Counted from the stretch's first letter, positions 1 to 47,157 are shown. The stretch: 47,157 nucleotides of DNA from Akkermansia muciniphila (GCA_945883955.1 CAMCYN010000002.1:1-47157); one strand, 5' to 3'. The notes: generated by a model not told the origin, from the sequence alone. Program-made: numbers and translations.

Positions 1-1334
1 AGCAGGCCGAGCGGGGTGCGGGAGAGCAGTTGGAAAACACCGAACACAATGGTGATGGCAAAGCTGATCACAAAGAGACGGTTCCAGCCGAAGCTAACAT
101 CGCTGATGGTCCAGTTCCCGGAAAGCCAGGAGGGCGAGGCGACCTGGACATTGTTGGCTCCGAAGGTCAGCCGGAAAAGCTGCTGAACGACTAGGGAAAC
201 ACCCCAGGTGGCGAGAAGCGATTCGAGCGGCCGGCGGTAAAGGAAACGGATCACCGTCCTTTCGAGCACAATGCCCGCAAGAGCCGCCGTGAGAAAGGAG
301 AGGGGAATCGCGAGGATGAAATAACTGTCGTAAAGCCAGCCCGTGGCCCGGAGTCCGGGCAGGCTCATGGCAATTCCAAAGGGCGACACTTGAAGGCCCG
401 GCCCGAACACACACTGGACGACGTAGGTCGTGTAAGCGCCGACGGCGATCATTTCGCCGTGGGCCATATTAATTATACCCATCAAGCCGAAGGTCACCGC
501 CAGGCCGAGTGCGGCCACGAGTAACACCGACCCGAGTGAAAGGCCGCGGAAGAGGGTGCCGAAGGTGTTGACCTTCTGTACGTGGAGCGAAATTTTATGA
601 AGCGCCTCCAATGCGGCGCGCTGAACTGCGCCGTCGGACTCTTTACTCAGAGCCTGAAGTGCGTCCTGGGAACGGATGGAGCCCAGTTCTCCGAGCACCC
701 TGCAGGCGCGCACTTTGACTTCCGCGTTGTCGTCCTTGAGTTCGGTTAGGGCGATGGCTTCGGTGAGGGCGCGCTGGACCTGCGGATCCTTTTCCTTTTG
801 AACCACCTTTTGCAGAATCGGCAGACGCGAGGCTTCCTGTTCCATACCAAGCGTTTCAACGGCGTGCAGACGTGCCTTTTTATCTGGCGAGACGAGCCCC
901 GCCATGTCGATAAGGGCCTTCATGGCGCCGCGTAGTGCGGAGTCGGTTTCGGCGGCGGTCAGGTCCGAGGCAAGAAGCCGGAGTGGGTTGCCGGCGGCGT
1001 CGAGGGCTGGTTTGCCGGTTTCGAGCAAAAGCGCGGCCTGTTTTTCGTCGGCGTCTTTGGCTTCCTCGAGAGTGACGGCTACCTTGGTGTGATCGGGTTT
1101 TTCCCAGAGGAAAATCCCGCCTTCTTTCCAAAGGTTAAGAAGCGCGGCGGCTTCGGGGGAGGGTTCCAGAGCCTGGAGCAGCGCGATCTGCTCGTCGCTT
1201 TTGTCCTCGAGGAGCACGGCTTTGGAGATGGCCTCCAGCGGAGTCTGGGCGGCGGCCAGGGTCGGGAGCGGGACTGAACAAAGGCAGAGGGCGAAAACGG
1301 GAAGGAAAATTCGGAGTGCGGTTTGGAAGAACAT
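1..1334 (-). CDS. urtB: Urea ABC transporter permease UrtB, 3' part off window
   Basis: Inner-membrane permease of the UrtABCDE urea importer. Translation from the ATG at 1334 gives a signal-like start (MFFQTALRIFLPVFALCLC), a long helical region of about residues 30-195 rich in HEAT-like repeats (for example VRACRVLGELGSIRSQDALQ), then the membrane domain. That domain has the typical LivH/UrtB stretch VTFGLMGIINMAHGEMIAVG and continues off the window. A periplasmic helical N-terminal extension is normal for UrtB and distinguishes it from branched-chain amino-acid permeases. The gene follows urtA in the same direction, with a terminator-like hairpin between them. Family assignment is firm; the gene is incomplete here. 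Confidence 0.93.
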   Translation of the reverse strand, partial: MFFQTALRIFLPVFALCLCSVPLPTLAAAQTPLEAISKAVLLEDKSDEQIALLQALEPSPEAAALLNLWKEGGIFLWEKPDHTKVAVTLEEAKDADEKQAALLLETGKPALDAAGNPLRLLASDLTAAETDSALRGAMKALIDMAGLVSPDKKARLHAVETLGMEQEASRLPILQKVVQKEKDPQVQRALTEAIALTELKDDNAEVKVRACRVLGELGSIRSQDALQALSKESDGAVQRAALEALHKISLHVQKVNTFGTLFRGLSLGSVLLVAALGLAVTFGLMGIINMAHGEMIAVGAYTTYVVQCVFGPGLQVSPFGIAMSLPGLRATGWLYDSYFILAIPLSFLTAALAGIVLERTVIRFLYRRPLESLLATWGVSLVVQQLFRLTFGANNVQVASPSWLSGNWTISDVSFGWNRLFVISFAITIVFGVFQLLSRTPLGL

Positions 1335-1433
1335 AGGGTGGGGAAGCAACCCGAGTTTCTAAAGGAAAGGAGCGGCGGAAGTGCCGCGGCGAGCAGAGCC
1401 CGTTGGGATCGATCCGAGGTTGGGCTTGTCGCT

Positions 1434-1470
1434 AAAAAAAAGGGCGGATCCATTTCTGAATCCGCCCTTT
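1434..1470 (-). terminator. Rho-independent terminator between urtA and urtB
   Basis: On the minus strand the arms AAAGGGCGGAT and ATCCGCCCTTT form a stem of about 11 bp around a 10-nt loop, followed at once by a run of T residues. It lies 25 nt after the urtA stop and about 100 nt before the urtB start. It would therefore act as a partial terminator inside the operon, leaving the binding protein in excess over the permease. Confidence 0.85.
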
Positions 1471-1494
1471 CCAGACTAGGTCAGCGGATCGCGA

Positions 1495-2760
1495 CTATGC
1501 CTTGGGCTTGAAGGTGCCCTTGAGCCAGGGTTCGCCCACAACACCTTTGTATTCCTTGAGGATCTTGAACTGTCCGTCGGCTTTGGTTTCGCCGATGAAC
1601 ACGTTCTTGGTCATGTGCATGTTCTTCTGGCTGGTGACTTTGCCGCCAGGTCCGTCAAAGGAGATCCCGGACTGGAGAGCGGCGCGCACTTTATCCACTT
1701 CGAAAGAACCGGCTTTCTCCACAGCGGCTTTCCACAGGTAAACTCCGTCGTAGGAGAGCACCATCGGGGAGCAGGTCACGCGGCCTTCTTTCTTCACGCC
1801 GTCAACCGTGGTGGCTTTGAGCCAGCTCTGGAAATTGGTGGTGAAGGTTTTGTTGGCGTCCGACTTGATGGACTGGAAGTAGGTCCAGCAACCGAGCTGA
1901 CCGACGAGCTGTTTGGCGGGCAGCGCACGGAACTCGTCTTCGGAGATGGAGAAGCTCACCACAGGGCAGCTTTCAGCGTTCAGACCGGCTGCAGCGTATT
2001 CCTTGAAGAAAGGAACGTTGGTGTCGCCGTTGAGTGTGTTGATGACGGTGGCTTTACCGCCGGCAGCGAACTGTTTGATGTCCGCGACGATCTGCTGGTA
2101 GTCCATGTGACCGAAGGGAGTGTATTTCCCGGCGGAGATGATCTTGCCCGAAGCGTCTTTTTTGAAGCCGCCACCGATGTTTTCAATCGGGACACCTTTG
2201 CTCAGGAGATACTCGAGCAGAACGAGGTTGGTGGTCTGCGGGTAAACGTAGTCGCTTCCGAGCAGGTAGAATTTCTTTTTGCCCTGGGCGAGCATGTAGT
2301 CGACTGCAGGTGTAGCCTGCTGGTTGACGGCTTCAGCGGTGTAGAAAACGTTCTTGGACTCTTCTTCGCCCTCGTACTGAACAGGATAGAATAGGAGGCC
2401 GTTGTTCTTTTCAAACACGGGCAGCACGGATTTACGGGACACTGAGGTCCAGCAGCCGAATACGGCCGAGCACTTGTCTTTTTCGAGGAGCTGTTTGGCT
2501 TTTTCAGCGAAAAGCGGCCAGTTGGAGGCACCGTCTACGATGACGGGTTCGATCTTTTTGCCCATGACGCCGCCCTTGGCGTTGATTTCGTCGAAGGTGA
2601 AAAGGAGCACGTCGCGCAGGGACGTTTCCGAGATAGCCATCGTGCCGCTCAGGGAATGAAGCACGCCGACCTTAACGGTATCAGCGGCGAGGACGGGTTG
2701 AACGAAGGCGAGGGTAGCGGTGGCCAGAAGGGCTTTGGCGGAGGAATTAAGGAACTTCAT
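1495..2760 (-). CDS. urtA: Urea ABC transporter substrate-binding protein UrtA
   Basis: Periplasmic binding protein that delivers urea or short amides to UrtBC. The protein has 421 residues, the usual UrtA length. A signal peptide ends near PVLAADT (about residue 25), and the mature start [20 protein letters not shown] is typical of the UrtA branch of type 1 Leu/Ile/Val-binding folds. The segment [19 protein letters not shown] also matches UrtA. It sits between an upstream porin and downstream urtB. A terminator follows directly, so most transcripts probably end after urtA. I saw no sigma-54 motif in the 158-nt gap upstream of this gene. Confidence 0.95.
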
Positions 2761-2870
2761 GGAAGACAGGATTTGGGTAATGGGACTAATGGAAGCCGTT
2801 TATAATAAGGCGGCTGGGTTGGTTGTAGAGGTGGAGCGCAGAGCGCTCCTGAGCAGTGGGGAAGGACAAG

Positions 2871-2912
2871 GCGGAGAAGGGGGCCGACAGGATCGGCTTA
2901 GCCCTTCTCCGC
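2871..2912 (-). terminator. Hairpin after the porin gene, possible weak terminator
   Basis: The arms GCGGAGAAGGG (2871-2881) and CCCTTCTCCGC (2902-2912) are perfectly complementary, and a second inner stem GCCGA/TCGGC lies inside. The element begins 6 nt past the porin stop. No T run follows on the minus strand, so it may stabilise or process the mRNA rather than terminate it. Confidence 0.55.
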
Positions 2913-2918
2913 AAGGAA

Positions 2919-4184
2919 TTAGAAGGCGTAGGTCATGCCGACGCCGACGATGACGCGGTCGCTCTGGCTTCCGAAATCCTTGGCAACGCTGGAGTGATCA
3001 AAACGGATTTCCGGCTGGATCTTGAGGTTAGGGAGCGGCGAGTAGTTGAGGGTGAGCGTGATGCCGGTGACGTCACGGCCGCCTGCAATCGGGAAAAACG
3101 GCGCGCTGTTACCGCCAGTGAATGCTCCCGAGGAGTCGCTCAGGTAGTCAAGCCGCAGAGCGGGTTTGAACTTTTCGGTGACCTTGTACGAGAGCCAGGC
3201 GCCTGTGGAGTACGCCTGACTGTTTTTTGCGTTTTGGCGGTAGTTCCACAAATCCAGTTCTGTGCCGACGTGGAAGTCCGGGGTGAGGCTAGTTCCGGCA
3301 AGAATCGAACCCCCATACATGTGGGCGCTGGCGCCCTGTCTGCCGGTGAAGCCCAGAAGGCTTATCCAGGTGTCCGCGGTCGGTTTGTAGTTGATCGAGC
3401 TCAGCAGAAGTTTGTCTTGATCCGGGTCCAGCGTTCCGACCCCCCAGATCTGGTTCTGCAAGCGTACCTTCACGTCCACCTTCTCCGTGAGGTTGTAGCC
3501 GAGTTGAACGCCTGTCTGCGGGCCGCTTCCGGTGAACCACCACTGGGTTCCCTGGGAAAAGTTGTCGTTAGCAGCACCGCCATCCCCGGACTCGTAGTTC
3601 AACAGCGAGATGAGCTGTCCAGCCTTCACGTTCAAACCCGTCCCGATGGGTACGTTCAGTTCGATATACCCCTCGCGCACATTGCCGTATCCGGCGGACA
3701 CGGTGTTCAAAAAGTTGGCGTCGTTTCCGAACATGAGCGAAGTCCGGAAGGCCGCGCTGAAGTCGTCGCCACTCCGCTTCACGGGCTGCGAGGCCAGTGT
3801 GAGCTTGAACCGATTCAGCGACAGGTTGCCCGACTGATTCCACAGGTAGCCCGGCGAGTAATTCACGCCACCACCGGGTTTTGTCCCGGGATTGGACATG
3901 TCGTAAAAGTAGGAACCTTGTACGAAGCCGCTTAGGGTGATCTTGGAAAGTGCGCCGACACTCAAGGGTTGTTCCAGTGCTGCGGCTGCTGAGGACGACT
4001 GGCTCGGCTTGAGCTTAGACTCGATCGCATCGAGCCTTTTTTTCAGCATCTGGTTTTCCTGTTCCAGCTTGGCGAATTTGGAGCTGTCATCCAGTGCAGA
4101 GGCAGAGCAGGCCGTACCAAGTGCGACGCCGAGAAGGCCGTAATGAAGGGATCCTCGGAGACGGTTTGTGCGCGGTTTAATCAT
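2919..4184 (-). CDS. Outer-membrane porin of the urea-uptake locus
   Basis: Predicted outer-membrane beta-barrel. The start MIKPRTNRLRG at 4184 gives 421 residues. A longer reading frame opens at 4253, but that codon lies inside the sigma-54 promoter and would precede the transcription start. A signal peptide ends near SASALDD. A short coiled coil follows (KFAKLEQENQMLKKRLDAIE), as in porins tethered to peptidoglycan, then alternating barrel strands ending in the C-terminal phenylalanine of VGVGMTYAF, the usual BAM signal. The protein resembles the BBP2/OprB-like porins common in PVC bacteria. Its position directly upstream of urtA suggests passage of urea or amides, which is an inference from context. 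Confidence 0.85.
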   Translation of the reverse strand: MIKPRTNRLRGSLHYGLLGVALGTACSASALDDSSKFAKLEQENQMLKKRLDAIESKLKPSQSSSAAAALEQPLSVGALSKITLSGFVQGSYFYDMSNPGTKPGGGVNYSPGYLWNQSGNLSLNRFKLTLASQPVKRSGDDFSAAFRTSLMFGNDANFLNTVSAGYGNVREGYIELNVPIGTGLNVKAGQLISLLNYESGDGGAANDNFSQGTQWWFTGSGPQTGVQLGYNLTEKVDVKVRLQNQIWGVGTLDPDQDKLLLSSINYKPTADTWISLLGFTGRQGASAHMYGGSILAGTSLTPDFHVGTELDLWNYRQNAKNSQAYSTGAWLSYKVTEKFKPALRLDYLSDSSGAFTGGNSAPFFPIAGGRDVTGITLTLNYSPLPNLKIQPEIRFDHSSVAKDFGSQSDRVIVGVGMTYAF

Positions 4185-4236
4185 GGTGTGCTTTTTGGGT
4201 GGTGTGAAGTGCCGCAATCGCAGCGGGTCCACCTTT

Positions 4237-4253
4237 AGCAACGGCCATGCCAA
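4237..4253 (-). promoter_or_regulatory. Sigma-54 (-24/-12) promoter of the porin-urt locus
   Basis: The minus strand reads TTGGCATGGCCGTTGCT, against the sigma-54 consensus TTGGCACG-N4-TTGCT. The invariant GG and GC doublets are separated by exactly 10 bases. Transcription would begin near 4226, leaving a leader of about 40 nt before the porin ATG at 4184. Sigma-54 control fits nitrogen-limited expression of urea uptake. Confidence 0.8.
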
Positions 4254-4254
4254 G

Positions 4255-4281
4255 TATTATTCATGGGGGGTATGAATGATA
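4255..4281. promoter_or_regulatory. Inverted repeat beside the sigma-54 promoter
   Basis: The arms TATTATTCAT (4255-4264) and ATGAATGATA (4272-4281) are inverted repeats with one mismatch, separated by GGGGGGT. The centre is about 42 bp upstream of the predicted porin transcription start and touches the -24 element. It could be an operator for a regulator of the urea locus. It does not resemble a classical NtrC site. Confidence 0.5.
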
Positions 4282-4394
4282 TTGATGAATCGTAAGGCTA
4301 TGGCCAATAGTTAATTGAGAGTGTTTGTGTGTTCGCTTGGTGGCGGGTTTTAGATTCTGTTTATGGTGAGTGAAAACAGACAGCGACGCAGCGA

Positions 4395-4500
4395 GGGTGT
4401 GTGAATTTAGCCAAAGGACCCAAGGTTTGGCGGTTGTAAGTTGCCGCATCAGGTCCTGGCCGATGGCAAGCTGCTGTTGCTGGCCGCCCGAAAGCATCCC
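4395..4500 (-). pseudogene. Degraded fragment of urtE (urea ABC ATPase)
   Basis: The minus strand from about 4500 encodes GMLSGGQQQQLAIGQDLM. This is the ABC signature with the run of glutamines characteristic of UrtE (family form LSGGQQQQLAIARAL). The following residues (KPWVLWLN) still faintly echo the Walker B region before similarity is lost. An in-frame stop lies just before the signature and there is no Walker A, so this is a relic and not a working gene. It may mark an earlier second urt cluster or a rearrangement. The core match is clear; the outer limits are approximate. Confidence 0.7.
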
Positions 4501-4554
4501 TCAATCCGGTCTCGCTGCGTGCTCTTCAGTTTAAAAATTCGAAGATAAACAGTT

Positions 4555-4578
4555 ACTGTACCGTCCAGACGGTATAGT
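4555..4578 (+). promoter_or_regulatory. TetR operator overlapping the tetR-dev promoter
   Basis: The arms ACTGTACCGTC (4555-4565) and GACGGTATAGT (4568-4578) form a palindrome with one mismatch and a 2-bp centre. The right arm ends in TATAGT (4573-4578), a good -10 element. The start codon at 4588 is only 9 nt further on, so the message is probably leaderless or nearly so. No convincing -35 is visible. Size and placement fit autorepression by the adjacent TetR protein. Confidence 0.75.
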
Positions 4579-4587
4579 CCCTTGCTT

Positions 4588-5157
4588 ATGCCCAAAGCGC
4601 AGCGCTCCCTTGATTCCCGCGGAAAACTACTCGCCGCCGCCGAGACCGTGATTCTCGAACAGGGCGTCACCCATTTGACCCTCGATGCCGTGGCAACCGC
4701 CGCCGGGATTAGCAAAGGCGGGTTGCTCTACCACTTCGTGAGCAAGGAGGCGCTCATCGTGGCGCTCGTGGAATCCATCGTCTGCAGAATTGAAGCCGAC
4801 CTGGACCAGGCCTACGCCGCCGAGCCTGCCGGAGCGGGTCGGGCGACGCGCGCGATGATCGTAGAATGGGCGAACAGCACCGGCCGGGGCCATGATGACC
4901 GCCGCGATGCTGTAGGCGCCGCTCTGCTGGCTGCTTCCGGGAGCAACCCGGAGTTGCTCGCGCCGCTCCAGCGTGCCTTCTCCAAGTGGATGAAAGAACT
5001 TGGCGACGACGGTCTGCCGCCAGGCGTGTCGCTGACTGTTGCGGCCGCGATTGATGGACTCACCTTCTGGCACCTCTTCGGCCTCTACCGACCTTCGAAG
5101 ACGGCGCTTCGCGATACCCTCGCCTTTCTCCAAAAACTCACCTCCACGAAGGCATGA
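4588..5157 (+). CDS. TetR/AcrR family transcriptional repressor of the dev operon
   Basis: A 189-residue regulator. An N-terminal TetR helix-turn-helix spans about residues 15-55 (LTLDAVATAAGISKGGLLYHF, then the expected KEAL helix). The divergent C-terminal half is the ligand and dimer domain. I chose the ATG at 4588; a TTG two codons earlier is also in frame, but neither has a Shine-Dalgarno. The gene overlaps the next one by ATGA, so the repressor is co-transcribed with the efflux genes it probably controls through the palindrome just upstream. The inducer is unknown. Confidence 0.92.
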   Translation: MPKAQRSLDSRGKLLAAAETVILEQGVTHLTLDAVATAAGISKGGLLYHFVSKEALIVALVESIVCRIEADLDQAYAAEPAGAGRATRAMIVEWANSTGRGHDDRRDAVGAALLAASGSNPELLAPLQRAFSKWMKELGDDGLPPGVSLTVAAAIDGLTFWHLFGLYRPSKTALRDTLAFLQKLTSTKA

Positions 5158-6203
5158 AACGACACCAACTCATTGTTGCTATCGCGATCGTCGCCATTCT
5201 GGGCGGCGTGCTCCTTTTTGGTCGTTTCATCAGGGCCGAGCCGGAGAAGCCTGCGCCGCCCGCCGTCGCGATCGCCTCCGCGCTCGGTCGGGTTGAACCC
5301 GCGAGCCGCATCCGCAAAGTCGCTCCGCCTGACTTTCTCAGCAATCCGCGCCTCGAGTCTCTCCTCGTCGAGGAAGGCGATTTCGTGACCCAGGGGCAGC
5401 TCCTCGGCTGGTTCGCGGGTCGGGAGAAAGCGCAGGCCGCGGTGCGCTCGGCCGAGTCTGTGCTGGAGAGTGCGACTGCGGAACTGTTCCGCGTGCAAGC
5501 TGGGGCGAAGAGCGGCGAACTACGCGCTGCCGAGGCTCGGCAACTCCGGGCGGCTTCCCAAGAAGGGCAGGCCCGGCGCAATTTCGACCGCTCGCGGCAA
5601 CTCCACGCCCAGAAGATCCTGACACCGAGCGAAACCGAGGAGAAAGCCATGGCACTGGAGGTCGCCGATGCGGAGCTCCGTGCCGCGCAGCAGGAACTCG
5701 CCGCTCTCGCGGAAGTGCGCGCCGTGGACGTCGCCGTGGCCGAAGCAAAGGTAAGTGAAGCTCGGGCCGCCATCGCCCAGGCTCACGCGGAGGTGGCCCT
5801 GCAGGAGATCCGCGCGCCCATCGCCGGCACGGTATTGCGTGTTACCGTCATGCCCGGGGAAGCCACCGACACGAAGGGCGTGCTCGAACTCGCCGATATC
5901 TCGGAGATGAATGTGGTCGCGGAAATCTACGAGACCGACGCCGCCGCTCTGCGGCCTGGCCTGGCCTCTGAGATCATCGTGCCCGGCCTCTCCGAGCGAC
6001 TCCGAGCCACCGTTCATCAGGTCGGCTGGATGGTGAAGAAAAAGGAAGTCCAGGGCACCGACCCCGTCGCGGATATCGACAGCCGCGTCGTCGAAGTCCG
6101 CCTGCGCCTCGACGCCGAAGGGGCACGCCTTCTCAAACGGATGACCAACCGCCAGGTGCAGGTAGTCATCGGTTCTCCCACCTTGCAACTCACCGCTCAA
6201 TGA
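5154..6203 (+). CDS. DevB-like membrane fusion (HlyD family) protein
   Basis: Periplasmic adaptor of an ABC exporter, 349 residues. One N-terminal membrane anchor (residues 5-27) is followed by a first lipoyl-like segment (RVEPASRIRKV...LLVEEGDFVTQGQLLGWF). A long alanine- and glutamate-rich coiled coil covers about residues 90-210. A second lipoyl half (EIRAPIAGTVLRVTVMPGEATD) and a beta-barrel domain complete it. The VEP motif near the start is typical of the DevB group. The gene overlaps tetR upstream and the permease downstream by 4 nt each, so the three exporter parts are translationally coupled. Confidence 0.9.
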   Translation: MKRHQLIVAIAIVAILGGVLLFGRFIRAEPEKPAPPAVAIASALGRVEPASRIRKVAPPDFLSNPRLESLLVEEGDFVTQGQLLGWFAGREKAQAAVRSAESVLESATAELFRVQAGAKSGELRAAEARQLRAASQEGQARRNFDRSRQLHAQKILTPSETEEKAMALEVADAELRAAQQELAALAEVRAVDVAVAEAKVSEARAAIAQAHAEVALQEIRAPIAGTVLRVTVMPGEATDTKGVLELADISEMNVVAEIYETDAAALRPGLASEIIVPGLSERLRATVHQVGWMVKKKEVQGTDPVADIDSRVVEVRLRLDAEGARLLKRMTNRQVQVVIGSPTLQLTAQ

Positions 6204-7354
6204 AGGACGCATTCCGCCTCGCCTGGAGCCAGCTCGCGCATCATCCGGTGAAGCTCGCGACCGGCGTCGCTGGCGTCATCTTCGCCTGCGTGCTGATCTT
6301 CGCGCAGCTCGGCTTCAAGCGCGCTCTCTACGACAGTGCCACGTTGGTGCAGACGGGCCTTACCGGCGAACTCTTCCTGGTGCATCGCAATACTGACACG
6401 CTCATGCAGACTCACAGCTTTCCCCGTTCGCGTCTCCATCAAGCGCTCGCCGTCGATGGTGTCACCAGTGTCAGCCCGTTCTACATCGGCACCGGTTCGT
6501 GGAAAAATCCGTGGAATGCCAGCCGCCGCGCGACGTTGATTTTCGGCGTCGATCCAGTCAGCGCCCCGATCAAATTTCCCGGCGTGCGAGCGGTCCTGTC
6601 ACTGCTGAAGCGCGATGACGTCGCTCTCTTCGATCAAGGCTCCCGCCCCGAGTTTGGCGACGTGCCCGGCGCATTACGGCGCGGGGAAAAACTCGCCGTG
6701 CAGGTGAACGAACGACGGCTCGAAATCACAGGCACTTTCGCGCTCGGCGTCAGCTTTACCGCCGACGGCAATCTCATCACCAACGAAGCCACCTTCATGC
6801 GACTCTTCCGCGGTCGCGCACTCACCGGACCGGACATCGGCATCCTCACCCTCCGGCCCGGCGCAAGTGTGGAAGCCGTTCGCGCCGCAGTGCGAGAGCG
6901 CTTGCCGGAGGACGTGCGCGTGCTTACCCACGCGGAGTTCGTCGGCGTCGAGCGCCAGTATTGGGAAAATAACTCGCCGATTGGCGCAATCTTTTCGCTC
7001 GGCGTAATCATGGGGCTCATCGTCGGCGTGGTCATCGTGTATCAGGTGCTCTACACCGAGATCGCCAACCACCTCACGCAATACGCCACGCTCAAGGCGA
7101 TCGGCTATTCTCACCGGTTCCTCGTCACGCTCGTCGGTGCCGCCGCGCTCATCCTCGGCGTCCTCGGGTTCGTGCCCAGCGTCGCCATCTCCGCCGGGCT
7201 CTACGCGATCGTCCGCGAGGTTGCCTTTCTCCCGATGAATCTGCCGCTCGACCGTCTCGCCGGCGTCTTCCTTCTTACGCTCGCCATGTGTCTCGGTTCC
7301 GCGCTGCTCGCTGTCCGCCGCCTGCGCGCCGCCGATCCGGCCGACGTTTTCTGA
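6200..7354 (+). CDS. DevC-like ABC exporter permease (FtsX/MacB fold)
   Basis: Inner-membrane permease of 384 residues. It has one N-terminal transmembrane helix (about 18-38), a large extracytoplasmic domain, and three C-terminal helices (about 270-295, 315-345 and 355-375), the FtsX/DevC layout. The start AFRLAWSQLAHHPVKLATG resembles cyanobacterial DevC, which exports glycolipids with DevB and DevA through a TolC-type duct. No outer-membrane factor gene lies in the window. Substrate cannot be predicted; lipid or toxic small molecules are the usual cargo. Confidence 0.9.
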   Translation: MKDAFRLAWSQLAHHPVKLATGVAGVIFACVLIFAQLGFKRALYDSATLVQTGLTGELFLVHRNTDTLMQTHSFPRSRLHQALAVDGVTSVSPFYIGTGSWKNPWNASRRATLIFGVDPVSAPIKFPGVRAVLSLLKRDDVALFDQGSRPEFGDVPGALRRGEKLAVQVNERRLEITGTFALGVSFTADGNLITNEATFMRLFRGRALTGPDIGILTLRPGASVEAVRAAVRERLPEDVRVLTHAEFVGVERQYWENNSPIGAIFSLGVIMGLIVGVVIVYQVLYTEIANHLTQYATLKAIGYSHRFLVTLVGAAALILGVLGFVPSVAISAGLYAIVREVAFLPMNLPLDRLAGVFLLTLAMCLGSALLAVRRLRAADPADVF

Positions 7355-7358
7355 TCTT

Positions 7359-8045
7359 ATGAAGCCCATCGTCTCCGCTCACGACCTGGAGTTTGCCTTC
7401 GGCGAAGGCGCGACCCGCCGCACGATCCTACGCCGAGTGAGCCTGGACATCCTGCCGGGCGAGATAGTCCTTCTCACTGGTCCATCCGGGTCGGGAAAAA
7501 CCACCCTGCTCACACTCGTTGGCGCGCTGCGCAAAATGCAGGCCGGCCGAATGCGCGTCCTCGATCGGGAACTCGCTGACGCCGATGAAGAAGCGCGCCG
7601 CACCATTCGCCGCGAGGTCGGCTACATCTTCCAGATGCACAATCTGCTGCCCTTCCTTAGCGCAAGGGAGAACGTCGCCCTGGCCTTCGGAGAAAACTCC
7701 ACCCTGCCGCGCACCGAGCGCCTCGCCCGGGCCGACGTGTTACTCGGCGAGGTCGGTCTCGGTCAGCGCTTGCATGACTTCGCGTCATCGCTCTCCGGTG
7801 GGCAAAAACAGCGCGTCGCAATCGCCCGCGCGCTCGTCCACCAGCCACGCCTCGTCCTCGCCGACGAACCCACCGCCTCGCTCGACAAACAAAGCGGACA
7901 TGACGCCGTGCGACTTCTTCGCCAACTCGCCCGCGAGCGCGGCTGCCCGATCCTCCTCGTCACCCACGACAGCCGCATCTTCGACATCGCCGACCGCATC
8001 ATCCATTTCGAAGACGGAATGATCGTCGAACCGGTTACCGCTTAG
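7359..8045 (+). CDS. DevA-like ABC exporter ATPase
   Basis: A 228-residue ATPase of the LolD/MacB/DevA class that powers the DevBC-like pump. Walker A is GPSGSGKTTLL (about residues 41-51), the Q-loop IFQMHNLLPFL, the signature LSGGQKQRVAIARAL, and Walker B LVLADEPTASLD followed by the H-loop VTHD. All catalytic elements are present. It begins 4 nt after the permease stop and is the last gene of the TetR-led operon. It converges on the pseudouridine synthase gene, with about 145 nt between them and no clear terminator. Confidence 0.95.
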   Translation: MKPIVSAHDLEFAFGEGATRRTILRRVSLDILPGEIVLLTGPSGSGKTTLLTLVGALRKMQAGRMRVLDRELADADEEARRTIRREVGYIFQMHNLLPFLSARENVALAFGENSTLPRTERLARADVLLGEVGLGQRLHDFASSLSGGQKQRVAIARALVHQPRLVLADEPTASLDKQSGHDAVRLLRQLARERGCPILLVTHDSRIFDIADRIIHFEDGMIVEPVTA

Positions 8046-8191
8046 CCCAAATCCTGGAATGGAAGAGGTGGTATAGGTGCCCAATTATCTGTTGTTGTTT
8101 GGCATGCAGACGCAACAGACGTCCGTTTCTGCTCACCCTGTGGTTGGGGTGCCGTTTTAGCGCCCTCCGAGCCCAGTCCAATCTGGCCAGT

Positions 8192-9088
8192 CTACGCGTC
8201 CCTTCTGGGGGCCCTGCGTGGGGTCGAACTGCGTTCGGTGCGGCGCCACGGGCGTTCGGGCCGCGCTCCAGCGGAGTCGGCTGAGCGGCGCGTCTGTGGG
8301 CGGGAGCCGCGTGTCGGAGCTTCCTTGGCTGCCGACGAGGGGCGGATCACCTCTTCGCGGGGAAGTGGGGCGTGGCTCTCTTCACGCCGTCTGGCCGAAC
8401 GGCCGGCTTTGAGATCGGCGACATCTTTGGGAGAAAGCATGCGCCACATGCCGGCGCGCAGCTTGTCGATCCAGATGGAGCCGATACGCACGCGGCGGAG
8501 GTTTTCCACTTCATAGCCGCATTCGTACATCATGATGCGGATTTGCCGTTTGATACCCTGGGCGAGAACCACCCGCAGCTTGTTGGGAGAGATGATGTCG
8601 ACCTCTTCCATTTTGGCGCGTCCGCCTTCGATATGAAAACCACGCAGAAGCTTGTCGCGGTGGTCGGGATTAAAAGGTTTGTCGAGGGTGACCTCGTATT
8701 CCTTTTCGATTTTGAATTTGGGATGGGTCAGAGCCATCGAGAGATCGCCGTCGTTGGTGACCACGAGCAGGCCTTCGCTTTCCATGTCGAGCCGGCCGAC
8801 GTGGTAGACGCGCGGCCAGTCTGGAGGAAGGAGATCGAAAATGGTGCGGCGCTCGCGTTCATCGGAGGCGGTGCACAAAAAGCCGCGTGGTTTGTAGAGC
8901 ACGGCGTGGATGACTTCCTGGACTTGCACGACGCGGTTGCCGACTTTGACGACGTCCCCGGGGTTGACCACTGTGCCGAGATCTTCGACGTATCGGCCAT
9001 TAATCCGAACGCGGCCTTCGAGGATGATGGCTTCGACGCTGCGGCGGGAGCCGAGGCCTGCGGCGGCGAGGTAGCGATTAAGGCGCAT
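8192..9088 (-). CDS. RluB/RsuA-family rRNA pseudouridine synthase
   Basis: Converts a specific uridine of rRNA to pseudouridine. Residues 1-60 are an S4 RNA-binding domain (MRLNRYLAAAGLGSRRSVEAII). The catalytic domain includes GRLDMESEGLLVVTNDGDL, with the nucleophilic Asp in GRLD, and KRQIRIMMYECGYEV, typical of the RsuA/RluB/RluE/RluF group. The last 75 residues form a basic tail rich in Arg, Ser and Pro that is probably disordered and may bind RNA. The exact target uridine cannot be told from sequence; RluB is the likeliest match. Confidence 0.9.
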   Translation of the reverse strand: MRLNRYLAAAGLGSRRSVEAIILEGRVRINGRYVEDLGTVVNPGDVVKVGNRVVQVQEVIHAVLYKPRGFLCTASDERERRTIFDLLPPDWPRVYHVGRLDMESEGLLVVTNDGDLSMALTHPKFKIEKEYEVTLDKPFNPDHRDKLLRGFHIEGGRAKMEEVDIISPNKLRVVLAQGIKRQIRIMMYECGYEVENLRRVRIGSIWIDKLRAGMWRMLSPKDVADLKAGRSARRREESHAPLPREEVIRPSSAAKEAPTRGSRPQTRRSADSAGARPERPWRRTERSSTPRRAPRRDA

Positions 9089-9234
9089 GGGATAGGGCGG
9101 TTTGAATGAGCAAAAGGGGGGGTGAAGAGTGTCGGTGAAAGTCTAACACGGAGCAACCTCGGGATGGAGGCAGTTGTAAGTCTTTGTTTTCCGCCTCTCC
9201 GAATGTTAATCTACATGCAGCGACGATTTCACAA

Positions 9235-9855
9235 ATGATCAAAGGATCCATACCCCGAAAAACGGTTTATCGCCTCTCGCTTTATGACCGGGCCCTGCAG
9301 CGTTTACGTGCCAACCGGATTGAAACGGTTTCTTCCGCAGCTCTGGCAAAGGCCTCGGGGGTGAAGTCCACCCAGTTGCGCAAGGATCTGGCGTATTTCG
9401 GGCATTTTGGCACCCGTGGTTTGGGGTACGCCGTGGAAGGATTATCCAGGAAACTGGGGGAGGTACTCGGAACGGCGTGTTTGCAGCCGGTGATTCTGGT
9501 GGGAGTCGGCCAGCTCGGTTCGGCGCTTCTCGGGTATGTCGGTTTTGCACGCCAGGGATTTGAGGTCGTGGCGGCCTTTGACGCCGAACCGTTGCGGAGC
9601 CGGCCGAGGGAACATGCGGTGAAGATTTATCCCATGGAGGAAATCGAAGCGTTTGTGCACGAGCGTGGGATTAAAATAGCGATCCTGACACTCCCCGGAA
9701 CGGTGGCTCAGGAGGTGGCTAACGAGCTTGTGGCATGTGGGATACAGGCAATGTTAAATTTTGCGCCTGCCGTTCTACAAGTGCCCGAGCATGTCGTGGT
9801 CAACAATGTGGACCTGGCTGCGGAGCTCGAAAATCTCAGCTATTTTATCCACTAA
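9235..9855 (+). CDS. rex: Redox-sensing transcriptional repressor Rex
   Basis: Rex represses anaerobic or fermentative and respiratory genes when NADH/NAD is low and leaves DNA when it binds NADH. The 206-residue protein has the Rex winged helix (RKTVYRLSLYDRALQRL, then KSTQLRKDLAYFGHFGTRGLGY) and a Rossmann domain with VILVGVGQLGSALLGY. The ending NVDLAAELENLSYFI is the Rex domain-swap helix. The ATG at 9235 fits the family start; an upstream in-frame TTG at 9184 is less likely. It heads a compact run of eight genes. Confidence 0.95.
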   Translation: MIKGSIPRKTVYRLSLYDRALQRLRANRIETVSSAALAKASGVKSTQLRKDLAYFGHFGTRGLGYAVEGLSRKLGEVLGTACLQPVILVGVGQLGSALLGYVGFARQGFEVVAAFDAEPLRSRPREHAVKIYPMEEIEAFVHERGIKIAILTLPGTVAQEVANELVACGIQAMLNFAPAVLQVPEHVVVNNVDLAAELENLSYFIH

Positions 9856-9875
9856 ACCCGCACCGGGGAGGATTC

Positions 9876-10760
9876 GTGGAACTCGTCGTATTACCTGCCG
9901 TATCGCTGGATCTGAAACTCACGCTTGGCAGTGGCCAGGCTTTTCACTGGGTGGCGCAGGGCGAGGGTTGGCTGGGGGCGATCGGCAATACACCCGTGTA
10001 TATGGAGCAGCGCGGAGCGGAGGTTTTTGTCAACCCGGAGGCTGCCGCTGCCTCCGGGAGGTACCTGGCTCTGGATCATCCGCTGGAAGAGATCTACGCC
10101 AGTTTCCCCAAAGACCCGACCTTGCAGGAAGCGGCCGTCTTTTGCGCAGGTATGCGGATTTTGCGCCAGCCGGCCTGGGAGGCGGTGGCGACCTTTATCA
10201 CCTCCTCGATGAAGCAGGTGGCCCACATTGCCCAAATTTCGCACACGCTACGGCGGCGGTACGGAAGGCGGTTGAGCCTTGGGGAACACACGCTGTTTGC
10301 GTATCCGGAAGCCGAGGCGCTTGCGGCGTTGGAGGAAGGGGATCTGCGCGCTTGTGCGCTGGGGTATCGGGCAAAGAACCTGTTGGGAGCGGCCAAAATG
10401 GTGGCTTCCGGAGAGGTGGATCTGACTGAAGTGGCCGGAATGGCGGATGAGGCCGCACAGAAGGAGCTGTGTCGGTTGCCGGGCGTGGGGGAGAAGGTGG
10501 CAAACTGTGCGCTTCTTTTTGGATTTGAACGGCTTCGCTCATTTCCGGTGGACGTCTGGATTGAGCGTGTCATTCGCGAAAAGTATTTCCCGCGTCGGAA
10601 AACAGTGACTGCGGCGCAAATTCGCACGTTTTGTGCGGAATATTTCGGCCCTTATGGTGGGTACGCCCAGCAATACCTCTTTCATCATGCGAGGATCACG
10701 TGGAATAGTCGCCGGTCCACGGGAGCCGGTTCCAAACGTGGCTCTGCCAAATCTTCATGA
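9876..10760 (+). CDS. 8-oxoguanine DNA glycosylase (OGG1-type, HhH-GPD)
   Basis: Base-excision repair glycosylase/AP-lyase for oxidised guanine, 294 residues. The N-terminal OGG domain (LTLGSGQAFHWV) is followed by the HhH-GPD module LPGVGEKVANCALL, with the Schiff-base lysine in GEK, and FPVDVWIERV, with the catalytic aspartate in PVDVW. Both residues match human OGG1 Lys249 and Asp268. The start is GTG at 9876, supported by a strong Shine-Dalgarno GGGGAGG ending 5 nt before it, one of the few in this window. It starts 20 nt after rex and overlaps the next gene by ATGA. Confidence 0.9.
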   Translation: MELVVLPAVSLDLKLTLGSGQAFHWVAQGEGWLGAIGNTPVYMEQRGAEVFVNPEAAAASGRYLALDHPLEEIYASFPKDPTLQEAAVFCAGMRILRQPAWEAVATFITSSMKQVAHIAQISHTLRRRYGRRLSLGEHTLFAYPEAEALAALEEGDLRACALGYRAKNLLGAAKMVASGEVDLTEVAGMADEAAQKELCRLPGVGEKVANCALLFGFERLRSFPVDVWIERVIREKYFPRRKTVTAAQIRTFCAEYFGPYGGYAQQYLFHHARITWNSRRSTGAGSKRGSAKSS

Positions 10761-11470
10761 ACATAGACGTCGCACTCGAACCCTCTGAGATTTCGCAACT
10801 TGCGATTCGGGATCTCTCACGCACCACTTGTGTGGTGTTTGATGTGTTACGGGCGACGAGCTCCATGGTTACGGGATTGGTATTTGGGGCGGAGGGGATT
10901 GTGCCGGTAAGCACCATTGAAGAGGCGCTGGAGCAAAAAAGGCTGCAGCCGCAGGCTTTATTAGGCGGGGAGCGGTATGGGGAACGAATCGAAGGGTTTG
11001 ATCTGGGAAATTCGCCCTTTGAATACAGGCAGTGCCAGGGCCGCCGGATCATCACGACGACCACGAACGGAACGGTGGCGCTGAGGGCTTGCGCCGGAGC
11101 GGAGCGGGTCCTGGTCGGGGCGGTTTTAAACCTGGGGGCCATCTCCAGGGTTTTAAGAAAAATGGCGCCCGAGAATGTGCTGCTGGTTTGTGCGGGCACC
11201 TTTGAAACCCTTGCGCTGGAAGATGTGTGGGCGGCGGGACGTCTGCTATCGGATTTTGAAGGGGCGGACTGGAGCGATTCTGCGCGCGTGGCCCACGCTA
11301 CTTCCCGGTTATGGCCCGAGCCACTGGCGGCTCTTGCTGCGGCCCGCAACGGACGGGCGCTGCTGGCCAAGGGCCGGCAGGCGGAGGTGGAGTGGTGTGC
11401 GCAGCTGTCTGTTTACGAAGTATTTGGTGAAATGAGCCAGGGCGTTGTGCGCCCGGTGTTTCTGGCATGA
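10757..11470 (+). CDS. 2-phosphosulfolactate phosphatase family (ComB-like)
   Basis: A 237-residue member of the ComB family (EC 3.1.3.71 in methanogens, part of coenzyme M synthesis), which is also widespread in bacteria that make no coenzyme M. Diagnostic motifs are present: VVFDVLRATSSMVTGL, LLGGERYGERIEGFDLGNSP and TTTTNGTVAL. The aspartates and Gly-Glu-Arg of the Mg site are intact. In this setting it could act on sulfolactate metabolism or a related phosphate ester; no other gene of that pathway is nearby. It overlaps both neighbours by 4 nt. Confidence 0.88.
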   Translation: MNIDVALEPSEISQLAIRDLSRTTCVVFDVLRATSSMVTGLVFGAEGIVPVSTIEEALEQKRLQPQALLGGERYGERIEGFDLGNSPFEYRQCQGRRIITTTTNGTVALRACAGAERVLVGAVLNLGAISRVLRKMAPENVLLVCAGTFETLALEDVWAAGRLLSDFEGADWSDSARVAHATSRLWPEPLAALAAARNGRALLAKGRQAEVEWCAQLSVYEVFGEMSQGVVRPVFLA

Positions 11471-12597
11471 AATTCGGGCTTCCCAGAGTGTTGCGGCGTG
11501 CCTTGAACGCCTTCCCGGATGTCAACGCGCAGCCGCCCAAACAGCAGGCCACGGTTGGGTTGGTTGGGTCGGTGTTGTTGCATCTCGGGGCGTTAGTGTT
11601 GTGGCTTAGTGTGGAGAGCGGCTGGATTGACAACTTGCTGGTGGCTCCCGAAAAACCGCCGAACTCGGTGGATATCATTATTCAAACCGTCACACCTGCC
11701 CTGCCGGAAAAGGTGGTGTTGCCTTTGGATCAGCTCGTGGGAAAACCCCGGATGGATTCGGCCGGATTACTCGAGTCCAAAACCGATCCGCTTGTCCCGG
11801 CTTTTCAATCGGACCGGAATCTGGCGGCTGGAAGCCAGCAGAGGCCCACCGGAAACGCGCCTCTGCCGACGGTGAGCGGGCGGACCAATGCGGTGGAGAA
11901 GGTCCTCATCAAACAGGACGTCAAATTGGGCGTTCTGGATGCGCAACCTCCAAAGCCCGCTCCGTCCCTTTCCAAGCTGGCGGGACAGAACTCGGGTCCC
12001 AAAACGACGGTCGCTTCCAAGAAGCAGGCTGCCAAACATCAGGCTGGTGGCGAAGTGGAACGGCTCGAGGATATTGCTGAACTGGGTGGGGAGCTGGTAT
12101 TCCGCAGGGTCGCGGCCAGCCCGTCGTCGGTGAGTAAACTCGGTACCCCCAGTCCGAAGCCGGCCGCCCCCCAAGCCGCGCCAAGCAAAACAGCTTCCGA
12201 ATCCGAAAACGTCGACAATTTGTTTGAGGAAGGCAAAGAGCGGACCGAGGTGAAAGGTGGGTTGGCCCAGAACGGAAAATTGGGAGTGAACGCCTCCAAA
12301 ACCCCCATGGCCGTGTATATGAAGGCGGTGAGCGGGGCGATCGGTGCCCAATGGAATGCTCTGGTGAAGAACCGGATGGATTCTCTGGAGACGGGGCTTG
12401 TGAAGGTGCGTTTCTGGATTTCCCCCGAAGGCAAGGTGCGTAAGGTCACTATTGAGCGGAGTACGGCGAACCGGCAGTTCTCCGACCTGTGCCTAGAGGC
12501 CGTACAAGCCGCTTTACTGCAGCCGCCGCCAGTGGAAGCCGAACCTTTGCTGCGTGACGGTTTACTTGAGATCCCTTTTACCTTTTCCCTTTATTAA
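11467..12597 (+). CDS. TonB-like energy transducer
   Basis: Periplasm-spanning protein of 376 residues. A single N-terminal transmembrane helix (about residues 28-48, VGLVGSVLLHLGALVLWLSV) is followed by a long low-complexity linker rich in Pro, Lys and Ala. A C-terminal TonB/TolA-type domain begins near MKAVSGAIGAQWNALVK and contains VKVRFWISPEGKVRKVTIERS. The ExbB- and ExbD-like genes follow directly, making a complete proton-driven energiser. No TonB-dependent receptor is nearby. The long linker and the domain order fit TonB slightly better than TolA. Confidence 0.85.
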   Translation: MKFGLPRVLRRALNAFPDVNAQPPKQQATVGLVGSVLLHLGALVLWLSVESGWIDNLLVAPEKPPNSVDIIIQTVTPALPEKVVLPLDQLVGKPRMDSAGLLESKTDPLVPAFQSDRNLAAGSQQRPTGNAPLPTVSGRTNAVEKVLIKQDVKLGVLDAQPPKPAPSLSKLAGQNSGPKTTVASKKQAAKHQAGGEVERLEDIAELGGELVFRRVAASPSSVSKLGTPSPKPAAPQAAPSKTASESENVDNLFEEGKERTEVKGGLAQNGKLGVNASKTPMAVYMKAVSGAIGAQWNALVKNRMDSLETGLVKVRFWISPEGKVRKVTIERSTANRQFSDLCLEAVQAALLQPPPVEAEPLLRDGLLEIPFTFSLY

Positions 12598-12603
12598 CCA
12601 TTC

Positions 12604-13281
12604 ATGAATCCCATCCCTGAGACTGCCTCCTCAATAGTCCAATTCATCCTCCAGGGCGGCGTTTTTATGATGCTCCTGGCCTTCTGCTCGGTCGTCGGAC
12701 TGGCCGTTGTTGTCGTGCGTCTGATTGGGTTGCGTCGCGATATTGCCGTGCCTCCGGTTCTGAAAGAGGAAGTGCAGCGGCTGGCTTCTCAGGCGGAGAA
12801 TTCCACCGCCCGTCTCACGTCACTTCTGGCCTCGGACCGTTCTCCCATGGGCCGGATTCTTCAGGTGGCCTTGAAACACACGAAGGCTTCGCGATCTGAA
12901 AACCAGGATGCCGTGCAGGTCGTGGCCCGGGGCGAGGTCGTGCGGTTGGAACAGGGGTTGTTTGTGCTGGAAATTTTGGTGGGAATCACGCCCTTGCTTG
13001 GTCTTTTGGGGGCGGTCTCCGGGTTGGTGAAAGTGTTCGGCGCCTTTGGCTCGGCTGCCGGTCAGAGTGATCCGCACGTGATCGCGAGCGGGATTGCCGA
13101 AGCTCTGAGCACCACGGTCGTTGGGCTCGCAATCGCGATTCCCTGTCTGGTGGCTTACAGTTGTTTTGTACGCAAAGTTGAGACCCTCGCCTCGGAGATG
13201 GAGGGGATCGCTTCGCTGCTCTTGAGCAAATGTTACGAAGGCGGCAAGGCCGGGGGCTCTTCGGAGCGCGCAGTGCAATAA
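12604..13281 (+). CDS. ExbB/TolQ-type proton channel protein
   Basis: Inner-membrane proton-channel subunit, 225 residues. A first transmembrane helix lies at about residues 15-38, a cytoplasmic loop of about 85 residues follows, then two helices at about 120-145 and 160-185. The conserved family segment LEILVGITPLLGLLGAVSGLVKVFGAF and the STTVVGLAIAIPCLVAYSCF helix are both present. It begins 6 nt after the TonB gene and is followed by ExbD 20 nt later. ExbB and TolQ cannot be separated by motif alone; the TonB neighbour favours ExbB. Confidence 0.9.
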   Translation: MNPIPETASSIVQFILQGGVFMMLLAFCSVVGLAVVVVRLIGLRRDIAVPPVLKEEVQRLASQAENSTARLTSLLASDRSPMGRILQVALKHTKASRSENQDAVQVVARGEVVRLEQGLFVLEILVGITPLLGLLGAVSGLVKVFGAFGSAAGQSDPHVIASGIAEALSTTVVGLAIAIPCLVAYSCFVRKVETLASEMEGIASLLLSKCYEGGKAGGSSERAVQ

Positions 13282-13301
13282 CCGGTTGCTGTAAAGCTCT
13301 T

Positions 13302-13715
13302 ATGAATTTCTATCCCAGACGTCGCCGCAGTCCGCAGGTGCTCATCGTCTCGTTGATTGATATCTTTGCGATCCTGTTAATTTTCGTGCTCGTTTCCAGT
13401 AACTTCCGGAAAGCCCAGCCGACGGTCAAAATTAGCCTGCCCGATTCCAAAGCCTCCACCATGGCCCAGCCCAAGCGGGAGCCAGTGGTGTTAACCATCA
13501 CCAAAGATTCCCAGCTGTTTTTGGACAATGCGCCCGTGGTTCTGGAAAAACTGGCACCGTTGCTGGTCGAGATCGTCAAGAAGGATGCCAATGTCGCCCT
13601 GGCCTTAAATGCCGACAAGGATGCGCCCTTTGGAATCATCCTGAAAGTTTTGGATGGATTGAAGGATTCGGGTGTAAAGGGTAGCCTCACAGCCTTTATG
13701 GAGCGTGCCAAATGA
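13302..13715 (+). CDS. ExbD/TolR-type protein
   Basis: A 137-residue partner of the ExbB-like channel. A basic N-terminus (NFYPRRRRSPQ) leads to one transmembrane helix holding the essential acidic residue in SLIDIFAILLIFVLVSS (Asp in LID, the proton-binding site of the family). A periplasmic ExbD fold follows (EPVVLTITKDSQLFLDNAPV, then VALALNADKDAPFGIILKVLDGLKDSG). The start chosen is ATG at 13302; the in-frame ATG at 13230 lies inside exbB. It overlaps the deformylase start by 4 nt. Confidence 0.92.
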   Translation: MNFYPRRRRSPQVLIVSLIDIFAILLIFVLVSSNFRKAQPTVKISLPDSKASTMAQPKREPVVLTITKDSQLFLDNAPVVLEKLAPLLVEIVKKDANVALALNADKDAPFGIILKVLDGLKDSGVKGSLTAFMERAK

Positions 13716-14263
13716 TTCGAGACATTGTGATGTTCGGTGACCCGGTGTTACGGGCCGTGGGAGCCAAGGTCGGGGAAGTGACCGAGGAAGTGCGGACTCT
13801 TGCCAAAGATATGCTGGATACGATGCGGCATGCGGACGGCGTGGGCCTTGCCGCCCAACAGGTCGGGGTCGCCTTGCAGATGGCTGTTGTGGACGTGGCC
13901 GACTCCGAAGACCGGCCCAGCGCGATGTGGGTCAACGGGCAGCCAGTCAATCTGGCCGATTATATGCCGATGGTGCTTCTGAATCCTGTGGTCGAACCCG
14001 GCAAGGAGAAGGAAGTCGACACAGAGGGCTGTCTTTCGTTCCCGAAAATGAACGCTGATATTTTGCGCCCGGCCAAGATCCGCTGCCAGGCCCAGACCCT
14101 GGACGGGAAGGGGGTGGACTTCGAAGCCACCGGATTGCTGGCCCGGGCGGTGCAGCACGAACTCGATCATCTCAATGGGGTTTTATTCATCGACCGCATG
14201 AGCTCTGCGGCGAAGGCGGCTCTTGCGGGGAAGCTTAAGCGCCTCCAGCGCGCCGCTCGATAG
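13712..14263 (+). CDS. def: Peptide deformylase
   Basis: Removes the formyl group from the starting methionine of new proteins. The 183-residue protein has the three metal-site motifs in order: GVGLAAQQVG (residues 45-54), EGCLSFP with the metal-binding cysteine, and QHELDHLNG with HExxH. A stretch of about 10 extra residues lies between the first two motifs (SEDRPSAMWVNGQPVNLADY). Location after tonB-exbB-exbD, and not beside fmt, is unusual. It overlaps exbD by 4 nt, and its stop abuts the next start. Confidence 0.95.
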   Translation: MIRDIVMFGDPVLRAVGAKVGEVTEEVRTLAKDMLDTMRHADGVGLAAQQVGVALQMAVVDVADSEDRPSAMWVNGQPVNLADYMPMVLLNPVVEPGKEKEVDTEGCLSFPKMNADILRPAKIRCQAQTLDGKGVDFEATGLLARAVQHELDHLNGVLFIDRMSSAAKAALAGKLKRLQRAAR

Positions 14264-14818
14264 ATGGTTATGGATGTTGGGTTTAAGGAGTGGGCGCTGG
14301 TCTGCGAGGCTCTCGGAGACGGTCGTCAGAGTGTCATTTTGCGCAAGGGTGGGATTGCCGAGGGCCGGGCCGGGTTTCTGTTCAAGCACCCGGAGTTTTT
14401 GCTGTTTCCAACCTTGTTCCACGAACAGGTTTCCAAGCTCAAACTCCCTCCCGACACGGCTCTGCCGTGCTTGCCTCAAGGCGAACACTCCATCGCTTAC
14501 CGGGTTGTGGTGGAATGGACCCGGGATCTCACCGACTGGGAACAGGTCAGGCGACTGGACCCGTTTCATCTCTGGGCGGAACACTTGATCCAAGAACGAT
14601 TTGTGTATGAAGGTAAGCGCTCCGTCAGCCTGGCTTTCGTGCGGGTCTACCGGCTGGTTCCCACCTTTGTCTTCCCGGACGCTCCCCAGTATGGGGGCTG
14701 TCGTTCCTGGGTCGATTTGCCGGAATTGCCGCAAGGGACGCGTTTTGTGCCTGTGCTGGACGAAGAGGCGCACCGGGATCGCGAGGCGGCTGTGTTGTTC
14801 GCACTCGGCGAAATATAG
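14264..14818 (+). CDS. DUF1802 family protein
   Basis: A 184-residue protein of unknown function. Features of the DUF1802 family are recognisable: FKEWALVCEALGDGRQSVILRKGGIAE near the start, FLFKHPEFLLFPTLFHEQ, and a later RLVPTFVFPDAPQYGGCRSWVDLPE. It is cytoplasmic by appearance, with no signal peptide or membrane segment. The ATG follows the def stop codon without a gap, so it is probably translated by coupling as the last gene of the rex-led run. No biochemical role is known to me. Confidence 0.8.
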   Translation: MVMDVGFKEWALVCEALGDGRQSVILRKGGIAEGRAGFLFKHPEFLLFPTLFHEQVSKLKLPPDTALPCLPQGEHSIAYRVVVEWTRDLTDWEQVRRLDPFHLWAEHLIQERFVYEGKRSVSLAFVRVYRLVPTFVFPDAPQYGGCRSWVDLPELPQGTRFVPVLDEEAHRDREAAVLFALGEI

Positions 14819-14991
14819 GCGCGGGCGAGTTAGACGGTGAAGGGCCGACCAGGAAGTTCTCCGGGGCGGCGTTAGTTGGCGGACTTAAACCCCACGAGGT
14901 GCAGTCCGGGGAGGGGAAATCCGGAGGGATTTACAATTGCTTCACAATTCTCAGGGGGCGGGGACACACGGTCTTTACACTCCTGCGGTTA

Positions 14992-15039
14992 GCTTTGGGG
15001 CATCACTCCCGCCTTCGGGGAGCCACAAAAACCCAAAGC
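14992..15039 (+). promoter_or_regulatory. Structured leader directly before the DUF1111 cytochrome start
   Basis: GCTTTGGG (14992-14999) pairs perfectly with CCCAAAGC (15032-15039). Inside, a second hairpin CTCC...GGAG is capped by a C(TTCG)G tetraloop. The outer stem ends one nucleotide before the ATG at 15041, and no Shine-Dalgarno is visible, so folding should affect initiation. It could be a cis-regulatory RNA. I do not recognise a known riboswitch. The rest of the 222-nt gap (14819-14991) shows no gene. Confidence 0.5.
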
Positions 15040-15040
15040 G

Positions 15041-16315
15041 ATGAAAACCATATCCTCCCAAATTATCGTTGGATTGAGTCTGACGGCCTCTGTGATGGCG
15101 GCTCCCGCCCCCCTGCCTCCGCCTCCCAGTGGGGCTACGCCTCCTCCGCCGCCTCTTTTGAATGTGTCCGCGCCGCTTCCGCCTCCGCCGGGTGCGCCAA
15201 ATCCAGGAACTCCCCTGCCGAGGAGGCCTTCGGTGCCGCTGGCCGGCATCAGTGCCGCGCAGCTGGCGGAATTTCAGGACGGACGTGCCGAGTTCATCAA
15301 GGAAGAACGGCCCGAGGGCGGATTGGGACCCATTTTCAACGATGTCTCCTGCGTGGCCTGTCACGATGCCGGCGGAGTGGGCGGAGCCGGTCGCAAATCG
15401 GTGGTGCGGTTTGGCCGCGTGACCAACGGAGTGTTTGATCCGCTCGTGCATTTGGGCGGGTCTTTGCTTCAAAAGCGCTCCATTTCCAGAGAGTCGCTCG
15501 AGACGATTCCCCGGGAAGCCAACGTGGTCGCCACGCGGATCACCACCCCGCTGTTCGGCGCCGGCCTGATCGAGGCTATCCCCGATTCCACAATTCTGGA
15601 ATACGCCGCCCTGCCCAAGCCTGATGGTATCAAGGGGCGTGCGGCGATGGTGACCGATCCGGTTAGCGGAGAAATCCGTGTGGGGCGTTTCGGTTGGAAA
15701 GCTCAGCATGCCAGCTTGTTGGGGTTCTCTGGAGATGCCTATTTGAATGAGATGGGAATCACTAGTCGCTTGTTCCCGACCGAAAATGCTCCCAATGGAA
15801 AGTTGGCCGTCCTCGCCCGGGCCGACAAATATGCCGACCCCGAGGACGTGGTCGATCCGGGGACCCAACGGGGTGATATTGATTCCGCCGCGAGTTTTAT
15901 GCGCCTCCTGGCTCCGCTCCCCCGTGGACCGGTCACTGCTCAGGTGACCGCAGGGAGTCTGGTGTTCCATCAAGTCGGGTGCGCGCAGTGTCATAAAGCG
16001 GAGATGGTGACAGGCACGGCCGGGCCAGAGGGAACCAGGGCGCAAGTCGTCGCCTTGTATTCCGATTTGTTACTCCACGACATGGGGGCGCTCGGTGACG
16101 GCATCGCCCAGCCTCCGGCCACGATGAAAGAAATGCGGACGGCGCCGCTTTGGGGACTGCGTGCGCGGGAGCGTTATTTACACGATGGTCGGGCGACGAC
16201 GGTGGACCTGGCCATTCGGGCTCATGATGGCGAAGCGAAGGTTGTCCGGGATAGGTACAGGACCTTGAGCACGGGACAGCGGTTCGCGCTGTTGGAGTTT
16301 TTGAAGTCGATATAA
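15041..16315 (+). CDS. DUF1111 dihaem cytochrome (thiol-oxidoreductase-like)
   Basis: Exported 424-residue c-type cytochrome. The signal peptide ends near VMAAPAP. A proline-rich stretch of about 45 residues with PPPPP runs follows, probably a flexible linker. Two haem-binding motifs are visible: CVACH near residue 105 and CAQCH near residue 312. The segments RFGWKAQHASLLGF, DLLLHDMG and RYLHDGRA are typical of the DUF1111 dihaem family. Members are periplasmic; their electron partners are mostly unknown. A strong terminator follows at 16344. Confidence 0.88.
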   Translation: MKTISSQIIVGLSLTASVMAAPAPLPPPPSGATPPPPPLLNVSAPLPPPPGAPNPGTPLPRRPSVPLAGISAAQLAEFQDGRAEFIKEERPEGGLGPIFNDVSCVACHDAGGVGGAGRKSVVRFGRVTNGVFDPLVHLGGSLLQKRSISRESLETIPREANVVATRITTPLFGAGLIEAIPDSTILEYAALPKPDGIKGRAAMVTDPVSGEIRVGRFGWKAQHASLLGFSGDAYLNEMGITSRLFPTENAPNGKLAVLARADKYADPEDVVDPGTQRGDIDSAASFMRLLAPLPRGPVTAQVTAGSLVFHQVGCAQCHKAEMVTGTAGPEGTRAQVVALYSDLLLHDMGALGDGIAQPPATMKEMRTAPLWGLRARERYLHDGRATTVDLAIRAHDGEAKVVRDRYRTLSTGQRFALLEFLKSI

Positions 16316-16343
16316 CCCAACCGGTTCATCCGGAATAATAAAG

Positions 16344-16388
16344 AAGGGTCCCGGCGAAGGAGAATACGCCGGGACCCTTTCTGTTTTT
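16344..16388. terminator. Bidirectional terminator
   Basis: The arms AAGGGTCCCGGCG and CGCCGGGACCCTT make a perfect 13-bp stem with a 10-nt loop. TTTCTGTTTTT follows on the plus strand and TTCTTTATTATT on the minus strand. It separates two convergent genes, the cytochrome and the histidine kinase, and should stop transcription from both. Confidence 0.9.
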
Positions 16389-16394
16389 GGCCGC

Positions 16395-17963
16395 TCAGGC
16401 CCGGTTTCCGGTGGGCAGGATAAACTCCACGCAGAGGCCGCGCGGGGTGCGGTTGCGAATGCTCACCGAGCCGCCACAGGCTTCCACCGAACGTTTCACA
16501 ATCGCCAGGCCCAGTCCGGTGCCGCCGGTTTCGCGGGTGCGGGCCGTTTCAGGCCGGAAGAACGGTTCGCAGAGGCGGTGCAGAATGGCCTCGGGAACCC
16601 CGGGCCCCTCGTCACAAATACGCAGTTGGACGTTGGGCGCACACGTCTGGACCTCCAGCGAGATGGGAAGTTCACCGCCAGAATAACGCAGCGCGTTTCG
16701 GAGGACATTGGCGATGGCACGTTGCAACAGATGAGCGTCCGCGTGGACGGTGAGCGTTTGGGGAACCCGGGAGTGGAGCAGCTTTGCGGGAATGTTCTCC
16801 TGGTGTGCAGCCTGGTTAATAATCTCGGCCAGAAATAGTTGCTGTGGGTGAAGCTCAGTCTGTAATCCGGCTTTGGTAAAGCAAAGCAGCTCTTCAATCA
16901 GGCGCGACATCTGCGCCACTTCTTCGCGAACATCCTGCACCTCGTCCTTTAGCTCCGTGCCGGCTTTCTGTTCGAGCACTCCGAGCGACCATTCCATTCG
17001 CGCCACCGGCGAACAAAGCTCATGGGCGATGTCTCCCAGAAAACGCTTTTGTCCGGTGACGAAATCCTGAAGCCGGGTGGCCAGATGGTTGAGCGATTCG
17101 GCTAGATGCCCCAGTTCATCTCGGCCTTCCAACGGGACCCGCGCTTCAAAATCCCCGGCTGCCATCTGTTCCGCGGCATCACGCATGGTGCGCAGGGAGA
17201 CGGTGATACGCCGGACGAGGGGAACCCAGAAAAGGGCGGAGCCCAGCAGGACGGCACCGGCAATCCACCATTGGGTTACTTCGAGTAGAAGGCCGCCGGC
17301 CTGGGGGGACGGTGAGGCGAGCAGCAGCGTGAGTGGACCTCGCTGGCGGATTCCGTCGGAGATGGGATGGAGCCGGACGCCGATCCAGTACAGGCCGTCT
17401 TCGTAGAGTACAAAGTGGCGGTTGCCCTCGGGTGGCGGCGGCTGGAGGCCCGGAATGATCTGGCGGGCTGGCGTGGATGCGGAGGCGTTGTCCCAGGGAT
17501 TATCGGGCCGTGCGAGAACCTGTCCGGGGGGCGCAGGGGCCTGCTGTGGCGGGGATTGTTTACCGGCGCTTTCGTAAAGTTTGCTGAGGACTGCGGCGGG
17601 CGGATGCGGGATTTCGCCGGCGAGCCAGGCGCCGTCCTGGCGGAACAGGGCACATTGCACCTCGTAGGTTTGGGCAAAGGAATCCATCACCTCGGGCCAG
17701 TCGGGGCGCGAACGTGTGGAAAGTGCGTCGGTGACTTCATGGGCGAGGGAGGAGAGGCGTTGCCCGGTTTTTCCTTCCAGAAGCGCTCCCAGAACCGGCC
17801 GGAATTCGGTGAACAAAACCAGTGCGGCGACCGAGCCAAGGAGGAGAAGGTTCAGAAAGAACCAGCCCAGAATCTGTAACCAGAGTGGCAAAGCCGTGAG
17901 ACGCTGGGGCCGCCCCTGCTTTTTCGGGGCCCGTTGCGGAGCGGTGGAGCGGTCAGTTTGCAT
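16395..17963 (-). CDS. Membrane sensor histidine kinase (EnvZ/CpxA type)
   Basis: A 522-residue sensor. Its order is a transmembrane helix near residues 25-50 (LQILGWFFLNLLLLGSVAAL), a periplasmic sensor domain with a proline-rich insert, a second helix (WWIAGAVLLGSALFWVPL), HAMP, the H-box FLGDIAHELCSPVARMEW with the phosphorylated His, the N-box NVLRNALRYSGG, and the G-boxes DEGPGVP and GGTGLGLAIVKR. The start at 17963 overlaps the end of the regulator gene by 11 nt. A longer frame reaching 18173 would run through the regulator's DNA-binding domain and is rejected. The signal sensed is unknown. Confidence 0.92.
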   Translation of the reverse strand: MQTDRSTAPQRAPKKQGRPQRLTALPLWLQILGWFFLNLLLLGSVAALVLFTEFRPVLGALLEGKTGQRLSSLAHEVTDALSTRSRPDWPEVMDSFAQTYEVQCALFRQDGAWLAGEIPHPPAAVLSKLYESAGKQSPPQQAPAPPGQVLARPDNPWDNASASTPARQIIPGLQPPPPEGNRHFVLYEDGLYWIGVRLHPISDGIRQRGPLTLLLASPSPQAGGLLLEVTQWWIAGAVLLGSALFWVPLVRRITVSLRTMRDAAEQMAAGDFEARVPLEGRDELGHLAESLNHLATRLQDFVTGQKRFLGDIAHELCSPVARMEWSLGVLEQKAGTELKDEVQDVREEVAQMSRLIEELLCFTKAGLQTELHPQQLFLAEIINQAAHQENIPAKLLHSRVPQTLTVHADAHLLQRAIANVLRNALRYSGGELPISLEVQTCAPNVQLRICDEGPGVPEAILHRLCEPFFRPETARTRETGGTGLGLAIVKRSVEACGGSVSIRNRTPRGLCVEFILPTGNRA

Positions 17964-18678
17964 CGGGGTCGATGAGGGAATAACCTGCGGCCCGCACAGT
18001 CCGAATGAAACGCGGAGTCTTTGGGTCGTCTCCCAACTTTTTGCGTAGAGCCGAGATATGGACGTCGATGGAGCGGTCGAACACCTCGTAGTTGCGTTCC
18101 CGGATCTGTTCGAGAAGGTTTTCCCGGGTCCGAACCCGCCCGACGGCTTTGGCGAGCGAGAGCAGCAGATCAAACTCCACGGGGGTGAGAGGCAGGGCGT
18201 GGTCGTTCAGGGCGGCCGTGCGTGACCCCGGATGGACGTGAAGGGTGCCGATTTGAATCGGAGTGTCTTCGTTCACGGCCGTGGGGCGATGGGTGCGGCG
18301 GGTGACGGCGCGCAGCCGGGCGAGGAGTTCCCGGCTGGAGAAGGTTTTGGGGAGATAATCGTCGGCGCCGAGTTCGAGTCCGACGATTCGATCGGCTTCT
18401 TCGCCTCGGGCGGTGAGCATCAGGACGGGAACATCGCTGGAATGCCGGATGCGTTTCAGGACCTCGAAGCCATCCATCCCCGGCAACATGAGGTCGAGGA
18501 GAATGGCGTGCCAGTGGCCCGACAGGGCCAGAGCCAGGCCTTCGGTGCCTGTATGCGATTGGGTGACGGAGTAACCGAGCGGGTCAAGGTACCCGGCGAT
18601 AAGGCGACACAGCTTGCGGTCATCATCGATGAGCAGAATACGCAGGCTATCAGCTTCCTGGGGTGTGTTGGCGTGCAT
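17953..18678 (-). CDS. OmpR/CpxR-family response regulator
   Basis: A 241-residue DNA-binding partner of the kinase encoded just downstream. The receiver domain (about 12-125) has the acidic pocket LLIDDD, the phospho-acceptor Asp in ILLDLMLPGMDG, the Thr in LMLTAR and the Lys in LPKTFSSREL. The C-terminal winged helix (about 140-235) contains VEFDLLLSLAKAVGRVRTRENLLEQI and VDVHISALRKKLGDDP-like features (here IDVHISALRKKLGDDP). It is divergent from terC, with a 122-nt gap that could carry both promoters. Confidence 0.93.
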   Translation of the reverse strand: MHANTPQEADSLRILLIDDDRKLCRLIAGYLDPLGYSVTQSHTGTEGLALALSGHWHAILLDLMLPGMDGFEVLKRIRHSSDVPVLMLTARGEEADRIVGLELGADDYLPKTFSSRELLARLRAVTRRTHRPTAVNEDTPIQIGTLHVHPGSRTAALNDHALPLTPVEFDLLLSLAKAVGRVRTRENLLEQIRERNYEVFDRSIDVHISALRKKLGDDPKTPRFIRTVRAAGYSLIDPDAN

Positions 18679-18800
18679 GGGGCGGGAGAATTGCAGGGGA
18701 GCAGTGCGCGTGCCGTCCCTTTCGGCCCGGAGGAGGCCTGTCAGAAGCGGGCGACCATTTGCCGTGCATTCGAGCGGCTGCGAATTAAAAAAGTCGCCTT

Positions 18801-19544
18801 ATGGATATTTTCACCGATCCGCAAACGTGGGTTTCGCTCCTCACACTAACGATTCTCGAGATCGTACTCGGGATCGATAATATCATCTTTATCTCGATCC
18901 TTTCGGGAAAACTCCCTCAGGCAGAGCAGGCTCGGGCCCGGTCCTGGGGGATGATGCTGGCGCTGCTGACGAGGGTCGGTTTGTTATGCTCGATCTTTTG
19001 GCTAATGAAGCTCACCGAGCCCCTGATTACGGTTCTCGGGCAGCCTCTATCCGGCAAAGATATGATCCTGTTGTTGGGCGGACTGTTTCTGCTCTGGAAA
19101 AGTGTCCACGAGATCCACGGCAACATGGAAGGGGAGGATCATAGTGGCGAGCCCAAGGGGCGGGCGACGGTGAAAGCCGTGATCGGGCAGATCCTGGTGA
19201 TCGATATTGTGTTCTCGCTGGACTCGGTCATTACGGCCGTGGGACTTGCCAAGCACATCGAGGTGATGATCGCCGCCGTGATCCTGGCGATGATGGTGAT
19301 GCTGTGGGCGGCCAAACCCATCGGAGATTTTGTGAACCGCCATCCGTCGGTGAAGATGTTGGCGCTCTCTTTCCTGCTGATGATCGGGCTGATGCTGGTG
19401 GCCGAAGCAATGGGGCATCATATCCCGAAGGGCTACATCTATTTTGCCATGGCGTTCTCTTTCGCCGTGGAAATGCTCAATCTCAAAATGCGCTCCAAAC
19501 GCCAGGCGAAGGTCGAGCCCGTGCATTTGCACCGGCCGATGTAG
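18801..19544 (+). CDS. TerC family integral membrane protein
   Basis: A 247-residue protein with about seven transmembrane helices. The TerC hallmarks are EIVLGIDNIIFISILSGKLP near the start, and VIGQILVIDIVFSLDSVITAVG, each with acidic residues inside a membrane helix as needed for metal binding. Homologues export Mn(II), help load metals onto exported enzymes, or take part in tellurite resistance. The loop at about 112-125 (MEGEDHSGEPKG) is cytoplasmic. No yybP-ykoY manganese riboswitch could be identified upstream. Confidence 0.92.
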   Translation: MDIFTDPQTWVSLLTLTILEIVLGIDNIIFISILSGKLPQAEQARARSWGMMLALLTRVGLLCSIFWLMKLTEPLITVLGQPLSGKDMILLLGGLFLLWKSVHEIHGNMEGEDHSGEPKGRATVKAVIGQILVIDIVFSLDSVITAVGLAKHIEVMIAAVILAMMVMLWAAKPIGDFVNRHPSVKMLALSFLLMIGLMLVAEAMGHHIPKGYIYFAMAFSFAVEMLNLKMRSKRQAKVEPVHLHRPM

Positions 19545-19576
19545 AGCGATCTAACGCTCTGCTCTTTCAGGGCGCG

Positions 19577-19601
19577 GCCGTTTCCCCCGGTGGGAAACGG
19601 C
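19577..19601. terminator. Hairpin between convergent terC and a small gene
   Basis: GCCGTTTCCC and GGGAAACGGC form a perfect 10-bp stem with a 5-nt loop, 32 nt after the terC stop and 13 nt past the end of the convergent small gene. No clear T run follows on either strand, so terminator activity is likely but not certain. Confidence 0.55.
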
Positions 19602-19613
19602 GGGAGTCGCGGC

Positions 19614-19889
19614 TCAGGACTGCCGGATCCGGTCCTTTTTCTCCTCGGCGTCCTCCTGGATCCGGTGGGTTTCACGGCTCAGTTGTTGTTCGAGTTGGGC
19701 CACGGAAGCGAAGTCGCCAGACAGTTCGGCCTTGGCGATCTGTTCCCGGAGAAACAGCTCTTTTTCAGCGACTTTCGCGCGTGCGACAGAAGTGATTTCG
19801 GCGATCTGCGCCTTTTGCTCTTCGGTGAGTTTGGTGGAGGGGGAAGCCTTTTCCAACCGTTCCATCGCTAGTTCGTATGCACTTTTCAT
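19614..19889 (-). CDS. Small coiled-coil protein, conserved hypothetical
   Basis: A 91-residue highly charged protein with no signal peptide or membrane segment. Most of its length is predicted helix and coiled coil (KLTEEQKAQIAEITSVARAKVAEKE). The opening MKSAYELAMERLEK looks like a small protein I associate with Verrucomicrobia, but I cannot name a family. It is convergent with terC and divergent from the HAD gene, only 47 nt away. Coding is supported by the start position and regular charge pattern. Function unknown; a stress- or chaperone-like helper is possible but unsupported. Confidence 0.7.
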   Translation of the reverse strand: MKSAYELAMERLEKASPSTKLTEEQKAQIAEITSVARAKVAEKELFLREQIAKAELSGDFASVAQLEQQLSRETHRIQEDAEEKKDRIRQS

Positions 19890-19936
19890 TGGGGAAGTTC
19901 GTGAAAAATCTAAGTCGCTACGTCACTCTATGCTGC

Positions 19937-20710
19937 ATGATTCGACTTCTCAGCACGGATTTTGATGGAACGCTGGTCGACCATTTCGCCACCCCGCCCG
20001 TTGATCCCGCTCTTTTTTCCATGCTCCAGGAACTGCGCGCCCGCGGAGTTCATTGGGCTATCAACACCGGACGCGACCTGCCTTTTGTCGATGAAGGGCT
20101 GAGGGAGTTCGGGTTTCCTGTGGAACCCGATTTTGTACTGACGGCGGAACGCGAAGTGTTTCACCGAGGCCCCGGAGGCCAATGGCAGGATTTCGGGGAC
20201 TGGAACCGGCGCTGTTATGAGGCGCATGACACGTTGTTTTTGGAGTCGGCCGAGCTGTTGTCGGATATCGAACGGTTCATCCAGGAGGTCAAAGCCAACC
20301 CGATCCGGGAAGGGGGCAAGATTATTGGTCTGGCGGCCGAGGATGAAACGCAGATGGAGCAGATTTGTGCGTTTCTGGATGCAGAACGGGTGCGGGTCCC
20401 GGGGTTTGCGTATATGCGGAACACGATTTACGCCCGCTTTTGTCATGAGGCTTATAGCAAGGGTACGGCGCTGGCGGAGTTGGCCCGGCTCACGGAGATT
20501 CCGAGGGACGAGATTTTCGCCGCAGGCGATCATTACAACGATTTGCCGATGTTGGACGGGGTGCACGCCAAGTGGGTGATGTGCCCGGCGAATTCGGTGG
20601 AGGCTGTGCAGAAAACGGTGCGTGAGGCCGGCGGATACGTGGCGCGTGGGCGGTGTAGTACGGGGGTGGTTGAGGCGCTGGAACACTTCGGGGCGTTGGT
20701 GCAGGGCTGA
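19937..20710 (+). CDS. HAD-superfamily (Cof-type, class IIB) phosphatase
   Basis: A 257-residue cytoplasmic phosphatase. Motif I is LLSTDFDGTLVDH, with the nucleophile and acid Asp pair. Motif II Thr lies in WAINTGRDLP. The motif III Lys is in YSKGTALAELARL, and motif IV is FAAGDHYNDLPML. The cap lies between motifs II and III, as in type IIB enzymes that act on sugar phosphates or nucleotides. The start at 19937 (MIRLLSTDFDG) fits; an ATG at 19877 would overlap the divergent small gene. Substrate unknown. Confidence 0.9.
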   Translation: MIRLLSTDFDGTLVDHFATPPVDPALFSMLQELRARGVHWAINTGRDLPFVDEGLREFGFPVEPDFVLTAEREVFHRGPGGQWQDFGDWNRRCYEAHDTLFLESAELLSDIERFIQEVKANPIREGGKIIGLAAEDETQMEQICAFLDAERVRVPGFAYMRNTIYARFCHEAYSKGTALAELARLTEIPRDEIFAAGDHYNDLPMLDGVHAKWVMCPANSVEAVQKTVREAGGYVARGRCSTGVVEALEHFGALVQG

Positions 20711-20799
20711 GCCGGGGGTGACTTTCTCCCCCGGAGGCGCGGCGAAAACGCGCTTTGCAGGGAAAACCGTTGCGAGGGCTGGGTCGGACGAGGTTTGTT

Positions 20800-21813
20800 A
20801 TGGGGGTGAGTTTTTATCGTTCCTGCCTTCGCCCCCTCTTGTTTTCTGCTGATCCCGAGAGTGTTCATCATTTTGCGATGACCTGTCTGGAGGTGTTCGG
20901 CCCAAAGCTGCGGATATTCGCGCCGGCTTTGGATAGTCGGCTGGCCCGGGAGGTGTTCGGGGTGTCTTTTCCGAGTCCGGTGGGGTTGGCCGCAGGATTT
21001 GATAAAAATGCGGTGGCCCTTCCCGGCTGGGAGGCGCTCGGGTTTGGCTTTGCCGAGATCGGAACGGTCACGGCACTGGCACAGCCCGGCAATCCCATGC
21101 CGCGGATTTTCCGGTTCCCGGATTTGCAGGCGGTGGTTAACCGGTTGGGATTTAATAATCAGGGCGCGGAAGTTGTCGCGGCCCGGCTCCGGGGACTCAA
21201 GGCGAGTGGCGCCTGGCCGCGGATTCCCGTGGGGGTGAACCTGGGCAAATCCAAGGTGACTGCTTTGGAGGATGCCAACGCGGATTATGTGGCTTCGTTT
21301 AAGCAACTCCGCGAATTTGGGGATTATTTTGTACTGAACGTGTCTTCGCCCAACACGCCGGGGCTGCGTCAACTCCAGGACAAGGAGTCGCTGGCGGGAT
21401 TACTGGCGGCTGTGCAGGCCGAGAACACGGAGCGTCGCCCCCTGTTGCTCAAAATTGCGCCGGATTTGGAGTGGTCTGCGATCGAGGAGATTATCGCACT
21501 TGTGGAGGCAAACGGGCTAGCCGGGGTGATCACAAACAACACCACGATCGACCATTCGTGTGTGGCCGAGGCCCGTCGTCAGCAGGGCGGGTTGAGTGGC
21601 CGGCCGCTGAAGGCGCGGTCCCTCGAAGTGCTACGGTTTGTGACGGCGCGAACCAAGCTGCCAGTGATCGGGGTCGGGGGAATCGCGAGTGTGGATGATG
21701 CGTTGGAACGACTCGATGCAGGCGCGGCGTTGATCCAGATTTATACGGGTCTCATTTACGAAGGCCCCGGGTTGGTTCGGGACATCCATCGTGCGTTGCT
21801 GGCCCGGGCCTAG
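20800..21813 (+). CDS. pyrD: Dihydroorotate dehydrogenase (quinone), class 2
   Basis: Oxidises dihydroorotate to orotate in pyrimidine synthesis and passes electrons to quinone at the membrane. The 337-residue protein has the N-terminal membrane-associating helices of class 2 (SFYRSCLRPLLFSADPESVHHFAM). It also has VGLAAGFDKNA, NRLGFNNQGAE, the catalytic serine in LNVSSPNTPGLRQLQ, ITNNTTIDH, and the phosphate site VIGVGGIASVDDAL...IQIYTGLIYEGP. The start at 20800 is preferred over 20755 because it matches the class 2 N-terminus. Confidence 0.96.
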   Translation: MGVSFYRSCLRPLLFSADPESVHHFAMTCLEVFGPKLRIFAPALDSRLAREVFGVSFPSPVGLAAGFDKNAVALPGWEALGFGFAEIGTVTALAQPGNPMPRIFRFPDLQAVVNRLGFNNQGAEVVAARLRGLKASGAWPRIPVGVNLGKSKVTALEDANADYVASFKQLREFGDYFVLNVSSPNTPGLRQLQDKESLAGLLAAVQAENTERRPLLLKIAPDLEWSAIEEIIALVEANGLAGVITNNTTIDHSCVAEARRQQGGLSGRPLKARSLEVLRFVTARTKLPVIGVGGIASVDDALERLDAGAALIQIYTGLIYEGPGLVRDIHRALLARA

Positions 21814-21851
21814 ATGATTTCGCTGCCCTGAGCGGCGTTTTGTTCCCGCTT

Positions 21852-22658
21852 ATGAACCGCCTGCCCGCCGCTTTGCTTCTTACGCTATTGGCGGCGGGTG
21901 CTTTTCTTTTGGCCAGATCCTGGCCGTGGCTTCAGCCCGCTGGAGGTGGAATGCGGCCCCTGATGGTTTATTGTACGGCGAGCCTCAAGCGGCCGGTGGA
22001 AATGGCGGCCCTCCAGTATCGTGCTGAGACCGGAGTGGAGGTGCAGCTACAATACGGCGGTACGGCGACGCTGCTGAGCGCCATTCGAGCTGCCAAACGC
22101 GGCGACGTGTTTCTCGCCGCCGATAGTCTCGGAATTAAAGACGCCCGTAAATATGGGCTGCTCGGAGAGGTTATTCCGATGGTCCGACAACGCCCGGTTC
22201 TCGCTGTGGTCCGAGGTAATCCAAAGGGGCTGTGTGTTTTATCCGATCTGCGGCGCGAGGGTGTCCGACTGGCGCTGGCTAATCCCGAGACTGCGGCGAT
22301 TGGCCGCGTCACCCGCGCGCTGCTCGGTGCGGAGTACCCCCCGCTTGCAAGCCACGCTACGGTGACCAAACCGACGGTGAACGATATTGCCACCGACCTG
22401 ACCCTCGGGGCCGTGGATGCCGCGCTTGTTTGGGACTCCACCGTGGCCCAATTTCCCAAGCTCGAGGCCGTCCTGCTCGCTCCACTTTCTTTCCATGCCG
22501 AGGAGGCCAGTGCCGCAGTGCTATCGGGGAGCGGGAATTTGGAGGAGGCGTTGCGGTTCATCCGATTTTTGGCGATGCCGGAAAAGGGAGGACTGGTTTT
22601 TCAAAAAATGGGGTTCCATCCCGTTGGGGCTCCGTCCGGGTTGCACGCTCCCCAATAG
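21852..22658 (+). CDS. modA: Molybdate ABC transporter binding protein ModA
   Basis: Exported oxyanion-binding protein of 268 residues. The N-terminus is a signal or anchor (PAALLLTLLAAGAFLLA). The mature part has the ModA layout: LMVYCTASLKRPVEMAALQY, then the oxyanion segment VQLQYGGTATLLSAIRAAKRGDVFLAAD. The later part (RLALANPETAAIGRVTRALL, AALVWDST) is also typical. The ATG at 21852 is chosen over a TTG four codons earlier. The permease starts 8 nt downstream. Tungstate specificity cannot be excluded. Confidence 0.85.
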   Translation: MNRLPAALLLTLLAAGAFLLARSWPWLQPAGGGMRPLMVYCTASLKRPVEMAALQYRAETGVEVQLQYGGTATLLSAIRAAKRGDVFLAADSLGIKDARKYGLLGEVIPMVRQRPVLAVVRGNPKGLCVLSDLRREGVRLALANPETAAIGRVTRALLGAEYPPLASHATVTKPTVNDIATDLTLGAVDAALVWDSTVAQFPKLEAVLLAPLSFHAEEASAAVLSGSGNLEEALRFIRFLAMPEKGGLVFQKMGFHPVGAPSGLHAPQ

Positions 22659-22666
22659 TACCGGCC

Positions 22667-23473
22667 ATGAACTCCCACGCTGACGCCCCCGAGCGTTCCT
22701 GGAAAATCGATCCGCTCTGGATTGTCGCCGGGGTAATCACCGGCGCTTATCTGCTGTTTCTTCTGGGGATGATCGCCTCGGCGGCGACGTACAGTTCGCC
22801 CACGGAACTGTGGCGTGCGCTGCTGGCTCGGGAGATTCAGTACGCGTTCGGGTTAAGCCTGTGCACCTGTACGCTCTCGGCCCTGATTTCCCTGCTCATC
22901 GCTGTGCCCGTTGGTTATCTGCTCTCCCGGGGCCGTTTTGCCGGCAAAGCCTGGCTGGATGCCGCCCTGGACGTGCCTATTGTGTTGCCTCCGATGGTGG
23001 TGGGGCTGTGTTTACTTATCCTGTTCCAAACCGCGTTTGGCCGGATGATTGAGCGCTGGATTCCTTTCACCTATTCCGTAGCCGGCGTGGTGCTCGCCCA
23101 ATGTGTGATCGGCGCGGCGTTCGCCGTGCGTACTATGCGCGGCACTTTTGATCATCTTTCAGCCCGGCCCGAGGAAGTGGCCATGACGCTGGGGTGTACC
23201 CGGGCCACGGCCGTTTGGCGGGTGACCCTGCCCGCCGCCCGTCGGGGGATGTTTGCGGCGGCTACGATTGCCTGGGCGCGCAGCCTCGGGGAATTCGGGC
23301 CGGTGCTGGTGTTTGCGGGGGCGACCCGTTTGAAAACCGAGGTGCTGCCCACCACGGTTTGGCTGGAGCTAAGTGTGGGGAATCTGGAGGCCGCGATCGC
23401 GGTTAGCCTGCTTATGGTGGGATTGGCGGTATTGGTTCTAACCGGAGTCCGCGTTGCGGGAGAACGCCTGTGA
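22667..23473 (+). CDS. modB: Molybdate ABC transporter permease ModB
   Basis: Inner-membrane permease of 268 residues with about six helices. It has the ModB/CysT-type segments VPIVLPPMVVGLCLLILFQ and the EAA loop EEVAMTLGCTRATAVWRVTLPAARRG, followed by WARSLGEFGPVLVFAG, a very typical ModB stretch. The start at 22667 follows modA by 8 nt. A longer frame from 22430 would overlap modA and is rejected. The stop overlaps the modC GTG. Confidence 0.93.
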   Translation: MNSHADAPERSWKIDPLWIVAGVITGAYLLFLLGMIASAATYSSPTELWRALLAREIQYAFGLSLCTCTLSALISLLIAVPVGYLLSRGRFAGKAWLDAALDVPIVLPPMVVGLCLLILFQTAFGRMIERWIPFTYSVAGVVLAQCVIGAAFAVRTMRGTFDHLSARPEEVAMTLGCTRATAVWRVTLPAARRGMFAAATIAWARSLGEFGPVLVFAGATRLKTEVLPTTVWLELSVGNLEAAIAVSLLMVGLAVLVLTGVRVAGERL

Positions 23474-24144
23474 TCCGGCTCGAAAACGTGGCGTGGCAAG
23501 CGGGAGCGTTCGGGTTCTCCGACCTTAGCTTTACGGTTCCAGGCGGCTGTTACGGCGTTTTGACGGGTCGCACGGGGGAGGGAAAAACCACTCTCCTGGA
23601 ACTCATCTGCGGGTTGCGCCGGCCCCTGAGCGGACGGATCTGGGTGGGTGACCGGGAGGTGACGGGGCTGCCACCGGGGGCGCGCGGGTTAGGGTATGTG
23701 CCCCAGGATGGGGCGCTATTCCCGACGCTGAATGTGCGCGAGCAAATTGGATTTGCGCTGAGTATCCGCAAAAGCCCTCCCGACGGGATCAAGCGGCGGG
23801 TGGAAGAATTGGCGGCGGCGTTGGGGGTGACCCATCTGCTGGACCGGCGTCCGGACCGGCTTTCAGGCGGGGAAAGGCAGCGTGTGGCTCTTGGCCGCGC
23901 TCTGGCGGCGAGTCCCCGGGTGTTGCTGCTGGACGAACCGCTGTCGGCCTTGGACGACGATACACGCGAGCAACTGCTCGGGTTGCTCCAATGTATTCAC
24001 CGGGAGACCGCCGTGACGGTGCTCCACGTCACCCATCACCGGATGGAAGCGCAGCGTCTGGCCGGTTTGATGCTGAATTTGGAAGGCGGCCGGATCCGGG
24101 AGGGCCTGGTTGGGGGCGGGGGTCCGGCGTCCGAAAAGCTTTAA
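23470..24144 (+). CDS. modC: Molybdate-type ABC transporter ATPase ModC, short form
   Basis: ATPase of 224 residues starting with GTG at 23470 inside the end of modB (GTGA overlap). Walker A is LTGRTGEGKTTLL, the Q-loop GYVPQDGALFPTLNV, the signature LSGGERQRVALGRALA, and Walker B VLLLDEPLSALDD. The family form is usually about 350 residues, with a C-terminal Mop/TOBE domain that binds molybdate for regulation; here the protein stops after the nucleotide-binding domain. ModABC context supports oxyanion import. The missing domain suggests no trans-inhibition. Confidence 0.88.
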   Translation: MIRLENVAWQAGAFGFSDLSFTVPGGCYGVLTGRTGEGKTTLLELICGLRRPLSGRIWVGDREVTGLPPGARGLGYVPQDGALFPTLNVREQIGFALSIRKSPPDGIKRRVEELAAALGVTHLLDRRPDRLSGGERQRVALGRALAASPRVLLLDEPLSALDDDTREQLLGLLQCIHRETAVTVLHVTHHRMEAQRLAGLMLNLEGGRIREGLVGGGGPASEKL

Positions 24145-24172
24145 GGTTACCTGAGCCAAGGTCACCTGAGCC
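24143..24172. repeat. Tandem 15-bp direct repeat after modC
   Basis: AAGGTTACCTGAGCC and AAGGTCACCTGAGCC lie side by side with one difference. The first copy overlaps the last bases of modC. It lies between the convergent ends of modC and the aspartic-protease gene. No function is evident. Confidence 0.7.
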
Positions 24173-24209
24173 GCCGCACGGTTCGCCGGAGGCTTTGCGG
24201 GAAAGCAGG

Positions 24210-25232
24210 CTAGGGAGGGGTGGGTTCCACCCAGACGCATTTGCGTTGAAAATCAATGGTGATGCGATTCTTGCGGAAAGGGCCCCAGCCGAGCATGGCA
24301 TCCCGAGTAGTTGGGCTGGTGTCGTATTCGACGGGTGTGAGCCGGACGCCGCCGATGTGCGCCTCGCGTAAGGTGCCGATTTCTTCCATTTCCACGCCCC
24401 CGACGCCCATGGCGGCCCGTGTACTGCGGTGAGTTGAGGCCCAGGCGGAGGCGGGTAATTTTCCAAGCACCGTGGAGGGCAGCCGCAAAGTAGAGCCGCA
24501 TCCGGTGTCAAAGAATGCCGGGATCTTCTGGCCGGCGATGGTGACCTTGACCCAGAGACGTCCCCCGTGGGTTTGGAAGGGAAAGGAAACGGCACCTTTG
24601 GGCGGAATGAAGGACACTTTGTAACCGAGTTCCGCCTTTTTGGCGGGAGCGTCCAGGGTCACAAAGCTGAACAACTCCAGAAAAGGGAGGCCTAGCAGGT
24701 TGAGTGGCAGGCGGCGAACCGGGACACCTGCAAACTTGAACTGATAGGTTTGCAAAAGAACACCGGCAATCCCCTCGCCGAGTACTTTTTGTCCGGCACA
24801 TTCGAGCGATTCAAAACGTCCCAAAAGCAGTTCGGTGTTGCCGCCCACACCCGTGCCCTTGATCCGGGCGCCCTCGAGGACAGGGAGTCTGGCCTGGGCT
24901 GCCGATTCCGCATCCAGAAGCAGGGGGAAGGCGGCTCCGGTGTCCACGATCCAGGGCAGGCGGTGGGAGTGTAACTCGGCGGGGATGGTCGGGATACGGT
25001 GGGTCCCTTGCAGAGCCACCCGGAGGACAGTGCCGGGACGGAGCAGAACGGGGTATTCGAGCCGGAGCTGGCCTTTGGGGAATTCGTCGGCGCGGCGGTT
25101 CGAGGAGTGTTGTTGGAGACGGACGAGGGTGTTTGCCGAGACGGGGCGGACGTGGGGCGCGCAGCTGCAGAGGGCGCTGAGGGCAAGAAGGACGAGGAGT
25201 CCCAGGATCCGGCGCTTGGGTTTTGGGTTCAC
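24210..25232 (-). CDS. Two-lobed aspartic-protease-like lipoprotein
   Basis: A 340-residue exported protein. A lipoprotein-type signal is suggested by LCSC with Cys24 as the acylated residue. Two separate aspartic-protease motifs are visible: PWIVDTGAAFPLLL (catalytic Asp97) and PAFFDTGCGSTLRLP (Asp242). Each is followed by a glycine-rich turn (GTGVGGNTELL and AMGVGGVEMEE) as in retropepsin-fold domains. Two DTG lobes in one chain would allow an intramolecular pepsin-like active site. It is the last gene of a three-gene overlapping set of exported proteins. Substrate unknown. Confidence 0.75.
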   Translation of the reverse strand: MNPKPKRRILGLLVLLALSALCSCAPHVRPVSANTLVRLQQHSSNRRADEFPKGQLRLEYPVLLRPGTVLRVALQGTHRIPTIPAELHSHRLPWIVDTGAAFPLLLDAESAAQARLPVLEGARIKGTGVGGNTELLLGRFESLECAGQKVLGEGIAGVLLQTYQFKFAGVPVRRLPLNLLGLPFLELFSFVTLDAPAKKAELGYKVSFIPPKGAVSFPFQTHGGRLWVKVTIAGQKIPAFFDTGCGSTLRLPSTVLGKLPASAWASTHRSTRAAMGVGGVEMEEIGTLREAHIGGVRLTPVEYDTSPTTRDAMLGWGPFRKNRITIDFQRKCVWVEPTPP

Positions 25233-25870
25233 CGGAGAGGTTTGGTTTTGAGTTTGCGAACCAGGAGCATGCCCTGGAGGCCGAGGCCGAGTCCGGCGAA
25301 GCTCAGTGCGAGGATCGCTTTCCAGTTCCAGACCAGGGCGGTGGGACGTACCGGGAGCGCTATGGGATTGGACCCATCGCCGGCGAGTAACATTTTCCAG
25401 CCCGGCGCGACGGCCTCGGAATCCGGGCCGACGTGCCAGAAGATCACGGTTTGGGGGTTTCCTGCGGGGACTTCGAAGCGGAGGGGCGTTTCGCTGGCCC
25501 GCCAGGTCCAGGAAGCGGTGTAAAGTTCGGGTGTTTTCTCCCCGGCGGAGTGTTCGAGCGGAACGGGGGCGGGAGACTGGAAGCCGTCCCGGAGGTAGAC
25601 GGTGGGTTTACCGAGTTCGGTGATTTTCCAAGAGCGGCCGCCTGGAAGGTGTACCCGCAGGGAATCGCCGAGGGCGGCAGCGGGGTTGGGGGTGTTTTTG
25701 AGGTGGGGGTTGGCGGCCAGATCGGCGGTGATTTCGAGAGTCACCTCTGCGCTCGGGTGCAGAACCAAGCGTGCAAGCAACAGGTCACCAGAGTGCGCGA
25801 AAGCAAAAGGGGGAGCCAATACGGCTCCCCCGATAACGGTGAGGATCGAGATCTTCAGGAATCGGGTCAT
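25229..25870 (-). CDS. Exported, C-terminally anchored protein with mature N-terminal His
   Basis: A 213-residue protein of unknown family. A signal peptide ends at PPFAFA, after which the mature chain would begin HSGDLLLARLVLHP. A beta-rich periplasmic domain follows, containing several further His residues. One transmembrane helix near the C-terminus (WNWKAILALSFAGLGLGLQG) ends in a basic tail. The start at 25870 overlaps the upstream stop (ATGA), and its stop overlaps the downstream start, so it is tightly coupled to both neighbours. A histidine brace as in CopC-like copper proteins is possible but speculative. Confidence 0.65.
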   Translation of the reverse strand: MTRFLKISILTVIGGAVLAPPFAFAHSGDLLLARLVLHPSAEVTLEITADLAANPHLKNTPNPAAALGDSLRVHLPGGRSWKITELGKPTVYLRDGFQSPAPVPLEHSAGEKTPELYTASWTWRASETPLRFEVPAGNPQTVIFWHVGPDSEAVAPGWKMLLAGDGSNPIALPVRPTALVWNWKAILALSFAGLGLGLQGMLLVRKLKTKPLR

Positions 25871-27120
25871 TTCCGATTCCAACGTAACACACGTCCGAAC
25901 TTGTTCCACTCGGTCTCAAGAATATTGCCCTTGGAATCGAAAGTAATTCCATGTGGCGAGGTGACGAGATCATTGCGCCAGTCGGCCGGGGCGACTCCCG
26001 GAGTGTTGGTTTGGCCGGGGGTATCGTTGGTGCCCAGAGCGGCCACCATGGTGCCTTGCTTGTCCCAGACGGAAACGCGCCCGGCAATTTCCGCTATACA
26101 CACATAATCCCCATGGAATGAGGCGGAGCTGGGGTTGCGCAGTCCGGTGGCAATAACTCCGAGCAGCTCGCCCTCCAGACTGGCGTGCATGATACGTTTG
26201 TTACCGCGGTCACACAGGAACACACGGGCGGGTTCAAACCGGGTGTCGATGTGCACTTTGTGGCAGTTGGCCAGCTTGAAGGGCTCGACTGGACCGCCGA
26301 ACTGTTTCTTGAAGTTGCCTTTGCTATCGAAAACAAAGATCCACGAGGTTCCGTAACCGTCCACCACGTAGATATCGCCGTTGGGCGCGGCGTCGGCGCT
26401 GGTGAGTGCAAGTCCTTTGCGGGCCTCGGAACTACCTTCGGTCAGAGCTAGCTTGCCGTCTTTGGTGGCGATGGCGCTTTTGGCGATCGTCTGGGGTTTT
26501 CCTCCCACGAGTAATGTGACTTCGGTGTCGGTTTGTTCGGGATTGATCCCTTCCATCTTTTTGCCGTCTGCGAGCAGAATGGTTGCCTTCCTGGCGATAT
26601 CCGCCTTGGCGACTTTGAGGGTTTCGCCGTTTTCCTGCGTCAGCGAAATCGAATCGCCGTCGGTGATTGGAGTATGGCCGCTGATTGTTTTTCCACTCTT
26701 GAGACTCAGGGTGATGCGGTCGGCGATGGCGGCCGGGAACGAGGTCTTGGGAATCTCGAGTACAATCTGGCCGTCGAGGGTGGCTTTGATGGCTTTTTGC
26801 TGCCCGAGCACTGCGGCGAAGATGAACTCGCCATCGGCCTGTTTGCGGATGGAGAAGCCGTGGAGGGTGCCGGGGAGCGGGAGGTTGCGGAGGTGTTTGC
26901 CTTCGGGAGAGTAGACCTGCACGCCGCCCTCCTGGCCTTCGACGCTGACGTAGATTTTACCGGTGGAATCGACCTGGATTTCACCATGGCCGTTTCCGAT
27001 GGTTTCTAGGCCGGTTGGCGGAGTGATGAAATTTGGGGTAAATTCGTAGCGGACTTCGGCGTGGGCCAAAGTGGCACTCACTAAAACGGTGGCGAACAGG
27101 GCGGAAAAACGTGGGCTCAT
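25867..27120 (-). CDS. Exported NHL-type beta-propeller with a nested duplicated domain
   Basis: A 417-residue secreted protein with signal peptide (cleavage near TLAHAEV). Propeller repeats are visible on both sides: residues 45-125 (GEIQVDSTGKIYVSV, GVQVYSPEGKHLRNL) and 235-415 (DIYVVDGYGTSWIFVFDSKGNF, SPHGITFDSKGNILE). Between them, residues 134-222 hold two similar units of about 43 residues (ITLSLKSGKTISGHT...VAKADIA and ATILLADGKKMEGIN...IAKSAIA). These resemble the small beta-barrel at the C-terminus of PVC-type dehydrogenases. It is the first of three overlapping genes. Role unknown. Confidence 0.7.
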   Translation of the reverse strand: MSPRFSALFATVLVSATLAHAEVRYEFTPNFITPPTGLETIGNGHGEIQVDSTGKIYVSVEGQEGGVQVYSPEGKHLRNLPLPGTLHGFSIRKQADGEFIFAAVLGQQKAIKATLDGQIVLEIPKTSFPAAIADRITLSLKSGKTISGHTPITDGDSISLTQENGETLKVAKADIARKATILLADGKKMEGINPEQTDTEVTLLVGGKPQTIAKSAIATKDGKLALTEGSSEARKGLALTSADAAPNGDIYVVDGYGTSWIFVFDSKGNFKKQFGGPVEPFKLANCHKVHIDTRFEPARVFLCDRGNKRIMHASLEGELLGVIATGLRNPSSASFHGDYVCIAEIAGRVSVWDKQGTMVAALGTNDTPGQTNTPGVAPADWRNDLVTSPHGITFDSKGNILETEWNKFGRVLRWNRK

Positions 27121-27230
27121 AGGAAATAAAGGGGGAGGGAATACGGGTCTGCAGGGGGTTAATCAATAAGGAGGCTCGCCCTTAGTTTTAAAAGAGGTCG
27201 GGCGCCGTCCTTTGGGTTCTGGAGGAGGGA

Positions 27231-27263
27231 AAAAGAAAAGCCCGCAGGGTGAGTGCGGGCTTT
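27231..27263 (-). terminator. Terminator of infC
   Basis: AAGCCCGCA and TGCGGGCTT form a 9-bp stem with a 7-nt loop. On the minus strand the stem is followed by TTCTTTTTCCC, a T-rich tract. It lies directly after the infC stop codon, so infC ends here and is not joined to downstream ribosomal-protein genes. Confidence 0.85.
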
Positions 27264-27268
27264 GCGTT

Positions 27269-27913
27269 TTACTCTTTGGAGTCGTCTTCGTCGTCCTCCT
27301 CGTCCTTGTCCAGACCGGGATCTTCCGGAAGGGGCAGGGATTTATCGAAGCGCCGTTTACGTTTGCCGACGGGAAGTGGTGCGAGGGTCATCGTGACAGC
27401 CTTGCCCATGAGTCTGGGGGGTTGTTCCACGTTGGCCATCAGCGAAAGATCTTCGGCGATGCGTTTCATCAGGATCATGCCCAGTTCCTTGTGGGCATTT
27501 TCACGGCCCCGGAACTGCAACTGCACACGGACCTTGTTGCTCTTGTCGAGGAACTCCTCGCCGTGTCGCAACTTGGTTTCGTAGTCGTTTGAGCTGATGT
27601 TCACGCGGAACTTGATTTCCTTCAGCTTGCTCGTGGCGTTCTTCTTATCTTTGTCGTGTTTGGAAATTTCATATTTGAATTTCCCAAAATCGACAATTCG
27701 ACACACGGGCGGATTGGCCGTCGCAGCCACCTCTACAAGGTCAAGGCCTGCCTGAGCGGCCGCACGGAGGGCGTCCTGAATTTTCATGACCCCAAGCTGT
27801 TCGCCGGAGGAGGCTACAATCACGCGCACCTCGCGGGCGCGGATTCTCTGATTCACTCGATACTGCTGGATGATAGATTGGAACAGGTAAGGGACCGGCT
27901 CCGGGGAGCTCAC
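27269..27913 (-). CDS. infC: Translation initiation factor IF-3
   Basis: IF-3 binds the 30S subunit and proofreads initiator tRNA and start codon. The 214-residue protein has the N-terminal domain (RVNQRIRAREVRVIVASSGEQLGVM, then DLVEVAATANPPVCRIVDFGKFKYE) and the C-terminal domain (KEIKFRVNISSNDYETKLRHGEEFL, then KVRVQLQFRGRENAHKELG). A tail of about 30 residues ends in a run of Asp and Glu. The only good start is GTG at 27913; upstream in-frame codons offer no ATG. The rpmI and rplT genes that usually follow are absent. Confidence 0.95.
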   Translation of the reverse strand: MSSPEPVPYLFQSIIQQYRVNQRIRAREVRVIVASSGEQLGVMKIQDALRAAAQAGLDLVEVAATANPPVCRIVDFGKFKYEISKHDKDKKNATSKLKEIKFRVNISSNDYETKLRHGEEFLDKSNKVRVQLQFRGRENAHKELGMILMKRIAEDLSLMANVEQPPRLMGKAVTMTLAPLPVGKRKRRFDKSLPLPEDPGLDKDEEDDEDDSKE

Positions 27914-28170
27914 GGACGGGCCCTGGTTATTCTGGGTCGCAGTTCGGCTCCCTGTGCGAGTTAACGCGGCCAGGACGCCGGCTCGAAGACCATCCGGCTG
28001 CGTTCCCGGACGGCAGAAACTCCCTTTGCAAGGAATCCCACAAGAGTGCGCGTACGCCTGATGCGCATTAGGAGCAAGTTGAAAATGACAGCACGCCCCC
28101 GGTTTTAGTTTTTATCCCTATCCCAGATTCCTCTCCTTCCCTAAGCTCCGTCTAGGGTAATCTTGCCCCT

Positions 28171-31100
28171 ATGCAGGTTTCCCCCGTTCTTTCGTCCGCG
28201 CTGCTTCTGTTGGGATTGGCTTCAGTGACCCTCGCCGAGCCTCTCCCCAAATCCAAGCCTGCCACGCCCAAACTGCTGCCTCCCCCCGATCAGATACTCA
28301 AAGGCGCCGCCATCGCTCCGGGGTTGAAAATCGATCTCTGGGCCGCTGAACCGCTCCTCTCCAATCCCGTCGCCTTCGCCTTTGACGGACAGGGCCGCGC
28401 CTGGGTGGCTGAAACCAACCGGCGCAAGTCCTCCATGCTCGATATCCGCAGTTTCTTACGCTGGATTCCCGACAGCCTGGCTTTTCGCTCCGTGGAGGAT
28501 CGGATCGCATTTCTCAAAAAAGTCCTCCCCGAAGGCGATCCAAACGGCCCCAAAGGCATGCGCGACCTCAACGGCGACGGAGCGGTCGACTGGCATGATC
28601 TGGAGGTCGAATCCGAAGCCGTCCGCCTGGTCGAGGACTCCAAAGGTAGCGGTGTAGCCGACACCGCCCGGATCGTCGCCCAAGGCTTTGCCTCGCTTGG
28701 AACGGGTATAGGCGCTGGAATTGTCACCCGAAACGGCGAAGCCTGGTATGTTTGCGCCCCGGACGTCTGGCGTTTGCGCGAAGACGGCACCCGGGAGCCG
28801 ATCCTGCACGGGCTCGGGGTTCATATCGCCTACAGCGGGCACGATTGCCATGGCGCAAAGCTGGGCCCGGATGGTCGCCTGTATTTCAGCGTCGCGGATT
28901 GCAGTGCCCGGATCGAGGTGGCTGGACGGGTTCTGGCGCCTCCGGCTTGTGGAGCGGTTTTCCGCTGCTGGCCCGACGGCTCGGAGCCTGAGCTGTACGC
29001 AATCGGTCTTAGAAATCCGCAGTCCCTCGTTTTTAACGAATTGGGCGACCTTTTTACCGGGGATAATAACGCAGATGGTGGAGACAAGGCGCGCTGGATC
29101 CATGTGGTCGAGGGGGCCGATTATGGCTGGCGGATCGGGTATCAATTCCTCAAGACCCCCAAGCTCGGCGTCTGGAACTCCGAAGGGCTCTGGACCATGG
29201 AATCCGCCCAAAGCGCTCCGGCTATCCTGCCGCCGGTGACTTATATCGGACACGGCCCGGCCGGGGTGGCGTACTATCCGGGCACCGGAATGCCCAAGGA
29301 GTATGAGGGGGCGTTTTTTATGGCGGATTTCCCCGGAGGCGTTCGCAGCCTCAAGCTCGAACCGCAGGGTGCCTCGTACCGGGCGCTGCTGCCGGCCCAA
29401 GTGTTGATGGACAATTCCTCCAAACAAATGGAGGGCAAGCTGGCCTGGAACCTCAACGTGCCCGATATCGCCTTCGGTCCCGGCGGCGGTCTCTATCTGC
29501 TGGACTGCATCGACTGGATTCCCGGCTACGACAAATTTAACAAGGGACGCATCTTCCGGGTGCACTCCGAAGCGGCCGATGCCGACCCGATCGTGGCTGA
29601 AACCCGCGCCATTTTGGCGGAGGGTTTCTCGGCCCGGCCCGTCGAAGCCCTTGCACAGTTCCTGGCTCATCCCGACATCCGGGTCCGTACCGAGGCCCAG
29701 TGGACGCTGGCCGAACGCGGTCCGGACGGACTGGTCGCCTTCGAGTGGGTGCTAAAGAAAATGTCCGGCCTTGCCCGGGTGCACTCCGTGTGGGGGATCG
29801 GGCAATTGGCGCGAAAATCGCCTGCGGCCGTGGAGCGGTTGCGCAAGTTGTTGAAGGATTCCGATGCCGAAGTCCGCGCACAGGTTTGTAAGGTGCTCGG
29901 AGAAAACGGATCCGACGCAGACGCACCCCGGATCGCGGCCATGTTGGAGGATGACGCGCCCCGGGTCCGCTTTTTCGCGATTCAGGCACTGCGCCGGCTC
30001 GGCTCGGAGGCGCAGGTGCCGGTGCTGCTCAAGACGCAGGAGGGGGAGGATCAAAAGGATCCTTTCCTTCGCAATGCGGCTCTCAAAACCCTCTCCGTAT
30101 TGGCTAAACCCGAGACTTTAAGCGGGCTGCAGTCCCATCCTTCGACCTCCGTCCGTTTGGCGGCGGTGCTGGCGCTGCGGCTTCAGTCGGCACCGGGAGT
30201 GTCGGTTTTTCTACAGGACACCGCGCCCGAGGTGCGCCTCGAGGCGGCCCGTGCCATTTACGATGCGCCGGGGGAATCGGAATTGCCGGCGCTGGCCGCC
30301 TTCGAACCGAGTTCGGGCGAATCGACCGCGTTGGTTCAGCGAATCCAGGCGGCGCGCCATCGTCTGGGGGGGAAGGCGAATGCGGAGCGTTTATTGGGTG
30401 AGGCCATGGATCGTTCCCTTTCCGAGTCCGCCCGGATCCAGGCTCTGGTGTTTCTACGGCAGTGGAAGCCGGAGGACGGGCGGGATGTTTTCCTGGGGCG
30501 GTGGTGGCCGATTGCCGAAAGCCGGGATGCCGAGCCGGTACAGGCGCTTTTGAGCGAGCACATGCCCGAATTATTGCAGGATGAACTTGCGGCGGTACGT
30601 CTGACGGCGGTGGAGATGGTGGGGGCGTTTAGGGTGAAGGCCGTTTTGCCTCTGGTCGAAAAGGTAGTTCGCGACCGGAAATCTTCGGGGGCGCTTCGGG
30701 CAGCGGCGCTGGTGGCACTGTCGGAGATTCAGACGGAAGGTTTCGGGGAAACGCTGGAGGCTGTTTTACGGGAAAACGACAGGACCCTTCTGGAGGCAGC
30801 CAAAAAGCTGCTCGGCAAATTGTCCCCGACCAAGGCCAGTCTGTTGTGCGGGCAGTTGCTCGATTCAGGTAATCTCTCGGATGGACAAAGCGCCCTGCCG
30901 ACTCTGGTTCAGCTTAAAACCCCCGAGGGAGACGCGATTCTGGAGCGTTGGATGGACAAACTCAAAGCCGACAAGGTCGCTCCGGGTCTAGTTTTGGATC
31001 TGCTGGAAGCGGCCGCCAAACGCGGGACACCAGCCTTAAAAACAAGGCTGCTCGAATTTAACAAAGCCCGCCGTTCGGGGGATAAACTCGCCGAATACCG

Positions 31101-31554
31101 CGAATGTCTCGAAGGCGGTAACGCCAAGGCCGGTCTGGAAGTGTTCCGGGAGAAGGATGAGGTCGGTTGTTACCGGTGTCATAAGGCGGCGGGAAATGGC
31201 GGGGATGTCGGCCCGAATATGGATGGCATCGGGGCCCGTTACTCCCGGGAGTATCTGCTGCGGGCCATTGTTTATCCCAACGCCGATTATGCCCCGGGTT
31301 TTGAGAACCTGCTCGTCACCGTCAAAGACGGCTCGCTGGTCGCCGGAATGCTGGAGTCGGAGAGGGCCGGGAAATTGGTTTTGACGATGCTTGGCACGGC
31401 GCAACAACAGGAAATCCCACTGGAGAATGTCGTAAAACGCGACCGGTTGCCGTCCCCGATGCCGGAGGGGTTAGCGGCTTTGTTAACCAAACGCGAATTA
31501 CGGGACGTCGTGGAGTTTCTCTTTCGCCAGAAAGGAGCCCCCAGGACCGAGTGA
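28171..31554 (+). CDS. PVC-type secreted dehydrogenase with HEAT repeats and haem c domain
   Basis: A large exported protein (1127 residues) of a type peculiar to Planctomycetes and Verrucomicrobia. The signal peptide ends near VTLAEPL. Residues 40-465 form a glucose/sorbosone-dehydrogenase-like propeller (AFDGQGRAWVAETN, DGRLYFSVAD, LFTGDNNADGGDKARW, YGWRIGYQF). Residues about 480-970 are HEAT-like repeats. A cytochrome c motif CYRCH sits at Cys1000-His1004. The C-terminal barrel is NLLVTVKDGSLVAGMLE. It is thought to oxidise a sugar or alcohol and pass electrons to the haem. Substrate unknown. Confidence 0.9.
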   Translation: MQVSPVLSSALLLLGLASVTLAEPLPKSKPATPKLLPPPDQILKGAAIAPGLKIDLWAAEPLLSNPVAFAFDGQGRAWVAETNRRKSSMLDIRSFLRWIPDSLAFRSVEDRIAFLKKVLPEGDPNGPKGMRDLNGDGAVDWHDLEVESEAVRLVEDSKGSGVADTARIVAQGFASLGTGIGAGIVTRNGEAWYVCAPDVWRLREDGTREPILHGLGVHIAYSGHDCHGAKLGPDGRLYFSVADCSARIEVAGRVLAPPACGAVFRCWPDGSEPELYAIGLRNPQSLVFNELGDLFTGDNNADGGDKARWIHVVEGADYGWRIGYQFLKTPKLGVWNSEGLWTMESAQSAPAILPPVTYIGHGPAGVAYYPGTGMPKEYEGAFFMADFPGGVRSLKLEPQGASYRALLPAQVLMDNSSKQMEGKLAWNLNVPDIAFGPGGGLYLLDCIDWIPGYDKFNKGRIFRVHSEAADADPIVAETRAILAEGFSARPVEALAQFLAHPDIRVRTEAQWTLAERGPDGLVAFEWVLKKMSGLARVHSVWGIGQLARKSPAAVERLRKLLKDSDAEVRAQVCKVLGENGSDADAPRIAAMLEDDAPRVRFFAIQALRRLGSEAQVPVLLKTQEGEDQKDPFLRNAALKTLSVLAKPETLSGLQSHPSTSVRLAAVLALRLQSAPGVSVFLQDTAPEVRLEAARAIYDAPGESELPALAAFEPSSGESTALVQRIQAARHRLGGKANAERLLGEAMDRSLSESARIQALVFLRQWKPEDGRDVFLGRWWPIAESRDAEPVQALLSEHMPELLQDELAAVRLTAVEMVGAFRVKAVLPLVEKVVRDRKSSGALRAAALVALSEIQTEGFGETLEAVLRENDRTLLEAAKKLLGKLSPTKASLLCGQLLDSGNLSDGQSALPTLVQLKTPEGDAILERWMDKLKADKVAPGLVLDLLEAAAKRGTPALKTRLLEFNKARRSGDKLAEYRECLEGGNAKAGLEVFREKDEVGCYRCHKAAGNGGDVGPNMDGIGARYSREYLLRAIVYPNADYAPGFENLLVTVKDGSLVAGMLESERAGKLVLTMLGTAQQQEIPLENVVKRDRLPSPMPEGLAALLTKRELRDVVEFLFRQKGAPRTE

Positions 31555-31755
31555 GGAGCCAGAAGGGCGGCAGGCGAAACTTCGGAGGCCGGTAGTGTGC
31601 TGCAAGCGGTTGGCTTTGTTTGTGGTCGAGGAAAGTCTGGTTTCCGAAGGTCGGGGTGCCAGCCTGGGCGAGGCGGGGTAAGAGAAAATAAATCCCGGCC
31701 CCATTCAGCCGTGTTCTTGAAATCTGTCTTCGCTAGAATCATCGTGTCCACCCCG

Positions 31756-32145
31756 ATGCAACTGACCCTCCTGAAGTCGAAAATTCACCGAGCCGCAGTC
31801 ACTGGCGCCAGCCTTCATTACGAAGGCAGCCTGACCATAGCGTGTGACCTGGCCGAACGGGTCGGGTTGTTACCCTATGAGAAGATCCTTGTAGGCAATA
31901 TGGCCAACGGCGCCCGGTTCGAAACCTACGTCATTTACGGAGAGCGGGGCACTGGCGCGATCCAGTTGAACGGCGCGACCGCACACCTCGGCAAAATCGG
32001 GGACCGGCTCACGATTATGAATTTTGCGCAGTTTACGCCGGAAGAAGCCGTCGGACATCGTCCGCGGGTGATTCTGGTGAACGAGAAAAACGAGGTTTTG
32101 AGCACCGAAAAGGTGATCCCGGAATACCGGGACTCGACCCGCTAG
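31756..32145 (+). CDS. panD: Aspartate 1-decarboxylase
   Basis: Makes beta-alanine for pantothenate and CoA. The 129-residue proenzyme begins MQLTLLKSKIHRAAVTGASLHYEGS. Self-cleavage would occur at the Gly-Ser bond in YEGS, leaving the pyruvoyl group on the serine. Also seen are RFETYVIYGERGTGAIQLNGATAHLGKIGD and MNFAQFTPEEA, all typical. The start at 31756 matches the family; an in-frame ATG far upstream (31597) would add a non-homologous extension. It has no Shine-Dalgarno. Other pan genes are not in the window. Confidence 0.95.
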   Translation: MQLTLLKSKIHRAAVTGASLHYEGSLTIACDLAERVGLLPYEKILVGNMANGARFETYVIYGERGTGAIQLNGATAHLGKIGDRLTIMNFAQFTPEEAVGHRPRVILVNEKNEVLSTEKVIPEYRDSTR

Positions 32146-32307
32146 GAGGGCGGCGGAGGCTCGCGCGGGAGAAAAGCCTTTATTTTGCTGGATAATAATA
32201 CGCGTACGTACCATTGTCGTTTGCGTTTCCCTGCGTCCGCGCTCGCTTTTGTGTGCTGTGCGCTCTTGGTTCCTGTTTGTTCCTGACTCGTTTAACTCCT
32301 TCTTCTT

Positions 32308-32865
32308 ATGCCTCCTTCTGATGCTCCTGCCCAAGCTGGGATGACCTGGCTCGCCTTCGCAATGCTCACCGTGGTCAGTTGGGGCGTCTACGGCGTCTTC
32401 CTCCACAACGGCCAGATCCAGATGCAGGACGCCGTTCATGGCCGCTACAAGGCTTTCCTTTTTGTGGGGATCGCCTACTTCCTCGTCGCTGTACTCGCTC
32501 CGCTTTTTATGCTCGTGAGCAGTGGTGCGGACTGGAAATACCCGTCTGGTGGTATGGCCTGGTCGCTGGTGGCGGGGATCGTCGGAGCGATTGGGGCGTT
32601 TGGAGTCCTGCTCGCTTTCGGCGCGAAGGGTTCACCTTCGGTGGTTATGGCGATTGTTTTTTCTGGGGCGCCCGTAGTCAATGCGGTCGTCTCGCTCCTG
32701 ATGCATCCTCCTACGGGCGGCGTCGCTTCCATTAAACCCGGGTTTTGGCTCGGCCTGGTTTTAGCCGCAGTGGGCGGATGTCTGGTGACCTTCTTTAAAC
32801 CCGCTCCCGGAAAACCTCCCATCAAGCCGGTGGCGCAGGTTCAGCCCTTGCCTCCCCAGCAATAG
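32308..32865 (+). CDS. Small DMT/EamA-like membrane protein
   Basis: A 185-residue protein with about five hydrophobic helices (WLAFAMLTVVSWGVYGVFL; YKAFLFVGIAYFLVAVLAPLF; AWSLVAGIVGAIGAFGVLLAF; VVMAIVFSGAPVVNAVVSLL; PGFWLGLVLAAVGGCLVTFF) and a Pro-rich C-terminal tail. The helix pattern and the glycines at the end of each helix resemble half of a drug/metabolite transporter of the EamA type, which would need to dimerise. The substrate is unknown. It stands alone, with panD upstream and a ligase 50 nt downstream. Confidence 0.7.
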   Translation: MPPSDAPAQAGMTWLAFAMLTVVSWGVYGVFLHNGQIQMQDAVHGRYKAFLFVGIAYFLVAVLAPLFMLVSSGADWKYPSGGMAWSLVAGIVGAIGAFGVLLAFGAKGSPSVVMAIVFSGAPVVNAVVSLLMHPPTGGVASIKPGFWLGLVLAAVGGCLVTFFKPAPGKPPIKPVAQVQPLPPQQ

Positions 32866-32917
32866 GTGGGGGGGGCCCCCTGGGACTGGTTCCTTTGAAC
32901 CCCCGCACTTTGTGTCC

Positions 32918-34156
32918 ATGAGCGGAACCGTGCAGATGGAACAGTGGCGCCGTCTTCAGCCACTGCTCTTGGAGGTTATCGAGAAGAACCCCTTCCAGCG
33001 GCAGCGTTTTGAGGCCATCGGTGGCTGTCCGGTTTCTCTTGAAGATTACGTGGCCCGGGTGCCGCTGTGTCTCAAAAGCCAGCTTTCGGCCGACCAGACC
33101 ACCTGGGGTCCCTATGGCACCAACCTGACCGAGCCCCTGGAGCGCTACGTCCACTTTTGCCAAACCAGCGGCACGACGGCGAGGCCGCTGGCGGTGCTGG
33201 ATACGGCGGAGAGTTGGGAATGGCTTCTGGAAAACTGGCAGCGTGGTTATGCAATGGCCGGAGTTAGGCCGGGGATGTCCGCGTATTTCGCCTTTTCGTT
33301 CGGTCCATTTCTAGGGTTTTGGACGGCGTTTGAAGCGGGAAAACGGATGGGGCTTCGGTGTTTGCCCGGTGGGGGATTAGGCAGTGTGGCCCGGTTACAT
33401 GCGCTTCTGCATTACCAGGCCGAGGTGCTTTGTTGTACGCCTACGTATGCGTTGCATCTGGCCGGCGTGGCCCGAGCCGAAGGCGTCTCTCTGGAGGGCT
33501 CGGCTGTGCGCCGTATCCTCGTCGCGGGCGAACCAGGCGGAAGCCTACCAGCCGTCCGCGAACAGTTGGCGCTCGCCTGGCCGGGGGCTCAGGTAATCGA
33601 TCACTACGGCATGACCGAAGTCGGACCGGTAGCTTTTGCCGAACAGGGCCGACCTGATGCGTTGCGTGTCCTCGAAGAACGTTATTTTGCCGAGGTACTC
33701 GATCCCCAAACGGCCCGGCCAGTGGCGGAGGGCGAGATCGGAGAATTGGTGCTGACTCCGTTGGGGCGCGCGGCCTGGCCGTTGTTTCGTTACCGGACTG
33801 GAGATCTGGTGCGTGTCGGGCGTCGCAACGGCGCTCTGGAATTACTCGGAGGAATCCTGGGGCGGGCCGACGACATGATTATTGTGCGTGGGGTGAATCT
33901 TTACCCCGGAGCGGTCGAGCAAGTCGTGCGTTCGTTGCCGGATATCCTCGAATACCGCGTGCGTGTGGAACGGCGTGGGGTCATGGCCGAGGTGGCCGTG
34001 GAGATTGAGAGTGGGGGCGTGGTGGGAGCTGCGCTCGAACTTGAAAAGGCTTTTGAAAAAGCGTTTTCACTCCGGATTCCTGTCGCAGAAGTGCCGGCGG
34101 GAACCCTGCCCCGGTTTGAGCTCAAGGCCGGGCGCTGGGTAGTGGCTTGCGCCTAA
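32918..34156 (+). CDS. PaaK-like AMP-forming acyl-CoA ligase
   Basis: Adenylate-forming enzyme of 412 residues, resembling phenylacetate-CoA ligase. The ATP motif is FCQTSGTTARPLAV; the A5-like motif DHYGMTEVGPVAF is present. Later motifs FRYRTGDLVRVG and GRADDMIIVRGVNLYPGAVEQV fit the family, and the C-terminal subdomain is present. Start: ATG at 32918, or GTG two codons earlier. The gene overlaps the convergent EVE gene by 4 nt at the 3' end. Without other phenylacetate genes the substrate is open; aryl or fatty acids are possible. Confidence 0.85.
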   Translation: MSGTVQMEQWRRLQPLLLEVIEKNPFQRQRFEAIGGCPVSLEDYVARVPLCLKSQLSADQTTWGPYGTNLTEPLERYVHFCQTSGTTARPLAVLDTAESWEWLLENWQRGYAMAGVRPGMSAYFAFSFGPFLGFWTAFEAGKRMGLRCLPGGGLGSVARLHALLHYQAEVLCCTPTYALHLAGVARAEGVSLEGSAVRRILVAGEPGGSLPAVREQLALAWPGAQVIDHYGMTEVGPVAFAEQGRPDALRVLEERYFAEVLDPQTARPVAEGEIGELVLTPLGRAAWPLFRYRTGDLVRVGRRNGALELLGGILGRADDMIIVRGVNLYPGAVEQVVRSLPDILEYRVRVERRGVMAEVAVEIESGGVVGAALELEKAFEKAFSLRIPVAEVPAGTLPRFELKAGRWVVACA

Positions 34157-34569
34157 GAGCCTAGCCGCACGATTTCCTCAAACTCCTGTTTGGAAACCGG
34201 GATAACCGAGAGGCGGGATTGCCGTATCAGGCTGATCTGGGAAAGTGTCGGGTGTTTTTTGAGCGTCTCCAGGGTCACGGAATGGGCCAGAGCCGTCTTC
34301 GGCTCGAGATCGACGCAGATCCAGTCGCCTTCCGTAGCCGTCGGATCGGGATAGGCCTCATTTTTGACGGAGGCAATGCCGACGATCTCCTTACCCACAA
34401 CACTATGGTAAAACAGGGCGGCGTCTCCCTTGCGCATAGCCCGGAGGTTATTTCGGGCCTGAAAATTGCGCACTCCGGTCCATGCGGTCTGGCCGTCCTG
34501 CACAAACTGGGTCCACGAATAGGCGGTCGGTTCCTGTTTTACGATCCAGTATTGGGGCGTCTTTGGCAT
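34153..34569 (-). CDS. EVE domain-containing protein
   Basis: A 138-residue protein made of one EVE domain, a PUA-like fold that binds modified bases in DNA or RNA. It shows YWIVKQEPTAYSWTQFVQDG near the start, WTGVRNFQARNNLRAMRKGDAALFYHS, and VGIASVKNEAYPDPTA, all characteristic. It is convergent with the ligase gene, and their 3' ends overlap by 4 nt. The physiological ligand is unknown; EVE proteins often accompany restriction or modification functions, but none is seen here. Confidence 0.92.
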   Translation of the reverse strand: MPKTPQYWIVKQEPTAYSWTQFVQDGQTAWTGVRNFQARNNLRAMRKGDAALFYHSVVGKEIVGIASVKNEAYPDPTATEGDWICVDLEPKTALAHSVTLETLKKHPTLSQISLIRQSRLSVIPVSKQEFEEIVRLGS

Positions 34570-34632
34570 AGCCGCCTACGGTGAGTCGTTCGCCCGGCGA
34601 GGCCAAGTCTGGGCTTGGCGGGTGGTCCGGGT

Positions 34633-35472
34633 TTAAGCGGCGGAACTTGCCGGGAGCGACGACGCGGGCTGGCGCAACGCTCTGGCGGGCTGTTTCTGGG
34701 GGGAGAAATCCAGAAGCCGAATCTCCCCGTCGTGCTCTTCCACCAATGCGGTGAAGCTTTCCACCCAGTCTCCGGAATTATAATACGCCAGCGGCCCTAT
34801 CGTGCGGATGGCCGCCGTGTGAATGTGCCCGCAGACCACGCCGTCGATGTTTTCCTCTAGCCTGGCCAGGCGCACGACGGCGTCTTCAAACGCACCGACG
34901 TAGTTGACCGCATTTTTTACCGAGCGTTTCACGGCCGCACTCAGCGACCAGAAGTGCATGCCCATTTTCCGGCGCAACCAGTTTAGCGGTGCGTTGAAGC
35001 GTAAAAGAAGCGTGTACCCGATGTCGCCCAGGTGGGCGAGCCACTTGCTGGACTGGACGACGGCGTCGAGTTCGTGGCCGTGAATAATGAGCAGGCGCCG
35101 CCCGTCGGCCGTGGTGTGGATGGCCTTGGGCTGAACGGTGACGGCTCCGTATTCGCCGTGAAATCCGGAAACAAATTCGTCGTGGTTGCCGGGAATATAA
35201 ATGACCCGGGTGCCTTTGCGGCCCGCCCGAAGCAGTTTTTGGATGACGTCGTTGTGAGCCTGGGGCCAATAGATGCCGCGTTTGAGTGACCAGACGTCGA
35301 TGAGATCGCCCACGACGTAGAGGGTTTCGAACTCGTGGTTTTTGAGGAATTCCAGGAGTGCTTCGGCCTGGCTGCCCCGGGTGCCGAGGTGAACATCCGA
35401 GATCCATCCTGTTCGGAAAAGAGTGGTCACACCGTTGTGAATGCTAGGGGAGTGGAGGTTGTGCAAAGCCAA
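34633..35472 (-). CDS. LpxH-like metallophosphoesterase
   Basis: A 279-residue calcineurin-like phosphoesterase resembling UDP-2,3-diacylglucosamine hydrolase, a lipid A enzyme. The metal-site motifs occur in order: WISDVHLGT, VVGDLIDVW, YIPGNHDEF, IIHGHELD and CGHIHTAAI. Members of this longer branch are found in many Gram-negatives beside or in place of classical LpxH. The last 25 residues are a low-complexity Ala/Ser/Pro tail. Lipid A synthesis fits the outer-membrane proteins nearby, but the branch also includes enzymes with other substrates. Confidence 0.82.
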   Translation of the reverse strand: MALHNLHSPSIHNGVTTLFRTGWISDVHLGTRGSQAEALLEFLKNHEFETLYVVGDLIDVWSLKRGIYWPQAHNDVIQKLLRAGRKGTRVIYIPGNHDEFVSGFHGEYGAVTVQPKAIHTTADGRRLLIIHGHELDAVVQSSKWLAHLGDIGYTLLLRFNAPLNWLRRKMGMHFWSLSAAVKRSVKNAVNYVGAFEDAVVRLARLEENIDGVVCGHIHTAAIRTIGPLAYYNSGDWVESFTALVEEHDGEIRLLDFSPQKQPARALRQPASSLPASSAA

Positions 35473-35564
35473 AGCACGTCTGTCACGACACTATCACCGG
35501 GCTGTCACAGATTCGCAGCATTGACCCTGCTGGATGGGCCGGTAAAGCCTGAGTATTCCTACCT

Positions 35565-36257
35565 ATGAACAAACCAAACTTGATTCTTTTGAGTGCCTTC
35601 GGAGTGTTGGCTGGGGTTTCGCAAATATCGGCTGCCGAGGCCACTGTGCCGGCGGCTGGGCCCGCCCTTACCACTGAAGAGAGCAAGGTTTATGAGCAGT
35701 TGACTCAGCGCGGGGTACTGGTGCAGCCGCTGGCGGCGGGTTCGAACTGGTTTTATGTGAACTTTCGGGGGGCGGATAAACCGGATGCCTCGCTGTTTGA
35801 ATTGCTCAAAAAGGCCCAGGGAACGGTGGAACTGGATCTTTCCGGACAGAAGGTGGCCGACGCTGATCTGGCGGCTTTGAGCGGGCTTGTTAACCTGCGG
35901 AAACTGAATCTTTCCAAGAGTACCGTATCTGATGCCGGTTTGGCGCCGCTGCAGGGGTTGGGGAAGCTGGAATCCTTGAATTTGTTTCAAACGGAAGTGA
36001 GCGATGGGGGACTTGCCAATCTGAAGGGCTGTCAGGGTCTCAAGCGGCTTTATGTGTTCCAGACAAGGGTGACTGACGCCGGGGTGGAGAAGCTCAAGGC
36101 GGCGTTGCCCGGATTGAAGGTGGAGCGCGGAGGTGTGGTGTTGACGCCGCCGAAGAAGGACGAGCCGAAGAAGGACGAGCCGAAGAAGGACGAGCCGAAG
36201 AAGGACGAGCCAGCAAAAGCGGAGGTCTCTGCTGAAAAAGGGGAGCCTAAAAAGTAG
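35565..36257 (+). CDS. Exported leucine-rich-repeat protein with KKDEP tail
   Basis: A 230-residue protein. The signal peptide ends near SQISAAE. A middle region contains three to four leucine-rich repeats (VELDLSGQKVADADLAAL; LRKLNLSKSTVSDAGLAPL; LESLNLFQTEVSDGGLANL; LKRLYVFQTRVTDAGVEKL), the 'DAGL' type common in PVC bacteria. The C-terminus has four exact KKDEP repeats and ends in a charged tail. It is probably a periplasmic or surface protein for protein-protein contact. Partner unknown. Confidence 0.8.
   Translation: MNKPNLILLSAFGVLAGVSQISAAEATVPAAGPALTTEESKVYEQLTQRGVLVQPLAAGSNWFYVNFRGADKPDASLFELLKKAQGTVELDLSGQKVADADLAALSGLVNLRKLNLSKSTVSDAGLAPLQGLGKLESLNLFQTEVSDGGLANLKGCQGLKRLYVFQTRVTDAGVEKLKAALPGLKVERGGVVLTPPKKDEPKKDEPKKDEPKKDEPAKAEVSAEKGEPKK
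36153..36212 (+). repeat. Four 15-bp tandem repeats coding KKDEP
   Basis: Four consecutive copies of AAGAAGGACGAGCCG, the last ending in A. They are in frame with the LRR gene and give (KKDEP)4. Near-identity of the DNA suggests recent expansion by slippage, so copy number may vary between strains. Confidence 0.95.
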
Positions 36258-36697
36258 ATTTTTCGGTCGGGCTGGACGGCTTTTCGCCGTCCTGCACAAA
36301 CGAGGGGCGCCCGCCGGGACAAAAAAGGTCTTGAGCGGGCGGTTGGTTTGGAGGGCGGGAGGGCTCGCAGGTCCGGACAGGAGTCCTTGTCCGGAGGAAT
36401 GGGGAGCAGGCAAACGGGGCGTGTGCGGAGAGGCAGGGAGCGGGGGTGCTTGGCTGGGTGTTGTTGCTTGTTTCTCGTTTGTTATCAAACACATCCGCCC
36501 ATCCGTCTTCTTTCGATTTTAGAGAAACACCCACTTTCTGGAATCGAAACCGAAACTCTAAAACTTATGAATGCGCGCAGGTTGAACCCGCCGGTTGATC
36601 CCGCCGGCTCTTTTCAGTCGGATAAACCACGGTGCCCGGGCCGGCGGCAGACTAGCTGCCAGGTGGGTTGTGAGGAGGCCGAACTACAGGAGGCTTT
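36258..36697. other. 440-nt region between the LRR gene and DUF1328
   Basis: Contents: a hairpin just after the LRR gene (GGACGGC/GCCGTCC, about 36274-36295) with no T run; another short stem near 36370-36400 (CCGGACA/TGTCCGG); and an 8-bp stem pair at 36517-36563 in front of a small reading frame at 36567. The stretch of about 36400-36510 shows nothing I can name. Confidence 0.6.
36517..36563 (+). promoter_or_regulatory. Stem closing just before a small reading frame
   Basis: TTTTAGAG (36517-36524) and CTCTAAAA (36556-36563) are perfectly complementary and enclose 31 nt. The stem ends 3 nt before the ATG at 36567. Its placement recalls the structured leader before the DUF1111 cytochrome. 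It may be regulatory or chance. Confidence 0.3.
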
Positions 36698-36728
36698 ATG
36701 TTACGTTATGCCATTGCATTTTTGCTGA
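36567..36728 (+). CDS. Possible 53-residue leader peptide before DUF1328
   Basis: A short frame beginning [19 protein letters not shown] and overlapping the first 31 nt of the DUF1328 gene in another frame. It has five cysteines in its second half and no recognisable domain. It has no Shine-Dalgarno, but a stem lies just upstream. Its end inside the next gene could couple translation. It may be non-coding; confidence is low. Confidence 0.2.
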
Positions 36729-36862
36729 TCGCGCTAGTGGCCGCCATCGCCGGATTTGGGGCTCTTGCGGGAACCGCTGCGGTGATTGCCAAGGCGCTTT
36801 TCTTGATCTTCCTCGTATTATTTTTGCTCTCCTTGCTGACTGGCAGGCGGCCCGGCCTGTAA
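36698..36862 (+). CDS. DUF1328 small membrane protein (YtjA-like)
   Basis: A 54-residue protein, [20 protein letters not shown] followed by a second hydrophobic helix [19 protein letters not shown] and a basic end GRRPGL. This two-helix pattern with a GxxA-rich turn is the DUF1328/YtjA family, widespread in Proteobacteria and PVC bacteria and often stress-induced. A clear Shine-Dalgarno AGGAGG ends 4 nt before the ATG, unlike most genes here. It is followed 18 nt later by another small membrane protein. Function not known. Confidence 0.85.
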
Positions 36863-36880
36863 GGGGCTTTTCTGCGTCTC

Positions 36881-37108
36881 ATGAAAGGATCCGTGATTGT
36901 CGGTATCGCGCTGCTGGTGGGAGGGGCCATTATTCTCGGGTACGGTCACTTTAGTTATACGACCCGGGAAAAGGTGCTTGAGATTGGTCCCCTGAAGGCG
37001 ACCACAGAGAGCACCAAAATTGTGCCGCTCCCACCCATTCTCGGTTGGGTGTTAGTGGCCAGCGGGGCTTGTGTGTTGAGTTTGGGGGTTTTGCCGCGGA
37101 AGGGCTAG
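36881..37108 (+). CDS. Small two-helix membrane protein (DUF3185-like)
   Basis: A 75-residue protein. The first helix is VIVGIALLVGGAIILGYG; a short extracytoplasmic segment YTTREKVLEIGPLKATTEST follows; the second helix is ILGWVLVASGACVLSLGV. The layout resembles DUF3185-type small membrane proteins, often found near DUF1328 genes. It lies 18 nt after the DUF1328 gene, so the two are probably co-expressed. No enzyme motif is present; function unknown. Confidence 0.7.
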   Translation: MKGSVIVGIALLVGGAIILGYGHFSYTTREKVLEIGPLKATTESTKIVPLPPILGWVLVASGACVLSLGVLPRKG

Positions 37109-37220
37109 CGGCGTAGGGAGTGCGCCCGAGGAATGGACTTTTTGGAGTGCGCGAATGGATGTGATTTTTGGGAGCGGGTTGGCTTGGAAAAACGCGGGCG
37201 GAAGCGGGCTTGGTAGACCT

Positions 37221-37355
37221 ATGAACACGGCATTTGTGATCGTTCGCTTGTTACTGGTACGAATTGTTGTCGTCTTCGGGCTCCATGCCTTCCTGCATTT
37301 CATCCCGATGCTTGCGCCGGTTCAGGATGTGGGCCGTCTAAAAAGTACGGCGTGA
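37221..37355 (+). CDS. Doubtful 44-residue hydrophobic peptide
   Basis: A short frame beginning MNTAFVIVRLLLVRIVVVFG with one possible membrane helix. It lacks a Shine-Dalgarno and has no recognised family. It is listed only because small membrane proteins are clustered just upstream. Confidence 0.15.
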   Translation: MNTAFVIVRLLLVRIVVVFGLHAFLHFIPMLAPVQDVGRLKSTA

Positions 37356-37424
37356 ATTTTTGGTGTTCGGCCGGGAATTGGAAACCGTTGAGACCTTCGG
37401 GGACGTTTTGCTCGAGCCACAGGG

Positions 37425-37481
37425 CTTTGACGTAGACCCGAAACTTTGACGTAGACCCGTTGGCTTTGACCCCATAGACCC
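37425..37481. repeat. Degenerate tandem repeat beside tRNA-Pro
   Basis: CTTTGACGTAGACCCG occurs exactly at 37425-37440 and 37444-37459. A decayed third copy, CTTTGACCCCATAGACCC, lies at 37464-37481. It ends 4 nt before the 3' end of tRNA-Pro. It may be a remnant of an integration or duplication event at the tRNA. Confidence 0.75.
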
Positions 37482-37485
37482 ATGG

Positions 37486-37559
37486 TCGGGCTGGAGGGAT
37501 TCGAACCCTCGGCCTCTTCGACCCGAACGAAGCGCTCTACCAAGCTGAGCTACAGCCCG
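37486..37559 (-). tRNA. tRNA-Pro(CGG)
   Basis: A 74-nt cloverleaf on the minus strand. Acceptor CGGGCTG pairs with CAGCCCG, and the discriminator is A. The D arm is GCTC...GAGC. The anticodon arm CTTCG-TTCGGGT-CGAAG gives anticodon CGG. The T arm is GAGGG-TTCGAAT-CCCTC. The 3' CCA is not encoded. It follows tRNA-Gly by 33 nt in the same direction. Confidence 0.96.
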
Positions 37560-37570
37560 AATTCTATGAC

Positions 37571-37590
37571 ACTCTGTTGAGTAACAGAGT
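37571..37590. other. Hairpin between the two tRNAs
   Basis: ACTCTGTT and AACAGAGT form a perfect 8-bp stem with a 4-nt loop in the 33-nt spacer. There is no T run. It is probably a processing feature of a tRNA-Gly/tRNA-Pro co-transcript. Confidence 0.5.
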
Positions 37591-37592
37591 GG

Positions 37593-37664
37593 AGCGGGTG
37601 ACGCGAGTCGAACGCGCGACGTCTTCCTTGGCAAGGAAGTGCTCTACCACTGAGCTACACCCGC
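37593..37664 (-). tRNA. tRNA-Gly(GCC)
   Basis: A 72-nt cloverleaf on the minus strand. Acceptor GCGGGTG pairs with CACCCGC, and the discriminator is T. The D arm is GCTC-AGTGGTA-GAGC. The anticodon arm CTTCC-TTGCCAA-GGAAG gives anticodon GCC. The T stem GCGCG/CGCGT has one G-T pair. CCA is not encoded. It is the first gene of the tRNA pair. Confidence 0.96.
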
Positions 37665-37677
37665 GAGGTGTTTGATA

Positions 37678-37705
37678 AATGTAATGGATCGGATCAAACT
37701 GCCAA
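37678..37705 (-). promoter_or_regulatory. Likely sigma-70 promoter of the tRNA pair
   Basis: On the minus strand TTGGCA (37705-37700) and TACATT (37683-37678) are spaced by 16 nt. Transcription would start about 7 nt before tRNA-Gly. The -35 matches the consensus at five of six bases and the -10 at four of six. Confidence 0.5.
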
Positions 37706-37768
37706 GTCTTTTTTGGCGTTGACGCAGAAACTTTGTAAGTCGCTGCGCCTCAAGCTTTCCACTGGGCT

Positions 37769-39142
37769 TCACACACCTTTTCTTCCAAACTCCGCACCGC
37801 GCGCATCAATGAGTTTTGCCACAAATCCTGTGTCATACTCGCCACGCACAAAATTGGGGTCATGCATGATCGCCTGCTGGAAGGGAATGGTCGTCTTGAT
37901 TCCGCGAATAATGTACTCGCTCAACGCTCGGCGCATCCGAGCAATGGCATTTTCACGCGACGTGCCCATCGCAATGACCTTCGCAATCATCGAGTCGTAA
38001 TGCGGCGGCACCGTATAGCCCGTGTAGGCGTGCGAATCGATCCGGACTCCACGTCCGCCGGGCGCGTAATACAGGTCCAGCTTGCCCGGACACGGCGCAA
38101 AATTATTGAAGGGATCCTCGGCGTTCACGCGGCATTCGATGGCGTGATACTTCCGCTTGGCTTCCTTCACGTAATGAGAAAGCTCCAAGCCGGCCGCCAC
38201 CTTAATCTGTTCCTTGACCAGATCGATCCCGTAAGCCTCTTCGGTGATGCAATGTTCCACCTGAATCCGGGTGTTCATCTCCATGAAGTAGAAGTTGCCG
38301 CTGTTATCGACCAGAAACTCGATGGTGCCGGCGCCTTCGTAATTTACGGCTCGGGCGAGCTTTACTGAGGCGTCTCCCATCCGCTGCCGCAAATCTTCGG
38401 TCATCAGCGGGCTCGGGCATTCCTCGATGATCTTCTGGTTGCGGCGCTGCATCGAACAGTCGCGTTCACCCAGGTGAACGACGTTCCCGTGCGAGTCGGC
38501 CATCACCTGAAATTCAATGTGATGCGGATTCTCGATGAGCTTTTCCATGTAGACGCCCGCGTTTCCGAAGGCCTTTTCAGCCTCCATCCGGGCGCTATGA
38601 AATCCCTGGACGAGCGATCCGTCGTTGTGGGCGGGGCGCATGCCGCGTCCACCGCCGCCTGCGACCGCCTTGATCATCACGGGATAACCAATCTCTCTCG
38701 CGATCCGCAACGCATCCTGTTCGGTTTCCACAAGCCCGTCGGAACCGGGAGTCACGGGGACACCGGCCTCGCGTGCCGTGGCTCGTGCGATGTTTTTGTC
38801 GCCCATCGAACGAATCGCCGAGGGGGATGGCCCGATGAACTTGATGTTACAGCTCGCGCAAACTTCGGCAAAATGCGCATTTTCAGCCAGAAAGCCGTAC
38901 CCGGGGTGAATGGCGTCGACGTTGCCGATTTCGGCTGCGGAAATGATGCGGTCGATTTTAAGGTAAGACTGGGCGCTGGCGGCCGGTCCGATACACACGG
39001 CCTGATCTGCCAGTTGAACGTGGAGGGAATCGACGTCGGCCTCGGAGTAGACGGCTAACGTTTTAATATCCAATTCCTTGCACGCTCGGATGACGCGCAG
39101 AGCGATTTCGCCGCGGTTGGCAATCAGGACCTTGTTGAACAT
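37769..39142 (-). CDS. accC: Acetyl-CoA carboxylase, biotin carboxylase subunit
   Basis: Carboxylates the biotin on AccB using ATP and bicarbonate, the first step of fatty-acid synthesis. The 457-residue protein shows [37 protein letters not shown], the ATP-grasp glycine loop [35 protein letters not shown] and the catalytic [14 protein letters not shown]. The C-terminal part is complete. The start at 39142 is the family start; an in-frame ATG at 39199 adds 19 unrelated residues. accB lies upstream with a 108-nt gap that holds a strong hairpin. Confidence 0.97.
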
Positions 39143-39200
39143 GAGCTTGGGAAAAGGGAAGTTGGCGGAGTGTGTTGCTGAGACGTCCGGGTAGCGCAAT

Positions 39201-39228
39201 ACGAGCCCCGCGCACAGGCGGGGCTCGT
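39201..39228 (-). other. Strong hairpin between accB and accC
   Basis: ACGAGCCCCGC and GCGGGGCTCGT form a perfect 11-bp stem with a 6-nt loop. No T run follows on the minus strand. It lies between the accB stop (39251) and the accC start (39142). It may adjust the ratio of the two proteins by RNA processing or partial termination. Confidence 0.65.
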
Positions 39229-39250
39229 CAAAAGTGCTGTCTCTGCGGAA

Positions 39251-39703
39251 TCAACGGATGCGGAAGAGAGCCTGACCGTATTGGACCGGTTTGGCGTCTT
39301 CGGCGAGGATCTCGACGATGGTGCCGCTCACCTCGGCCTTGATCTCATTCATCACCTTCATCGCTTCAATGATGCAGATGGTGGTGTCGGGCGTGACTTG
39401 CTGGCCCAGCGAGACAAAGGGCGGCGAGTCGGGAGCCGGGCAGGAGTAGAAAGTGCCGACCATGGGCGAAGGGATGTCTTTTCCTTCTTTAACGGGCACG
39501 GCTGCTGCTGGGCCGGTCGCTGCGGGAGCGGCTGCCGGGAGTGCTACGGGCGCAGGCAGAACCTGCGGCGCGGTGGTCACGACAGGCACAAATTCGGCTT
39601 CCCGCTTCAGGGTGATCTTGAACCCCTCCTGTTCGAGTGAAAACTCGGAGAGGTCGTTTTTGCGGATCAGAGCGATGAGCTCTTTTATGTCTTTAAGTTC
39701 CAA
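39251..39703 (-). CDS. accB: Biotin carboxyl carrier protein of acetyl-CoA carboxylase
   Basis: A 150-residue carrier. The N-terminal AccB dimer-like segment (MELKDIKELIALIRKNDLSE) is followed by an Ala/Pro-rich linker (about residues 45-70). The C-terminal biotinyl domain starts at SPMVGTFYSCPAPDSPPFVSLGQQV and contains the biotinylated lysine in IEAMKVMNEI, with the 'thumb' loop typical of AccB. It precedes accC in the same direction, the usual order, but with an unusually long structured gap. Confidence 0.97.
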   Translation of the reverse strand: MELKDIKELIALIRKNDLSEFSLEQEGFKITLKREAEFVPVVTTAPQVLPAPVALPAAAPAATGPAAAVPVKEGKDIPSPMVGTFYSCPAPDSPPFVSLGQQVTPDTTICIIEAMKVMNEIKAEVSGTIVEILAEDAKPVQYGQALFRIR

Positions 39704-39803
39704 GTGAGGTGCCTCCAGTTAGGGACATTCGAAGGGGTGATATTAGCGGCCAGCCTTTCGGGGGGTCAAGCAGGGTGGTCTGTTGTGGGGAAAAGGGCGA
39801 GAA

Positions 39804-40865
39804 TTAGGCGGGAAGTCTGGTTGTCCACGCATCTGTCATTTCCTGAATGGTTTCCGTTAGTGAAATCGAGATGTCCCAGGCCGGGTAGTGAGTCCGCAGT
39901 TTGGTGAGATCACTGTAATAACAAATGTGATCCCCAAGCCGGTGTTCGTCCTGGTAGCTCCAGACCTGTCTTTTACCCGTAAATCCTTCCACAATTCCGA
40001 ACGCCTCCAGAATAGAGCACGAGTTCGCTTTGCCTCCGCCCAGATTGTAAACCTCCGCTTGGCGTGGTGCCCGGTAGAACTCCCACATGAAGCGGGCCAC
40101 ATCCAGGCTGTGGATGTTGTCGCGCACCTGTTTTCCTTTGTACCCGAACACATTGTAGGGGCGTCCTTCCAAATTGCACTTCACGAGATAACTCAGAAAC
40201 CCGTGCAGCTCGACTCCCGTGTGGTTGGGGCCCGTCAAACAGCCGCCGCGTAAACAACACGTCGGCATCCCAAAATACCGTCCGTATTCCTGCACGAGGA
40301 TGTCGGAGGCGAGTTTGGAGGCTCCAAACAGGGAGTGTTTGGATTGATCGACGGAAAATTCCTCCGAAATCCCGCCCGCATAGGCCGGATCGGCGAAATC
40401 CCAACGGGTCTCGAGCTCCTGGAGGGCGATGGAATTGGGCCGGTCACCGTACACCTTGTTAGTGGACATGTGGATAAAGGGCGATTCGGGGCAGAAGCGA
40501 CGGGCGGCCTCGAGCAGGTTTAGGGTGCCTGTGGCGTTGGTGTCGAAATCGTCAAAGGGGATCGCTGCGGCCCGGTCATGGGAGGGTTGGGCCGCGGTGT
40601 GGATGATACAATCCGGCTTCAGCGATTCGACCAGAGCGAGGACTCCTGCGCGGTCCCGGATATCGAGTTCGTGATGCGAGAAGCCGGGGATGAGTTCCGC
40701 CAGGCGGGCCTGGTTCCAGCGGGTGTCGCCCTGAGTGCCAAAGAAGACGGCGCGTTGATTGTTGTCTACACCGTGGATGGCGCAGCCTTGCTCGTGGAAA
40801 TGAAGGCAGACTTCCGAGCCGATCAGGCCGGAGGATCCCGTGACTAAAATACTTGGAACGGACAT
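39804..40865 (-). CDS. NAD-dependent epimerase (SDR; CDP-paratose-2-epimerase-like)
   Basis: A 353-residue extended SDR enzyme acting on a nucleotide sugar. The NAD-binding motif is [14 protein letters not shown] at the start, and the cofactor loop is [12 protein letters not shown]. The middle part [10 protein letters not shown] and [13 protein letters not shown] resembles CDP-paratose/tyvelose epimerases. In the active-site motif, the usual YxxxK reads FGASK ([12 protein letters not shown]), with phenylalanine in place of tyrosine. It starts 6 nt after the glycosyltransferase stop. Envelope polysaccharide synthesis is likely. Confidence 0.85.
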
Positions 40866-40871
40866 AAATGG

Positions 40872-41654
40872 TTAGTGCGGAGTCTTGTGGTAATCCCCGC
40901 GGCTGAGCGTCTTTTCGAGCCAGACGTACAGGCAGATAAACAGGTAGCGGCTCCCCATTTCCGTGATCTTGAGTTTAGCGACTCCAAACCGCCGGTTGCG
41001 CCACGTGATCGGCACCACTTCCCAAGTATAACCCCGAACCATTGCTTTGAGCGGAAGTTCGACGGTGATGTTGAAATGTTGGGAGAGAATCGGGCTGATG
41101 CCTTCGATGACCGTGCGCCGGTAGGCTTTAAAGGCATTGGTGGTGTCATTTAGTCGGATCCGGAAAAGCAAGCGGATAAACAGGTTAAAGATGCGGTTGA
41201 GCGTCAGCTTGAGCCATGGGTAATCGATTGCACCCCCACCGCGCACAAACCGGCTCCCGAACACACAGTCCACGCCCTGATTGAGAACCTCCCAGTACTT
41301 CACCACGTCCCGACAGTCGTCGGATTCATCGGCCATCATGATGACCACCGCATCGCCCGTCATCCGGCTTAACCCAAACTGGATGGCGCGCCCGAACCCG
41401 TTCTGGCCTGTATTTTGGACCGGACGCAATTCTGGCATCTCCGCCGCCATACTGGTCAAAACTCCCCAAGTGTTGTCGGTCGAACCGTCATCGACGACGA
41501 CAATTTCGTGCGGGATGTTCTGAAGCTGTAATTCCAGGTGCAAATGGCTCACCGAAGAAGGCAGGGCGCCTTCCTCGTTGCGGGCTGGAATAACAATGGA
41601 AAGTAGTTTGAGCGGAGTGGCGCTCACGGCGGATGGGGTGGTTGAGGAGGGCAA
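40872..41654 (-). CDS. GT2 family glycosyltransferase (polyprenyl-phosphate type)
   Basis: A 260-residue GT-A glycosyltransferase resembling dolichol-phosphate mannose synthase. SIVIPARNEEGALPSSVSHL and IVVVDDGSTDNTWGVL form the nucleotide-binding part. The metal-binding DxD-like acid cluster is in VIMMADESDD, and the acceptor part includes NAFKAYRRTV. Hydrophobic segments (LNRIFNLFIRLLFRI) suggest membrane association. It pairs with the epimerase downstream, so both probably modify a lipid-linked sugar. Confidence 0.87.
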   Translation of the reverse strand: MPSSTTPSAVSATPLKLLSIVIPARNEEGALPSSVSHLHLELQLQNIPHEIVVVDDGSTDNTWGVLTSMAAEMPELRPVQNTGQNGFGRAIQFGLSRMTGDAVVIMMADESDDCRDVVKYWEVLNQGVDCVFGSRFVRGGGAIDYPWLKLTLNRIFNLFIRLLFRIRLNDTTNAFKAYRRTVIEGISPILSQHFNITVELPLKAMVRGYTWEVVPITWRNRRFGVAKLKITEMGSRYLFICLYVWLEKTLSRGDYHKTPH

Positions 41655-41738
41655 ACGGATAAACGGCCAGATTGGATGAATGGAAAAGGCCGGGGAAGCG
41701 AGTCAGGATTCGCCCCCCATTATTGCCACTATACCATC

Positions 41739-43229
41739 CTATAGCCGGGCGCGCATGGCTTCTACCCGATCCCGAACCTCTTTGGGCATGGTGACTAGCT
41801 CGGGCCACACCCGGTGGTAGCCTTCTCCGGCCAGCTTGCGCGTGGCGTCAAATCCCATGTGGGAGCCCAGATTGGCGATGGACGGCGCGTGATCCAGGGC
41901 GTCGCTGGGGTTTTTGGTGAAGATGCTGTCGCGTTGGGGATCGGTGTTGGCGCACAGCCGGAACAGGACTTCGCTGGTGTTATGCACGTCACAGTCGGCG
42001 TCCACGATGACGATGTATTTGGAGAACATCATCTGCCCCATGCCCCAGAGACCGTGCATAATCTTGTACGCCTGCCAGGGGTATTGCTTGCGGATGGAGA
42101 CGAACACCAGGTTGTGGAAGACCCCTTCGGCCGGGAGCGCCATGTCCACAATTTCCGGGAAGTTCATCCGGAATACTGGGAGAAAGATCCGCACACTGGC
42201 CGTGCCCATATAGAAATCCTCCATCGGAGGCTGTCCTACGATGGTACACGGATAAACGGCGTCCTTGCGGTGGGTGATGGCCGTGATGTGGAAGGCCGGA
42301 TAGGCGTCGACTGGGGTATAAAAGCCGGTGTGATCGCCGAAAGGCCCTTCGTCGCGGGATTCGCCGGGATAGACGAACCCCTCCAGAACGAAGTCCACGT
42401 CGGATGGCACCTCGAGAGGAACGGTCAGGCAGGGGGTCAGCTCGACCTGTTTTTTCCGGATGAACCCTGAGAAAAGGATTTCATCGAGACCATCGGGCAG
42501 CGGGGCCATGGCGGCGAAGGTGTGGGAAGGATCGCCGCCGATGGTCACCGCCACGGGCATCGGTTCGCCGCGTTCATAATAACGTTTCCCGTGCCGGGCG
42601 CCGACCTTGTGGACCTGCCAGTGCATGCCGGTGGTCTGGGGATCGTAGATTTGGATCCGGTACATGCCCAGATTGCGGTCGCCCGTATCGGGATCCTTCG
42701 TGTGGACACAGGGCAGGGTGATAAAACGGCCGCCATCGTCGGGCCAGCACTGGAGAATCGGGATGTTGAGCAGCGTGGGGAAGGCCTTGGTCGCCTGCTG
42801 GCCCGAGACGGGTTTTTCAAAGCGGTGGACGACTTCCTGGCAGGGGCCTGTACGGACGTGTTTGGGTTTGGCGTGGAGCAGGTCGAGCCCCTGCATGGCC
42901 AGGTTCCAGGCCGAGCGCAGGCTGGTGGGCGGCTTGGCTTTGAGAATGAGCTCCATCTGCTGCATGAGCTCGTCCACCGATTCGAGGCCGAGCGCCATGG
43001 CCATGCGCTTTTTCGAGCCCATGGTGTTGATTGCCAGCGGAAAGGCCGAGGGGACGCCGTGGACTGTGGGTTGTTCAAAAAGCAGGGCTTTACCGCCGCC
43101 GGGCGACTTCATTTCGCGGTCGGCCCATTCAGTGATTTCCAGTTCGGTGGCGACGGGAAAGGGGACGCGGATCAGTTCGCCGGCACTTTCAAGAGCGGCG
43201 AGAAATTCGGCGGTGGAACGATAAGCCAT
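41739..43229 (-). CDS. UbiD family decarboxylase
   Basis: A prenylated-FMN-dependent decarboxylase of 496 residues. N-terminal features are REMKSPGGGKALLFEQ and INTMGSKKRMAMALGL. The core includes DPDTGDRNLGMYRIQIYD, VAVTIGGDPSHTFAAM, and SRDEGPFGDHTGFYTP, which contains the conserved catalytic glutamate region. The end PSIANLGSHMGFDATRK is normal for UbiD. It could act in ubiquinone or menaquinone synthesis or on aromatic acids. No ubiX-like flavin prenyltransferase is visible in this window. Confidence 0.9.
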   Translation of the reverse strand: MAYRSTAEFLAALESAGELIRVPFPVATELEITEWADREMKSPGGGKALLFEQPTVHGVPSAFPLAINTMGSKKRMAMALGLESVDELMQQMELILKAKPPTSLRSAWNLAMQGLDLLHAKPKHVRTGPCQEVVHRFEKPVSGQQATKAFPTLLNIPILQCWPDDGGRFITLPCVHTKDPDTGDRNLGMYRIQIYDPQTTGMHWQVHKVGARHGKRYYERGEPMPVAVTIGGDPSHTFAAMAPLPDGLDEILFSGFIRKKQVELTPCLTVPLEVPSDVDFVLEGFVYPGESRDEGPFGDHTGFYTPVDAYPAFHITAITHRKDAVYPCTIVGQPPMEDFYMGTASVRIFLPVFRMNFPEIVDMALPAEGVFHNLVFVSIRKQYPWQAYKIMHGLWGMGQMMFSKYIVIVDADCDVHNTSEVLFRLCANTDPQRDSIFTKNPSDALDHAPSIANLGSHMGFDATRKLAGEGYHRVWPELVTMPKEVRDRVEAMRARL

Positions 43230-43316
43230 GTCCCAGAGTGTAGCCGCGCCCAAGGGACTGGAAAGGCTCGGATATCATCACGAAAACCGGCTCAAGTCGG
43301 CGGCGGCGAGGAGGCC

Positions 43317-44384
43317 TTAGTGGAAAGCGAAGTTGACCGAGACGGTGCCGAAAATCTGGGGATGCTTTTGGCCGCGGAATTCTTCGGTCCTGTAAACCAG
43401 GGCATAGGCGAACTTGGTGTTACCGCGGTTGGCGGCGACGCCCACGCTCAGATCGGCCACCAGCCACTTCCGATCGACCGAGTGACTGTTTCCGAAGGTG
43501 TTTCCATCCAGAAAGATATTGTGGGCGACAAATCGACCGTCGGCCCGGCCGAAAAAGTAGAGGCCGTTGCCCGCCCCGGCACTCAGTCCCGACTCGGAAC
43601 CTTCCACCGGAGTGGAGGTGGAGGAGGCCGGATCGATCGTAGCGGTGCCGAAGTCATCTGGCAGATTGAAGCCAACCCGTAACTCCCCGCCAAAATCGGC
43701 GTAGCTTCGGACATTGCCCACCGCCAGTCCGGCGTGGGGGAGGAGTTCCCAGTTGAGCCCTTTGCGCCGGATGCGCTCGGGCCAGCGCCAGTCGCGTGAA
43801 TAGACGAGTAGGGCTCCGAGTTCGTTGTGGAGCTGATTGTCCCACCCCTTGGCGCGTTCGTCGCCGAGTAAATCGTGGACCCTGCTTTGAGTCTTTTGGG
43901 CGTAAGACCATGAGCCAACCACACCCACATTGAGTGCGAGCGTGTTTCGTACTTTGGCGGTTTTCCAAACCACGCCTAATCCCAGATAAAGCCATCCGGC
44001 GTAGGGGCGGTCGTCCGGGATTAACACCCGCGACTGGGTGTCCACCGGAGTGTAAATATTCTGGCCGAGTGTGAAGAGCAGGTTCTTCTGGTAGTCGGTC
44101 TGATTGATATAAGGCAGTGCGTCAAAGAGGCGCAGAAAGGGTTTGGCGTAAGGGCTGTCGCTGAATTTTTCGAGATCCGGCGAGCTCCATCCGAGCTTTA
44201 CTCCGCTGGTGTAATAACGGTCCGTGCCGACAAAAGAGTCGTTTTCAATGTAGAGGCTGAAGGCCCCGTGCGCGTCGGGGTTCCGGTCGGAGGCCGCCTG
44301 CGTGCTCAAGGAGCCGAGGGCGTTGATCCAGAAAATAGAGGGGAGAATGCGCCTGAACAGGAGGCCGCGTAGGGAAAGAGACAT
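43317..44384 (-). CDS. LpxR-like outer-membrane lipid A deacylase (DUF2219)
   Basis: A 355-residue predicted outer-membrane barrel. The N-terminal part is signal-like (ILPSIFWINALGSLSTQA). The DUF2219/LpxR signature is present: LYIENDSFVGTDRYYTSGVKLGW and DDRPYAGWLYLGLG, then GWDNQLHNELGALLVYSRDW. The N-D pair in ENDSF matches an active-site part of LpxR. The C-terminus ends in barrel strand VSVNFAFH. LpxR removes the 3'-acyloxyacyl chain of lipid A. The start at 44384 gives the proper signal peptide; a longer frame to 44534 is unlikely. Confidence 0.82.
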   Translation of the reverse strand: MSLSLRGLLFRRILPSIFWINALGSLSTQAASDRNPDAHGAFSLYIENDSFVGTDRYYTSGVKLGWSSPDLEKFSDSPYAKPFLRLFDALPYINQTDYQKNLLFTLGQNIYTPVDTQSRVLIPDDRPYAGWLYLGLGVVWKTAKVRNTLALNVGVVGSWSYAQKTQSRVHDLLGDERAKGWDNQLHNELGALLVYSRDWRWPERIRRKGLNWELLPHAGLAVGNVRSYADFGGELRVGFNLPDDFGTATIDPASSTSTPVEGSESGLSAGAGNGLYFFGRADGRFVAHNIFLDGNTFGNSHSVDRKWLVADLSVGVAANRGNTKFAYALVYRTEEFRGQKHPQIFGTVSVNFAFH

Positions 44385-44539
44385 AGAGCGTGGATGGCCT
44401 CGGCCGGGGGTGGGTTTCGTTCCCACCCTCTCTATTTCGCGGCAGGGGGTGTTTCCGGTCGCCTTGTCTGGGCCGGAGTCATGGTTGGGAGTGGGCGACC
44501 GGCGGAAAATCTGCTGAGGTCTCGTGGCCCTCACAATTT

Positions 44540-45325
44540 ATGGAAGTTATTATCCAGTCCTCCCAGGAGAACGCGAGTGTGCTAGCCGCCCAGATGGTGG
44601 CCCGCCTGATTCGTTCTAAACCCGAAGCGGTGTTAGGTTTGGCGACAGGAAGTACGCCGCTCCCCTTTTACCGCGAACTGATCCGGATGCACCGTGAGGA
44701 AGCCCTGGATTTCAGTGCCGTCACCACCTTCAATCTCGACGAATACGTTGGGCTCGGCCCCCGGCACCCGGCTTCGTATTACCGCTTCATGCAGGAGAAC
44801 CTGTTTGAACACATCAACATCCGGCCCGAGCTGGCCTTTATCCCCGATGGAATGGCCTCAGACGTGCCCGCGAGTTGTCTCGAATACGAGGCCCGGATCC
44901 GGGACGCAGGCGGGCTCGATGTCCAAATCCTCGGTATTGGGAGCGACGGCCACATCGGGTTTAACGAACCCATCTCCTCGCTGGCTTCCCGCACCCGGAT
45001 CAAAACGCTCACGCCCCGGACACGTCTGGATAATGCACGGTATTTTGCCACACCCGAGGAGGTTCCACATCATGTGATTACGATGGGGATAGGCACGATT
45101 ATGGAGGCTAGACAGGTGCTTCTTATGGGGTTCGGTGCGAACAAGGCCGACGCCCTGGCTGCAGCGATCGAGGGGCCCGTGAGTGCGCAGGTGCCGGCGT
45201 CGGTTTTGCAGTTTCATCCTCGGGCCCACGTGCTCATCGATGAAGCCGCTTCGGGCAAATTGCAGCGCACCGAATATTATCGGCATGTGTTTAACAACAA
45301 GCCGGTTTGGCAGCAGGTGAGCTAA
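44540..45325 (+). CDS. nagB: Glucosamine-6-phosphate deaminase
   Basis: Converts glucosamine-6-phosphate to fructose-6-phosphate and ammonia in amino-sugar breakdown. The 261-residue protein has LGLATGSTPLPFYREL, TTFNLDEYVGLGPRHPASYYRFM with the catalytic Asp, and GIGSDGHIGFNEPISS with the ring-opening His. The start MEVIIQSSQENASVLAA matches the family at 44540. The AraC-type regulator begins 23 nt downstream and may be in the same transcript. Allosteric sites cannot be judged here. Confidence 0.95.
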   Translation: MEVIIQSSQENASVLAAQMVARLIRSKPEAVLGLATGSTPLPFYRELIRMHREEALDFSAVTTFNLDEYVGLGPRHPASYYRFMQENLFEHINIRPELAFIPDGMASDVPASCLEYEARIRDAGGLDVQILGIGSDGHIGFNEPISSLASRTRIKTLTPRTRLDNARYFATPEEVPHHVITMGIGTIMEARQVLLMGFGANKADALAAAIEGPVSAQVPASVLQFHPRAHVLIDEAASGKLQRTEYYRHVFNNKPVWQQVS

Positions 45326-45348
45326 GGTTTCCCCCTCCCTTTTCCCGT

Positions 45349-46236
45349 ATGGAACTGGATCTCAACAGCACGCCGGAGCGCACTATCCTGGATCTGACGG
45401 GCTTGGGGATTCCTCACGTCCGCGTTCTGGGACGTTACCGGTATCTGAAGGCCCATCCGCCTTTGGAGGATCACTCGCATCCGGGAATGATGGAGATCTC
45501 GTATCTGGCTCGTGGAACCCAGAATTATTGGCTGGGCGAGAAGTGTTTCCGGATGAAGGGCGGGGATCTGTTCGTGACCTTCCCGGATGAACCGCACAGT
45601 ACCGGGCCCGATCCGGAGCATTGCGGGATGATGTACTGGTTTATTCTGGAGTTGCCGCCTTCCCCTGAGGGGTTTTTGGGTCTGCCCAAGGAACAGGCGC
45701 AGGCTTACTGGGAAGGGTTGCGCAGTTTTCCGCACCGGCATTGCTGCGCGGGACCCGAATTACATCCCATTCTGGAGCGTATTTTCCGGGCTATGGCGGC
45801 ACCGGCCGGGCCTTTGCAACCTGCCCGGATCCACCTTGGGATGTTGGAGTATCTCCTTGAGGTGTTGTCGCTTGTGCAGCGCGAGCCGGTGCGTGCCCTG
45901 AGTCCGGCCATCGCGGCCGTCACGGAATTTATCGACTCGCATCTGGAGGATTCCCTGGTGGTGGAAGTCCTCGCGCGCGAGGCTGACCTGTCCGTTCCCC
46001 GTTTTAAGGCACGGTTTCGCTCGGAGACGGGTTTTCCGCCCGCAGAATACGTGCTGCGTTGCCGGATCGAACATGCAAGCCGCCTGCTGGCGTCATCCTC
46101 CGGCTCGATCCTGGAAGTTGCAATGGCTTCGGGCTTTTGTAGTTCTCAATACTTTGCCAGTGCCTTCCGGCGGATTACCGGCATGACTCCCACCCACTTC
46201 CGGGAGCGCCTGGCGGGTCCCGCTGTGGATGTTTGA
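45349..46236 (+). CDS. AraC-family transcriptional regulator
   Basis: A 295-residue regulator. The N-terminal cupin-like sensor domain (about 15-110) includes HPPLEDHSHPGMMEISYLARG and GDLFVTFPDEPHSTGP, with several His that could bind ligand or metal. The C-terminal AraC DNA-binding domain (about 195-290) has two helix-turn-helices: LVVEVLAREADLSVPRFKARFRSETG and ILEVAMASGFCSSQYFASAFRRITGMTPTHFRE. It follows nagB closely, so an amino sugar or related sugar may be the signal. That link is inferred. Confidence 0.9.
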   Translation: MELDLNSTPERTILDLTGLGIPHVRVLGRYRYLKAHPPLEDHSHPGMMEISYLARGTQNYWLGEKCFRMKGGDLFVTFPDEPHSTGPDPEHCGMMYWFILELPPSPEGFLGLPKEQAQAYWEGLRSFPHRHCCAGPELHPILERIFRAMAAPAGPLQPARIHLGMLEYLLEVLSLVQREPVRALSPAIAAVTEFIDSHLEDSLVVEVLAREADLSVPRFKARFRSETGFPPAEYVLRCRIEHASRLLASSSGSILEVAMASGFCSSQYFASAFRRITGMTPTHFRERLAGPAVDV

Positions 46237-46345
46237 TTTCGTACTGCGATATCGCTGCGAAAGACAACGCCCCCTTTTCAGTCTAGCTTCCATCACCGTG
46301 GTCGCCCGTCTGCGGGGGCCCCTTCCTCAATCCCAACCCTCCCCC

Positions 46346-47157
46346 ATGAATCCCAACCTCCCTTCCTTCGATTTCACTCGCCGCGATTTTCTTCGCACCT
46401 CGTCAGTAGCCGCAGGTGCCATGGCTTTCCCTTCCATCCTGCGTGCGGAAAACAAGACGGACCGGATCCGCATCGGCCTGGTCGGATGCGGGGGGCGCGG
46501 CACGGGTGCTGCCAATAATGCGCTCACGGCCGACGCCAACGTACAGCTGGTGGCCATCGGCGATGTTTTCCCCGAAAAACTCGAGACCACCGTCAACGGT
46601 CTGAGTGCCAAATACGCTTCCACTCCCGGCCGGGTCGATGTTCCCAAGGAACGTCAATTTAGCGGTCTGGACGCCTACAAACAGGTGCTCGCCTCGGATA
46701 TTGACTGCGTGCTGCTCGCGACACCTCCCGGATTCCGTCCGCTGCATTTCGCGGCCGCAGTCGCAGCCGGTAAACATATCTTCTGTGAAAAACCCATGGC
46801 CACCGACGCCACGGGTGTTCGCTCGGTGATTGAATCCGCCCGGAAGGCCAAGGAAAAAAACCTCAGTGTCGTGGCCGGGTTCTGCTGGCGTTACGACACG
46901 CAGCGCCGCGCGTTGTTCGACAAAATCCACGCCGGTGAAATCGGCGAAGTGCGCAGTTTGTTCCACACCTATATGGGTGGTCCGGTCAAACCGATGCAGC
47001 CTCTCGACAAACGCAAGGAAGGGATGACTGACCTGGAGTGGCAGCTGCGGAACTGGATGAATTTTGTGTGGCTGGCCGGAGACGGTCTCGTCGAACAGGC
47101 CTGTCACAGTGTCGATAAAATGATGTGGGCCATGAAAGACGTTGCCCCCTTGCGTTG
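46346..47157 (+). CDS. Tat-exported Gfo/Idh/MocA oxidoreductase, 3' end off window
   Basis: The first 270 residues of a Gfo/Idh/MocA-type dehydrogenase. A twin-arginine signal is seen (FTRRDFLRTSSVAAGAMAFP), so the enzyme is folded with its cofactor before export. The Rossmann fold follows: IRIGLVGCGGRGTGAANNAL with the NAD(P) glycines, then DCVLLATPPGFRPLHFAAAV and the hallmark HIFCEKPMATD. Such exported oxidoreductases are greatly expanded in PVC bacteria and act on sugars or inositols. Start at 46346 with no Shine-Dalgarno. Confidence 0.93.
   Translation, partial: MNPNLPSFDFTRRDFLRTSSVAAGAMAFPSILRAENKTDRIRIGLVGCGGRGTGAANNALTADANVQLVAIGDVFPEKLETTVNGLSAKYASTPGRVDVPKERQFSGLDAYKQVLASDIDCVLLATPPGFRPLHFAAAVAAGKHIFCEKPMATDATGVRSVIESARKAKEKNLSVVAGFCWRYDTQRRALFDKIHAGEIGEVRSLFHTYMGGPVKPMQPLDKRKEGMTDLEWQLRNWMNFVWLAGDGLVEQACHSVDKMMWAMKDVAPLR

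Follow-up and report, generated by a model that had tools for sequence, protein, structure and literature searches.

A secreted six-bladed propeller and a membrane-anchored protein, encoded one directly after the other in the 47,157-nucleotide stretch of DNA analyzed here (the window), form a conserved two-gene unit, and their co-inheritance has been demonstrated. Gene order, coupling, co-inheritance and residue conservation were all observed directly in the window and its relatives. Based on predicted models of the two products, the pair may represent a metal-dependent periplasmic PAL-like enzyme, namely the propeller, together with a dedicated membrane-anchored metal-binding partner, a reading to which we give an even chance. 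A third gene in the same cluster encodes an aspartic-protease-like lipoprotein and is an accessory of a single genus, not a core member. Each half of the pair resembles something known; a literature search found no paper on the pairing of propeller and anchored protein or on a free-standing anchored Ang-1-like protein.

The genes and the junctions between them are as follows.

25867..27120, minus strand: propeller gene, secreted six-bladed NHL propeller (417 aa), which opens the conserved pair
25229..25870, minus strand: anchored gene, 213 aa, with a signal peptide, a predicted Ang-1-like beta sandwich and a single C-terminal membrane helix
24210..25232, minus strand: lipoprotein gene, DTG aspartic-protease-like, two lobes, outside the conserved core
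25867..25870, minus strand: ATGA overlap of the propeller stop and the anchored-protein start
25229..25232, minus strand: GTGA overlap of the anchored-protein stop and the lipoprotein start
27237..27263, minus strand: terminator-like hairpin between infC (upstream) and the propeller gene

Both junctions are 4 nt overlaps with exact coordinates and frames, and hydrophobic leaders, read by eye, were recognized at the N-terminus of all three products, in agreement with the original prediction that three genes for exported proteins are tightly coupled here. Among 77 propeller/anchored junctions, the one in the window included, the overlap is exactly 4 nt in 50 and 1 nt in six, and thus the ATGA overlap of these two genes is not due to chance. 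No shared upstream regulator motif was found, and the upstream regions across the window's genus align only at scattered bases. A molybdate-type ABC transporter (substrate-binding protein, permease and ATPase) is encoded at 21840-24144, convergent with the three-gene set. Elsewhere, the window harbors a 1127-aa PVC-type heme-binding CxxCH protein with HEAT repeats (28171-31554), a homologue of which (38% identity) is encoded a few kb from the propeller gene in locus L025, as well as a Peripla_BP_5-type periplasmic binding protein (1495-2760; PF13433, E 1e-130), a member of the LpxR outer-membrane protein family (43317-44534; PF09982, E 1e-100), and tRNA-Gly and tRNA-Pro genes (37483-37664).

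The anchored gene was found immediately 3' of the propeller gene in 76 of the 80 named Verrucomicrobiota loci, with one past an insertion. An ORF like a REP-associated transposase splits the two genes at L077:6609-7322, leaving a gap of 872 nt. Three loci (L088, L097 and L098) have a propeller gene with no adjacent anchored gene; for the L088 contig, which belongs to genome G286, the anchored gene exists elsewhere in the genome, so that both proteins are present on separate contigs. Of 388 genomes sampled phylum-wide, seven encode the anchored protein, and propeller matches with E<1e-90 are found in precisely these seven. Among 57 close relatives, 14 encode the anchored protein, and an orthologous propeller (E<1e-110) is likewise present in these 14 and no others. 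The genomes counted are not independent observations, because the pair-bearing ones come from only a handful of genera. The pairwise distances within the propeller and anchored families show a correlation of 0.87, a value that shared ancestry alone is also expected to give. In the window's genus, the order infC, propeller, anchored protein and lipoprotein is standard where contigs span the region. In the family's other genera, and also in the Verrucomicrobiales and the Opitutae, only the propeller and anchored genes stay together, and the flanking genes vary. The pair also exists in a cultured species, Brevifollis gellanilyticus (L045). No fusion of the propeller and the anchored protein was seen, and PAL-like propellers with the same set of site residues are also found where the anchored protein is missing. 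The first contig scan, which used the anchored protein as the lone query, gave no match.

The following features were recognized in the anchored protein.

25793..25795, minus strand: His26, predicted first mature residue, conserved in 77/77
25721..25723, minus strand: Asp50 (mature residue 25), D/E/N/Q in 77/77, candidate second ligand of a brace
25436..25438, minus strand: Trp145, conserved in 77/77
25376..25378, minus strand: Asp165, D or E in 77/77
25244..25324, minus strand: predicted C-terminal membrane helix (residues 183-209), after which comes a basic tail

The 77 relatives compared have a mean identity of 31%. Cleavage is predicted, with the site placed by eye, between AFA and HSGD, and the probable mature N-terminal His proposed originally is borne out by the position of the invariant His26 at the end of the leader. 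Searches of Pfam, NCBIfam and PDB sequences with the anchored protein gave no usable match, and no Pfam family at E<=1; a match to the HHHH-motif entry of NCBIfam, as well as helicase and nucleosidase hits, were judged to be chance. The AlphaFold model of the protein has a pLDDT of 85, with values below 50 for residues 22-26, including His26. A Foldseek search with this model found nothing at E<=0.001. Its top structural match is 9GCE, a Cu-bound Ang-1 domain (Z 9.2 over 131 residues, with a high rmsd of 6.5), which is set apart from the other matches to this predicted model by the second-look aligner only, and which is followed by the zinc proteins ZrgA and PA4063 (Z 6.4-7.6) and by pentameric-channel domains (5.5-6.1). 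In comparison with the N-terminal domains of HupE proteins from the same family, the anchored protein gave a profile score of 33.7 and an hhalign probability of 55%. None of 200 column shuffles scored above 19.7, but removal of the first 8 mature residues abolishes this profile signal. Judging from these models and alignments, the anchored protein probably works like a monohistidine-brace metal protein and is neither an anglerase permease nor a DUF1775 protein. Membership in DUF1775 was rejected, as there was no PF07987 match and the hhalign probability to YcnI was 0.2%, and YcnI, which is not among the structural matches listed for the model, was kept as an analogy.

The propeller contains the following residues and insert.

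26986..26988, minus strand: His45 (GHGE), kept by the orthologues and by most paralogues, with no counterpart in PAL
26860..26862, minus strand: His87, aligned with His585 of PAL (presumed zinc ligand)
26353..26355, minus strand: Tyr256 (DGY), aligned with PAL Tyr654
26260..26262, minus strand: His287, aligned with His690 of PAL (presumed zinc ligand)
26206..26208, minus strand: Arg305 (DRGN), aligned with PAL Arg706
25951..25953, minus strand: His390 (SPHG), aligned with His786 of PAL (presumed zinc ligand)
26416..26733, minus strand: insert, propeller residues 130-235, predicted to form two small beta domains

The model of the propeller is a six-bladed NHL fold with a pLDDT of 93.7. Its best PDB matches in the second-look alignment, tied at Z 29-31, were the NHL domains of Thin and of TRIM proteins (Z 29-30.6 for the latter) and PAL (3FVZ, Z 29.1). 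PAL is singled out among these tied folds by the residues that align with its site; the profile match between the two proteins has an E-value of 7.4e-4, with about 18% identity. The PAL sequence used is the 3FVZ chain letter for letter, and its spacing gives the published residue numbers. We take His585, His690 and His786 of PAL to be the zinc ligands, and Tyr654 and Arg706 to be catalytic. All five positions are kept in the orthologues and in the sampled distant paralogues, one of which is truncated before His87; Tyr256 and Arg305 are invariant, and the pairing of His390 with His786 comes from one of two alignments, the other being shifted by about 6 residues there. PAL Arg533, which presumably contacts the substrate carboxylate, is not kept, the aligned column being variable with E61 in the window, and thus the substrate of the propeller probably differs from that of PAL. 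Full-length versions of the insert were seen in the window's genus and locus L024; it is partial in L025 and L026, and absent elsewhere. It weakly matches NF047433, the LA_0442/LA_0875 N-terminal domain (E 4.5e-10). A Ca lactonase of the SGL/DrSOD type was considered for the propeller and disfavored, as the conserved propeller residues aligned to the PAL site are His and not Glu/Asn/Asp.

None of the three proteins has an assigned role, as had been noted originally, and to our knowledge few jobs are known for N-terminal-His copper proteins that have neither a permease nor an oxygenase partner. Coupled synthesis, co-inheritance even where the two genes are unlinked, and conservation of the putative metal sites on both proteins together favor the view of an enzyme with its partner. 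The propeller would then most likely be a periplasmic, transition-metal-dependent PAL-like enzyme, either a lyase or a hydrolase. The anchored protein, tethered to the inner membrane, would bind a metal ion through a monohistidine brace carried by an Ang-1-like beta sandwich; this metal would most likely be Cu(II), possibly Ni or Zn. It may hand the metal to the propeller, hold the propeller at the membrane, or both, and translational coupling would keep the two proteins in step. Both folds are taken from predicted models, and we infer the metal, the chemistry, the interaction and the location. A coupled pair that is co-inherited across several orders predicts that the anchored protein serves the propeller, and this prediction bears on the bacterial PAL-like propellers described here, to which no function has been assigned.

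By analogy, the pair could even be a bacterial counterpart of peptidylglycine alpha-amidating monooxygenase with an unrelated copper partner. The anchored copper protein would oxidize a C-H next to nitrogen and the propeller would cleave the hydroxylated product, and if this were true, envelope peptide amides would be formed or glyoxylate-like products released. We consider such a counterpart very improbable, because the related Ang-1 domain has no substantial oxidase activity (PMC12537917). As candidates for a partner PHM, weak Cu2_monoox_C matches were found in 14 of 17 genomes, only pair-bearing genomes being counted. The window's genome encodes a protein with such a weak, PHM-like match at G000 contig C92:9509-9811.

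The lipoprotein has three features that bear on its identity.

25161..25163, minus strand: lipobox Cys24, invariant in relatives
24936..24944, minus strand: first DTG (Asp97)
24501..24509, minus strand: second DTG (Asp242)

The leader of the lipoprotein, with LCSC, is slightly atypical, and its relatives have the canonical LLxGC. Asp97 and Asp242 are invariant in the eight full-length relatives, and the protein matches PF13650 at E 5.5e-14, so the description of a two-DTG lipoprotein holds. Its family was found in the window's genus, in genome G002 and, as a divergent version, in genus g5, which lacks the anchored protein. In G002 (L140:7677-9443), infC and the lipoprotein gene are adjacent, and the propeller and anchored genes are both absent; although this genome is 82% complete, the contig is unbroken across infC and the lipoprotein gene, and thus G002 lacks the pair as a whole, and the lipoprotein can be separated from it. 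Relatives carrying the genes separately had been named in advance as the observation that would speak against a three-gene set, and the co-occurrence search found them for the lipoprotein gene alone; the propeller and anchored genes therefore stand as a conserved unit, and the third gene, which was not seen near the pair outside the window's genus, does not belong to it.

This distribution also weighs against the idea of a three-gene proteolysis module, in which the DTG lipoprotein would cleave envelope substrates recognized by the propeller. Three coupled genes for exported proteins, in the same order in all pair-carrying members of the genus with spanning contigs, are what such a module would look like, but a gene that was not seen near the pair outside the genus, and that exists beside infC without the pair and in g5 without the anchored protein, makes it extremely improbable. 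Of the two functions suggested in the original prediction, proteolysis is thus set aside, the protease-like gene being a lineage-specific neighbor, and metal handling is retained. The form of metal handling could be one of capture, with a free-standing anglerase passing Cu or Ni to a HupE/UreJ permease coded elsewhere and the propeller acting as a periplasmic metal store or shuttle instead of an enzyme. In favor of capture, the anchored protein finds its top fold match in the HupE/UreJ anglerase domain, and several histidines of the propeller are conserved. One or more HupE_UreJ_2 genes above the cut-off were found in each of the six genomes with the pair that were tested from beyond the window's family, and the genome of the window itself carries two. 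However, HupE_UreJ_2 is widespread also in family members without the pair, no permease is linked to the pair in the loci examined, and the PAL-like Tyr and Arg kept beside the histidines suggest catalysis over storage, so we regard capture as unlikely. The two HupE_UreJ_2 genes of the window's genome lie in L118 (G000 contig C86) and on G000 contig C101, and the exported N-terminal domains of the family's HupE_UreJ_2 proteins start with His and fall into two or more types, among them HVSDTS... and HPIPDIPV....

The propeller might, on the other hand, have no catalytic function and be a membrane-anchored platform for protein-protein contact in the envelope, with the N-terminal His and the other histidines being structural. 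The TRIM NHL binding domains share its fold equally, and the propellers of BamB (an envelope scaffold) and PknD (a sensor) are among the matches. A scaffold would nevertheless leave the five PAL site residues, retained through orthologues and far paralogues, to be explained, together with a predicted mature N-terminal His that is kept in 77/77 anchored proteins despite their 31% mean identity, and we find it decidedly doubtful.

The enzyme and partner proposed here can be compared with several known systems. In clan AA retropepsin-like proteins (PF13650), as in each lobe of the neighboring lipoprotein, a DTG is combined with a hydrophobic-hydrophobic-Gly motif; the lipoprotein differs in having both lobes on one chain. 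DrSOD (PDB 9M58), in which a Cu/Zn-SOD and a propeller lactonase are fused (PMC12362111), likewise combines a copper protein with a six-bladed propeller, which matches the present one at Z 26. However, its Ca site consists of Glu/Asn/Asp, and its SOD domain is unrelated to the anchored protein. YcnI is exported, has a C-terminal membrane helix and binds copper at a His-acid-Trp site (PMC8424229), and YcnI/DUF1775 exchanges Cu(II) with a membrane partner (PMC8424229, PMC12154828). The anchored protein resembles it in the signal peptide, the predicted mature N-terminal His and the C-terminal membrane helix, and the spacing from the His is similar (23 residues in YcnI versus 24 to the acid, and 110 versus 119 to the conserved Trp), but the anchored gene has no adjacent CopC/CopD-type partner gene.

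The best structural counterpart of the anchored protein is the Ang-1 domain of HupE/UreJ-2 (9GCE), with which its model shares a beta sandwich whose second strand is followed by helices, as well as export, a conserved predicted mature N-terminal His and a candidate O-donor ligand downstream. RbAng-1a holds Cu via His1 and Asn41, and Ang-1, which is reported mainly from Pseudomonadota, has Kd values of 74 nM (Cu) and 220 nM (Ni) (PMC12537917). The anchored protein differs in that one C-terminal membrane helix takes the place of the attached HupE/UreJ-2 (PF13795) permease, its partner is a PAL-like propeller, its host phylum is Verrucomicrobiota and the sequence link is weak. As for the propeller, it differs from PAL (3FVZ) in being bacterial, in having no PHM domain on its chain, in Gly391 at the position of Asp787 and in the extra His45. 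In short, it shares with PAL the six-bladed NHL propeller and residues aligned with all of His585, His690, His786, Tyr654 and Arg706.
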